The notes below the pieces were generated by a model. The model saw nothing but the letters and a program-made list of their open reading frames with translations, did no database searches and was not told the origin of the DNA. DNA of 64,000 nucleotides from Effrenium voratum (lineage: Eukaryota > Sar > Dinophyceae > Suessiales > Symbiodiniaceae): NCBI GenBank assembly GCA_963377175.1, contig CAUJNA010001513.1:704548-768547 (forward strand). The letters are read 5' to 3'. Made by a program: the position numbers and the translations under genes. Shown piece after piece: positions 1 through 64,000 of this stretch; position 1 is the first letter of the stretch; each line of letters begins with the position of its first letter.

Positions 1-844
1 GGCTGGTGGATCTCAAGTGCACAGTCACTCGTGCATCCACAAATGCGTTGTGTGGGTGCTTCCAGGTAGTTACCATTCCACCAAGAAGCACTACAAAAGG
101 AAAACCCTCGCGGCTCAGAAACCTTTCACAGCCTGAACGCTGTGCTGAGGGCGCCCTGCTGCCGGAAGGCGCAAGTTGCCAGCCTGCAGGAGGCTGGCCT
201 GTGGATTGAAGGGGTGCATTTTTGTTTGAGCAGACATTTAGAGGGGGGAACAGAGCAGAAAAAGATAAAAGTGAGCCTTGGGGCCCTTCACAGACAGTGG
301 TTTGTGTTGAGTGCCGCGGCTCCGATCTATTCTATTGATTAGGGGATGTTTAAACGCATGCATCCTTTGTATTGTTCGAAACGGGCGGGCTGATTGGACA
401 CTCAGGTAGAAATTGCAGAGTGGATTTATGTTTTGCAAAGCTCAGTTGAAGCGAGGCTTTGGAGAAAGCGCGGCTACAGCCAGCAGGCAGGACCCAACAA
501 GTTTGAAGGGATCAGGAAGCCCAGCCCGAATGGTCCTTTCGAAGAAAGCAACAAACACCTACGTGTACTGGTGTACCTTTGTTGCACCTTCCCATGCTGC
601 TTTGCCTTGATGGGAGAAAGGCTTGCTGCTCATGTGACTGACCAAACAACTGATCCGGCTAGACACACGCACGCAATGCACAGTTGCGCACCTGTCCACA
701 GGGTGTAGTCAGTCTGAAGTTGAGTCAAGCCCGGTCAGGGCCAGCGAAGGCAAGAGGAGGACAGCCAGGGAATCTGGTCAACTGCAGTGAAAGCTCATGC
801 ACAGTGTACCTCTGGCTTGTGCAATGCACAACTTGTGTTTTTGC

Positions 845-1155
845 AGTGCCGTTGGCTGGGTGCACTGCTTGCGAGGAAAGGTGGCTGGAGACTCAGCCGC
901 GGAATGGAGTTGGTCCTGATTGGGGCTGGTGCTGCTTCTCAAAACAACTGCAGACATGGGGCCCCGCATTTTCGAGCACGGGCCGTTTGGATGTCTTGCG
1001 ACACCTTGAGACCAATCCGGTCGAATCGACTTTCCTCGGGTTTCTGTAGCCAGTTCCCTTGGGATTGCGATGGCGCCCAGGTCTCAGCACTGGTGCCTGT
1101 GTTGATGGCTGCCATTGCCCTGCACTACGAGCCCTACATGAGTGGCGGCTTCTAA
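845..1155 (+). CDS. Possible 3' exons of a plus-strand gene
   Basis: Two exon-like pieces lie here. One starts after a TTTTTGCAG acceptor near 845 and reads CRWLGALLARK before a possible AAAG|GTGG donor near 880. The other opens after CTGTAG near 1050 and reads through QFPWDCDGAQ, a hydrophobic stretch (ALVPVLMAAIALHY) and EPYMSGGF to a TAA at 1153-1155. The last piece resembles a membrane-helix tail followed by a short polar end. No family was recognised and the connection between the pieces was not proved. It would be the only plus-strand gene in the window, which lowers confidence. Confidence 0.25.
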
Positions 1156-1329
1156 GACGTTTGGTGTCAAGTTCCAGAGCAATTCTGATGTTATTTCGAG
1201 TACTTTGCGGGGCCATCAGCAAAGTGTACATAACATATCCAAATCATCACAATCATCATATTGAATTCAATGAAATTGGAACGGGTAAAAAAAAGAAAAA
1301 CCAAACAATAAATAGATACGTTACTTAAG

Positions 1330-2060
1330 GATTGCCCCCCTATTTTGCCATCAAGGATTATATAGCCATGGATCTATGATTTTAATTATTTTACATGAGT
1401 TAATCACAAATTGTGAGCTCTTATTATTGGTATAATATATGTCGATTTATGAATATATTGATATATGATTTATATTAAATTGATTATAGAAATAGGATAT
1501 GTTATGATGGTAATATTTGGAAATATAATTGTAGATTAATTAGATATTATATTATATATTATATAAAATTTATTATATATAATATAATAAATTGATAAAT
1601 TTGAATTGAAATATATTAAGTTTATTGTATAAAATAAAATTATGAAATGTATTTGTTGTATTTGTGGGTGTATTTTGTTGGATTGGTTTGTTGAAAATTT
1701 CTGGATATTTTGACAAATTGATTTGGATTATTTTTAGAAAATATTATATTTTATATAATTCTTATATTTGAATTTATTTGGGCTATTTTGATTATTATTT
1801 GGAATATATAAAAATAAAACATATGGGAATTAATTATGGATTGGATATTGAACCAAATCATTATGGTTTTTAAAATATAGATTTGGAATATATATTGGTT
1901 TATTTATAATTATTTTGTTTGATTTATATTTGGAGAATATGAATTAAAATTAATTATTGTGAGTAATGGTATTTTGCTAATATTTTGGACGAACTTGATT
2001 AGGTGTTGTTTATATAATTGGATTTTTTGATTGATTGTATTTTTGTTTGTATTTACATCC
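1330..2060. other. AT-rich spacer left of the satellite
   Basis: About 730 bp of very AT-rich DNA, built mainly of TATA/ATTA runs with sparse G. No open reading frame, RNA gene or clear tandem period was seen. From about 2060 the text begins to match the satellite (TACGGCCTGGATTTTGG followed by CTGAGAGCTCGG), so a diverged fragment of the repeat forms the right border. Confidence 0.6.
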
Positions 2061-3764
2061 ATTACGGCCTGGATTTTGGCTCCTGAGAGCTCGGCTATAT
2101 GAAATTTTATGAGATTGTATTTTTGATTTATTTTATTTATGGGTTGAAATATGTTGGAATTCTTTTTGATTGTATTGCCTTTCTTGGCGTCCGCCTTAAT
2201 TTACCCCTAATTATTGGTTTGGATTGGTGGTTTGATTTTTTTACCCCCTTGGATTATGTTGAAATTAAATGGACACCATTTCCTAATCTCCAAAATACCC
2301 AATCTAAACCAATAATTGAGGCAAATTAATACTGCGCAGGCCGACCTCTATGAATTCATGAAAACCAACAGATATCATGTCGGTTAACCTTTATGAATTC
2401 ATCCCAATATTTTGGGCGAAATCAATTCAACTTTGTTTATATCCTTGATCGTTTTTGCTTGCGTTTGCAACAATTGCGTATGTAGACGGATCTTTTGAGG
2501 CCGACGGTCCGCGGATTCGTTCTCATCTTGTTTGGGCGACCGCCTTTCGCTGACTCTTTTGGCGTGATTTTATCGCGATTAGCCCGGCCCTCAGTGCATC
2601 TCGCAACCTGTGTTTGGAGAACGGCATGTTTTTCGCACTGAGTTACAAAAAATGTTTTGCCGGCACGGGCTCTATAAGATTTGCTCTTTTTTTTAGCACA
2701 CCCACCACGGCCTGGACCTTGGTCCCTGAGAGCTCGGTTCACGCGTTGCTTTAGGAAGAGCGTATGAAGTTTTGTGAGATCGTGTTTTTGCGGATGTTTT
2801 GGTCCTGATTTGTGGATTGTTTTTGACGGATTATTTTGTTTTTTTTGGCGCCCGCAAGCTGATACTACGTAGGCCGACCTCCTTGAATCTATGAAATCTA
2901 ATTAATACTGTGTAGGTTAATCTCTATGAATTCATTCCAATGTTTTGAGCGAAATTAATTCGGCTTTGCTTACACCTTCGATATTTTCTGGTCGATTGCG
3001 TTTTTGTATGCGTTTATAACAATTGTGTATGCGAATGGATCTTTTGAGTGCAACAGCCCGCGGATCCGTTCTTATCTTGTTCAGGTATTCGCCTTTCACT
3101 GGCATGACCTTATCGCGATTAGCCCGGCAGTTAGTGCATCTCGCGACCTATGTTTGGAAATATTGTTTGATATATACGATATAATCAAATATGTTGGTGC
3201 TTGAATTGCAAAACATATTTTGCCGGCACGGGCTTTCCAAATTTTGATACTTTTAGCACACCTACCACGGCCTGGATCTTGACCCCTAGGATATTACTTC
3301 CTAATCTCCAAAATACCGATCCAAACTACCAATCTAAACCAATAATTGAGGCAAATTAATACTGCGCAGGCCGACCTCTATGAATTCATGAAAACCAACA
3401 GATATCGTGTCGGTCAACCTTTATGAATTCATCCCAATATTTTGGGCGAAATCAATTCAACTTTGTTTATATCCTCGATCGTTTTTGCTTGCGTTTGCAA
3501 CAATTGCGTATGTAGACGGATCTTTTGAGGCCGACGGTCCGCGGATTCGTTCTCATCTTGTTTGGGCGACCGCCTTTCGCTGACTCTTTTGGCGTGACTT
3601 TATCGCGACTAGCCCGGCCCTCAGTGCATCTCGCAACCTGTGTTTGGAGAACGGCATGTTTTTCGCACTGAGTTACAAAAAATGTTTTGCCGGCACGGGC
3701 TCTATAAGATTTGCTCTTTTTTTTAGCACACCCACCACGGCCTGGACCTTGGTCCCTGAGAGCT

Positions 3765-4035
3765 CGGTTTCATGCTTGCTTTAGGACGAGCGTAATGAGT
3801 TTTGTGAGATCTTAATTTTGCGGATGTTTGGTCCTGATTTGTGATTGTTTTTGACGGATTAAATTTTGTTTTTTTTTGCGCCCGCAAGCTGATACTACTA
3901 GGCCGACCTCCTGAATCTATGAACTCTAATTTAATACTGTGTAGGTTAATCTCCTATGAATTCATTCCAGGTTTTGAGCGAAATTAAGTTCCGGCTGGCT
4001 TACTACTTAGGATAATTTCTGGTCGATTGCGTTTT
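3765..4035. other. Indel-rich patch inside satellite copy 2
   Basis: Compared with the same segment in the other copies, this part of copy 2 has many single-base insertions and deletions, for example GAACTCTAATTTAATAC against GAAATCTAATTAATAC and TTCCGGCTGG against TTCGGCTTTG. The flanks are nearly identical to the other copies. The pattern looks like uncorrected sequencing error or a poor assembly join rather than natural divergence. Confidence 0.6.
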
Positions 4036-4812
4036 TTGTATGCGTTTATAACAATTGTGTATGCGAATGGATCTTTTGAGTGCAACAGCCCGCGGATCCG
4101 TTCTTATCTTGTTCAGGTATTCGCCTTTCACTGGCATGACCTTATCGCGATTAGCCCGGCAGTTAGTGCATCTCGCGACCTATGTTTGGAAATATTGTTT
4201 GATATATACGATATAATCAAATATGTTGGTGCTTGAATTACAAAACATATTTTGCCGGCACGGGCTTTCCAAATTTTGATACTTTTAGCACACCTACCAC
4301 GGCCTGGATCTTGACCCCTAGGATGTTACTTCCTAATCTCCAAAATACCGATCCAAACTACCAATCTAAACCAATAATTGAGGCAAATTAATACTGCGCA
4401 GGCCGACCTCTATGAATTCATGAAAACCAACAGATATCGTGTCGGTCAACCTTTATGAATTCATCCCAATATTTTGGGCGAAATCAATTCAACTTTGTTT
4501 ATATCCTCGATCGTTTTTGCTTGCGTTTGCAACAATTGCGTATGTAGACGGATCTTTTGAGGCCGACGGTCCGCGGATTCGTTCTCATCTTGTTTGGGCG
4601 ACCGCCTTTCGCTGACTCTTTTGGCGTGACTTTATCGCGACTAGCCCGGCCCTCAGTGCATCTCGCAACCTGTGTTTGGAGAACGGCATGTTTTTCGCAC
4701 TGAGTTACAAAAAATGTTTTGCCGGCATGGGCTCTATAAGATTTGCTCTTTTTTTTAGCACACCCACCACGGCCTGGACCTTGGTCCCTGAGAGCTTCCC
4801 ACGCGTTGCTTT

Positions 4813-4911
4813 TTTATTTCAGACAGATCCCGTTTTTTTTCTATTATTTTTTTTTTCTTTTATTTTTTAATTTTTTTTATTATTTTTTTTTTTTAATATT
4901 TGGTTATTAAG
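4813..4911. other. About 98-bp T-rich insertion in satellite copy 3
   Basis: The uninterrupted word GCGTTGCTTTAGGAAGAGCG of the other copies is split here by about 98 bp. The insert starts with TTATTTCAGACAGATCCCG and continues as T-runs broken by single A or C. It is unique to this copy. It has no clear target duplication longer than 2-3 bp, so a retroposed tail, replication slippage or an assembly artefact are all possible. Confidence 0.6.
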
Positions 4912-7900
4912 GAAGAGCGTATGAAGTTTTGTGAGATCGTGTTTTTGCGGATGTTTTGGTCCTGATTTGTGGATTGTTTTTGACGGATTATTTTGTTTTT
5001 TTTGGCGCCCGCAAGCTGATACTACGTAGGCCGACCTCCTTGAATCTATGAAATCTAATTAATACTGTGTAGGTTAATCTCTATGAATTCATTCTAATGT
5101 TTTAAGCGAAATTAATTCGGCTTTGCTTACACCTTCGATATTTTCTGGTCGATTGCGATTTTGTATGCGTTTATAACAATTGTGTATGCGAATGGATCTT
5201 TTGAGTGCAACAGCCCGCGGATCCGTTCTTATCTTGTTCAGGTATTCGCCTTTCACTGGCATGACCTTATCGCGATTAGCCCGGCAGTTAGTGCATCTCG
5301 CGACCTATGTTTGGAAATATTGTTTGATATATACGATATAATCAAATATGTTGGTGCTTGAATTGCAAAACATATTTTGCCGGCACGGGCTTTCCAAATT
5401 TTGATACTTTTAGCACACCTACCACGGCCTGGATCTTGACCCCTAGGATATTACTTCCTAATCTCCAAAATACCGATCCAAACTACCAATCTAAACCAAT
5501 AATTGAGGCAAATTAATACTGCGCAGGCCGACCTCTATGAATTCATGAAAACCAACAGATATCGTGTCGGTCAACCTTTATGAATTCATCCCAATATTTT
5601 GGGCGAAATCAATTCAACTTTGTTTATATCCTCGATCGTTTTTGCTTGCGTTTGCAACAATTGCGTATGTAGACGGATCTTTTGAGGCCGACGGTCCGCG
5701 GATTCGTTCTCATCTTGTTTGGGCGACCGCCTTTCGCTGACTCTTTTGGCGTGACTTTATCGCGACTAGCCCGGCCCTCAGTGCATCTCGCAACCTGTGT
5801 TTGGAGAACGGCATGTTTTTCGCACTGAGTTACAAAAAATGTTTTGCCGGCACGGGCTCTATAAGATTTGCTCTTTTTTTTAGCACACCCACCACGGCCT
5901 GGACCTTGGTCCCTGAGAGCTCGGTTCATGCGTTGCTTTAGGAAGAGCGTATGAAGTTTTGTGAGATCGTGTTTTTGCGGATGTTTTGGTCCTGATTTGT
6001 GGATTGTTTTTGACGGATTATTTTGTTTTTTTTGGCGCCCGCAAGCTGATACTACGTAGGCCGACCTCCTTGAATCTATGAAATCTAATTAATACTGTGT
6101 AGGTTAATCTCTATGAATTCATTCCAATGTTTTGAGCGAAATTAATTCGGCTTTGCTTACACCTTCGATATTTTCTGGTCGATTGCGTTTTTGTATGCGT
6201 TTATAACAATTGTGTATGCGAATGGATCTTTTGAGTGCAACAGCCCGCGGATCCGTTCTTATCTTGTTCAGGTATTCGCCTTTCACTGGCATGACCTTAT
6301 CGCGATTAGCCCGGCAGTTAGTGCATCTCGCGACCTATGTTTGGAAATATTGTTTGATATATACGATATAATCAAATATGTTGGTGCTTGAATTACAAAA
6401 CATATTTTGCCGGCACGGGCTTTCCAAATTTTGATACTTTTAGCACACCTACCACGGCCTGGATCTTGACCCCTAGGATGTTACTTCCTAATCTCCAAAA
6501 TACCGATCCAAACTACCAATCTAAACCAATAATTGAGGCAAATTAATACTGCGCAGGCCGACCTCTATGAATTCATGAAAACCAACAGATATCGTGTCGG
6601 TCAACCTTTATGAATTCATCCCAATATTTTGGGCGAAATCAATTCAACTTTGTTTATATCCTCGATCGTTTTTGCTTGCGTTTGCAACAATTGCGTATGT
6701 AGACGGATCTTTTGAGGCCGACGGTCCGCGGATTCGTTCTCATCTTGTTTGGGCGACCGCCTTTCGCTGACTCTTTTGGCGTGACTTTATCGCGACTAGC
6801 CCGGCCCTCAGTGCATCTCGCAACCTGTGTTTGGAGAACGGCATGTTTTTCGCACTGAGTTACAAAAAATGTTTTGCCGGCATGGGCTCTATAAGATTTG
6901 CTCTTTTTTTTAGCACACCCACCACGGCCTGGACCTTGGTCCCTGAGAGCTCGGTTCACGCGTTGCTTTAGGAAGAGCGTATGAAGTTTTGTGAGATCGT
7001 GTTTTTGCGGATGTTTTGGTCCTGATTTGTGGATTGTTTTTGACGGATTATTTTGTTTTTTTTGGCGCCCGCAAGCTGATACTACGTAGGCCGACCTCCT
7101 TGAATCTATGAAATCTAATTAATACTGTGTAGGTTAATCTCTATGAATTCATTCTAATGTTTTAAGCGAAATTAATTCGGCTTTGCTTACACCTTCGATA
7201 TTTTCTGGTCGATTGCGATTTTGTATGCGTTTATAACAATTGTGTATGCGAATGGATCTTTTGAGTGCAACAGCCCGCGGATCCGTTCTTATCTTGTTCA
7301 GGTATTCGCCTTTCACTGGCATGACCTTATCGCGATTAGCCCGGCAGTTAGTGCATCTCGCGACCTATGTTTAGAAATATTGTTTGATATATACGATATA
7401 ATCAAATATGTTGGTGATTGAATTGCAAAACATATTTTGCCGGCACGGGCTTTCTAAATTTTGATACTTTTAGCACACCTACCACGGCCTGGATCTTGAC
7501 CCCTAGGATATTACTTCCTAATCTCCAAAATACCGATCCAAACTACCAGTCTAAACCAATAATTGAGGCAAATTAATACTGCGCAGGCCGACCTCTATGA
7601 ATTCATGAAAACCAACAGATATCGTGTCGGTCAACCTTTATGAACTCATCCCAATATTTTGGGCGAAATCAATTCAACTTTGTTTATATCCTCGATCGTT
7701 TTTGCTTGCGTTTGCAACAATTGCGTATGTAGACGGATCTTTTGAGGCCGACGGTCCGCGGATTCGTTCTCATCTTGTTTGGGCGACCGCCTTTCGCTGA
7801 TTCTTTTGGCGTGACTTTATCGCGACTAGCCCGGCCCTCAGTGCATCTCGCAACCTGTGTTTGGAGAACGGCATGTTTTTCGCACTGAGTTACAAAAAAT

Positions 7901-9090
7901 GTTTTGCCGGCACGGGCTCTATAAGATTTGCTCTTTTTTTTAGCACACCCACCACGGCCTGGACCTTGGTCCCTGAGAGCTCGGTTCACGCGTTGCTTTA
8001 GGAAGAGCGTATGAAGTTTTGTGAGATCGTGTTTTTGCGGATGTTTTGGTCCTGATTTGTGGATTGTTTTTGACGGAGGATTTTGTTTTTTTTGGCGCCC
8101 GCAAGCTGATACTACGTAGGCCGACCTCCTTGAATCTATGAAATCTAATTAATACTGTGTAGGTTAATCTCTATGAATTCATTCCAATGTTTTGAGCGAA
8201 ATTAATTCGGCTTTGCTTACACCTTCGATATTTTCTGGTCGATTGCGTTTTTGTATGCGTTTATAACAATTATGTATGCGAATGGATCTTTTGAGTGCAA
8301 CAGCCCGCGGATCCGTTCTTATCTTGTTCAGGTATTCGCCTTTTACTGGCATGACCTTATCGCGATTAGCCCGGCAGTTAGTGCATCTCGCGACCTATGT
8401 TTGGAAATATTGTTTGATATATACGATATAATCAAATATGTTGGTGCTTGAATTGCAAAAAATATTTTGCCGGCACGGGCTTTCCAAATTTTGATATTTT
8501 TAGCACACCTACCACGGCCTGGATCTTGACCCCTAGGATATTACTTCCTAATCTCCAAAATACCGATCCAAACTACCAATCTAAACCAATAATTGGGGCA
8601 AATTAATACTGCGCAGGCCGACCTCTATGAATTCATGAAAACCAATAAATATCGTGTCGGTTAACCTTTATGAGTTCATCCCAATATTTTGGGCGAAATC
8701 AATTCAGTTTTGCTTGTATCCTCGATCATTTTTGCTTGCGTTTGCAACAATTGCGTATGTGGACGGATCTTTTGAGGCCAATAGCCCGCGGATCCGTTCT
8801 CATCGTTTGGAGACATTTTTTGATATACACGATATAATTAACTATGTTGGTGCTTAATTTGCAAAAAATATTTGCCGACACGGGCTTTACAAATTGTGCT
8901 ATTCTTAGCACACCTACCACGGCCTGGACCTTGGCCCCTAGGATATCACCTCCTAATCTCCAAAATACCGATCCAAACTACCAATCTAAATCAACAATTG
9001 GGGCAAGCTGATATTGCGCAGGCCAACCTCTATGAATTCATGAAATCCAGCTGATATTACGTAGGCCAACCTCTATAATTTCATGTCGTC

Positions 9091-9540
9091 TAGGGCCCGC
9101 TCTTTATGTTGTTGAGAGAGCTAGGATAATTCTGATGGAAGCTGGAGGATGCGCAATTTCCGAGAACAAGGTTCGAAATATTATGTTTTAGATTACACAG
9201 GCTGGATCGCCTTAAATCTGAGCAATTTAACGATACGCATCGCCGGGACATAAAATTCGAAAACCTCCTAGTCGCTTCCTCGGCCCGGCTTTCAGATGCG
9301 TTATGTGGGCTTGTTTTGGCTTATAGGCTCACGGAGGAATAAAAAACAATCTTCCAGAGGAGCAGAGCGATTTATCTCAAAATTGGAATTGAAGCATTAG
9401 CATAGCCTACTATGGAACGAACGCATCCATGAAAGACGTTTGTTGGGAGGTTTTTCAATATTCCGTAATTATTTTGATTAAAATATCGTGCCCGTTTTGC
9501 GAGAATTTGGTGATGTGAGAAGCTCTGAGCCGCGGCCCAT
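9091..9540. other. No feature seen
   Basis: Mixed-composition DNA to the right of the satellite. No reading frame with exon-like character and no tandem structure were found. Confidence 0.4.
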
Positions 9541-9760
9541 TATTATGACTAGTGGCATTTTTGTTTTAAGCGAAACCAGTTCGGCCTTGCTTGCACCCAG
9601 GATGTTTTCTGGTCGATCGTGTTTTCGCATGCGTTTGTAACAATTGTATATGAGGATTGATTTTTTGAAACCAATAGTCCACGGGTCCGTTCTTATTTTG
9701 CTTAGACAATTGCCTTTCACGAACTATATATTTACACTAATATTCGGCTCTTAAGACACA
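9540..9760. repeat. Diverged solitary satellite half-unit
   Basis: The order GTTTTAAGCGAAACCAGTTC, TTTTCTGGTCGAT, GCGTTTGTAACAATTG, a TTTTTTGAAACCAATAG block and GGGTCCGTTCTTAT matches the second half-unit of the 1,030-bp satellite with many substitutions. It is single copy and lies outside the array, so it is an older relative. Confidence 0.65.
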
Positions 9761-10269
9761 CTTTTGCTTTGTGTATCGTAGTGCTTTAGGAAATACACTG
9801 AGGTGCTGCTAAGAAGTTTTATATATAATTCGTTTTTAGATATTTGGGTCTTTAGCTCAATGCAGAATACAGTCTTTCGAAATGTTTTGCTTGGATAGGG
9901 CCCAAGGCAAAAGCTCCAGGTTCATTTTGGTTATCGCTCGAAATTGCGAGGCTTGTGGCGGTATTACGGCGGAGCTATATATCCCTAGGAGTGGTAATTA
10001 AAGGCAATCAAACATGCACTCCCTAAGATAGGATGGACTAGGGATATAGGATTTGATGTGTTTTTCGATATGGCCCAATGCTTTGCATTTCTGGGTAATA
10101 ATTATGATAGCTGTATATTTGTTTATATATATTTGTATTACGACCCTACCCTATACCAATGTGGCATTAATCCCGAGATCGTGTTATGCGCTTTCCGATG
10201 AATGTGTATCATGTTTTTGTGTCCGTGGTTGGTCTTTGGTATTATTTTATTGGGCCGTCCTTAGCGACA

Positions 10270-10490
10270 TAGGCCTCTTTTTCCAGGCGCATCTAAGAGC
10301 GACTAGCCCGGCCCTTAGCGCATCTCGCGATTTGTGTTTGGAGAACGATATACATTTCGCATACGAAGATTGTATAGTTTAATGTGTTTTTGACAAATTT
10401 TGTTAGTGTTTAAGTTGCAAAAAATGTCTTGTTGACACAGGCTCTACAACATTTGTTTTATTCTTGGCATACCCACGGCCTGGATTTTTC
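10270..10490. repeat. Diverged satellite fragment
   Basis: GCGACTAGCCCGGCCCTTAG, GCATCTCGCGA, TGTGTTTGGAGAACG, TTTCGCAT and the closing CACGGCCTGGA correspond to the distal part of the first half-unit. The middle is rearranged relative to the array copies. Confidence 0.6.
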
Positions 10491-10499
10491 TCGGCTAGC

Positions 10500-11290
10500 C
10501 ATTATTTTCTCGAAATATTCGAAAACCGCTTTTCGTTAAGGATTTGCTCGTTATATTTTTTTATAAGTATAATTATATATGTCTGTATTGTTTATTTCAT
10601 GTTCTGATTCTGTTATTCTCTTGCTATGGGATTCATCCCGTACGCTACTAGAAAGTAGCGGGCCCCCACTAATATATATATATATATAATTGAGGATTAA
10701 TACTAAAGATATGATTTTGGGATAGGTGTATTTATTTAAATTGATTTTTATAAGGATTGGAATATTTATTGTAGGTGCAGGGGGCTTAATTTATAATTAT
10801 ATATATATATATAATTATTTTAATTTAACATATATTTATATATTAATTTATAATTATAAATAATTTACGTATAATTAAAATATATATTTAAATAAATATT
10901 ATTATTTAAATAATATAAATTTTCTTAAATTATTTTTTAATATTTATATAAATTACAAAATAAATATAATATAAATTTATATATTTCTATTTCTTAAGAA
11001 AATATTATTATGCTTACCGATACATCAATTTAAATTAGCATAAATACATATAAACATTTAAAAAACTAAATATAATTAAAAATCAAAAATATAATAAATA
11101 TAAATGTTGTTTTTTCTTTTAAATATATTTATTCTATATATAAAATATCGATATATTTCAAAAAATATCTTAAAATATTTAATTTAAAAAATATAAACAT
11201 AAACCATCATTCCTCCATATAAATTATACTATATATTAATTTTATTAAAACAAAATATAATACAAATTCTATATAATATATTGGGGTTCT
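10500..11290. other. AT-rich spacer
   Basis: About 800 bp dominated by TATATA and TTAAA strings, including a short TA run near 10,673-10,690. No gene or ordered repeat was visible. Confidence 0.55.
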
Positions 11291-11299
11291 AATTTGAGG

Positions 11300-11560
11300 T
11301 TGTATCTGGATGCCCGATGCTATAACGCTAGCTCTGCGGTCCGGGGTCGTGTTTCCCACTTGTCTCCCTGTATCTCCCAGTCTCTATGGTCAGATGCCAG
11401 ATGCTGTGACGCTAGCTCCGGGTTGTGTCTCCCGCTTGTCTTTCTATGTCTTCCAGTCTTATCTCCTTATGTCTGGAGGCCAGATGCTGGGTTGTGTCTT
11501 CCGCAATGCGCGGTCAGATTCTGCAATTTGTCTCCCTGTGTCTTTCTGCAAATAGCACAG
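11300..11560. repeat. Degenerate tandem repeat, unit about 100 bp
   Basis: The words CAGATGCTG (or CCGATGCTA), ACGCTAGCTC, TGTCTCCC/TGTTTCCC, TTGTCT and CCAGTCT recur in the same order about every 85-105 bp for two to three turns, with heavy divergence. Short frames across it are products of the repetition. Confidence 0.5.
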
Positions 11561-13690
11561 CAAGTGGCGCTAGCAAGTTGCAGATGTGAGTTGCACTGGG
11601 AAATTGCAATGAATTACGGCAAGCACGGCGCGTAGAGAGCTTCTTCAAACAACTCAAAGGAACTCGCGCCAACAACTTGCTCGGAGCAACTTGCGTAGAG
11701 AACTTGCTAGAGTGCTCATGCTTTCGGGCCACCCATCTTCTAGTCGGTAATATCACTGTGGTTCGAGCACCCTTTCTTGTTAATAGTACTATTCTCCTAT
11801 CCAATTACCAATATTTAGCACCTTTTCAGTTAGATAGCCATATGGCCCGGCCAAAATCATATCCAATCTTTTCGTTTTGCTAACTAGTCCTGCGACGCTT
11901 TTTCCTTCTACAACCTATATAATCCAGTCCCACTAACAAAGGCATTTTGCTGAAGCGTTTCACACCTTGTCAAAGTCGCAGCTTGCCTCCTAACAGAAAG
12001 ATTAAAGACAGAACTAGCTTCCCTACAGTCTCTAGACCAACGAAACACCGAGCAATTCCACTTCATTCCAACGTTCTTTTCCAAGATTTAGACTTGAATT
12101 TGGCCGCAACATACATGGCTTATAAGGAAACTAAGCTAAAGGGATATACTAAAACCATCGCTTACCGAAGCAACACGTGCTACAAACAGGGCCCATCCAT
12201 TTCTTCTTTAACAATACGGCTGACCACTACGCCTTAAACATCGATTCCAACCCATTCAAGCAAAAGGTTTCGGTGCTGCTAGACACACTACGTGCGTAGC
12301 AAACTCCTTAGCAACATTATGGAATGGCGACTCTAGTGCTCAATATGATGATTGCAACAAAGCCATACAGTCATGGCCATGTTTCGACACATATTCGGTG
12401 GGCTATATAATGTAATAAGAGTTGCTGGTGCCGCCGCCGTGATGGATGGTTTCTTGTTAGGGTCCCATCAATAAAAGCCGCTTCGACAATTGTAGAGTGG
12501 AGATCTGGTCCTATCGCAGAGAGGGACAAGCAAACACACAGTCAAGCAAGCGTGCTTATCATCTTGTTGCATCGTGCGGGGGTCCGAACTCCAAGGATTT
12601 TTCTAAGCGGTTTCCAGAAAGAATTCTCCTAGAAATAAAATTTAAGTGAATCGGGTTCCCGGCCAAACCATTAGCTTGTAAAAGTTGTTCGCGTCGTCCC
12701 TATACTTATCGAGTTCTCCTCGAAAAAATTGGTTGATGCATAGGAGCGTTTTCTTAGCAACCTATTTCGCTGACCTGGACAACTTGGAACAGCTTACGAA
12801 CCCGGCCAGTTAATTACAACGCTGCTGGAGCTGAGTGAACGCAAGGCTCAGAAGTTGTTGCCAGCGGCGTGTGTTGGAATAACGGCCGCCAGTCGTTCAC
12901 CACATATGTGAGCATCAATCTGTGAACCATAAGCGCCAACTCCACTGCGTAGCCAGCATTGGTAAGTTGGGGCAAAGCTCACACGGTTCCGAGATGGAGC
13001 AGGGCTGGAGCTGACGTTCAAAGCCAAGCTTGTTCCAGAATCAAGCCATGCGTTGGCCATCTTGGGAGCGCGCGGCGCGTTAAACGCGACAGAGATGAAG
13101 GCCCTGGATGACCAAGCCGGCTCAAACCCTAAGGATTTTCTGGAGGTGTGCCAGAAGATAGAGGTGCGCGCTAAACGGGCATCTTTGTTGACGCTTGGTG
13201 CTGCCTATCAGAAACGCGCTTTGCAGGCTGGCGCATGCTACATGCAAAATACTGCACATCGGTCACGCTAGCACGGTGAGAAGCAATGGCATCCGCAACC
13301 TTCCAAGTGGAGTTGTTTCGCCAATTTGGCGCGGCGTATGTCTGCGTTGCCAGGCGAGGATGTTCCGGCTAGAACGCTACAAGGCGCAGTCTGTAAGTTT
13401 ATGCAAGTGCTCTGTTGCTTTTGCTTGTGGTAAGATCTTTGACCGAAATTGAGAAAACAATAATGGTATGTGTCCAGTTTCGGCCGCAAGCTGCTGAGAT
13501 TAATGCGCAAATTTCAGCAGAGTAGCGAGACGGCCGCCAAATGCTGTGGTGATGGAAAAGTGCATTGAATGTCCGTGTTGCGAATCTTTGGGGGCCTTCA
13601 TTCTCGAACATGCCATTAACGTGGCATTTTAACAACATCGGTGCTTTTACCCGGCGTCAAGCCGATATGTCCTCTTCCCAAAAAAAGGAA
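11560..13690. other. Unassigned mid-GC stretch
   Basis: About 2.1 kb of moderate GC content between AT-rich blocks. Short open frames exist on both strands. None shows a recognisable motif, plausible exon borders or continuity with a neighbour. Confidence 0.35.
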
Positions 13691-14170
13691 CTTCCTATAG
13701 GATTTACATAGATTGATTGGCCTATTATGTTTTTTGTTATTTGGGATCGAAATTTATATAAATTAATTATTGTTAATATATATATATATCTATATATATT
13801 AATTTATATAAATTAACTTTTATAAAATATATAATACTAAAATTTTATATAAAATCAAAATATATATATAATCAAAAAATATCTATATAAATGCTAAATA
13901 TTATTCCTATTATATATCATACCTATATCCTTTATCAACCTATTAATAATTCAATACTATATAATTATACTTAACAATATAAAATAAATATAAAAATCAT
14001 AAACTATTATAATCACAATAAAATATATTCCTATATTCTTACATTCTATATATTATAATATATATATAAATTATATATATATATATATAATTAAATATTC
14101 ATTTTTTAATATGGTTATAAATATTATATAAATTATTATATAAATAATAAAATATATATAAAAATATACT
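13690..14170. other. AT-rich spacer
   Basis: Nearly 500 bp of TA/AT-rich sequence with long alternating TA runs near 13,780 and 14,070. No coding or RNA feature was seen. Confidence 0.55.
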
Positions 14171-14217
14171 CTATAAAACGAAACCGGGAAATTTGCTCGT
14201 CGCACCTACGCGCATTT

Positions 14218-14260
14218 TCCCGGACCGATTTTCCGAAAAATCCCGGAAAATTGGTCCGGG
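14218..14260. repeat. Inverted repeat, about 17-bp arms
   Basis: CCCGGACCGATTTTCCG at the left pairs with CGGAAAATTGGTCCGGG at the right, with one mismatch and a loop of about eight bases. The arms stand out because the flanking DNA is AT-rich. It could be a hairpin or a remnant of a small inverted-repeat element. Confidence 0.6.
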
Positions 14261-14809
14261 CTGCCCCTAGAAGATGCAAACCGTTTCATATTTCCTGCGG
14301 ACCGCTTACCCAAATCTGTCCGGGCTACCCCGGCCATAATCCGGAAGATGCAGTAGCTTCATTTTTTGTAGGAACCAATTTCCCAAAATATTCCAGAACA
14401 TCTTTTGGTCGTTGTTTCGGTTTGGCTTTTGGATACGTTGTATAGGCTTGTTTTGGCTAAAAGATTTACGGAGGAATAAAAACTATATAAAGAAACGGAG
14501 CTTTAAAATTGGAATCGAAGCCTTCTTTTTCGAGGTTTCTTTTTGGTTTAGTCTTAAAAAAGGGTGTTATAAAAGGGTATTTAAATGACAAGATCTAGGT
14601 TAATAACGAGATTTGGCCGATTTCGGCGAAGTTTAAGAGATTCGAGCATATAGTTCTTTAGGTTAATCGAAACCGCATTAAGCTTGTTATGGAACGAATA
14701 TATTTATGAAGGACGTTGGACGTTCTTTGGGAGAATAGAAAAATAGCTTATTTAGACATTCCGTTATTGTTCTGGTTGAAATCTGTTTTGCGAGAATTTG
14801 ATGATATGA

Positions 14810-15080
14810 GAACCGATTGTATGTGTTGAGCGAAATTAGTTCGGCTTTGTTTGCACCCAGGATGTGTTTTTGGTCGATGATGTTTTCGTATACGTTGCAA
14901 CAATTATATATAGGGATGGGTCTTTTGAGATCAACAGCGTGCGTTGCAACAATCATATATGGGGATGGATCTTTTGAGACCAATAGTCCAGGGGTTCGTT
15001 CCCTTGTTTATTGTTTAGACGACCGCCTATAGGTTTATACGCTGGTATCGGGCACCTGAGACACATTGTTGTTTTGTGCA
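14810..15080. repeat. Diverged satellite fragment with internal duplication
   Basis: TTGAGCGAAATTAGTTCGGC, TTTTTGGTCGATGATGTTTT and TTGCAACAAT match the second satellite half-unit. The GTTGCAACAAT...GGGATGG.TCTTTTGAGA segment is present twice, about 50 bp apart, which suggests slippage after the fragment left the array. Confidence 0.6.
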
Positions 15081-15299
15081 TCGCAATGCTTTAAGAATTC
15101 AGATCTCTTCTCCACGCCAACCAAAATTTTGCCGGCCCCCCCGCCCCCACCCATGTCGGCTAGCCCAAAATCCTGTCCGGCGGGCCTTGAAATTTTCGGG
15201 GTTTATCGGCGTCCAGCTCCATGAGTCCATTTTTGTCGAAAATGTGCTGACAATTGCGAAAATCACTAAAAAATTGTTTTTTTGTCCTGAAAAGCATAA

Positions 15300-16030
15300 C
15301 CTCCTACTGGCCAGGCCTGTCTGACGTGTCTGAGACTAGGCTCATGCCTAGCCCAACCAGCAACCCGCCTGCTGGCCAGGCCTGTCAGCCCAGCCCACCC
15401 AGCCCAAGCTTCCAGCCCAACCAGCAACCCCCAAGCACGGCCCCAAGTCATCCAGCAAACCCAGCCCAGCCTGCCCAGCCCAGGCCCCGGCGCATCTCAG
15501 AGCATGCCAGTCACTACTCCCAGCCCGCCAGCCCAGCGTGCCAAGGTCAGGTTTATCTAACGTGTCTAGGCCAACGACCAATTTCACGTGTCTTAGGCTA
15601 TGCCAGCTACTAAGCCTGTCTGACGTGCCCCAGCCCCTCATGCCAGCCCAGGCCGGCCGTCTGAGACTGGCCTCAGGCCAACGACCAGTCTCACGTCTCT
15701 GCAACTGGTCTCAAGCTTGACCTCCTGCTCGTGTCTGGCCCCAAGTCATCCAGCAGGCCCAGCCCCTTCGGCGCAGTCTGCGACTGGTTTCAAGGTTTGC
15801 CAGCCTGAGACTAGCCTCAGGTCCAATCCCTCAGCCCGCCTGCTGGCGTGTCTGCGACTGGCCTCAGGCCCAGCCCAGCCAGCAACTCGTTACCCAGCCT
15901 CAGGCCCAAGTGTGTATGAGACAGGCCTTGCCCATCCAGCGACCCGCCCAAGCACAGCTCAGCCCAGCCCGCCCCGAAGTTCCAGGCGCAACCAACAGCG
16001 TAGTCCGGCTGCCCAGCAGAAGGTAGGTTT
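15300..16030. repeat. CCAGC-rich imperfect minisatellite
   Basis: Words such as CCAGCCCA, CCAGCAACCC, CAGGCCTGTC, TGAGACTAG/TGAGACTGG and CTCAGGCC recur irregularly over about 730 bp. They give open frames in several phases with Pro/Ala/Ser-rich translations. All frames are equally open, so coding is not supported. Confidence 0.6.
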
Positions 16031-16540
16031 TTTGTTGCGGTTCTCATCCTGAAGGACCGAAGGATGTGTGTTTAGATGAATCCTTGCTGAAATGAATATT
16101 CTTTATGTCCCCCTGTTGGTTTTACAGGGAAACTATCATTATTGAGGATATGTTTCCGGGGTATTTAAGCAAATGGAGGTTTGTATTCCCACCATGTACC
16201 TATCTTGGGCTGAGCAACCGCGTAAGAAATGTATGTCATGGCAAGCCGCCAGCCACGTGAAATGGAGGTGCCCAAACACCCAAAGTTGGTCTTGGTTGTT
16301 CAATGACACCTATTATTGTTCCCCTTTTTATGGAGGCCAAGCCCATTAAAAATGTTCATCCCCAGAAAGAGGTCCTTTTTTTTCCAAGGGCACTGAGCAG
16401 CTGAGATAGTCTTGGTTCTGGATTTCAATCCTTCCGAGCAGGATGACTTCCGAACATCGAACTAGCACGGGCGAACTGGTGCGGTCACAAGCTTTCAGTA
16501 GGATTCGGACCTTCCCAACACTGGATTTCGGTGTTCAACA
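16030..16540. other. No feature seen
   Basis: Ordinary mixed DNA between two low-complexity blocks. No convincing exon or repeat. Confidence 0.35.
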
Positions 16541-16544
16541 AAGG

Positions 16545-17990
16545 TAGTCAGGCAGAGGTAAGCAGAGGTAAGCAAAGGCAGACAAAGACAGGTACGAACA
16601 AAGGCAGATAATGGCAAACAACAAAAAAATACATAAAGGCAAATAAATAGGAGCAAGCAAGTAGAGGCAAGCAAGTAGAAACAAACAAGCGAACAAGACA
16701 AATAACACAAATACAATAAAGAAAATAAAGCAAAACAAGCAATCAGAAACAAAACAAATAAGCAAATAAAACAAACAACATAAATAAGACAAATAAAAAA
16801 AGAAAAAGAAATAAACACGAAAAAATAAAGAAGCAGAGGTAAATAAATAGAAACAAATAAGAAAAACAAATAAACATAAACAAGCAATCAAAAGGCAAAC
16901 AAGCAAAGGTAAATAAGCAAAAGCAAATAAATAAATAAAAATTAATAAACCTATATTTATTATATATATATATATATTGTTTTATTTATTTAATTTTTAT
17001 TTATATATTATTTTTATTTTATTTTATATATATATATAAAAACAAATAAATAATAACAACCAACGAATAACAAATAACAATAACAAATAAACAATAATAA
17101 ATAAACAACAATAATTAAATAACAATAAATAAATAACAACAAACAAAAACAAATAAATAATAACAACCAATCAATAACAAATAAACAACAACAAACAAAC
17201 AACAATACGTAAACAATAATAAATAAACAACAACAAATAAACAACAATAAATAGACAACAACAAATAAATAAAAATAATAGATAACAATAATTAATTTCA
17301 AAAATACTAATACATAATTAATAATAAATCATAACACACAAACAATAACTAATACAACAACAAGTAAATAACAACAAACAAACGATAACAAATAATCAAT
17401 CATACATAATCAATAAAACATAATAAACACGAAATATCAATAAATAAACACAAACAAAGACAACAAATAAACAAACAAAGACAAACAAAAACAAACAAAG
17501 ATAAACAAAGACAAACAACAATAAACAAAAACACACAGACACACAACAACACACAGACAAACAAAACACACAAACAAACAGACACAAACAGAAACAAACA
17601 GAAACAAACGTACAAACAGAAACACACAGACAAACAACAACACACACAGACAGACAAACAAACAAACAGACAAACAAACAGAGACAGAGAGACAAAGAGA
17701 CAGAGAGACGGAAAGACAGAGAGACAGAGAGACAGAGACACAGAGAGACAGAAAGAGAGAGAAAGGGAGAAAGACAGAGGGAAAGAGGGAAAGAGGGAAA
17801 GAGGGAAAGAGGGAAAGAGGGAAAGAGAGAAAGAGAGAAAGAGGGAAAGAGGGAAAGAGGGCAAAGAGACAGAGACAGAGAGAGAGACAGAGAGAGAGAG
17901 AGAAAGCAGGAAAGCGGGAAAGCGGGAAAGCGGGAAAGAGGGAAAGACGGAAAGAGGGAAAGAGGGAAAGAGAGAAAGAGGGCAAAGCCC
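16545..17990. repeat. 1.45-kb strand-asymmetric A-rich simple-sequence tract
   Basis: The plus strand passes from AAGGCAGACA/AAACAAGC words through AACAAATAA and AAACACACAGAC to ACAGAGAG and finally GAAAGAGG. From about 17,680 to 17,990 it is nearly pure purine. T is rare except in a TATATA patch near 16,960-17,035. Minus-strand frames are open only because this strand lacks the complements of stop codons. The GAAAGAGGGAAAG end could adopt triplex DNA. Confidence 0.85.
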
Positions 17991-17999
17991 GAAATTTTC

Positions 18000-18380
18000 G
18001 AGAAATTTCGATCCGGACAGGTCCCGCAATTTTCCCGGAAATTTGACCTGTTATTTTTCGGAAAGCCGCCAAATTCTGCGGAAATTTGCGGGGGTAACGT
18101 CTGGAGATCTGAGAGCCGGGTCGCCGGAAGCGACCCAAAATTCGGCAAATTTGGCCGGGTTATGCCGCGAGAGCTCTAAGCGAAGATCTGAAGAACCCCC
18201 CCAAAATTTCGGCAACATTTCGGGGACTTCCGGGCCGCGCTAAGAGGCAGGAGCTTGTGCCGCGGAGAAAGGACTGGGACGGGCACAGCCGATCGCCGCA
18301 AGCACGGCGATTCGGCCGGAGTACCGCTGCAGCGGCTCTGCAGTGCACGGGAAACGCGACCCCGAGGCCGCACCGGTTTA
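18000..18380. other. GC-rich patch with short palindromes
   Basis: CCGGAAATTT, CGGAAATTTGC and GGGTCGC...GCGACCC (hairpin near 18,118-18,136) recur in a GC-rich window between AT-rich blocks. No coding exon was recognised. Confidence 0.4.
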
Positions 18381-19780
18381 TAGGAGAATAATTATATATT
18401 AACTAAGTAAATAAATAAATAAATAAATTCTGCCCCAATGGGGGGCCAAAAGCGCCCAAACCTCTAAATCTGTGTTTTTCCAAACATTTTCCGCCCCCCC
18501 GTGTCTATCAGCTCCAAATCCTATCCCTCAGGCCTAATTCTTTTAAGAATCGTCAACGTCCAACTCCATAAACATACGCTAAGAATAACAAACACAACAA
18601 CAATTGTGTTTTTCTCCCGAAAAGCATGACCTCCTACAAACCAAATCTATCTAATATATTCGAAATTAGGCTCAAGCCCAACCAACAACCCAACCAAACA
18701 AGCCCAACCCAACTCTATTATAATTATTAAGATTTTCTACACAATTTCCATCCATAACATCCATTACCCCAACACATAACACCACTAACTCTTAGCACCA
18801 TAATTCATTCCTAATCCTAGCCATCGCCTTGCCCTTACTTCGGAGTATTTCGGCCCATAACATCAATTAATCCAACAATATCACAACCTATCCATGCCTA
18901 AATCACAATTTAATCAAATCTACCACCTATATCCATTTCTTTTTCGCCACGTAACCAACTCTACTACTTAAAATCGAACCACAAACACTATATAACATTT
19001 ATAAATATTTATAATACCCAATATCATTTTTACACTTTATATAATTACTACTAATTCAAAATATATCTAATATTATCGAGATATCTTAAATTATGTTAAA
19101 ATTAATTTGAAACAATTTAGAGCTAATTAAGGATTGATTTAGGGTCAATTCAAAAAATATGAATATGAGAAGGCCAATATATATATATATATAAATACAT
19201 ATCATCAAATTAATTTATCGATTATTTGAATCGGAGGGGGTTGCATTAGTCAAAACTTGTCAACGACAAGTGATCAAGTCAGAGAACCCAGCCGATGCCA
19301 CGGCATCTCTCACTGACTTTGGGCATCCGTACCCTCTGCAGCCTGTCCAGACCATCACGTGCCTAGCAAGGCAAACTTCTGCCTGTCTGATCGGGCTTTG
19401 TCTCAGAGGGGTTTGAGGGGGCCTCCGTTTCAGGCCCCCAATGTCTCCCAGCTCTCACGACAGGCCAAGGGCTGTCGGTTGATAATGCTGCTTTCACCTC
19501 TATACAGCTTTCACGGACTTCGCAGGCCCAGCAAATGAATCAAATCATTCGAAGGCTGGGAAGTCTGACGATCAAGGATACCAGAGATGCAGGCGCTGCG
19601 AGCACGCGAAGCCGCAGGGCAGCTAACTGAACAAAGCCTGGAGAAGGCCAGGCACCGCACCTGCTGGCTGAAATGCCAGCGTGCAGGGCCGGCGATTCGC
19701 CGATTTTCTTGGAGGATGGGTAAGGCTCAACACTGCAAACATCAAGGGCACATGCCAAGGCCAAACGGCTCCTTCTCCCA
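18380..19780. other. AT-rich then mixed stretch downstream of the RRM/CCCH gene
   Basis: 18.38-19.22 kb is AT/CA-rich with no gene. 19.22-19.78 kb is mixed and lies just downstream of the stop of the RRM/CCCH gene, so it may contain its 3' untranslated region. No polyadenylation signal could be assigned. Confidence 0.4.
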
Positions 19781-19783
19781 GGC

Positions 19784-22700
19784 TCACTGCTTCAGCTCAT
19801 GTGGGCCATGGGCATAGGTGCAACTGGCGCCCCTCGTGCAGGTGCCCTGCAGAAAGTAGTTGCCTCGGCCGGAGATCCAAAACAGCCCTTGACCACAGCA
19901 AGCCCCCCCCCCCGCAACCAGGGGTGAGGCATGCGCCAGGAAATATACACATCCAAACAGCTCACACTTCAGTGCAGCTTGGAGACACATCACCGTCTTG
20001 AACTTGCCGCCAGGCGGGCCGCCGTTCATACCGTTCATGCCACCCAGGGCCATCATGCCTAAATGAACAACGTATTCCCACAGCTGCATGCAAACCATCA
20101 TCCATAAACACGGTCATTTTCGATTCTCGTCAAAGAAACGTCTGATGTGATTTTGCACTCTATCTCTACAGCTTCGTTCTGCGACTCGTATGGCCAATAT
20201 CTGCTTCTGTTCCTAATTCAAGCAAACATCATGACATGGCGGATGGCGTGAAGCTCGGCAACCCTTCTGCTGTGTTCAATCATGTGCGTTAGTTTGGATT
20301 CCAACTGTCAAACTGTTGTTTCCTAAACCATCATCTCTCCAAAATCCAAAGATCACACCATGTGTAAGAACGTCTGAGGGCGGCCACCGCATTTTTGTAG
20401 ATGTCTTATAGCACATTGATCATCACTTGTGTATAATGTCATATTAGTTATTCTCAGGAACTAAGGCACACCTCTGCCACCCGTCACGCAGTCTGAATGT
20501 TCAAACAAACTGTTCAGGATCTTCCAAGCCTAACACGGTTTCAAATATTCAGGTGCCATTGCTCTGGTTGAAACCACAGCTCATATTAGAATCGGACTGC
20601 AATTGCAGACACACACACACACAAACGCTCGGCTGTCATCTGATCTCCCAAAGCCCCTTAGGATAAATATTCAAAACCACAATCAACATCTGAAATGGAT
20701 CCTTGAATTCCACACCACATCTGGAAAAACGATGCGTAAATCTCAAGCTGCTGGGTCAATTCAGGGCATGGTCACCACCCTACAGCGATTTGTCGCAACC
20801 ACAGAGAAGGAGTGTCCTCGCAGGTGGACCCAGGGCTGCCTCAAATCCAGGATTGGCGGATTTACTCAGAGCTTTCGCTGCTTTGACGGGGGATCGGAAT
20901 CAGAACATCGCTCCTATCATCTCCCGCCTCCTTTGCCGCCCATCGCAGGCCCTTTGCCGCCCATCGCAGGCCCTTTGCCGCCGCCGCCTTTGCCCAGCTC
21001 CCAAGCGCCGTGCGCAAAGGTGCAGGAGTCCCCGCGCTGGCAGAAGCCCTGACACACGGGTGTGGATGCAGAAGCTGACACCGTGGCGATGAAACAGGGT
21101 GTTATTCAAGAGTTACTCGGCTCTCAAATGGACAAGGGTTAGCGCAACTTTCCTGTTTAACCATCCATCCTGGAGACTGAACGGTATGCAGAAACATGCT
21201 GGCTTGGTTTTGGCCTGCCTGAGGGCTCTACAGAGCAAGGGTCATGTGCGACTCCATCTGTGATAAGCCATGCTATCTACTTTCAAACGCACAAATAAAT
21301 ACATTCATGTCTCAACATCTTTGACTCTCATGACGCAAGACCACTAGTCTTGCCCGTTCAAAAGCTTCTTCGACGCAGGCGTGTTCCCCTTATAGAAGGA
21401 GGTCTGGAGGGAAGCATGTGTTCGTCACATGCGTTGCTGCGTTCGCAAGCGTTTGCCAGCGTTCGGTATGAGTTGCCACGTGTTGTTTTCGTTGCGCCTG
21501 TGCGACTTGTAGCTGTTGCGACGTTGCGTGTCGTTTTGCTGCGCAGGAGCATAATATTGGAAGGTTGCACGTGACCGTGTCATTGTGATTTGTGTCTCAG
21601 GGATGGTCGTCTGAGGTGTCCTTTTTGGCAGGTGCGTGCAAGCGTTTGCGCGAGCGGCAATTTCGTTGGGCCTATCGTTTGGCAAAATTGGTCGACATCA
21701 TTTTGGCGTTGCAGTCCCGTGCTAATTTCTGACACGCGTCGCAAACACAACAAATTTCACAACAGGCACAGCGCTTTGGGTGGTTGCACATTGAGTTCCG
21801 TGGCAGGCGCACTTTGGAGCACGTCTCACCGGAGCGCTGACTTGCGTGCCAGGCGCAGTACTTTGGAGATATGCAGATTTCTTTTGAGTCGCAGTGGATC
21901 GCATGTTGATTTCGTGGCAGGTGCAGCACTTTGGATGGTTGCGCGTTGAATTTCATGGCAGGCGCGGCACATGTCTCATGGGAGCCCGAGCCCGATGTGC
22001 TTGGCTGGGGCACTACTTTGGACGGGCATGTGCTCAGAATTGTGGATCACAGTGCTGGTTTCGTGGCCGGCGCAATATTGTGTAGGGTCGCGAGTTGAAA
22101 TTCGTGACAGGCCCAGAACTTGGGAGCACGACTCGAAGGTTAATGTTCGTGGCGGGAGCAGATAGAAAGGTAGATAGATAGAGAGGCACACCGACACAAG
22201 GACAAGTAGCAAGACGGAAAGATAAAACACATGAGGGAGAAGCACATTGGCTGACACAAACATAGATGGATAGATAGGCGCGCAGAAAGACAGATAAAGA
22301 AACAAAGAAAGAAATCAATGAATAGAAAGAAATAAAAAACATAAAGACAGAACGAAAAAAAGAAAAAAGAAATAGCAGAACACACCAATTCTGACACTAC
22401 TTAAACAACAATAGCAAAAGAAGAATGAAAGAAACAAGAAATAAAATAAAGAAGCAAAGAAGGACACAGAGAAAGGAAGGAAGAAAAGAAAACAAGAACA
22501 TAAATAATAGAAAGTCAGGAATGAAACGGGCAAAGAAATAAAGAAAACAAACATCACCAATACACAAGCATAAAGACAAAACAAGAAATAAAGAAAGAGG
22601 ACGATAAAGAAATAAAGGAGGAAAGGAACAAATAAATAACAACAAACAATAACTAGAAAGACATAAACAAAGACGCGAAACAAAAACAAAAGACATACCA

Positions 22701-23269
22701 TAAAATAAAGTAACAAACAACAACAGAGCAAAAGCAGAAACAGCAACGCACATAACGTACCAAAAAGCAAGCAATAACTGAGACAGAAATCAAGAAACCA
22801 GACAGACATAAATACGTACATACATCAAGAAAGGAAGTGATAAGAAAATGAAAGAACCAACGAGCAAGGGAAAAAAGGCAAGAAATAAATAAACAAAGAC
22901 AAGACAAGAGAAAAAACAACACAAGCAAAGAAATCGATCAAGCAACAAACATGACACGACAATAAGTAGAATTAAACAAAGCAAGAACAAAAGTAGGAAA
23001 AAGGCATAAAGACAGACAAACGGTCAGATAGAGAGACAGAAAAAAAGAAGAAAGAAATAAAGAAATAAAGAAATAAAGACAGAAAGACAGAAAGAAAGAA
23101 AGAACGAAAGAAATAAATAATTGAATAAAGAAAGCAACAAGAAATGACGACGAGAAACCAGACGAAATACTAATAAACACATAGACAAACACATGGGCAG
23201 ACTAGATAGATGGATGGATGAATGGATGGATACATAGTTAGGTAGATAGATAGCTAGACAAATAGAGAA

Positions 23270-23326
<57 letters not shown>

Positions 23327-26300
23327 TAGATAGATAGATACATACATAGATAGATAGATAGATAGATTAGATAGATTGGATAGATTCGATAGACTAGATA
23401 GATTAGATAGATTGGATAGATTAGATAGATTAGATAGATTGGAGAGATTAGATAGAATAGATAGAATAGATAGAATAGATAGAATAGATAGAATAGAATA
23501 GAATAGAATAGAAGAGAACATACCATAATAGAATGAATAGATAGATAGATAGATAGATAGATAGATGGATAGATAGATAGGTAGGTAGGTAGCTAGATAT
23601 ATCGATAGAAAAACATATGGATTAGCTACATAAATACATAGATACATAGATAGATAGATAGATGGATGGATGGATGGATAGATAGATAGATCGACGGAGA
23701 AGTGAATAGATGAACAAATGCAAAGATTTCACAAACTGGTAGACAGCTAGACAGATAGATAGGTAGCTAAATAGATGTACAAATAGATGCATGGATGTCG
23801 GTTGGAGGAACTTGCCAATACGTCCAAGCACAGCTGCACGAATACCGCTGGCCTGAGTCTCGTAAAACTTGCACATCACCTGAACGACTATTGCAAAAAG
23901 CGCACGACTCATTTCAAACACCAAGCCACAGAAAGATGCTCTCTCCTCCTCCGTCCCAAAGTCACACTCGCGCAAAGCAGATATATTATGAGTGGACAGC
24001 ATGTATGCATGTATCAGCAACAAGCAGGCTCACTTTTTCTTCTTCTTCTCACCACACCCCTCAAAAAACATGTGCTAGCGTCGGCAAGCTTTCTGGAGCT
24101 ACGTACCTATTACTGCCAAATGGCTGTTTTAAAGCGGCCAGGGTCGTTGAAGCCCTTGCCGCCGCCGCCGCCGCCCTTGCCACCCCAGCCCCAGCCACCT
24201 TGGCTGCTCCCAATGCATCGACGTAGCGCACCATTACGAGTACCATTCCGCCACACAAGCACAATATATTGGAATCATTGGCTGATGCCCAAGCATCCAG
24301 GTGTTCAATTGAAGGCGAACAGGCAAGGCCAATCATCTTGCCAGTCAGGGTGAACTTCTATCTAGATCTGTGGGGCCCAGACGCTTGTTCGCCTGCCACC
24401 CCTCATGACACTGAATAATCTCCAAGGCACCCCATGAGTTCATCATCATGCTCATCATGCCCATCATGCCAGGCATGCCACCCTTCATGGGCATTCCCTT
24501 CCTTGGTCAGGGAGAGGTTGCATGTGAGGGGTTGGGGTAGGCTGAAATGGCTGAAACCTGTCCAATAGCCCTGTGCTGTTGGCAGCATAAAGGATGCCGC
24601 CAACACATCTCCAAGCGACAACAACCCGCCACTCAAAGACATCAACATAATTATTGCTTGGGCAAGACGGCAAACAACTGGGCATCAAAACCAGTGGTTC
24701 TAAGAGCGCCCTAAGATGGCTGCCATACATTTTGCGTTATAACTAAAAGAAAGGCAGGTAGCCATAGGTAGCCCTTTGATCCGTCATGGATACACACCTT
24801 GTGACTCTACCGGTTTCCAAAGTTGTGCCCAGGTGCCCCATAGCTTTGCCACCTCCACCTCCAGGCCTTTGAGCTCGAGGTGTGGCAAACACCACCGTCA
24901 CCGGGCTCGTGAGGTTCTGTGGCACGTTGCCTGACGCTTGAGCAAAGCCTCAACTTATTTTTCAGCCTGAGTCAAACCAAGAGACAGAAGCTCAGCTTTT
25001 CACTATCTCTGCGTAAATCTGCTACGCTTGCTGAATGTGTCACTGTAATCAAGGGATCCGAGAACAAGCAACTTTGTTCCGACACGGCACCGTTGACATT
25101 CTCGACGATCCACTTCGCATCATCAACGGTTTCCATGATGATGAAGGCTGCCTTTGCTGTCCTCAGCCACACACTTCAGCAGCTATAAAGACGCCTGCGG
25201 ATCGCAGGGACTCTGTCCAACGTCTGCGATGGACTGGCGCTGTGCCACATGCCAGCACTGTGGTAGACACAGCTGAATTTGCAGCTTGTTGAAACCTCAG
25301 TCCCAGGCTTGCCCGCAGCAACGGGGAGCGTCGTCACCTCCTTCACCTTGTTGGCCGTGTTATCCAGCAGCCGTGCGAATCTTGATTTGCGCTCCCATTA
25401 TGGCACGGCTGGAACGTATGCCAATTTGCAGCTGACACGTGCTGTCATTGTCATCTGAAACAACTCACCTGAAAAGACATCCCACATCCCATTCAGGTCA
25501 AGCAACTAAGAATCAGAATGAGCCTCAACTTTGGAAATTTGGAAAGGTCAACAAACTAGCAAAGGCACGAGTCAGGTCCTAGGGTGCTTCCCAAGCCCTG
25601 TCAGGAACCAACCGAGGCAGGCACTGTGCCGTACTGTGCAAAAATCTGCTTGCCATACTCGTTGGTACAATCCATTGGCAATCCGGTCCTGGGCGGAGGT
25701 TGGGTTGGGGGGTGTACACAACCTTTCCAAGCGCGTGCACGGACGCAAATGTCTGTGCGCACAAGTGGTCCGTGGGTTGTCAGGCGTGCGTGGCTAACGT
25801 ATTCTGGCCATCCCTGTTCCTGTTGAAAGAGGGCACACTGTGCACGCGGGAGAGTTACAAACCCAAACAAGCTTTAAACTGCAGGGTCAATTTCTTTCAA
25901 GTTTGAAAGCGGGCCTCCGTGCTTGCACATGCGATAATTAGGTCTGGGTTTGATTTCAGAAGAACAGGGAAGTGAGGAAGCCGGCAATGATGGCATCACC
26001 CATGATGCAAATGGTTTGTTCCTGATCGAGGCCCCCTCCCCTCATTCTTGCATGCTCCCCGCAGGCATCGCCCATAACAGGACAAGGAGGTTTTTCCAAA
26101 CGGCCTTCGCCTTAGAGTACCCTGCTAGTAGCATCAATTGTCAAGGGGAGACTCGCGCTTCGGTGCGGGCCCCGTGTCCGTTTTCAAATAGCATGTTTCT
26201 CGCAAAGTGCATCTCGTCCCGTACGCGCAGCAAAATCAGAGGTTGACAAGAGCATCACGTCAAAGACATCCATTCGCTTCTTTTTCAGGGTCCTTAACAT

Positions 26301-26993
26301 TCGGCTCACCACATGGGTGACGGACGTGGCTCCGGCTTCAGTGCGCTCAGTCAGTTGAAAAGCTCGCTGGTGGCTGGGAGATCTACAAGAAGCTTCTGAT
26401 GGCTGCCCGGATTGAAGTTTCTGCCAGCGGCATAAACACCCGAATACTTGCCTCGCATGTCAATGATCAATCAATCGAAGGAGCAATGGCACTACCGGCC
26501 AATGATGCATTTCCTAAGTAGCCATCTTGGCTTCTGTCCACACTTCCCTCAGTCTTCCTCAGCCCTCCTCTCATGGATTCATTTGATAAATCGACCCACC
26601 ATTTTGTTCCGTGAAACAATGTGCGCGAATTTGGCTCTTTGCACTCATCAAACTATCCATCGGAGCCTGGCCATTTCGTGACTCTCGTATTCGGCAGGAA
26701 TGGAGGTACATTTCGGGCATCTTAACATTCACAAACTAGTATCTTCATCAAGCCTCACTGCGGACTCATTTCATATTTCATCATGGTACTTCCCGACTAC
26801 TGCTCACAGGTCACACACTGTGAAATGCTTCCAAAGACTTTGCAAGCCAGTTTCTCCGTGTGTGTGTGTGTGCGCACTTCGAAAAGACAACTAGTGATTT
26901 CAGAGAAACCGTGATGCGCGTGGCGACTATCACAAGATGTTCCAAGCCAAGCGGCACAAAGAGAGTCTCGCTGGGTGGCGGTTCCGGCGCCAT
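19784..26993 (-). CDS. RRM + CCCH zinc-finger RNA-binding protein, ten exons recovered
   Basis: Exons in transcription order are 26993-26956, 25688-25625, 25346-25303, 25161-25091, 24930-24837, 24501-24431, 24198-24117, 21048-20931, 20058-19987 and 19863-19784 (TGA). Reading phase is continuous across eight of the nine joins. The start is ATG at 26993, preceded by an in-frame TGA. Residues 11-90 form an RNA recognition motif: RNP2-like LFVTGL, KQIFAQYG, RNP1-like KAAFIIME, DDAKWIVENVNG and NLTSPVTVVFATP. A GGGGGK linker, a Met-rich patch and a GGKG patch follow. Then come two CCCH fingers; the C-terminal one has C-x7-C-x5-C-x3-H spacing. The likely role is RNA binding, for example in splicing or mRNA control. 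Donors are GT, GC and GA, and every acceptor assigned is AG|G. The first finger lacks its leading Cys region, so one microexon in intron 7 was not found. Confidence 0.8.
20131..20900. other. Intron 8 of the RRM/CCCH gene
   Basis: The DNA between the finger-1 exon and the exon at 20058 starts with a GA donor at 20,930 and ends TTTAG|G at 20,059. It includes a short CA run near 20,608-20,625. No other feature was seen. Confidence 0.6.
21600..22150. repeat. Degenerate GC-rich array (TTCGTGGCAGG motif), copy 1
   Basis: Variants of TTCGTGGCAGGYGCAGCACT recur about every 60-70 bp, for example near 21,800, 21,850, 21,910, 21,955 and 22,060. Between them are GTTGCGCGTTGA-like words. The same motif family builds the array at 42.15-43.05 kb and its continuation at 56.40 kb. 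It lies in intron 7 of the RRM/CCCH gene. Confidence 0.65.
22150..23780. repeat. 1.6-kb AGAA / GATA simple-sequence tract
   Basis: The plus strand is A/G-rich with AGAAAGAAA and AAACAAA words to about 23.15 kb, then turns into GATA tetranucleotides (TAGATAGATAGA), with TAGATTAGAT and AGAATAGAT variants and a GGTAGGTAGG patch near 23,580. Minus-strand frames rich in Leu/Tyr/Ser/Ile are by-products. It follows directly on the GC-rich array, inside intron 7. Confidence 0.9.
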
Positions 26994-26999
26994 CGCTAG

Positions 27000-28820
27000 G
27001 AGTTGTTTTCACTTTTCAAGAAGCAAGATAAGTAAAATCATAAGGCCATGTAGTCTGCAGCTTGTCCGCAAGTATTGGATCATATATGTGAGCAAAGCTG
27101 ACAGCGAAACGCAATGAATCAGCAAATTGCAAGCTGGAGACCGGCAAACGGCAGTGAAGGCGTAGCGATTTCCTCTGTAACGCAACGCCTATCCCAATTC
27201 CACCAGCGCTGATGACAATTGGCTGTGGGTCAAAAAAGGGTACCCAAAATGGAACCAACGACTAAAACCTGCAGTCCTCTGGTGGTGTAATTTTGACCCA
27301 TACCCAATTGGTATCTCCGAGGCTGCAAATGAATTGCAGTACACTTTGGCGTGCTGCAAGCTCTACAGCAAACATTAACCACATAGAGTGAAGCTTCGAA
27401 CACTGTGTTCCCTGGCTACATCGTTGTACACTTTCCTCTTCAAACGATTAGCATCCCAGATGATGTCTGCATTCTGCTGCAGTGGCAAGCAGGGTACATT
27501 AAGCCTTGGGAACACGTGCACACGCATTGGGCCTTGAGCCGGTTGCGGTTAGCTTGTGGAAAAGCAAGTCTCGTGGGTCGCTTAGATCCAGCTGAAGTGA
27601 TGACTTGCCCTGGCTCACTTGGCGCGCATGGGCCGGGAGTCAGAAAGACCAAGCCTGATTCGGAGCGATTCTGACAAGTTTGTGAGGCAAACGGCCCGAA
27701 GAAATACGTGCGGAGTAGAGAGAGGTAGACCCTGCCACGCTCCCCTCGTCTATCTGGTTGGCCGAGGGCATCTGGAAATTTAGCCCTGACGTATTTAGCG
27801 ACAGCTACGGGGTCCAAGTGCCTGGGTTCCGGTGGGGATACTAGGACCTTATCGGCCTCACTCTGAAGGCTGGACCTTATTGGCCTCACTCTGAAGGCTG
27901 GCCTTGGAAATTTGGAGACCTGATTCGGCAGGTTTGTGCTTGGCTCACTCAAAGTGTGCAGTCCCGCACAAATGGATCAAGACAGGTGACAATCGGAAAC
28001 ACGAATTCTGTTTGGCAAGCCTGCCCAATGCCTGGATGATCTAACCTACTACAACTCGGAAGCTCAAGGTCCCGGTCCAAGCAATACGTTTGTTTAAGGC
28101 GTCACAAGCAAGGCTTTGGAGTCAAAAACACCTTGACAGGAAGTCGCTGGCTTTGCCTACACAATTTAAACATATTGCTGGTTAAGCATTATTTGAATAG
28201 GCTCTTGTTTGAAGGTTCCCTTGACAGTGAGAAGAACACAAGCTTCACAGATGGCTGTCTCATTGCCTGAACGGGGCTGGTTCAAACTCTCCCTTGACAC
28301 AACCCGACAAAGGTTTGACACCACTGTGGAAGAAAGGATGCAAACATCGAGGTACCTTGATTTAAACTGTCTGCCTAAAATATAAATCACCCTCAGGGAC
28401 TGCTTCCGTTTCAGCAAAGTGCGTTGAAATGCCCAACGCGAAATGCTCAACTAGCGGCTTACTTGTGCCCAACCACTGCGGCAAACACCACTCATGCACA
28501 TGTCTCAAGGCTGACAAAGCACCTGAATCTGGACTTATTCAGACATGTTTACACATCTAAAGTCTTCGCCCTTATGAGCTTGCGAATTATGGGGTACTGC
28601 AACTTCCTCTGGGTAGCGTCCTGATGTTACCTAGCCTACAGTTGTTTGAGATTAAAGCTTCACGGACAGGTCGGATGTCTTCAGCTGCTGAGTTCTTAAT
28701 AGCTCGCACCTAAATCTTCTGCCACCGGCTGAAGGTTGGCAGGGATTGATTGTCATAAGGAACCGGCACATTGCAATTTGAGGCATTGGATCAATTGTAC
28801 CATTGGAACGGGATGGCCTG
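27000..28820. other. Intergenic stretch between two minus-strand genes
   Basis: Separates the start of the RRM/CCCH gene from the stop of the next gene. It contains a 29-30-bp tandem doublet (GGCCTCACTCTGAAGGCTGG) at about 27,842-27,902 and one copy of a dispersed repeat (27,218-27,345). No exon was supported. Confidence 0.45.
27218..27345. repeat. Dispersed repeat pair, copy 1 (copy 2 at 30,142-30,290)
   Basis: GACAATTGGCTGTGGGTCAA, GGTACCCAAA.TG, CCTGCAGTCC and TTGACCCATACC.A.TTGG are found in the same order and spacing in 30,142-30,290, with substitutions and small indels. It is probably an old interspersed element. Confidence 0.5.
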
Positions 28821-28825
28821 ACAGC

Positions 28826-30577
28826 CTATGGGTGCCAGGCCTTCATGCCTTCGCTGAGTTCTCGCAGATCTTCCGCTACTAGCGCCTGAAAGCCACGAAT
28901 GCAGCCATGCAAAGCCTTCACTCACGCATCTGCACCTCTGACAAACTGTTTTAGCTTGCCGAGCTTAAAAGCTCCATCAGCATAGCTATATGGGTCTTGT
29001 TGTAGGGGACCCCCCCCCCAACCAGCTGGTTTTTCTTTGGGCTTCCCCTTCAAAACCTGCCAACTCAAAAAAAGACGAGCCGCCCATATCACCGACTCTC
29101 AGGTCACTGCTCATGGCTTTCCCGCGAGCCGCCGCGTGGAGTTTGTGGAGTTCGTGTTGTTCCTTGGCTTCGGGTGGCCCAGGCCGTGAATTCGACGGCT
29201 TGGCCGCCGGTTCGGACTGGGCTGAGGTTTGGGCTTTCAGGTTTACAAGTATAGCTCAGATCCAAACCGTGACGCACAGCATTGCTGAAATTGGTACAGC
29301 GCATTCTGCAACCAACATGTTGACTCAACTGAAACACATGCCACATCTGTTCTACTGGAAGGCTAATCAAAGGACTTTCGTGGCCAAGAAGTTTCGCCCT
29401 CCACAAAGTGGAAACCAAAAGCCCCCCCCTGCCCTCCCGCAAAGACCCGAAGAGAGTGTTGCCATCCAAGAATTAGGGTTCTTGGGGCCCAATGTTCCGC
29501 CCGACCTTTTTTTAATAGCCAGCTTTGGGCTGGTCGCACACGCTTGCCTGCGGGCAATACCCATAACCCGAACCCGCCCAACGACCTGAGTTGGGTTCTC
29601 CATGCTCCGCTCTCTCCCTTTGTACAGGGCGCCATAGGATACATCCAAAAGCCTGCTCTACAAGGGGATCCTCTACATTATCTTCATTCAAAGCGTTCTA
29701 TTTGTTCATCAGTAAACCCTTCAAGGAATTTGTTGTAACATAAGCTCAGCCGCAGAAGATGGCACAAGCCGCAGGTCTTGGCACAATACGCCAGCGCTTC
29801 CACGGGCATGGCCTGACACCTTACGCCGCTGATAAGGCTCAGGAAGCCGTCCAAGGCATTCGCAGAGGGTCAAGCCAAATGATGCTCTGTGTAATGAAAA
29901 TACAGAAAAATACACATGCAGGCAAAATATAGGGGTACCTAGAGTGCACATATGTGATATCTGATCAACATCGAACGGACGCGTGGCAAAGCCAGCAGTC
30001 AAGTCCTCAGCACAGCCAGCCATGGATATTAGGCGCGAACAGAATTCCACATATGCCTGCGAGCAGCACTGCTAAGTTCAAAGCGTGCATTGCCCCCTTG
30101 CAAAAGACAAGGGTGATACAATGTACACCATGTTCTATCTGACAATCACTTGGCTGTGGGTGAAACATAGGTACCCAAATTGAATCCTGGCAACAAAGAC
30201 ACATGGACAACACCCGCGGTCCCGTGCGTGGTTTAAGTTCGACCCATACCGACTTGGTCACTGCCTGCAGTTCAGCCAGCAACTGCCCGCCGAGTTGCAA
30301 GCCATAACCTCGGGCATCCAAACAGTCGGCGATGAGCCCTATGCCGGGGATGTTCTGAACCGGCCAATCCTGCGAAATACGCAAATCTCTGCTTGAATTG
30401 CCAGTTCTTAACATGACCTGATAAACGGGGATCCATGTCCCGAGGGGTGGCTGTTTTTCCAAATGGCTAAGATCTGGGTTTGAGTCTATCTTTGGGGAGG
30501 ACATGGAACCCTGGACAAAACCGGACAAAACCGGGGGCCATGCTCTTGCCTGCTGCGCAATGTGTGTGCCACGTGTC

Positions 30578-30615
<38 letters not shown>

Positions 30616-30633
30616 CGTGTGTGGGTGGGTGGG

Positions 30634-30670
<37 letters not shown>

Positions 30671-31658
30671 GCGGTGGTTGTTTCTTGTTTGGTTGCTTTC
30701 TTGCTTGCTCGCTCGCTTAGTTTTGATGTCCTTTTTCTGATGTTCGTTCGTCCGTCCGTCTGCCTGTCTGCCTGCATCTGTTGTTTGTTTCACGGTTGCT
30801 TTTAGTGCTTGCTTGCTTGCTTGCTCGCTCGCGCGTCCTGCCGTCCCTCTTTCTGCCTGCCTCCCTCTGTTGGCCTTTTTTTATTTGGTTGATTAGTTGT
30901 TTGTTTGTACTTTGTGTTTATTGCTTGCTTGCTTGATGACTAGCTCGCTGGCTTGCTTGTTTCAGGTGTGTTAGTTTGACATAGTGTTTGTTTGCTCGTC
31001 CGTGGGTCCTTCTGTCCGTCTGCCTGTCTGCTTGCCTCTGCTTGTTTGTTTGTTTGTTTGTCTGTATGTCTGTTTCAAAGATTGCTTCAACTTGCCTGCT
31101 CGCTCGCTCGCTCGCTCTCTCGTTTTTGTTGATTTGATATACTGTTTTTTGTTCGTTCGTCCCTCCGTCCGTCCGTCTGCCTGCCCGTCTGCCCGCCTCT
31201 AGCTGTTGTTGTCTGTCGGTCTGTCTCTGTCTGTCTGCGTGTCTGTTTGTACATTTGCTTCATTGCTTGCTTGCTTGCTTGCTCGCTCACTTACTTGTTT
31301 TGGTGTTTGCTTGATACAATAGTGTGCTTTGTTCGTCTCGCCCGTCCGTCCATCCGTCCGTCTGCCTGCCTCGTTCTGGTTGTTTGCTTGTTTGCTCGTT
31401 GCTGTTTTTTTTGTTTGTTTGTTTGTTTGTTTGTGCTGTTTTGTTTTGCTTTGTTTTAGCTTGGTTGGGCTGCGTTGCTCGTTCGTTTATTTCTTTGTTT
31501 GTGTGTTTGTTCGTTTAGCACTTTGTCTTTGTTTGTGTTTGATTGTTGTTTGCAAGCTTTTTGCGTGTCTGCTTCTTGTTTGTTTAAGTGCTTGCTTGCT
31601 TGCTTGCCTGCGCGATTGCTTGATTGCTTGCTTGCTTGCTTGCTTGCTTGCTTTCTTT

Positions 31659-31720
<62 letters not shown>

Positions 31721-31722
31721 GA

Positions 31723-31776
<54 letters not shown>

Positions 31777-32483
31777 CTCTTGGAATGTGTTTTCTGTCAT
31801 TGTGTTGTTTTTTGTTCGTCTTCCTGTGAGCCTGTCTTTCTGTGTATTTCTCTGATTGCCTTTTGTTGCTTGCTTCTTGCTTTTTGTTTATTGCACACGT
31901 TCTCTCTTTTCTGATTTGTTAACTTTTTCGTGATGTCTTTCTTTCGGAATTGTACTTCTGTTTCTTTATTTCCCTCTTTATTGAGTGGTGCCTTTGTTTG
32001 TGTGTTTGTTTGTTTGTTTGTTTGCTTGTTTTTGTTTGTTTGTTTTTGTTTGTATGCTCGGGTGTGTGCATGGTGGTGTCGGTGTTCTGCGATGTTTGTT
32101 TGTCTGTGTGTGTGCCTTCGTCCGGAGTGTGGGCGTGGGTGCGCATTGTTGAGGGAGCCTTTTTTGGGGGTTTGGAAGGCTTGGGGCGGCCTGTAGAGAA
32201 ACCCAACATGAACATATTCACACATTCTGCGCACTCTGGGCTTTCCAACTCCGCGTAGGAGCCATAGCTGTCAACGTTTCTGGTGGAAGTTCGCGTCAAC
32301 GCAAATCCGGCCATAGGATTACGAGAGCGCCGTCGGGTTTGCGCATGTCGTCCACAGGCTTTGTGCCCGGCTGTGGCCTTGTGTTGAAGCCTTTTGCTCC
32401 TTGGACTTTGTGATATTTGTGAGCGAGCTTGCGCTGGCATTGGCAAGTCCGTACCTCATTATGTACAATATTTGTTCAGCCAT
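28826..32483 (-). CDS. Six-exon gene, 150-aa protein of unknown function
   Basis: Exons are 32483-32455, 32377-32323, 32266-32191, 29221-29057, 28995-28928 and 28885-28826, ending in TAG. Their summed length is exactly 151 codons and phase is kept at every join, which is the main support. The protein begins MAEQILYIMR and continues TKPVDDMRKPDG, YGSYAELESPECAECVNMF, a low-complexity PAAKPSNSRPGPPEAKEQ linker, a charged HELHKLHAAARGK helix, SSFFELADPYSYADGAFK and LRELSEGMKAWHP. No domain, signal peptide or membrane segment was recognised. Donors are GT for introns 1, 2 and 4 and GC for 3 and 5. The intron-2 boundary is ambiguous by one base. Intron 3 is about 3 kb and is filled mainly by TTGC/TTGT simple sequence. 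Confidence 0.62.
30142..30290. repeat. Dispersed repeat pair, copy 2
   Basis: Partner of 27,218-27,345. Shared words are GGCTGTGGGT, GGTACCCAAA, a GGTCC..TG patch and CGACCCATACC. This copy lies in intron 3 of the 150-aa gene. Confidence 0.5.
30575..32150. repeat. 1.5-kb TG / TTGC / TTGT / GTCC simple-sequence tract
   Basis: Starts with (GT)n at 30,580-30,612 and (GTGC)n to about 30,670, then a patchwork of TTGC, TCGC, GTCC, GTCT and TTTG tetranucleotides. An almost pure TTGC array of about 160 bp sits near 31,620-31,780. Open frames on both strands are artefacts of the tetranucleotide periodicity. It is contained in intron 3 of the 150-aa gene. Confidence 0.9.
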
Positions 32484-32517
32484 TAAGCCGATCAATTGTG
32501 TGTTTGCGTCAGAATTG

Positions 32518-33082
32518 TCAGCGACAAAACGCCCCAAAGGAAACAACAAGCCAAGAAGTCAACATGGCAACGCAAAGGTCCTCAGCATCAGCGCAGCCCT
32601 GGCATGAGACACGCTTTCTCGAATCTCTGGCCAAGCCGAAACCTTTCCTCCCCGTTTCCTGCGGTTGATGGATGAAATCCTGCACCAGCTCTGCCAACTG
32701 CCACAACTAAACAAACCTCATACCCCGCTCTCCCTTTTTAATGTTGTTGGCATTCACACAAGGTGGCGCAGGATTTCGGCCAATCCAACATGTTTGGAAG
32801 CCAGAGGCCCAAAAAACCCAATGCTAAATCGGGAGCAGGAGGGATTTTGACCGCCGGCTTGTTGGCTCAATGACATCAGGCCAAACATATCAAGCAACCA
32901 GACCCATCTCCCGCCTGGCAGGTGCGAGGGCACCACTCCGGTGCAGGGTCCTCACTGACTTCGGAGGAAAGCTCTGACTTTGAAAGGGAAGGGGCACAAA
33001 ACCAAAACCTTTCCAGGGAAACAACTCCTATCTGAACAGCGGATTTTTCCTCGTGGCTTCCTTTTAATCGATCGCCAAGCAT
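32518..33082 (-). CDS. Candidate small gene upstream of the 150-aa gene
   Basis: Four exon-like pieces are seen: MLGDRLKGSHEEKSAVQ from an ATG at 33082; ELSSEVSEDPAPE near 32,968-32,925; IGFFGPLASKHVGLAEILRH, about 32,820-32,764; and LAELVQDFIHQPQETGRK from about 32,705, open to a TGA at 32518. Joins two and three keep phase (GT donors; AG|C and AG|T acceptors). The first join is unclear and would need a GA donor. No family was recognised. The stop lies only 34 bp before the ATG of the next gene, leaving no AG in between, so either this 3' end or that start may be wrong. Confidence 0.35.
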
Positions 33083-35200
33083 GCTTTTGTTACGTGCCCG
33101 AAACGTGCTCTCATGTTCATGGACACATTTGCACGCAAAAACCCACACCGATACACACAAACACACAAACACAACAGCCACCCACGCACCCACACACGCA
33201 CACACACCTTTGTACACACAATCAGTCAGCGAGCGGCTATCACTTCGCAGCCGCAGCTTTCCGGGCACAGCCACGCAAGGCCCCGGAAGTCGGCAGAACC
33301 TGGGGAGAGGAGCCTGAGGCTCTTGCAATAAGTAGGGCACTGAGGCCTTTCTGCAATCGAGATGGATCCTCTGAAACCCCAGTGCTCCGTACCCCAGAGT
33401 GCCTTGTGCAAGTGCAGTTTGCTGCAAACTATCAACTATGCAAGCTAAAGCTGCAGCCTATCCCTGGCCGAGAACGGCTCGCAAGTCGAATCGTTTCCTT
33501 CGCTGCTCTGCTCCCATCTGAATCTGAATCTGACACCTGGTGGTACCCATGGTTCTGCTGCGAGCACATTAACAGGGCCAATTTCTCCGACCACCATGAT
33601 TCGAGATTACTTTCTCAGAACATAATCCCGTGCCGTGCGGGCAATCATGTTTGATTGGACCAGAAACTGTTTGCTAAAAGTATGCCAAACATTCATCCAA
33701 ACCAATTAAACTCTCTCACTTCATAAGAAACAAACCCAACCCCCCGGAATCTGTAAGTCAGCAAATGCCTTCCCTATGCTTGCCACCCACCCACCAGCCG
33801 CCTGCGCAATAGTCATACTGTAGAACTATCGGATCCTGGCTGTTGCCGCGGAGGCCTGCGCACATGTCCACGACTGCTGGAGGGTGCTACGGACGTTCAA
33901 GATTGAAAAAATCATCACCAAATTTGGCCAGGAACTCTGGCACCGCTTGACTTGGGGAAGCGGACTCTGTTTTTGTTGCCAGCCTCTTTCAGCATCACTT
34001 AAAGCACACGCAAGGAAGTTAGGCAGCAAGTCTTCGGTAAGGCAACTAGATATGGGCTAAACCCATAATGGCTCAGCGGAGCCGTTAGCACGACGCCCTC
34101 AGTGGGCCATTGTCGCGATCGAACATTGCAGCCCTTCAGCCATGATAACTCCCTCATGCTCTAAACATCGGACATTAAGGAAAGTCGTCTTTAGCCATCA
34201 ACCACGTTCAAGAAAAGCTTTGCCCTCGTGGAACCTGTGAAAGCTTCAGCCTGCCTGCTTGTGCCATGCTAGCTGCATGTTCTCGCTGGATTTATGACAC
34301 TACATTCTATCTTCGTCTAAAAGGCGACTGGCAAGCAGACCGGTGCGCCCTACGCTCTGGCAAGTACAGCGCCGCTAACATTGAACATATCTCTCTTCAC
34401 CTTGCCTCTGTGCAATGCAAGCTGACATTGCAACTTGTGCACTCTTGATTAAAAAAGGCTCCTGCAGGCCATTCAACTTGGGGTACTCTGTTGATACAAG
34501 CAGTCTGTCAATACTTCATGGTGTATGAGGTCTGACCACGAAACCCCTTAGCTTGGTTCTGTTGCTCCGTACACTTGTGCAACTATGTCGCATTGGAGTG
34601 TGCCTGCTGCACATGCAGGTAACACTAATCAAGTCAGTCATGTATAGGAAATTCGAGCAGGATGCCTTCACAAAGACGATGCCCATGGACCAAACACAAA
34701 ACAAGGGTTGGGCCTGCCATACTCAGGTCACAAAATGGTCAAGACAGCATCGACTGTCCTGAATTTGTTGGCTCGCATCCTGGAACACTGTGCAAAAAAC
34801 TCAATCATGTCGCACGTGAGTCTCAATCAAAACCCGGTACACAAACGGTGAACCCAGAACCATGTAAAGGATTAAGCAGGCGGCCGCAGCCATTTATGGT
34901 TGGGGTCGTCCCTTATTAACCTTCATCTACCCGGGTTTTGATTGTGGCTTACGTCCCACTAGTCACCACGATGCTTCGAGCTTGTACTATCCACACAAAC
35001 CCTTCTGATTCTGGCGCAATCCCGTGCATGCTAAACCTGGACTGCCCACTGCCTTCCAGTGCCCTCGCGGTCACGGCCTCGGCATCCTTCGCTGGTCATA
35101 TTCTGCACCCGTTCTTGAACCCACTGAGGAGCCTCTGTCCTGCACGTGTCTGTTGGGCGATGAGCCTGTCGTTTGGCTTCCACGACAGCCAGGGCGCATC
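33083..35200. other. Unassigned stretch
   Basis: Contains an AC-rich simple repeat near 33,140-33,225. Otherwise it shows no exon with acceptable borders. Confidence 0.35.
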
Positions 35201-35208
35201 GGAACTTG

Positions 35209-35326
35209 AATTCTTCCATTTGCTTAAGCCCCCCGGAAAAAAAATGAAATATTTCCAGTAGTGATAAATTATCTTTCAAACCAAAAAGGGAAAATAAAAA
35301 CATATTCTTAAGCAAATGGAAGAATT
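35209..35326. repeat. 20-bp perfect inverted repeat with 78-bp spacer
   Basis: AATTCTTCCATTTGCTTAAG at 35,209-35,228 is the exact reverse complement of 35,307-35,326. The spacer is A-rich. It could be a tiny inverted-repeat element or a foldback RNA. Confidence 0.7.
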
Positions 35327-35329
35327 TGA

Positions 35330-36436
35330 GGCGCAAAATACACTTTGCCTTGATTTGCCTGATTTGGTCTCTGTCGTAGATTTGTACTGGCTGGAGCTGC
35401 CTCCACTCTGTGATCGCGAACGCCCAGCCAAATTGCCCTAAACCAAGTGACGATGACTTTGCGCATGACAAGGTGCCTGTAGAGGAATGCCAGCACTACG
35501 AGGTACGTCTTCCAAAAGGACCTTGGCAAAGCGAGAAAACCAATTGGCCTGCCCAAGGCAACCTAGGCCCCCAAATCACCAAATACAGAAACTGAGAGAC
35601 TCGGCATTTGAGCGCCTGCGCGGAGCAATCCTTTTCGGTAAATCACGCCAGACTGAGAATTGGCTGGGTACAACGGGGGATCCAGATCCTGATTCCAGCT
35701 TTCATGCACGGCTGTTTGATGCCTGTCTAATGCCCGACGGCCATCCTTGAAGTTTGCTTGTGAAGCAGGAATAATTGGAGATATTGGAGAAAATAAGTCC
35801 AACGGGCTAAACATATCTCCAGAAACCCGCGAGAGGTGGGACACTCACAGACACCCACACACACACACACACCACACACCCACACACAAACATACACACA
35901 CAACAAAACAACAACCTTGAAGAAAACAACATCTGGTGGCACAGGCCTGTCAATACCTGATATACGACAAGTGCCGCAAAATCTGACCAGGGCCAATGTT
36001 GGCAACCTCAAACAGCTTCCCGGAGGCCTGTCGCCTCTTTGCTTGCAGCCACGAGTCGTCCATGCGTGGGCGAAACCAGGTGAAGTCATATCCAGATCCT
36101 GTTCGAAGCACGCAGAACACCTTTGCTGACTTCCTGCATTGTGACCGATGCCAGGAGGCAGCGACTACACCCACAGCACACTTATCTGGAATGGAACATC
36201 TTCTAGGTGAGCAGGCTTGATGGCACTTGCATGCACTTGCAGATATTCAAACGTGCTTCTCTTTACCTACTCGGGACTTGAGAGTGGTCCCCAGCCACGA
36301 CCAAGCCAACGGGCCCACAGGCCCGGGCCCCACTTCCGGCAAGTGAAGCCCCATGTCCAGTGCTAGTCTTACACAGCCCTCTAAACCCAGAAGCAGTTGC
36401 ATTAAACATCAAACCGACTCCACTTTGCATGCCTTT
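35330..36436. other. Unassigned stretch with CA repeat
   Basis: A CA-rich simple repeat occupies about 35,848-35,905. No coding call is made for the rest. Confidence 0.35.
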
Positions 36437-36640
36437 CTTGCCAAAATGTGAAGGTGGGCAGCGAGCCTGAACACCTCGTGAATTGAGCTCATCTTGGCTA
36501 CCCGCATGCCAAGACCCTGCCTGGCAAGGCCGCTTTTGCATATCCTCGCGAAGTTTCGAGGTGCACCCATTGGGGCAGCCATGCCTTGGAACCTCGCAAA
36601 TGCCAGGGAGCGCTTGTAACGGCCTGTTGACCTGGGTTTC
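36437..36640 (-). CDS. Candidate internal exon, unknown protein
   Basis: A clean minus-strand frame contains RYKRSLAFARFQG, APRNFARICKSGLARQGLG, MRVAKMSSIHEVFRLAAH and LHILARK. It stops being coding-like at a possible GC donor (AAG|GCATGC) near 36,437. The mix of aliphatic heptads and basic residues looks like helical protein. The left border (acceptor) is not certain and may be CCAG|G near 36,618. No family was recognised. It may belong with the candidate at 36.76-37.03 kb, but the joins were not resolved. Confidence 0.3.
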
Positions 36641-36756
36641 CACGATTTGTGGAGACTTGGCATGGCCCAGTCCAAGCATAGGATTGGCAGCAGCTCTGCA
36701 ACAGGATTGCATTGCTTGAATAATGGCCTAGGTAGCTCGCCATGCTCGCCCTGTTT

Positions 36757-37029
36757 TTAAGCACATTGAAAGGCAACGAGCCCCAAAAAGCTTTGTGACG
36801 AGGCCAAAGGCAAAGTCAGGGTACGAACCAGCAAACCGCCGATCAAGGAGGAACATTTGTTTGTAAGTTCTGCCTCCGCGATTGTGTTGGGCGGGTCAAG
36901 CAGCTTGATCAAAAGGCAGCAGGGGTTTGTTAGGTGCGTAGGTTGCCCGTGCATCCGAGAGGCCCTGAACCAGGCATCACTGTAGGGTGAGTCGCAACCA
37001 CAGGTTCGGGCGCACATATTCTTCAGCAA
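36757..37029 (-). CDS. Candidate exon, unknown protein
   Basis: An open minus-strand frame reads DAWFRASRMHGQPTHLTNPC, LLIKLLDPPNTIAEAEL and CSSLIGGLLVRTLTLPLA. A competing frame at its 5' end (RFAEEYVRPNLWLRL) is also coding-like, so the true exon limits are undecided. No domain was recognised. Confidence 0.25.
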   Translation of the reverse strand: MLKNMCARTCGCDSPYSDAWFRASRMHGQPTHLTNPCCLLIKLLDPPNTIAEAELTNKCSSLIGGLLVRTLTLPLASSQSFLGLVAFQCA

Positions 37030-37679
37030 ACCTGAGATGTGGAAGGCTTTTCTTCACCCCGCCGCCTTTCTCTTGCTCGTGCAAGTTGGTCCAAGCCGCG
37101 TTTGCCAGAGTCCTCACAGTAGGCACTCATCTCCTGAGATTCTGGGAAAAAAGCGATCACTCACAGAGGACGCAAACAGTTCTGAAAACCATTCAAATTA
37201 CTACTGTTCCCTCGTGATACGCCATTTCCAAAATCACCAAATCTGACCTCCACCGGCTACTCTCACTACCCAGCTCTCTCGTTCGAACTAGCAACGGCTC
37301 AGGGCGAGCTACAAAAGCTGGCACCGGCGGCGAGGTGATGCAGGAACAAAATTGGGGGATCTTGCAATCAGCTCAACGCATGATTCCACGTGAGTCGGAC
37401 CTGACTGCAAAATCCGTCTGTAAAAGCAAGCTACCTTCTTGCTTTGTTCAAATCTGTGACAATCAGCGGCAACCAAGCTCCTGGAAACAAACATCGATTG
37501 GTTTCCTTGAAGCCTCCTGGCACCCCACGCCGGGTTGTGGCCTTGAATGCGTGCAGCTGCCCACCAAAAAGTAAACTTGGAGATTGACGGCAACTCTGTG
37601 TGGATCCTGACAGCATGAAGGAACTCCATGGCGCGAGGGATGACAACAAAAACAAAAACAACAACAACATTTGCCGACT

Positions 37680-38275
37680 GTCCGGCGGCACAAGGTTTTT
37701 TGTGGGTTTTGCGTGGGTGTGGGACGGTTCAGGGTTTTTGTGTGGCTTTTGGGTGGGTCTGTTGCCCGGGCCGTGCTTCGTGGTCGGCGCGGGAATAGGT
37801 GGGTTTTGTTGGGTATTTGGGGATCTTGTCTGAGTTTCGTGCGGGTGTTGGGACGGGTGTTGCATGGTGTTTGCGTGGGTTTTGTGCAGGTGTTGTATCG
37901 GTTTCGTGTGCGCTTTTCCAAGGGTTTTGTGTGGCGTTCGTATGGGCTTTGGGAGGGTTTTGTGTTGGTATTCTGTGGGCTTTGTGGGGGGGGGGGTTGT
38001 TTTGGTGTTGGCTGGCTTTTGCATGTGCGTCTTGTGTGGGTTTGCTTTGGTTATTGGATGGGTTTTGGGTCTCCCCACTCCACACCCCACACTCAACACT
38101 CCATACTCCAAGACACGCGCATACACACAATCACACACACCCCCCCACCCCCCCACCCCCCACCCGCTCCCCCACCCGCTCCCCCACCCCCAACCCACAT
38201 TACCCAACACGCAACACGCAAAGCGCAACATGCGACACGCATCCCCACTCCCCACTCCCCCAGCGCCAGCTCAAA
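37680..38275. repeat. GGGTTTTGTG-type minisatellite followed by C-rich tract
   Basis: From 37,690 to 38,070 the plus strand repeats variants of GGTTTTGTGTGGGTTTTG with an average period near 20-30 bp. It then switches to C-rich strings (CACCCCCCCACCCC, CCCCACCCGCTCCCCCA) to 38,200 and ACACGCAACACGC. Both halves are extremely G/C strand-skewed and could form quadruplex or i-motif structures. Multiple open frames here are not evidence of coding. Confidence 0.7.
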
Positions 38276-38299
38276 GGGCTCCAGGGCAAACATATAATC

Positions 38300-39825
38300 C
38301 ACATCAAACATATGAAACCCAGTCATCAAAATCCCACATATTTCAATCGTCCAAATCAAGGGATCATGTCACCACTCATTCCGGCAACCGCAGCAGTCGG
38401 CAGAATGAGCCGGAGGCTGTAAAGTACAGAACCTTAGCACGAGGGAGGACCCAAAGAGCCACCGACCCTTTAATTCGTTACACGCTTGCCCCCTAATTCG
38501 AATATAGACATTTATTATTTGCATCTATTCTGGGGTTGAATTCCACTCTGGGACAGCCTTAAATACTCGACGCCACCAGCATTGCTATGGCGTTAGTAAA
38601 GCCGAAACAGTTGTTACTTTCTTTCTTTTTTTCTTCTGTTGACTAAAAGTAGGTGCTGCGCTGCTGCGTACTTGTTGCCAAAACGGCCCTCCGTACCACT
38701 GCTAAATCCAAACAAAAGACCAGGTGGACATTTACTGTCGAAGAAGGTTGATAATGGGCTTGGAATTGGAGCAAAAAGGCCATCGTGACATGTTTGGGTT
38801 TGTGCAGTAATTAAGTAGATCTTTAAGCCTAAGGTTCAACTTCGGCTTGCTGTCTTAGACTTGCACATTAAATCTGAGATTCAATCCCCAAGTTGAGTGA
38901 CACCTGACCAAAACCGTTGTCAACGGAGTCACCCAAAATCACGAACAGCCAAAAGAGCGTCCGCACCTATTCATGTTTTGATTGTTGCTCAGTTGAGCCA
39001 AGTAGCTGAGCAATTGCTGTCCGGGCTCATTCCCAGGCTGAGAGACGTGGAGAACCAGCGGGTACGCAATATATCCTGGGCTGTCAAACCAAGTGGGTCC
39101 CTTGCCATCATTGTTGGCTTTGCGGTCCGGCAAATTCAAAAGTTAATGCTTGAAAAACATGCAAACTCGGCCACTGCTTCACCCAACTTCCTACATGTGC
39201 CGGTGGAGCTTGGGAATTGTCCTTTCGAAGTCCAAGCAAACAAGCGCCGCACCGATCCACCGCGCCTGCAGCTCTTGATAGTCGTCCGCCTCGTTCCGCA
39301 GGTATACGCCATCCCAATCCTCAAATGCATTCTGCAAACTCAAACTGGCAAATCGGGCAATACATTCGCCATGGCCACATGCAGCGGTGTTCTAAACCCA
39401 ATGCTTGCAGCCGAAGAGAAATATCAAGCCCCTTTCGCGAAGCTGTCGCGGCTTGAGAGACTTCTTTCGCGTGAGGTTTTGATGAGGCAAAGGCTTCCGC
39501 GGCGTATTCGCGGACTGAGACATGGGGTCGATGTCCGTTTTAGCTTTGGCGGACACAGGACAACTACATGACAACTACAAGTTGCTTGTCTTGCGAAAGT
39601 GCGCTAGCTTGAGCTGACTGGAACATGATTGGCGACACGCGGGAACATAGGATCAAGGCAGCATGGTTTAGACTCCGGGCTAAATTCAATCACTGGCAAA
39701 TTTTGTCGGAATTCCTGGCGAATCGTGAAACTCGGCAAAAGCTTTGCAAAACATGACCCATGAGTGCAAGCAAGGGTCTGCCCTAAGCCCTACCACTTCG
39801 CGAACCTTTCGCGAGCTATGCCGTG

Positions 39826-39856
<31 letters not shown>

Positions 39857-42140
39857 GTATCTATATATATATATATTATGTTATCGCTTTCGCGAGCCTG
39901 AAAAGCGGCCAAGTTAATTCGGAGAAGGCGAACATGATATTGCCTCGCAAATACAACTTGCAAATCGAGGTTCCGTAAAACACTGCTGTGAAAAGCACGG
40001 CTTTCCGACACTCCCACGCCTGATTCTTTGTCGGCACGAGTTCACAGTGCTTAGTATTCGCGCGCATCCGTGAACTTGTCGAATGTGGGCCAACACAAGC
40101 CAACGCTGTTGATTCAGACCCCAGTATTTCTGCAACCCCGCATCGCAAGCCCTCTTGCAATCATCTGCGAAAACATTGGTGTTCGCGTGTTTGGCAGAAG
40201 AATCGGAAAGCCCTCACTTTTTGTTCCACACTAATTGCATTGACATGGTAAAACCGCAAAATCAAACTTGTCTCGGCCTGAAGCAGCAAGGTCTAGACGA
40301 ACTGGATGTCTGCGAACCAGCGGAGCAAACCACAAGAAACATGACTTTCTATCTGCGCACACTCGACGGGAATCCTCGCGAAACGATACCATTCCTGTCG
40401 CAATCAGCGGTTGGCCCCGAGGAACTGACTTGAAGCGGATGGAAAATATCATTTGACACAAGCCGTCATTCGAAGAGTGCCAACCCCCCCCCGGTTGACC
40501 CAACAGCTTGTTTCTTACATGCTAACGACGGTGTATTCTATGATCTGTCTGGATCATCTTCACCAATCATTGTGCGCAATGAGCCTTTCGCACAAACTCA
40601 TACAAACGCGGCTTTCTGAGTGTTTGCTTTGTCAATTGCCGCCACCAGGGATGCCGTGAGATGTTGTCAATTGGCATGGCCTGCATGATTTTCCGGTTGC
40701 AGTCCAGCCTCTATTGCCGGAGAATCTTCTAGATTCTACACTATGTTATGTGACATCTTGCTCAAGAATCAATAGTGTGCACCTAATCTGTAAATCAGGA
40801 GCCTTTGCATCCTGGTCAAATGCCATGAACATATTGTAATGAAGAAGCAGTACCTTAATGTTTGCACAGCATAGAGCAAGTACTTGGTTGCAACTCAAGC
40901 TTCTTGAGAACAAAACAGGATGTCTACAAAAGTTGGCTTCCTGGAATCATGTGCCACTCATCTGTCAGAAACTGTTTGTTATTTGTAAAACAAACAGCCA
41001 ACTCATACTGTAAAACGAGGGCCCACGAGACGTCTCTCTCTCTCTCTCTCTTGCTCGCATCGTCATTGTCAATATTCCTTACACTTTGACCTCCGCCAAA
41101 GTCTCAGCCAAGGCTCCAAACAATGGTTGTCGACTGAGGCCACTTCTTCCCACTCGTTCGCGATTGAGGTATCAAGGCTTGCACCGTCCTCAGTGGCTCA
41201 GCACCAGGCAAACAACCCGGTTCAGGCATTTTTGCCCAGCATTGTTTCGCTCCCAACTAAGCGCGCTCGCACAATGTGAGAGAGCAAACAGCCGATGCAT
41301 CAACGCAGCACTGACGGAGACACGGTTCAATCTCAAATTGGATGTAGTTCCTTGGCTGTCAGTCCAGTGTTCGCCAGCTGTGTATCTCAAAATGCAATCT
41401 GAGTTTTGAGGCCTTCTGCTTGGGTTGTGTGTGACATGATGCAGCGGCAATGCAGTGCCTGATGAAATCGGGGGGCTGCTTTTGGTGAGGATTCCCTTCA
41501 TGGGGAGAAAGCTGTTGACTCGTGGGCTTGCCGCATCCAACTGATTCAGCCGGGCGGCGATACGGCACCTTCTGGGCTCCATGTCCAATTGCTCACCTCA
41601 AAGGACTCTCCCAAACGACTTGAAACAACGCATCTCCTGTCAGTATTACGCATCACGATGGACACTTTTGGACGGCACAGAAGGCAAGAAACCAAGTCTG
41701 GCCTGCTATTGTGTGATGCGGCAGTCGTGTTTTTGCATCATTCCAAGCACAGGATTCAATGACACGACACCACCATGCCAAATCGATCGCTCAATAATGA
41801 CATGTAACACTTGCACCTTCGAACAACACATTCTTTTCTAAATCTGCAGTAGCACCCGCATGCCAGAATACGCAAGACATGCTCCAGACTATGTCATTCC
41901 AGTATGACCATCAGTGTGCGCCACACTAGGTTTATGTATATTGTCAAAGGAAGATTAGAAGAAACTTCCGTGGCACGGCGTGTAATTGAACGCTAGCTCT
42001 CTGACAGATAACAAGCAAAGCAAAAAAACGGAAACATGCGTGCGCCTGTGGCGGGCACACATAATTGTCCGTTGAACGTTAGCCCATTCGCGACGCCTGG
42101 TCGGAGCGCGTTCGGAGCGCTCTCGGAGCCAGGACTGTTG
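38300..42140. other. Unassigned stretch
   Basis: About 3.8 kb without a supported gene. It includes a plus-strand open frame of 224 codons (38,897-39,571) lacking recognisable motifs, a TA repeat at 39,827-39,876 and a short CT run near 41,036-41,050. Confidence 0.35.
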
Positions 42141-42149
42141 GCACTGACA

Positions 42150-43055
42150 CTGAAGCCATGTGCATGTTTCGTGGCACGCAAAAACAATTTCGTGCGGTCA
42201 TCAGCACTTTAGTATGGTCGCGCGAAGATTGGGTTGCCAAGGTGGCGGGCGCAGAACTTTCGCAACGTTGGGCGCAGAGCGCGCAAGGTCGTGTAGATTT
42301 CGTGGCTGCAAACAAATCACCAGGTCAAGTGCAGATTTCGTAACAGGTGCAGCACTTTCGCACGGTCGCGCGCAGATTGCGCAAGGTCGGGTGTGGACTG
42401 CATGGCAGCCACCATTGCGAAAGTGTCAAGTGCAGATCTCGCGGCATGCGCAGCTCCTTCGCACGGTCGCGCGCAGATTGTGCAAGGTTGCGCAGGTGTA
42501 GATTCGCGGCAATAATTTTCGTGGCGCGCGCAGAACTTTCGCAAATTCAATTGCAAATTGTGTGGTGCGCGCAGCCCTTTCGCACGGTCATGCGCAGATT
42601 TTGTGGCAGGCCCAGCACTTTTGCAGGTCGGGCGCAGATTGCGCAAGGTTTCGTTGCAGGCGCAGCACTTTCGCACCGTTGTGCGAAGATTGCGCAAGGT
42701 CACCCACAGGTACCGTGGCCGGCGCAGCACATTCGCACAGATTGAGTGCCAAGGCCGGGTGCAGATTTTGCACGGTGCGGATTTCGTGGCAAGCGCAGAA
42801 TTTTCGCAAGGTCGGGCGCAAATTGCGCAAGGTCGGGTGTAGACTTCGTGGCAGGCGCAGCACTTTCTTAAGGTCAAGTGCAGGTTTCGTTCCAACCGCA
42901 GCACTTTCGCACGGTCGCGCACAGATTGTCCTGGCAGGCCCAGGCCTTTTGCAAGGTCGGGCGCAGATTGCGCAAGGCGCATGTCGTGGCAGACATACTT
43001 TCGAACGGTCGTTCAAGGATTGCGCAAGGTCGGGTGTAGATTTCGTGGTAGGCGC
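42150..43055. repeat. Degenerate GC-rich array, copy 2, left part
   Basis: Two alternating motifs, GCGCAGATTGCGCAAGGTCG and TTCGTGGCAGGCGCAGCACT (followed by TTCGCACGGTC), recur with variable spacing across about 900 bp. Single-base changes are frequent and GC is high. The array ends abruptly at 43,055, where the inverted repeat of the transposon begins, and the same motif resumes at 56,396. Confidence 0.85.
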
Positions 43056-43091
43056 ATACTTGGATTGGCTGTTTTTTTATAGAGAGTTATG
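43056..43091. repeat. Left terminal inverted repeat of the transposon
   Basis: Begins ATACTTGGATTGGCTG and ends TAGAGAGTTATG. The strictly safe part starts at GATTGGCTG (43,063), because the first bases may be array sequence (compare ACATACTTTCG at 42,993-43,003). Confidence 0.8.
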
Positions 43092-43400
43092 TTAGTTATG
43101 TAGAATTAAGATTCATAATATAACAAGTTAACTAGACTTATCGCAATTCGTTCTAACTAGTTATAACTATTTATCTGGCTTTTGATTTCACATACTTTTC
43201 GTTGTAGGATGTATTGTGTATTTAAGGCGTGTAAAGATTTTTGTGGATCCCACAAATGCTTCACAAGCCAAAAATTCACTTCCAGCTTTGTGTTTCAGAA
43301 AGGAAAGCTCATGTTCAAACCCGCATGGGATAGCCAATTGGCTGCGCATGCAATGGGAACAGCCCGAAGGCTTCATGCAGCAAGGACTGGACTGCAACAG

Positions 43401-45373
43401 CTATAAGGAGGCTCTACGAAACTTGACAAACTGGAACAGCCTTAAAGGCCTCCGAGAATGGTGGGGCTCTTTTTTATTGGTCAAGCAGCAGAGTACAGTT
43501 GGCATGGCAGCAAGACTTTGGCTTCGCCTTGGCCTCGCAAGTGGGCAAATGATTGTCGAAGCTGGAATCAACCCTTGGAGTGCCGAGACCCGGCATGTGG
43601 CATGCTGCTGGTCCAACTTTTTCACGTGGTCCCAGACCTGGACCATGGTCGCTTTCTCTTGCAAGAGCTCCACATGGAACAGCACCTGGGCCACTTGCCA
43701 GCTTTGGCTGGTTCCATAAGCGACCACATCGCCTCCATGGACCTGGGCACCATGGGCCAAGCGAAGGCAGCTGGCTAGCTTTGCCGACTGCAGCTGGCCT
43801 TGGACAAACTGGGCCAACATCGCCAGCTCTTTGGGCGTAGCTGGCCTGGACTTCAAGAAAACGACAGTTTCTGGAAACAGGCCTGGCTCTTGAAGGGTGG
43901 CTATCTCCTTGGCCAGGACTTGTTGGAGCAAGTTGGTCTCGAAGTCCTTGGTGTTCTGGAGCTTGGTGGCTAAGCCGCCAATGCCCTTGTGCTTCCTTTC
44001 TGGAGCGAAGCAATTGGGCAGGTGGCCAAGCCGCTCCAGGATGTCAGGCATATGGAGGAGCCAATGCCACTTGGGTATCAGTTTCCCCAAACCCGGCAGC
44101 TTGGTACGACTGGATGGCTTCCTCGCATGCCTGGAGCAAGCTGCTTCTGGTTGTAGCTCCACTTTGGGCTCCTCCGTGGATCTGGTCGATGAGAGTGGCC
44201 ATGGCCAGCTGAGCCTCTGGTTGTTCTTGTGCTTTTGGACTTGCTTTTGGCTGAAGATGGCCTCCAAGTTGCCAGCTCTGGTGGCTTTTGGCTGCTTCCA
44301 GTGTGGGAAAGCTTGGCGAAGAAACTCCCACACCTGGAAGCCTTCTGTCTGGAAAGCCTCCAGGGTGTGGTACACCACAACTGGTGCCACTCCTTGGAGG
44401 ACTCCGTGCATATAATCGTGACAAAATTGGCTCACTGGTCGTATTACTTCTCTGGCTCTCAAGGTGGGGTGCAGCAACAAGGCAAATTTGGACCAGGTGA
44501 GTCCTGTGGCCTGCTGCCAAATCTGGAAGTCTTTCTTGGAGCAGGTGGCCCTCCTGGCATCCAGTCTCTGGTAGCTGTCAAGGAGCTCCTGGTCTGTCAC
44601 AAGCCTCAACTGGTCGTACCTTGTGGTGCTGGTGTACTGGCCCTCCTGGTCCTCGTGATCTTTGGCTGCGAAGCTGCGGACGTTGGCACAAAGGGCAACC
44701 ACACCTGCTTGTGGGCCTGGGCGGCGTTGCCGCTTGGGTCCTTAAGCAAGAACCCACCCAGTGGCTCCACCAATGGGTCCAAAAAGATGGACTCCAGGAC
44801 CAGTTGGGAAACCCCTGCGTCCAAAGTGGCCACCACACTGGATCTGCAGACGCACATAGTGAGCCAGAGGTCCTCGTGGCAAAGCTGGTGCTTGAAGTCG
44901 TCCATGGTGGCATACAGTGCCCAGCACTTGCGTTCTGCCCTTCCTAGCACACTGCCTGGTATGATTTCATCTGCATACAAAGTCAATCCCCATGGCCGCT
45001 CTGGGCTGGATGGGCATTTCTGGTGCTTGGACAGAAGCAGCTCGTGGAAACTGCCTTGTTGGTGGAAGAGCTGGCTCAGGTTGACCAGGAAGCTGCAGTG
45101 TGGAACCCTTACCTGGTTTCCATCTGCTTTGGTCAAGGTGCCTTCCCTGATCAATGGGCCCAAGGCTCCACCATGGAAGCTGGCCAGCAGTTGCTGTCTC
45201 GCTTCTCTTGGCTTCGAGCTGGAAACTTCTGGCAACCCATGGGCTTCAATTTCTTTAACAATGGCTTCGAGGAGAGCTTGGGAATGCGCAGGTAGTCTGC
45301 TTTGGAATTTGAGCAGTCTGCTCAATTTGGCTCTCTTGGTGGTCGGCTGGGCCACGTCATGGCTGGAGCTCAT
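43401..45373 (-). CDS. DDE-like transposase, split by one frame change
   Basis: Two abutting minus-strand frames make one protein of about 650 residues. The first part starts at ATG 45373 (MSSSHDVAQPTTKRAKLSRL) and includes LTLYADEIIPGS. The second runs to 43,401 and includes FCHDYMHGVLQG, PKWHWLLHMPD and CFAPERKHKGIGG. The acidic residues of DE-I-I-P-G, D of HDYMHG and E of PERKHK are placed as expected for a D-D-E triad. Similar motifs occur, from memory, in abundant dinoflagellate transposase-like proteins. The frames meet at about 44,705-44,712, where CAGGTGTGG would read through as CAGGTGG, consistent with a 2-bp GT duplication. The C-terminal 70 residues look degraded. The protein would cut and paste the surrounding element. 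Confidence 0.7.
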
Positions 45374-45439
45374 GGTCCAGTGGAGAAAGCTGGTTATCTG
45401 GAAACATGCAAGGCTGGACTGTGCAGCACACATTCAAGT

Positions 45440-45850
45440 TTGTTTTGGCTTTACAATATTTTGAATCTTTATGGTGCATATGCCATGAAACGTTGAAGCA
45501 TCGATGTGTACTTTCGTTTGCAAGCTTAAGGCTCAAGCTTAAGGCTCGGAACGAATTTTGTAGCTGATAATTGTATAAAGCTATTGCTATAAAGGGTTTA
45601 GCCACTTGCAGCTGGTGGGTGCACGTGCCGCATATGGGCATGCTAAAGTCCACGGGTCGGTCGATTGGACATACTGGGATTACCCAGCAAAAGCCAAGCA
45701 TGCAACATGGGACTGCCATCGCAGGCACGACAATCAGAATCCAAGCATGGCACTGCCACTACAGGCACGGCAACGAAGACCATGGGCAATCAGCTTGAGT
45801 CTTTTTTACTACTGCATGGCTCTGGTCCCCAGCATGCATTGTGCTTGGCA
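45440..45850. other. Spacer between the Lys-rich CxxC protein and the transposase
   Basis: Carries two imperfect copies of a GGCACTGCCA-type word about 36 bp apart (45,708-45,775) and a doubled AAGCTTAAGGCTC near 45,520-45,548. No exon was seen. Confidence 0.4.
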
Positions 45851-47289
45851 TCACTTTCTGGCTGCCATGTGGGCTCTCCACCGTTCACGCCCATGGAGTC
45901 TCACTCCTTGGTACGTGGGCGACCTACACGTGCGACATCCTTTGACGTTCCCACGACAGCGCGGGCAGCCGTAGAGAAGAGCCCCAGCCTGGCCTTTGGC
46001 CTTCTTCTTGGCAGTGGCTTTGGCCTTTGGCTTCGGTCCAGGCTTACCCTTGGCTTTCGCCTTGGGTGTCGGCTTGGCCTTGCCTTTAGCTTTGGCCTTG
46101 GCTTGGATCTTTGGCTTGGGCTTGGTCTGGGTGTCAGCCGGCTCAGCTGGCTCTCGCCTTTTCCCCTTCCTCTTCTTCAACTGGTTGAAAGTCTGGCGTC
46201 GAGGGGGCTTCTCTCCACCTCGCTGGCAGCAGGCTGGGCTCCTCCAGTGGTTGCCTCTGTGGCTGGCTGAGTGGCAGCCTTCGCTGACACTGTAGCTGAA
46301 GAAGCAGCTTGGTCAGCCGACTGGTGCCCTGCAGAACCTTCAGGGTTTTCGAAAGGCAGTGCCTGGCCAGACCCGCGGGTGGAGAAGGGAAAAGCCAGCT
46401 GCTGCCCTGCGCTGGCCTGGCTCGCAAACTTCTGGTCGGGAGGCTGCAGGAAATGGATCTGCGGCTGCTCGGGCCGAAGCACTTGGGCGAAACGGCCCAG
46501 CAGCCCGTTCAGCAGGAGGTTTACATCCGCAGCGCCTACGTCAGCTTGGACAGCTTTAGCTTGGGCCTGTGGTGTCGCAACTGGTCGTGCTTCCTGGTGG
46601 AGGAGCTTGTTGTTGCCGCGCATGGCAACTTTCTTCATCCAGTGGGACAGCTCTGGTGAGCGTCCAGCTGGTCCTTCACCAGGGTAAGCCCTCTGCAAGA
46701 AGGATGGGTCCAGCTGCGTTGGGTCGTTGGGGTACGAACTCAGTCCTTGGCTGGCTTGGCTGGGCTTCGAAAATGCTGCGAAAATCAACCACCAAAGCAT
46801 GGATGGCGTGGGCGCTCATCTCGGGACTGCCTTTGGCATGGCTCTGCTGGACAACCAAGGCCACCGCTTGGTGAATCGTTCCTTCCTTCATTCAGGCTTC
46901 GGAGCCCGAGCTGGGCCAGCCTTTTGGCTACCACTGCCAACTGGCTGGTCGCCTTGGGTGGTTGCTTGGGCCAGCTGGTTCCAATCTTCCTGTGTGAGGT
47001 AGGCTGGAAGGTTGGCCATTCTCTGGCCCGCGACAACGAGCTTGTGGCCAGTGGTGTGGTTGCTGTGGCACTGCTCCACAGTGGCTGTCAGCTTGGCCTT
47101 GAAGGCGTCTGGCAGACTGCTCTGGTCGATCTTCTCGAGCATGGCCACGATGGCCTCTGTGCTCCAATGCTGGAAAGCTTGGAGCTTCTGGGCCAAGGAG
47201 TCACACATGGTTGCCACGATCTGGGCACCAGGCTTCAAAGTGGCAAGCTTCTCTAGATGGTCGACCTCAGCGACCCAGTGCTGGGCCAT
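45851..47289 (-). CDS. Lys/Ala-rich protein with CxxC pair, several frame changes
   Basis: Starts at ATG 47289 (MAQHWVAEVDHLEKLA) with a helical region (VATMCDSLAQKLQAFQHW, SLPDAFKAKLTATVEQC). It continues in other frames: IHQAVALVVQQSHAKG; SYPNDPTQLDPSFLQRAYPG; DVNLLLNGLLGRFAQVLRPE; and QTFNQLKKRKGKRREPAEP. A KAKAKGKAKPTPKAKAKGK tail comes before YGCPRCRGNVKGCRTCRSP, GVRLHGRERW and the stop at 45851. The CPRC-x5-CRTC pattern fits a small zinc-binding module. Frame changes fall near 46,890, 46,750 and 46,210. From memory, similar Lys-rich CxxC tails are frequent in dinoflagellate repeat proteins. It could be the DNA-binding or accessory subunit of the transposon, as an inference from context. 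Confidence 0.55.
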
Positions 47290-48200
47290 CGTGGACAGCC
47301 ACTTCTGGGCTCACGCACCCTGGTGGGCTTCTGGACCAGCCAAAATAGCTATATGTGAGATCGCACGCTTGGCATGGACGCCTCATTCTCAAGTCTCTAC
47401 TACTACAACATTTTACTATATTTATGAAAACAAGCATAACGTACAATGTGACTACTTCTGTTAGATTTCATTTAGAAGCACATATACAAAAAATCAACAT
47501 ATTAAAGGAGACACATCCACAAATATATCGCACAGCCTCGTGGGCTTCATGCACTGAAAGAAGTGGTACAGCCACGATGGGCTCTGCAAATTTTTCACAA
47601 TTGCTGCAAGAAGCTCTTTTTTAATACTCTCGCAGCCTGGCGGGTCATGGGTCATGGTAGCCCCTGAAGAGGTTGCGGAAATGGGGCTCGCCGGTGTACC
47701 TGGGCGACAAGTGGTGAAGTTTTGAGTGGCTTGAGATGGAGCCTCGTTCGTGGCTGGGGAAAGAGCCCCATGCATGTGGGTGCACAATTATAGAGCCCCT
47801 TGTGGCTCCGGCTGTGGTGGAGCCCACTGTGGCTGTAGTTATATGGCCTAGATGGCTGTGGTATTAAAATGAGAGAAACGTGGGGGATATAGGTGTATTC
47901 GAATTATAAAGCTGACACCCGAAACTTTAAACACTAAGGTTTTAAACCATGTACCAAGCAAACCTTAAGCCCATGGACCCTCAACCCTCAAACACCAAAA
48001 TACTCAACCCCAACTCTAAAACTGTGTTTGCGGCTTCGCCAGTATCAAATCTACAATTCATGCCGTTAGGTGGGACAGCCATGGTGGCTCTGTGGACAGA
48101 AAATGGCACAGCCATGATGGCTCCAATGCAGAAGAAATGGTACAGCCAAGTGGCTCCAATGCTTGCCAAGGTGCCAGCGAAGGAGATCCTGGCACCTGGT
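47290..48200. other. Spacer with palindromic-motif copies
   Basis: Non-coding between two element genes. It has ACAGCCA...GGCTC motif copies near 47,532, 47,568, 48,073, 48,109 and 48,144, plus reverse-orientation copies at 47,788-47,836 (GAGCCCACTGTGGCTGTA). Confidence 0.5.
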
Positions 48201-49433
48201 CCAATCCTGGGCTTGGTACCCAGCAGAACCACTCCACTTTGTTCTTCCAGGTTGGCTTCCCATCGGCACCCTGGGCGTCCTGGTGCTGCATCTGCTGGAG
48301 ATATTGCTCGCACAGCTGGGTGCAGCGGTCCCACTGGGACCTTTGGTAGGCCGCCAGAAGCTGCATTGCCTTGAGCTTCTGGTGGTACTCTGGCTGCAAA
48401 TAGAGGCGGGCGCTCCGTAGGCTTGGCCTTGGCTGGTGAAACGGGTCTGGCTTTGGCTGCTGCCTTTGGTGGGGTTACTGGTGCGGCCGAAGCTTGGGGT
48501 TGTGTCTGGAGGAGTGGCACATGTGGCGCCCTCGGCTGCGGAACCCGTGCTGGCACTGGCTGGCTGGCGGCAGGGGACTTGGAAGTAAGTCCCTGTAGTG
48601 GCTTCTCCACCTTGGTCTCCGCTGGCTCGGCCTTGGGCAGAGGCTGCTGGTGTAGGTGGCTGGGGGCTGCTGCCCCTGGCTTGGCCACTTGCTGGATCGG
48701 CATGGACGGATGACCTTGGCTGGGGTGCTGGAATGGCTGTGGAGGAGCCATGCCTGCCTGGCCGAAGAACTGCGGCAGCTGTGGCGCACTGGTGGTGGGA
48801 TCATGTGGGGGCATGGTGGTAGTATGGGCTGGATTCCACCAGCAGGATGGACCATTGGAAGTGGTGGGAAGGGTTGGGTAGCAAGAAAGGCATGGCCTGC
48901 ATAGCTGGAAGTGGTTGCTGGAAATGGAATTGGATTGGAGGCTGGGCATGTGATGGGTGAAATAGGAAAGGCTGGGCCGGCTGGGGCAAGGTCGGCTGGG
49001 GCTTGGCTGTTTGTTGCGGTGGTGGCTGCATCCTCGCCTTCTTGGTTGGAGCTCGGCTGGGCAGGCTTGGCTCCTGCTCTGGCTGGGCTTGGGCTTGGAG
49101 AAGCCTGGCCAGGGTTTCCTCATCCTGGAGCCTGGTCATGATCTCGTACGCGCCAGATTGCTGGTCCTCCCTGCGCATCTGGTCTAGCTCGATGGCTTGG
49201 GCTTCCCTGGGCCAGCTGGGCATTGGTGGATGGCTGATGTCTTCTGGCTGGGACGCGGAGGCTTGGGGGTGCTGACTGGTGGCTGCTGCGGCTTGGCCGC
49301 CGGCATGTAGCGGGCACTCCTGGCCATCCACGTGGGTCGCCACGGAACCTGGCGACAACTCGCCAGAAATATGAGAAAATATGGTGCGGTTGGAGTCAGA
49401 TTTGGCCGACTCCGACTTGGCGTCGATATCCAT
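48200..49433 (-). CDS. Pro/Gln-rich protein of the transposon, frame-shifted
   Basis: Starts MDIDAKSESAKSDSN at 49433. An acidic/Gln helix follows (REAQAIELDQMRREDQQ, EIMTRLQDEETLARLLQAQ), then a long Pro/Gln/His region (FLFHPSHAQPPIQFHFQQ, QVAKPGAAAPSHLHQQPLP). After a frame change near 48,400 it ends in a helical part (QPEYHQKLKAMQLLAAYQ, DRCTQLCEQYLQQMQHQD, WKNKVEWF). A further frame change lies near 48,850. The composition resembles a disordered linker or scaffold; no family was recognised. It probably belongs with the CxxC protein downstream in the same transcription unit. Confidence 0.5.
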
Positions 49434-49494
49434 GGCTCGGTCTCGACGCTGAGTGCTACTTGATTTGAGATGTTGTTAGGTCCTTTTATTTTTA

Positions 49495-49690
49495 TTAATG
49501 CCTCCTAATTCTAAACTCAGCTGCTGGTTTTAATCCAGGGACTTTGGAATTTAAATTCAGCGGCTGAATTTAATATGTTTTTGATTTTTAATTCAGCTGC
49601 TGAATTTAATTCATATATATTGGATTTTAAATTCAGCTGCTGAATTTAATTTATGGACATTATATTTTAAATAAGCTGTGTTGAATCTAC
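49495..49690. promoter_or_regulatory. Palindromic AATTCAGCTGCTGAATT repeats upstream of the Pro/Gln-rich gene
   Basis: Three good copies of AAATTCAGCNGCTGAATTT, centred near 49,563, 49,603 and 49,642, and degenerate copies near 49,518 and 49,680, are spaced about 38-45 bp. They sit 60-260 bp upstream of the ATG at 49433. Each is a perfect or near-perfect dyad around CAGCTG. They may be binding sites for an element-encoded or host protein; no function is shown. Confidence 0.55.
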
Positions 49691-50600
49691 GTTGCGTGGT
49701 GTTGATGTTAAACTCACCCTCTGCTGTTTAATGTGAAGACGTTAATTCCAACGAGATATCTGATATTTTTCCTCGGATTAGTCTGCAGTTGTCATTGCAG
49801 CATGTGCATTGAGATTCGTGTGGAACAGAAAATATAGGCTAATTTGTGTCATTGGAGACTTGACTGTTCTTGTGCCTACTTCGATTGCGACTAGAATTCT
49901 TGTGTACATTTGATGGAGGACAGCTTGAGCCTTGGACGTGAAACCCTGAACTTTCTAAACCCTAAAGACCCTTAACCGTAAACGCCCTGATCCTTGACAA
50001 TACTGCAACCTAACCTCGCTGCTGCCTAGAAAGCCCTAAACATCCAGAACCCTATACACGAAACCCCTACTTGAACAGCCACACATGGGCTCCATACTGG
50101 CACAGCATTACATCCCTGTGGAACAGCCACACATGGGCTCCCATGCAGAACGAAAATGAAGCTGTGTTGGACCTTTTCTTTTGTTCAAATATGTTTCCAA
50201 AAACATCTAGGTCTCGGGGATCCATGGTGACACTCCGAATGTAATGCTCAAGGACAGGGCCCCTGTGGTTGATGATGCTATTGGTGAATCTGGCTCAAGT
50301 ATATGTGCCTGCCCTGCCATCTGCCCCAGAGGATGTCGAAATGATATGTTATGTCTGGAGCCGAGAAATCTAGGTACCAGGCTCCTCACTGTCAGCCACT
50401 GGAGTGGGCTCGGTTTGGCCAGAAATGGACTCGGTTGTCGTGACTGTGATTGTTGGTGGCGGCTTGGAGGGAGGGGTGCTCATGGGAGCCATGGTCAGGA
50501 TCCTTGGTAATCCATGGAAGGCGTGGCAGCGTGTGTGCCATGTCTACGGTCTGGGAAAATGTAAACCAAGAGCGCAATAGCCGCCAGCTTGCGCATGATT
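49690..50600. other. Spacer inside the transposon
   Basis: Non-coding. It contains the string CCCTGAACTTTCTAAACCCT-like C/A-rich lines near 49,945-50,070 and motif copies near 50,075 and 50,121. Confidence 0.4.
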
Positions 50601-50620
50601 GATAGCTCAAGGAGTTGGGA

Positions 50621-51448
50621 CGAATGTATGATTTTGGTGCTGGGAAGCACCGTCGCAATGTTCCAATGTAATGCAAAAAAAATGTAGTTCTGCGACATGG
50701 TACAGCCACATTTTGGGCTCACTGCAACATGAAAACTTGCTTCTTGGTACAGCCACATGTTGGGCTCGACGGCCTCTGGGAACAAAGCATGGAACAAGAC
50801 AACTGGAACAGCCACTAGCACTCTGCAAGCATGCAAACGTTTTTTTCCATCCATCATAAAAACATAGCTCCTCCTGGCTGCTTGCGTGGGCTCCTATGGG
50901 CTCATGGCTTTTGGGAGATGCAATCCTTTGGGGAAGCTCCCGAACCATGGTGCCTGGCATTTCTGGCAAACACGGTAGTGGCTGGCCTTCCTCAAATAAA
51001 TGGAGGATGGGCACCCTTTGGTCTGGCATCGGATCTGCCAGCGCCAGGTCCTGGAAATGGCCCGTCATGGTGTCCTGGCTCATGGCTGGCTTCTTGTTGG
51101 GGGCCTCGCCGACGCTGGGCTTCTTCTGGGCCCTGTGGCTGGCAACCTTCATGGCGGCCTTGGTCTTGGGAGCCATGGCTGTATCTGGAGGAGAGCCAGG
51201 TGGGATTGCTTGAGCACTTGGGTCGCAAAGTGAAAACATGCAGCATGGTGGTTCGATTGGATGGTAGCATGATGGGTCAGCCTACACTGTGGCTCTGGAG
51301 GACAAATCTGCTTCCTGGAACAGCCACATGGGCTCACTGCGTTGAATTTCTTCCTAGAACAGCCACCATGGGCTCACTGCATGGAACAGCCATCGAGGCT
51401 CTGCAGACAGGAAGAATGGAACAGCCACTGGGGCTCTGCAGCGCACAT
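50621..51448. repeat. Direct duplication, copy 1 (about 830 bp)
   Basis: Runs from AATGTATGATTTTGGTGCTG to the TGGAACAGCC.ACTGGGG block and matches 51,917-52,778 almost base for base, apart from small indels. Minus-strand frame MAPKTKAAMKVASHRAQKK starts at ATG 51176 in this copy. Confidence 0.8.
50900..51176 (-). CDS. Small Lys-rich protein, copy 1
   Basis: From ATG 51176: MAPKTKAAMKV, QKKPSVGEAPNKKPAMSQDT, MTGHFQDLALADPMPDQRV and PILHLFEEGQPLP. After this the frame runs on through repeat-rich DNA and is less convincing. The basic Lys/Ala/Met N-terminus is typical of dinoflagellate basic proteins by recollection. The upstream AGATACAG|CC could be a splice acceptor, so the ATG may be internal. 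Copy 2 starts at 52487. Confidence 0.35.
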
Positions 51449-51535
51449 GCGTGGGCTCAGCAAAAAAATGTTTTCCGTCAGACAAGCTTCTCTTCCGATC
51501 TGGCCACTCTGGGCCTCTACACCAACTGGAGTCCG

Positions 51536-51781
51536 TCAGGGAACATGTCCCACCAAGCCGCCCCACACATGCAGCACCGACGGATTTCGCGGCGCGAAGA
51601 AAAATCGGACTCCGGCAGCCCTTGGTCGCGCATGTGATCTTCCAGTGGTCGACGACTGGTGCTGCTCCATCCTGGCTGCAACTGGCTTCTTCAAGGGCTT
51701 GGCCTTGGCCTTGGTGGCAGTATTCATTGCCTTGAGGGGGGCATGGGCGTGGGCCTTCATCACCTTGTTCTGGGAGCCCAT
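51536..51781 (-). CDS. Small Lys-rich protein between the duplicated blocks
   Basis: From ATG 51781: MGSQNKVMKAHAHAPLKAMN, TKAKAKPLKKPVAARMEQHQ and SSTTGRSH. The frame then continues into lower-quality sequence (FFFAPRNPSV). The composition parallels MAPKTKAAMKV of the neighbours. Upstream in-frame sequence (SPNTLSSVVSASQLQRSSD) may also be exon, so the start is not certain. Confidence 0.3.
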   Translation of the reverse strand: MGSQNKVMKAHAHAPLKAMNTATKAKAKPLKKPVAARMEQHQSSTTGRSHARPRAAGVRFFFAPRNPSVLHVWGGLVGHVP

Positions 51782-51916
51782 GGCTTGCGATTGGTCTGGC
51801 ACCGAAGCGGGGAGGGGATCGCTGGAACGCTGCAGCTGGGACGCGGACACAACTGAGGAAAGTGTGTTGGGCGAACCTGGGGATGCTAGTGCTGGGACAG
51901 CCACGGAAAGTTCCAC

Positions 51917-52778
51917 GAAATGTATGATTTTGGTGCTGGGAAGCACCGTCGCAATGTTCCAATGTAATACAAAAAAAAGTAGTTCTGCGACATGGTACAG
52001 CCACATTTTGGGCTCACTGCAACATGAAAACTGGCTTCTTGGTACAGCCACATGTTGGGCTCGACGGCCTCTGGGAACAAAGCATGGAACAAGACAACTG
52101 GAACAGCCACTAGGGCTCTGCAAGCATGCAAACGTTTTTTTCCATCCATCATAAAAACATAGCTTCTCCTGGCTGCTTGCATGGGCTCCTATGGGCTCAT
52201 GGCTTTTGGGAGATGCAATCCTTTGGGGAAGCTCCCGAACCATGGCGCCTCGCATTTCTGGCAAACATGGTGGTGGCTGGCCTTCCTCAAATAAATGCAG
52301 AGGATGGGCACCCTTTGGTCTGGCATCGGATCTGCCAGTGCCAGAGGACGTCTGGAGCGTCCTGGAAATGGCCCGTCATGGTGTCCTGGCTCATGGCTGG
52401 CTTCTTCTTGGGGGCCTCGCCGACGCTGGGCTTCTTCTGGACCTTGTGGCTGGCAACCTTCATGGCGGCCTTGGTCTTGGGAGCCATGGCTGTATCTGGA
52501 GGAGAGCCAGGTGGGATTGCTTGAGCACTTGGGTCGCAAAGTGAAAAACATGCAGCATGGTGGTCGTTTGGATGGTAGCATGATGGGTCAGCCTATACAC
52601 TGTGGCTCTGGAGGACAAATCTGCTTCCTGGAGCAGCCACATGGGCTCACTGCATGGAATTGCTTCCTAGAACAGCCGCCATGGGCTCATTGCATGCAAC
52701 TGCACACTTTCACTGGAACAGCCATCGAGGCTCTGCAGACACGACGAATGGAACAGCTACTGGGTCTCTGCAGCGCGG
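51917..52778. repeat. Direct duplication, copy 2
   Basis: Second copy of the 50,621-51,448 block, offset by 1,296-1,330 bp. It differs by a 14-15-bp insertion (GAGGACGTCTGG near 52,343-52,356) and scattered substitutions. Confidence 0.8.
52287..52487 (-). CDS. Small Lys-rich protein, copy 2, frame-changed
   Basis: From ATG 52487: MAPKTKAAMKVASHKVQKK, SVGEAPKKKPAMSQDTM and TGHFQD. An insertion relative to copy 1 then shifts the frame (DVLWHWQIRCQ). In copy 1 the same point reads LALADPMPDQRV. This is probably a broken duplicate. Confidence 0.35.
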   Translation of the reverse strand: MAPKTKAAMKVASHKVQKKPSVGEAPKKKPAMSQDTMTGHFQDAPDVLWHWQIRCQTKGCPSSAFI

Positions 52779-52893
52779 AAACTGAGATGCAACACGATTG
52801 ATTTTTGTCCGAAAACTCCTTGAGCATCGTCTGCTGTGTCGGTGATTGCATGCCATGTGGCATGCTCTGGATCATGATGGACTCCCAGATGGC

Positions 52894-55067
52894 TCAGCTG
52901 GTTTTCTTCTTCTTGGCTTGGTGCTGGGAAGAAGAGCTCGCGCATGGTTCCTCGGTGCTGTAAAGCAATTGGTCGTGGACGGCAACATGGTGGCTATTGG
53001 TCAAGCACGGGATGCGGATCCCGTCCTCCAGCACATAGCTGTGCACCAGGTTGGCTTCCTCGGCCTTGGCTGCTGGCTTGGCCCACCAATATGGGACAAG
53101 GCACCCTGGGTCCTCGCCCTGGAAAGATGTGTTCTGTCGCCAGCTGGTGATGACCCAATGACTTCCAGCATGCTGGATTGCAAGTTTGGGGGGCGCACCT
53201 GGCCCCTTGTGCTTGGCGACCTGCCCCAATGGGATAAGCTTGATGGCGTTCTTTTTCTTGGCTTTGAGGCTGAACAGGCCTTGTGGACTGTGGACGAAAG
53301 CCACGTCCTCATGGTCCACCTCATGATTGGCAATGGCCGAATGCAAGGCCATGGCAACTTTCGATTTCTGGAGCTCGTCCTGGATCATCCTTTGCAAGCT
53401 CCGGCGGGCAAACCTTGGTCTGGGCGACTTTGGCTGGTCTCCATTTCCTCAAACGCTCCAGTGGCACTTGGACAGATTCGTCCGCCTGGAAGATAGGCTG
53501 GTGCCTCATCGTCGCGTGGGAGTCGTCCATGGACTCCAGCACGAACACCTTGGGACCATGGTCTGCGGAGTTGGTGTACCTGGGCAGGCTAGTATATCGC
53601 TGTACGTAAACCCGAAAAGATCTGTGTCTATATATATATATATATGTCCGCACTTATATTGCTGCGAGCAAGCTGCATATTGCCCAACTCCATGCGGTTA
53701 TTCTGCAACAAGGCTATTGCCTTTGGGCTGGCATCCAGCACGCTGGTGACTCCCTGGCTGCTGGCAGGCTCTGGCTTCTTCGCCTGGGCTGCAGTCCCTG
53801 CAGAATCTTGGATCTCGTTGGTGAAAGCTTGGAGGATTTCTTCCAAGCTGGCCCACTGCTTGGCCTCCCTTCCCTGCTTCTGCTTGGAGCAGAGGAAGAG
53901 GGTGGTTCGCACTGCCATCCGGCCGAAAGCTTTCTGGAGCACAGCTTCTGGCCTGGCCTTCATGGCCTTCATCTGCTGCTGCACTCTCCAAGCGTCCTGA
54001 AGCATGGCTTCTGCCTGCTGGACTGCAGGCAGCATCTGGCTCGTTTTCAGTCGCTGGATGTCTGACTGGGTCAAGATCTTGGCAAAGCCATCCTGCGACT
54101 TTGGGGACGTGAGCATGGTAGCCCACAGACTGATGCGTATCATTGGATAGATCTGTGTGGCCACACGGAAGTCCAAAGTGGAAAGCAGTTGCATGGTCTC
54201 TGTGCCAATCTGCAAACTGGCATTGAAGGATTTGGAGAAGCCATTCAAAAAGTGTAAAAATGGAAAGCCTGGCGACCCGCCTCCAAACTTCTGCACAAAC
54301 ATGGCAATGCTGGGGATAGATCTTTGGCAGCTGGTGCTGGCCTGGCTTACCTTCCCGATCGCCTGCTGCATGGTGAGGCCTTGGTCGAAAGCTGTGGCCA
54401 GCTGGAGTGCTACCTCCAGCTCGTTGGCTTGCTTCATGATGGCATTGGTGCTGTTCATGGCAAGCTCGATGAAGGATGGCAGGTGTGGCATGGCCTCCTC
54501 CACCTGGGCCGAGATGACGCACCACGTCCAGCCTTTCTGGATCGTCTCCTGCGTGGGGTCCTTATCCTTCTGCACTATGGCGTGGGTACCCTCTGGCCCC
54601 TCGATGCCGTGCTGGAGGCATCGCAGGAAGGCGATGGTGTGGCTGGCCGACAGGGTGAGGAAACCTGGCAGGCAAGAATATACTTATATTTTACGTTTGG
54701 CACGACGTGGGTGTTCATATACATGTGGGAATGACAGAAAACTTGATGAAAGTCGAGTGGCCCTCTTGGCCAGTCAGTGGTGCTAAGTGGCCGTTGGAGT
54801 TGCTCACCAGCTCCTGGTTGGCGGCCAGCTGGGCACCACGCTTCTCCTCCTGGGTGGCGAGCTGGCAGCATATGGTCGTGCCGTCCAGAATGGATCGCTT
54901 GAAGCCTAGCATCCTTTCTGCCAGCAATCATGGTACCCCACCATGCCCCCACCTCTGTTAGCCGGGTGGCACAGAAGTTGGGATGGCAGCAACACCTGGT
55001 CGTGGGCCAAGCCATGGGCTCGGAGAAGCTGGAGCACGGCCTCCACTTTGTTGTTAAACCCGAGACC
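52894..55067 (-). CDS. Large unknown transposon protein, several exons
   Basis: Exon-like parts are: 55067-54943 (NNKVEAVLQLLRAHGLAHDQ); about 54942-54741 (LAERMLGFKRSILDGTTI, QEEKRGAQLAANQELV); about 54680-53660 (LSASHTIAFLRCLQHGIEG, QKGWTWCVISAQVEEAMPHL, SFNASLQIGTETMQLLSTLD and SDIQRLKTSQMLPAVQQAEA); and 53579-52894 (KVFVLESMDDSHATMRHQP, MIQDELQKSKVAMALHSA, VPYWWAKPAAKAEEANLVHS, ending KKKKTS). Two short introns end TGCCAGG and TGCCCAGG and contain TATATA. Frame changes lie near 54,945 and 53,403. No known domain was recognised; the protein is mainly helical. It is probably continuous with the 180-codon frame upstream through a GC-AG intron. Confidence 0.6.
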
Positions 55068-55192
55068 CTAAAAACGTGATACAACTGGGCGCTGCATGGA
55101 ACAGCCAGACGGGGCTCGGAAGCACACGACTGCACGCGATGCATTTTTCTTCTGGGAGCAGCCGCTGCAGTCTATAGAGTCTGGCATGGTGT

Positions 55193-55735
55193 TCATGCCT
55201 TTGTTTTCTTCACATATGGTCGCTTGCTTTGCTGGGTGGCCTGGGCCGAGTCCTCTCGCAAGTGGATGATGACAGCCTCCAGTTGGGTGGCTTCCAGCTC
55301 GACAGCCAGGTCGGTGCTTCTCGGCCTGCGTCCATGGATCAACACTTCCACTGGGGTGGAACCTACCTGGATGGTGACCACTTCTGGCATGGCGATGCGG
55401 GATGCTTTCCTCTTCTTGGGTGGCGTCGATGGATTTGCAGGGCCATCGTCGAACAGCTGGGCCTGCTCTCCATCGTCTGGCGCGCCTGGGTCGCGCACGT
55501 GGTCCAACTGATGGTTTCTGGCCTGGACCAGTTCCCGCAGGCTAGAGCTGGCATGGATGCTGCTGTTCCTGGCCACCCTGCCTCCTGTCATGAGCTGGAT
55601 TATGGATTGACAGGTTGCCTTCACCCGCAAGTAAGACTTGCCATTGGTGGGCCCTACCAAAATGTAGTCATTGGGTATGGTGACTGCTCGCTCGTCTCGG
55701 TATTGGAGCACCACCTTCTGGCTTATGGTAACCAT
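55193..55735 (-). CDS. 180-aa first protein or exon of the transposon
   Basis: Starts at ATG 55735 (MVTISQKVVLQYRDERAVTI) and continues NDYILVGPTNGKSYLRVKAT, CQSIIQLMTGGRVARNSS and HVRDPGAPDDGEQAQLFDDG. A basic PPKKRKASRI stretch could act as a nuclear localisation signal. MPEVVTIQVGSTPVEVLIHG and KRPYVKKTKA follow before TGA. Family unknown. It is uninterrupted and well coding. Because AAG|GCATGA at its end is a possible GC donor in phase with TTTTAG|GGT at 55,068, it may be exon 1 of the large protein that follows. Confidence 0.6.
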   Translation of the reverse strand: MVTISQKVVLQYRDERAVTIPNDYILVGPTNGKSYLRVKATCQSIIQLMTGGRVARNSSIHASSSLRELVQARNHQLDHVRDPGAPDDGEQAQLFDDGPANPSTPPKKRKASRIAMPEVVTIQVGSTPVEVLIHGRRPRSTDLAVELEATQLEAVIIHLREDSAQATQQSKRPYVKKTKA

Positions 55736-56159
55736 GGCTGGCCTGTGCCTTCAGTGGGGCTGTGAGTTGCAGGGGCTTGCTTCTGGTCCCTGGCAGCAAA
55801 ATATGCAATGCAAGATGGAAACAAAGCCTGGGACAGCCACATGGCTCCACATGCTGTCTTGGTGAAGAATGGAAAATGCTTATTATCGATCATTTCGTTT
55901 TCAATTTTCATCCTTCGTGGCTAAAAAACAAAAAAGGATCAATACATTTCGGCTATGCCTATGACTCCTTTCTGGCACTGGAAGAAAACATTATAATCAT
56001 TTTGTAGAATAGCAGGACGACTTTCCATCCAAAAAGAGAAATCGTGTGGGCAGAATAAAAAAGTGTTACATCCCGAACAGAAATTCGTTTTTGTTTCAGC
56101 TTGGGCTACATATACATTCACCTTGAACACAAGTGTTGCCCTGGTGTATTTTTTTTATT

Positions 56160-56395
56160 ATTTGTTTACACAAAAAATATAACTAGTTAGCGAAAGTGTT
56201 TATCTTATACCGAGTTAGCTAAAAAACTATTCTTTTTATTTACTCCTTTTAATCCTGTGTATATTTTATGCATACTTATATATTGTTGTCACTTACATGT
56301 AACTTGTTAACACATACTTATATTCCTTTATTAACTGCTTATGATGTTCAGATAACACCATAACTCTCTATAAAAAAAACAGCCAATCTAAGTAT
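56160..56395. repeat. Right terminal inverted repeat and subterminal words
   Basis: The inverted repeat itself is 56,359-56,395. Inside it, AACTTGTTAA (56,301) and ATAACTAGTTAG (56,179) correspond to TAACAAGTTA (43,121) and CTAACTAGTTATA (43,153) near the left end. The region is AT-rich and non-coding. Confidence 0.7.
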
Positions 56396-56460
56396 TTTGT
56401 GGTAGGCGCAACACTCTTGCAAGGCCAGGCGCAGATTTCTTTCGGAGACAAAGCGAAACA
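56396..56460. repeat. Continuation of the interrupted GC-rich array
   Basis: TTTGTGGTAGGCGCAACACT, CTTGCAAGG and CAGGCGCAGATTTCTTTCG follow the array consensus exactly where the left part was broken at 43,055. Confidence 0.7.
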
Positions 56461-57300
56461 CATAGACACAGAATAGACAGATAGACGCATAGATAGAAAG
56501 AAAGCTAGATCTCAGAGGGGTACGTTTCGTGAGCTCCCGTCGGGCCTCCCCCCGCCAGAAAAAAAAATGAATAATTAAGACTCGAGAAGGGAAGGTACAA
56601 ACGAACAAGTTAGCCTGTGTTCTAGGATAGTGAAGTAACACCCGAAAAGTTAGCGTTAGCTTGTGTTTTCAGGATAGTGAAGTAACACTCGAAAAGTTAA
56701 CTGTTTGTTAGGAACGTGAAGTAAGAGCTGAGCAGTTGGCACAAGAAGTTGGCAGGTGAAGCAATTCTCTAGTAGTTGGCATAAGAAGTTGGCAGGTGAA
56801 GTATTGCATAAAAGTTGGCCTGAGAAGTAACTCTGACAGTTAGCATTGGCAGGAGAAGTGGGCAGGTGAAATTTGCAGCCGCTCTTAGAAGACGAACCCT
56901 TCGCAGAAAGACAGAAAGAACAACAAACATAAGGAAATGAAGAAATAATAGAAATAAAGATATAACAAAATATGTGTTTTGTGTACTGTTGCTAAAAAAC
57001 GAAGCAATAGAAGCAACAAATAAATAGAAATTAATACATACACAAATACATGATGAAACAACAAAAGAAAACTTGCGAGACACCAAGCAAGAAATAACAA
57101 ACAAAATAAAGAACAAACAGAAATGATGAAACACACAAATAACTAAGGAAACAAACGGGAAACAAAAACAACAACAAAAGAAAGCAAGTAAGAAACAAAG
57201 AACGGAATAAAGAAAGAGATGCGTAAACAACGTAATGACAGAAGGACATAATGGAATAGACAACGCCGAGGACTAACCGCAAGAAGATAATCATGACGAA
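56460..57300. repeat. AGAA / AAAC purine-rich tract with AGTTGGCA repeats
   Basis: Begins with ACACATAGACACAGAATAGA and GATAGAAAG words. It then has a block (56,640-56,870) repeating GTGAAGTAA and AGTTGGCA(N)AGAAGTTGGC, then AAGAAACAAAC strings to 57,240. The order array then purine-rich tract is the same as at 21.6-23.8 kb. Confidence 0.65.
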
Positions 57301-57717
57301 ACAACAGGGACACATAACTATAGATTTTGTATCTATCGAAACTTTCGCCCGCCGGCTTCGCTGCTTTATATTTGGAGAATCAGAACATGGCCACGTCAGG
57401 TAAACATGACAGACAGCAAATGAGGAACGGCCCGAAAGCTCATGGTGTCGGGAGCCGATCCGTGTGTCATCCGTCATGTGTCCAAACAACGCCAGGTTAC
57501 TACGAACTCTGTGGTGGTGCCTTGGCCATTCACGCCCAAGGGCTCCGTCTTGAGGCCGTAAGTCATCTGGCAGTCTGCTTACGGGTACTTGCTAAATCTT
57601 AGTTGTAAAGGTTCTTCAAATCAAGCTGGGACGGGGGGTTGCCGGGCGTGATGGGTTTTTAAGCCGCACGGCAGCAGAAATGTGCGTTTACAACCAGGAC
57701 TCAATATAATTCCTGGA

Positions 57718-58285
57718 TCATGATTTATTCCAGTGCTCAAGCAGGCAGTCGGGCAATTGTAGCTTGCTCTTCATCGGCTGTGCAGCTTTGCGCAATGACC
57801 GCAATGACCTGGCCTGCAGGTTGTTGTTGACCTGCACAACAAAGTCCTGATGTCCACCACAGTACCTCAGTTCGGACACTATCCAGCAGTCCCACAACAA
57901 ATGCAGCAAAGCTTGCGTACTCACCGTCGTACTCCTCTGCCAGGCAATCTGTGTTGTGAGACAGGTCGTAGACAAAATCGTGGCAAAACTTGATGTCGGT
58001 GCCAGCTTCGCCCCACCTCCTCCTAAACCCGTAAACAGTTCCTTCAGTCCTAAAGTCCTGACAATGTCCTAAAGAAGTCCAAGCAAAGCTCCATTGAATC
58101 GAAGTCCTGCAAAAGTATTAACTCTTACTAAAGTGCGCATAGTAAAAGCCATCATACAGCTCTAATGAAGGCCGAAACAAGTCTAGAACAAGTTCTACTA
58201 AAGCCAGAATGAAGTCTTCAAAGTCATCAATAAACATCGGGCAACGATGTGCCAGGGCGCAGGTTTGCTGGATGGCTTGCAGCGT
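57718..58285 (-). CDS. 3' exons of a multi-exon gene, unknown function
   Basis: Exon 58285-58129 (TLQAIQQTCALAHRCPMF, IDDFEDFILALVELVLDLF, LELYDGFYYAHF) follows the acceptor TTTCCAG and ends at a GTAAGAGT donor. Exon 58049-57925 (TEGTVYGFRRRWGEAGTD, IKFCHDFVYDLSHNTD, CLAEEYD) opens after TTTAG|G and ends at GTGAGTACG. A last piece after ACATCAG runs DFVVQVNNNLQARSLRSLR, KSKLQLPDCLLEHWNKS to a TGA at 57718. Read-through of the second exon (EYASFAAFVVGLLDSVRTE) is an alternative. The first two exons are strongly coding-like, with an acidic, aromatic helix. No domain was recognised. Additional 5' exons may lie at 58.5-58.7 kb (RFFSQLFFGCASR). Confidence 0.5.
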
Positions 58286-58299
58286 CTGGAAACTGAAGC

Positions 58300-59590
58300 A
58301 CAGAAATGTTCAAAGCTCGCGTCTTCCTGCCGAGTGTGTGCATTTCTGAGTTCCTGAAAGTGCAAAACGCAGGTGCAAAGCCGAAATATATAAAGAAAAC
58401 ATGCTGGTGGCACATCACATCTTGTGGCAAGACAAGCAGCTGTTAGATCTGATAGAAATGGGTGAAGGACCAACACCGGCCAACAGATGTTCCCAAACTG
58501 GGTGAATTCTGAATGATTGATGTCAAGCGCAGGCTAACGCAAACAAGTCGCTGCTTCTTCACCTCCAGCATGTCTCTCCCCAGCGGGGCCACCTGAAAGA
58601 TGTACCTTGAAGCACATCCAAAAAACAACTGGCTGAAAAACCTGACAAAACCTCCGCGAGAATACAACGTAAGAATGCCGGGTAGCTTGCCAGGCTATTT
58701 GCTTTTATTCTGATGTGTCTTCTTGTTTTTCTTGTTTGGAACGGTTGGGGAGCCCATCTTCTCAGTTCGCAAAACCTCGAAAGCCCGAACATGTAACGCC
58801 CGTAGCAAGGCTGGATTTTCTTAGAAGGCTCCGGAATCCATCAACCCCAGCTTCGAAAACGAAAAGCCTGCAAACACAAATCCAGGGGCTGATGTTCGTG
58901 ATTCGACTAGCCCAACAGAAACGACCTGACAGTTCGCGCTTGTCCTCTCGCTTGCACTGCGACAGGTATACGCATGCAAGCCGTCACGACTCCAGCTGCA
59001 AAATGCCGATCCGCCTACGCTTTCAAACGTCAGCAAAACTCACTAGGAAAGTCCCGAGGTCTTCATTCCTGGACATATACACTCATTTTTTTGTGCCACT
59101 TGCTGTTGTCGAATCTGTGTCATTTGCTGGTTTTTGCCCGGGTCCTTGATCCCCTTTGATTAACGCCGCTTGTTGCACTCATTGCGGGCCCAAACGCTTC
59201 TATCCACGACTTGTTCTTGTTGTTTGTGTGCAACCCATACAGAACCAAACGGGTGTGGGGTGAGGGCAAAGCCGGACAGTTTCTCGAACACTTCGTGCAG
59301 TCATACTGATACTCAATGCAACACCTGACATCACCGGTCAAAAGGACCGTACTTGAAGGATTGGGGCGAAGCAGCTGCCACAGAAATTTGCATGCCACGC
59401 CACGCCCACGCCAGGATGGCAATGATAATCAGCAGCAAAAACATTGACCTGACAAGAAATCTGGCATTCGAGAGTTGCTCCGAAGTTTGCTATGCTGCAT
59501 TGGGCCATAGAGAAGCATCAAAGCCCTTGTTTGAATGGCTTTCGTCGGGCTGCCGCAGGAGTGGCGTTGCTTGTTAGTCCTAAATTTGAA
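58300..59590. other. Unassigned stretch, possible 5' exons of the neighbouring gene
   Basis: Minus-strand pieces GGFVRFFSQLFFGCASR and VAPLGRDMLEVKKQRLV (58,440-58,650) look mildly coding but have unclear borders. Nothing else was supported. Confidence 0.3.
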
Positions 59591-59663
59591 CACAGAAGGT
59601 TTGGCAGAAGGACGCAATGTCCAAATTATTTCGACATTGCGTCCTTCTGCCAAACTTTCTGCG
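59591..59663. repeat. Long hairpin: perfect 23-bp stem, 11-nt loop
   Basis: GTTTGGCAGAAGGACGCAAT plus GTC (59,599-59,621) is exactly complementary to 59,633-59,655. Allowing two mismatches, the arms extend to 59,591 and 59,663. The loop is CAAATTATTTC. It could be a cruciform, a small-RNA precursor or the remnant of a miniature inverted-repeat element. Confidence 0.85.
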
Positions 59664-59669
59664 CTGGGC

Positions 59670-61690
59670 AGCTTGCCCTCCCGCGGCCTCCGCTTGTACC
59701 CTCTGAAACGCTTCCGAAACAAGTCGCTTTTGAGGAGCACGGGTGGGGTGGGGGGGCAAAGTGCTTCAAACCTTGTCCACAGAAAACAACGGACACCGTT
59801 GCTTTCCCGCAACTTAAAAGGTCACAAATGATGCTCCAACGCTCAGCGGCAGCTATTTGAGGACTGCCACTTAGATAACACGCGCACCGCTTTGCTCGAC
59901 CCAAGCAAGCGAAATGCACAAATAGCAACTGTACAGTCCGGAAAGCGATCTGTTTGAAACAGCGATGTTGAAACGTAAGAGGCGTTCAACAAGCCGTTCG
60001 GATCTGAAAGCCTTAGGCCTTCGGGCCTTTTCGCCGAAAAAGCCATTCCGTAAGCGTCCGCGTCGGTGCTGCACCGTTTCTGAAATTGTTTCTGAAATTC
60101 GTCACCACTACTTTCTCAAACAACGGATGAAATGGTGAGGTGCCTGTTAAGAGCGCTTCCGACCAAGCAGTTTTGAAGTTTGATTTCGCCTTCGTGACAC
60201 AGGAAACCTACAACTCTGGCAAGTTGAAGGTGCTGGCTACGTCTACAACTACGGCTTGGGCTAATGTGGCGTGCGCAATGCTTTCTCAGAGCTCTTGCGC
60301 GGCTTTCGCTTTTTGTACAATGTCAGTACACTGTTTGCAAGAGCCTCCTTCAAAACCCTACTTAACGTCATGCACAAAAGAACAAAACATTCAAATCGTC
60401 ACCCTTGGCACGGATTCAGAACGCTGCTCATTTGGAATTCATTCAACAAATTGATTTCACTTGGTAAACAGAAGCTGCACTGCTGCTCCCCACCAACCTG
60501 CAATACCTGGTACGCCCATCCAGCACCAATATCATCCTAGACCCGATGTTATCCTAGTAGTATGGTCCGCTATGTGCCATTGATCATCTAAAAGGGTTCT
60601 GTGGTTGAAGCAAATGCAAACATGGACGCAACCGACCGCCAGCATAACCAAAACTGGGCTGCCCTCAGATCCTACTGAAAGATTAACTTTAGTGGGTTAT
60701 AGTGGGTTAAATGGAAATCCCCACTGAACCCTAAAAAACTAAAAAGCTAAGGGGATGGCCGGGAGCCACCAAGAAAACATTCCAGCTTGCCCGCTGACTT
60801 GTGAGGCCAGGCTGCTCCACTGAGCTGCGGAACTTGCCTCACGGACGCTCAAAATGGCGATGGCCATCAAAACATGTTTGTTGAGTCTTTGCCTGAATTT
60901 TTGGTCCGTGGCTTTCAAACCAACCGACAGGCACAACCACTTTGAGGTACCTGAAAACGATCCGCCGCTGTGGATTGCCGTCCAAGCTTGCAGCAACTGT
61001 TTGATGGTCAAGTTCAGTTGAAGGCAGCCATTTCAAAGCAAACGTGAAACAGTGACCACGCCAATGTTTGTTGTGCCTTGACTGCCCGTCTTCCACCTCA
61101 ATGGACCTTTCTTCACCACGGCAACAGCTTGTACCAAACGCACATATCATATAGTCTCACTGCTCATGACGTGAACTTTGGCGGCTGACATAAAAGGCTT
61201 CTGGCTCGATGCGTGGCTATTCTTCCACCTTAGGGCGTGGCTGTACTTCACCTTGATGGCTTCAAGATCCTGCGATGCCGACAATCCCCCAGCCCTACGT
61301 CCTGGGCAAAGCAGCAATGAGCGATAATAGGTGAAGCCAATAGGTGAAGCGACCAAGCTCTTTGTGCCCTACTGGGTGCATAGCACCGCCAATGTTTAGA
61401 GAACCATAGTGATCCACAAAGGTTACCTGCACATTTTGTGACACAATCTTACAATCACAAACTTATTTGAAAAACCGACGCCGCCCGCAGAATATGTCCA
61501 CTCTGCAAGTCACTGCTGGAGGAGCAAAAGTGAGATTCTCACTCAACGCAATGCAAGGGGCGCCACTGCTGCCGTCTTTCTCGCCAAACAGGCCAAATCG
61601 ACAGTTAAATGGACCGCCAAACCAACGCAACCAAGCCGCCTTTGCAAGTCGTGTGTAGTTGTGCGTTCGTGTGGGCCTGCAAATGTATAT
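59670..61690. other. Unassigned stretch
   Basis: Several minus-strand frames of 70-100 codons exist, for example RQRLNKHVLMAIAILSVREA near 60,890. None has convincing splice borders. Confidence 0.3.
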
Positions 61691-62216
61691 GCGTGCGTGC
61701 GTGCGTGCATGCGTGCGGGAATGTTCCACGCACGGGCGTGTTCGTGTTCGTGTTCGTGTTGGTGTTGGTGTTGGTGTTGGTGTTGGTGTTGGTGTTGGTG
61801 TTCGTGTGCGTGTGCGTGGGTGTGCGTGTGCGTGTGTGCGCGTGTGCGCGTGTGTGCGTGTGTGCGTGTGTGCGTGTGTGCGTGTGCGCGTGTGCGCGTG
61901 TGCGCGTGTGCGCGTGTGCGCGTGTGCGCGTGTGCGCGTGTGGGCGTGTGTGCGTGTGTGCGTGTGTGCGTGTGTGCGTGTGTGCGTGTGTGCGTGTGTG
62001 CGTGTGTGCGTGTGTGCGTGTGTGCGTGTGTGCGTGTGTGCGTGTGTGCGTGTGTGCGTGTGTGCGTGTGTGCGTGTGTGCGTGTGTGCGTGCGTGCGTT
62101 GCGTGCGTGCGTGCGTGTGTGCGTGTGTGCGTGTGTGCGTGTGTGCGTGTGTGCGTGTGTGCATGTGTGTGTGTTGTGTGTTGTGTGTGTGTGTGTGTGT
62201 GTTGGTGTGTGTGTGT

Positions 62217-62270
<54 letters not shown>

Positions 62271-62530
62271 TGTGTGTGTGTGTGCGTGTGCGTGTGCGTG
62301 TGTTTGTTTGTGTTTGTGTTTGTGTTTGTGTTTGTGTTTTTGTTTGTGTTTGTGTTTGTGTGTGTGTGTGTCTGTGTCTGTGTCTGTGTCTGTGTCTGTG
62401 TCTGTGTCTGTCTGTGTGTCTGTGTCTGTGTCTGTGTCTGTGTCTGTGTCTGTGTCTGTGCGGGTGCCGGTGCGCTTGCGGGTACGCGTGCGCATGCGTG
62501 CGCATGCGTGCGCGTGCGCGCGTGCTGGTT
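61690..62530. repeat. 0.8-kb GT-rich simple-sequence tract
   Basis: The plus strand goes from TTCGTG and TTGGTG hexamers to GTGTGC, then pure GT (62,219-62,280), TTTGTG and CTGTGT hexamers and finally a GCGC-rich end. All six frames are open for 300-400 codons and translate to Cys/Val or His/Thr repeats, so no coding is claimed. Alternating GT/GC is a Z-DNA former. Confidence 0.95.
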
Positions 62531-64000
62531 CGCGCGCAGGTGCGCGCGCGCTCGTGGGCATGCAGCCGCGCGTGCGCGCGACTTCCTCGCCACCTGTGTC
62601 TTGGGAAATCGGTGTCTTGGGAAAGTTTTCTTTTCGGGTTCCCACGTTTTTTCGACCCGAACGAGGTCTATGTTGCGTCCGTTTCTCGAACCTTTTTTAC
62701 AGCGCATGGCGTAGCACCGCTGACAGGGTGCGTTTTGCTGCTGACTGGATGGCAAAGTAACCACCAGCATCAAGGCTGGCCCCGTGACTCATGGTCGTCT
62801 TGGAATACTGAACATCAGTGGCAACAGCCAAGAGAAACGCGTGCAAATGGTACTCGGCAGCGCACCCACCCCAAACTTATGCCAGCTACCTTGGGAATTC
62901 CATTCGCAATGTGACAGTTCCCGCGCCAAAAGCGCAGCCGGCGCCAAATTGGGCGTCCGACGACGACAGTAGCAAGGTAGGCGGTCACCAGCTGTTTTGC
63001 ACTGTCCAGGCAACAGCCTGGAGTCGTCGCCAGAACAAGGCGGGTCGTGCAATTACAGATACGTCTGTATGAAATGTCTCACCATGGTCTTCAAGGTTTT
63101 GGGATGCGAAGGTTGGGCGAAGGCCGATTTCAAGGTCTTATTTATACGTTTGCGGGAGGCGCAGGTAGATCTGGACTCCATTGCCCAGACACTTTTCGAA
63201 CCTGGCGCAGCACTGAGACGCAATGAAGTTTATGCAACCACTTGTTCAGAAGGTAGTCCAGCCACTTGTCCCTAGAACTCCTCCAGAGATGGAAGCCATG
63301 AGAATTACGTTGGGCTCAGCTGTCACGCTCTTTTCACACGAAATCCCAGATGTCCCGAAAGAGGGCATTCTGTGGGCTCAAGGGCTTTTGCATCTTTTAC
63401 TGCTGTTTCATTTTTCCGAGCAACTTTGCGCAGTCGCACGCTGCGCGCCTACACGGAAAAGCTTGGTGAAACGCAAGTCCGACCATCGAGCTACACGTGG
63501 ACGCAGTTTCAAAGTACAAGTAGACTGGAGTCCCAGAACTGTGTACAGACAACCCGCCTTACTGTACGTTGAGCATCTCAAAGAGAGTGGAACCGGATGG
63601 CAGTATTTCGACGAATTCAAGAAAATCCTATGCGCAAGCTGAGCTTGCCATTCGATATTGGAGCAGCAAACGCAATTTCCACCCGCTTACCATTGTCAAA
63701 ATATCGCACTGTGAGAACTACCGCCAGGCCTGAGTTCTTACAACGCAAACCGCTGGGATTCCGCACCACCTCACAAATGAGACGCACGCACACACACACA
63801 CACACTCAATTGGAAAGGTTTGTTTGCGAAGTCCCCAGGGCGGCGCGTGCGAGGCTTCCAAACTCAATTCGGTGAAGCAACAGCAACAGCAAGTCAGCAA
63901 AGAAGGTTTGTCATTTTTGCAGGTACGTGGTTTGAGCGTCCTCAAACCATATCACTGTGCAACAGATGCGTCTTCGTTGGCTGGAGACACCTGAAGCACA
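62530..64000. other. Unassigned right end of the window
   Basis: Mixed DNA with two plus-strand frames (92 codons at 62,997-63,275; 139 codons at 63,223-63,642) that overlap in different frames and lack motifs. A short CA repeat lies at 63,784-63,806. Confidence 0.35.

Follow-up and report, generated by a model that had tools for sequence, protein, structure and literature searches.

RAG1, the enzyme of vertebrate antibody-gene rearrangement, is derived from a transposase, and how transposases of this type gain partner proteins is still an open question. Transib elements have 5-bp target-site duplications (TSDs) and CACWATG-like ends and, among larger elements, Polintons combine an rve integrase with polymerase B, and Starships use a tyrosine recombinase. 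The CMCT lineages, according to the available part of PMC12730594, have the motifs C(2)C and H(3-4)H between the second catalytic Asp (D2) and the Glu (E), TSDs of 2-5 bp and, in most cases, 5'-CA..TG-3' termini. The same part of this source gives CAC..GTG termini and a 3-bp TSD for EnSpm, TGT..ACA termini for PlavakaA and CATCA..TGATG termini for PlavakaB (PMC12730594).

Here we describe a DNA element of ~13 kb from Effrenium voratum (of a family of coral symbionts), located at positions 43059 to 56392 of the window, by which we mean the whole 64,000-nucleotide stretch that was analysed (G000:C1513:704548-768547). Genome searches covered an assembly of 1,155,904,702 bases in 3,699 contigs. 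The interpretation of this DNA as a transposon with accessory genes, put forward in a preliminary description, is supported by recurring ends, 2-bp duplications and a conserved gene order, and the element very probably represents a new lineage of class II cut-and-paste transposons in Symbiodiniaceae, with a RAG1/Transib/CMCT-type transposase and conserved accessory genes. A diverse algal lineage whose gene families remain linked to a RAG1-like transposase, and which has near-identical copies in one genome, offers a natural comparison outside animals and supplies partner genes for testing. Some of the genes and repeats that lack annotation in Symbiodiniaceae genomes may also be explained by this lineage, and an active family could be developed into a tool for hard-to-transform organisms.

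Ends, copies and target-site duplications

The two ends form inverted arms in the window (43056-43078 with 56373-56395, 23 nt, 96%, and 43072-43091 with 56359-56378, 20 nt, 100%), and their alignment, identical at 33 of 34 nt with one G/A mismatch and one indel in the T-run, confirms the matching inverted ends first noted by eye. The left terminal inverted repeat, 5'-CTTGGATTGGCTG(T7)ATAGAGAGTTATG, occupies 43059-43091 and the right one, ...CATAACTCTCTAT(A8)CAGCCAATCTAAG-3', occupies 56359-56392, each flanked by a TA duplication (43057-43058 and 56393-56394, respectively) that is delimited by comparison with copies at other sites. The left 29-mer, searched with up to 3 mismatches, found no second match in the window, and 100 shuffles gave an expectation of 0; the T-run of the right end, longer by one, hid that end from this ungapped pattern. 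A GC-rich array (GGCGCAGCACTTTCGCA...) stops before the element and picks up again beyond its right end, and the repeat analysis bears out the earlier reading of one array split by the element (broken at 43,055 and resuming at 56,396). Farther along the window lie an inverted repeat of 34 nt (59593-59661, 94%, with a 1-nt spacer) and a long simple repeat of the CGTGTT/GTGTGC type (61737-62460).

Genome-wide, the left end has full-query-length matches at five places (the window, C908, C2001, C3284 and C1868), all of which start with CTTGGATTGGCTG, and the right end at four, the window being counted in both; three of the four right ends finish with CCAATCTAAG and the one in C3284 with CCAATCTAG. 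The element is therefore 43059-56392, so that the transposon with inverted ends originally drawn at 43056..56395 stands, with each end moved 3 bp inward. ATACTT was rejected as a part of the inverted repeat, since copies elsewhere show it to be the TSD plus a chance match. This genome-wide end search, which had been proposed as a check, found the ends repeated at other loci with unrelated flanks, and blast alignments between copies break off at the element ends despite ~1 kb of flank in the query. Three copies of this family (F1) have both ends, namely the window copy, the C908 copy (~19.6 kb, including a nested 4.9-kb insert) and the C3284 copy (~12.1 kb); within the stretches examined, C2001 and C1868 have a left end only and C2623 a right end only. 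C908 and C2001 are 99.7% alike including the flank and were scored as a single insertion. No solo short derivatives were present among the genome matches to end queries of 121-221 bp.

The nested insert of the C908 copy (L011:1972-6915, that is, G000:C908:17972-22915) is a second mobile-looking element of ~4.9 kb, with inverted ends of ~1 kb that are about 99% alike, and was set aside as a separate element. C2001 carries the same insert, and its alignment stops at the insert's far end. An A/T-rich palindromic unit (AATTCAGCTGCTGAATT), arranged in tandem at 49508-49690 of the window, adjoins the point of this insertion.

Relatives of the element are numerous in this genome: a tblastn search with the transposase relative P0003 gave at least 92 matches in at least 65 loci. 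The ends on the side of the transposase gene (T) start with CTTRGA in six of the seven families read (F1, F2 and F4 to F8) and with CTGGGA in the seventh; with 2-3 copies each, the starts are CTTGGA in F2, F5 and F7, CTTAGA in F4 and F6, and CTGGGA in F8. In F2 and F4, one and three bases before the start, respectively, are also common to both copies, and the start was placed by analogy. Right ends finish in CYAAG in F1, F2 and F6. The F2 copy on C81 is an element of 15,753 bp (315480-331232) with inverted ends CTTGGAATCCTCGCTG. The F6 end has 11 genome matches, ten of them reaching the terminal base and one (C1443) lacking the first 89, and each lies within ~3.1 kb of a match to T or to the Lys-rich gene described below. 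Three F6 copies are 99.8-99.95% identical on the T side over 1.9-2.1 kb, with different flanks, and 98.9-99.4% in the main blocks on the opposite side (that of gene H). The left flank (TTTCGTGGCAGGCGCAGTA) of an F5 copy on C2024 (L042) resembles the GC-rich array beside the window element; arrays of this kind may have been a target of both families.

The TSD is equal on both sides in six of the seven two-ended copies: TA in the window, C908, F2-C81 and F6-C1347, and CA in C3284 and F6-C1113. The seventh, F2-C413 (CA on the left, TA on the right), looks rearranged, because it has its right flank, but not its left, in common with C81. The closest approach to an empty allele comes from C3284, where removing 2 bp puts the host repeat (CACACGCG)n in phase at all 24 of 24 positions, compared with 22 of 24 for 0, 4 or 8 bp and fewer for the remaining lengths. 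The dinucleotide before one-ended left termini varies (TT in C1868 and C640, CG in C990, TG in C3305 and CT in C616, besides TA and CA), and YA is therefore a preference at most. These data also bear on whether we are dealing with a non-mobile host gene cluster multiplied by segmental duplication. Plain duplications that include the flanks do occur (C908/C2001 and the right side of C413/C81); the other copies, however, break at the same terminal base, differ in their flanks and carry 2-bp duplications, which makes this explanation extremely improbable and argues for insertion of a transposon.

The transposase and its accompanying genes

The genes follow the order g1, H, g3, g4 and T, all on the minus strand. 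The first, g1 (55193-55735), encodes a 180-aa protein with an F2 homolog in the same place (35%, E 1e-27), and H (52894-55067) encodes, in several exons, a mostly helical protein of ~500-600 aa, with E. voratum homologs of 465, 335 and 492 aa (P0013-P0015). We infer that g3 (48061-49433) is one gene comprising the Pro/Gln-rich ORF 48801-49433 and the following ORF 48061-48474, which matches an F2 ORF over 52 aa (42%, E 2e-9). In g4 (45851-47310), a helical N-terminal part and a Lys-rich CxxC C-terminal part are both homologous to a single 656-codon F2 ORF. The ORFs behind the five or six minus-strand proteins counted initially are thus present, with the helical and Lys-rich CxxC proteins, then taken as separate, corresponding to one gene in F2. 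The best protein matches are to E. voratum proteins, at 80% for the transposase and 87-95% for the helical protein. One transposase match (P0001) and one helical-protein match (P0014) are both reported on a contig of 29,599 bp, and this equal length suggests that the two genes are also linked in a published assembly of the species.

T (43401-45433) is broken in the window copy: relative to the C908 copy it lacks ~77 bp around 44697-44716, including the DGAA segment with the second catalytic Asp, and the remainder is readable in several frames only. The D-D-E-like layout proposed for this protein is found in intact relatives, which carry D, D, E, CxxC and HxxxH (except for P0005, in which Arg replaces one Cys of C(2)C). 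Judged from its sequence, the window copy is unable to make active transposase by itself; it has therefore either decayed after insertion or moved in trans. Single long transposase frames are found in F2-C81 (707 codons) and F6-C990 (675 codons). The distance from D2 to the Cys is 19 in all five relatives measured, as it is between D708 and C727 of RAG1 in the available part of PMC4914335. The structure-based search advised for placing the transposase was carried out on a relative, whose predicted structure combines an RNase-H core with a RAG1-like helical insertion and retrieves RAG1, BbRAGL and HzTransib at ranks 1-34. The predicted model of H (pLDDT 44) was too poor for a fold search.

Between F1 and F2 all five genes keep the same order, with identities of 38-48% for T (two main pieces), 32-65% for g4 and 39-62% for H by piece, 42% over ~52 aa for g3 and 35% for g1. 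The order is also kept between F6 and F1 (T 27-34%; g4 26-53% and H 25-48% by piece), and homologs of g1 and g3 were looked for in F6 and not found; H and g4 hence accompany T in all three families read, and g1 and g3 in two. The same order recurs with the transposase between such ends in F2 (five genes) and F6 (three), which supports the earlier supposition that the accessory proteins belong to the element. Their conservation across distant families, at 25-65% identity by piece, marks them as long-standing components of it; "cargo", the word used at first, is wrong for what is a conserved module.

The genome-wide counts point the same way, as measures of gene proximity, with CTTRG ends checked only at the individually named copies. 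Among the matches listed, H lies within 30 kb of T in 35 of 65 T loci (34 upstream on the same strand, one on the opposite strand), the Lys-rich gene lies within 8 kb in 39 of 65 (all upstream, same strand) and at least one of the two lies within 30 kb in 57 of 65, where uniform placement predicts 0.19 for H and 0.05 for the Lys-rich gene at these respective distances. These are lower bounds, the best 87 of 345 H candidates, 65 of 452 T candidates and 146 of 151 Lys-rich candidates having been scored. Loci without a partner among the matches listed (8 of 65 for T, 12 of 56 for H and 11 of 59 for the Lys-rich gene) are no proof of independence.

Ten F1 ORFs, six transposase relatives and ten ORFs from F2 and F6 were scanned against Pfam, with only weak, unrelated matches below the cut-off. 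Sequence searches of Rfam and PDB likewise yielded no family above the cut-off, and a protein search with the g1 ORF gave no match, even though this genome contains its F2 homolog. The size of 12-16 kb (without the nested insert), the several co-oriented genes and the inverted ends would be compatible with a DNA virus that had integrated, whether Polinton-like or of another kind, and whose hallmark genes had diverged or been lost. Nevertheless, no capsid, polymerase, rve integrase or ATPase exceeded the Pfam cut-off in these 26 sequences (for one transposase, a polymerase family scored below the threshold, E 0.06). The short ends, the 2-bp duplication and the RAG1-like fold predicted for the enzyme also speak against a virus. 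Moreover, none of the 27 pattern matches of a viral_contigs scan was confirmed by tblastn, and tblastn of phages with the transposase queries gave no match. A viral origin is accordingly very improbable, and we retain the transposon with its own gene module.

Several repeats lie within the element. On the gene strand, the hairpin motif AGCC(N3-8)GGCTGT occurs 22 times in window 43359-55846, in 14 cases followed by TCC or ACC, compared with one occurrence on the element's other strand, one in the rest of the window and 0.2 in shuffles; many of these hairpins are not within the conserved coding pieces. Many AGCC/GGCT hairpins are also found in the region 50620-52740 (minus strand), where a 1.3-kb stretch of the element is directly duplicated (blocks 93-98% alike). 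F6 has 78 AGCC(N3-8)GGCT hairpins against 3.7 in shuffles, and F2 has no excess (2 against 2.7). We can only guess that the hairpins help to process a multi-gene transcript.

Proposed mechanism of transposition

Starting from what has been demonstrated (common ends, duplications of 2 bp, insertion at several loci, a conserved order of genes, the catalytic signature, the predicted RAG1-like fold of a relative and near-identical copies in F6), a class II cut-and-paste cycle can be proposed. The transposase, probably together with accessory proteins, would bind both the CTTRG ends and the subterminal A/T-rich DNA and then cut the element out; it would join the element to a target, mostly at YA, and the 2-bp stagger of this step would duplicate TA or CA. 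This chemistry is modelled on the anatomy of the element and on the RAG/Transib enzymes, and the roles of the individual accessory proteins, like movement as one unit, are likewise putative.

Comparison with described systems

A literature search, with most subscription journals and Repbase outside its coverage, found no description of this element. In their main texts, neither a review of dinoflagellate genomics (PMC11453091) nor a comparison of 15 genomes (PMC8045281) mentions CACTA or EnSpm; the EnSpm report in the available part of PMC6505742 concerns an anemone-symbiont transcriptome match to a red-alga EnSpm and not this element.

With RAG1, ProtoRAG (BbRAGL) and Transib a relative of the element's transposase shares the predicted fold; the structural alignments at ranks 1-34 have 7-10% identity, and the spacings differ (H pair 5 and D2-E 254 in those proteins; 4 and 286-288 here). 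The TSD is 5 bp in those systems and 2 bp here, with CT..AG termini, and the CTTRG ends are not those of the Transib superfamily. In place of a RAG2-like protein, none of which was recognised, several unrelated accessory genes are present. Polintons and Starships resemble the element in exceeding 10 kb and carrying several genes, and differ from it in their enzymes and TSDs.

As in the CMCT lineages, including EnSpm/CACTA and Plavaka, C(2)C and H(3-4)H lie between D2 and E (apart from the Arg of P0005), and the TSD is short, the 2 bp seen in six of seven two-ended copies and in the phase test falling within 2-5 bp (PMC12730594, available part). The element could therefore be a divergent member of a named CMCT lineage (EnSpm/CACTA, Plavaka, ESTA, Lanisha or Transib) that picked up extra genes, a reading also favoured by the TA duplications of ESTA and by a relative's predicted fold that fits RAG1 and Transib. 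We consider this rather unlikely, given that the termini (5'-CTTRG in six of seven families and CTGGG in F8, hence CT..AG) are not CA..TG, nor CAC..GTG with its 3-bp TSD, nor TGT..ACA or CATCA..TGATG, that the transposase has no Pfam match above the cut-off, the matches being weak and unrelated, and that even distant families have kept the extra genes (25-65% by piece). A separate lineage, set apart from EnSpm, Plavaka and Transib by the termini and TSD described here rather than by a transposase tree, remains highly probable. KDZ (Zisupton) is ruled out by its TSD, 8 bp in the available part of PMC12730594 against 2 bp here. ESTA of rust fungi, compared by description only, has a TET/JBP dioxygenase as its accessory gene, and none was recognised here by Pfam. 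Like the present element, ESTA has CMCT motifs and an accessory gene beside the transposase; its duplication is TA (PMC12730594, available part), and the duplication here is TA in four and CA in two of the six matching copies.
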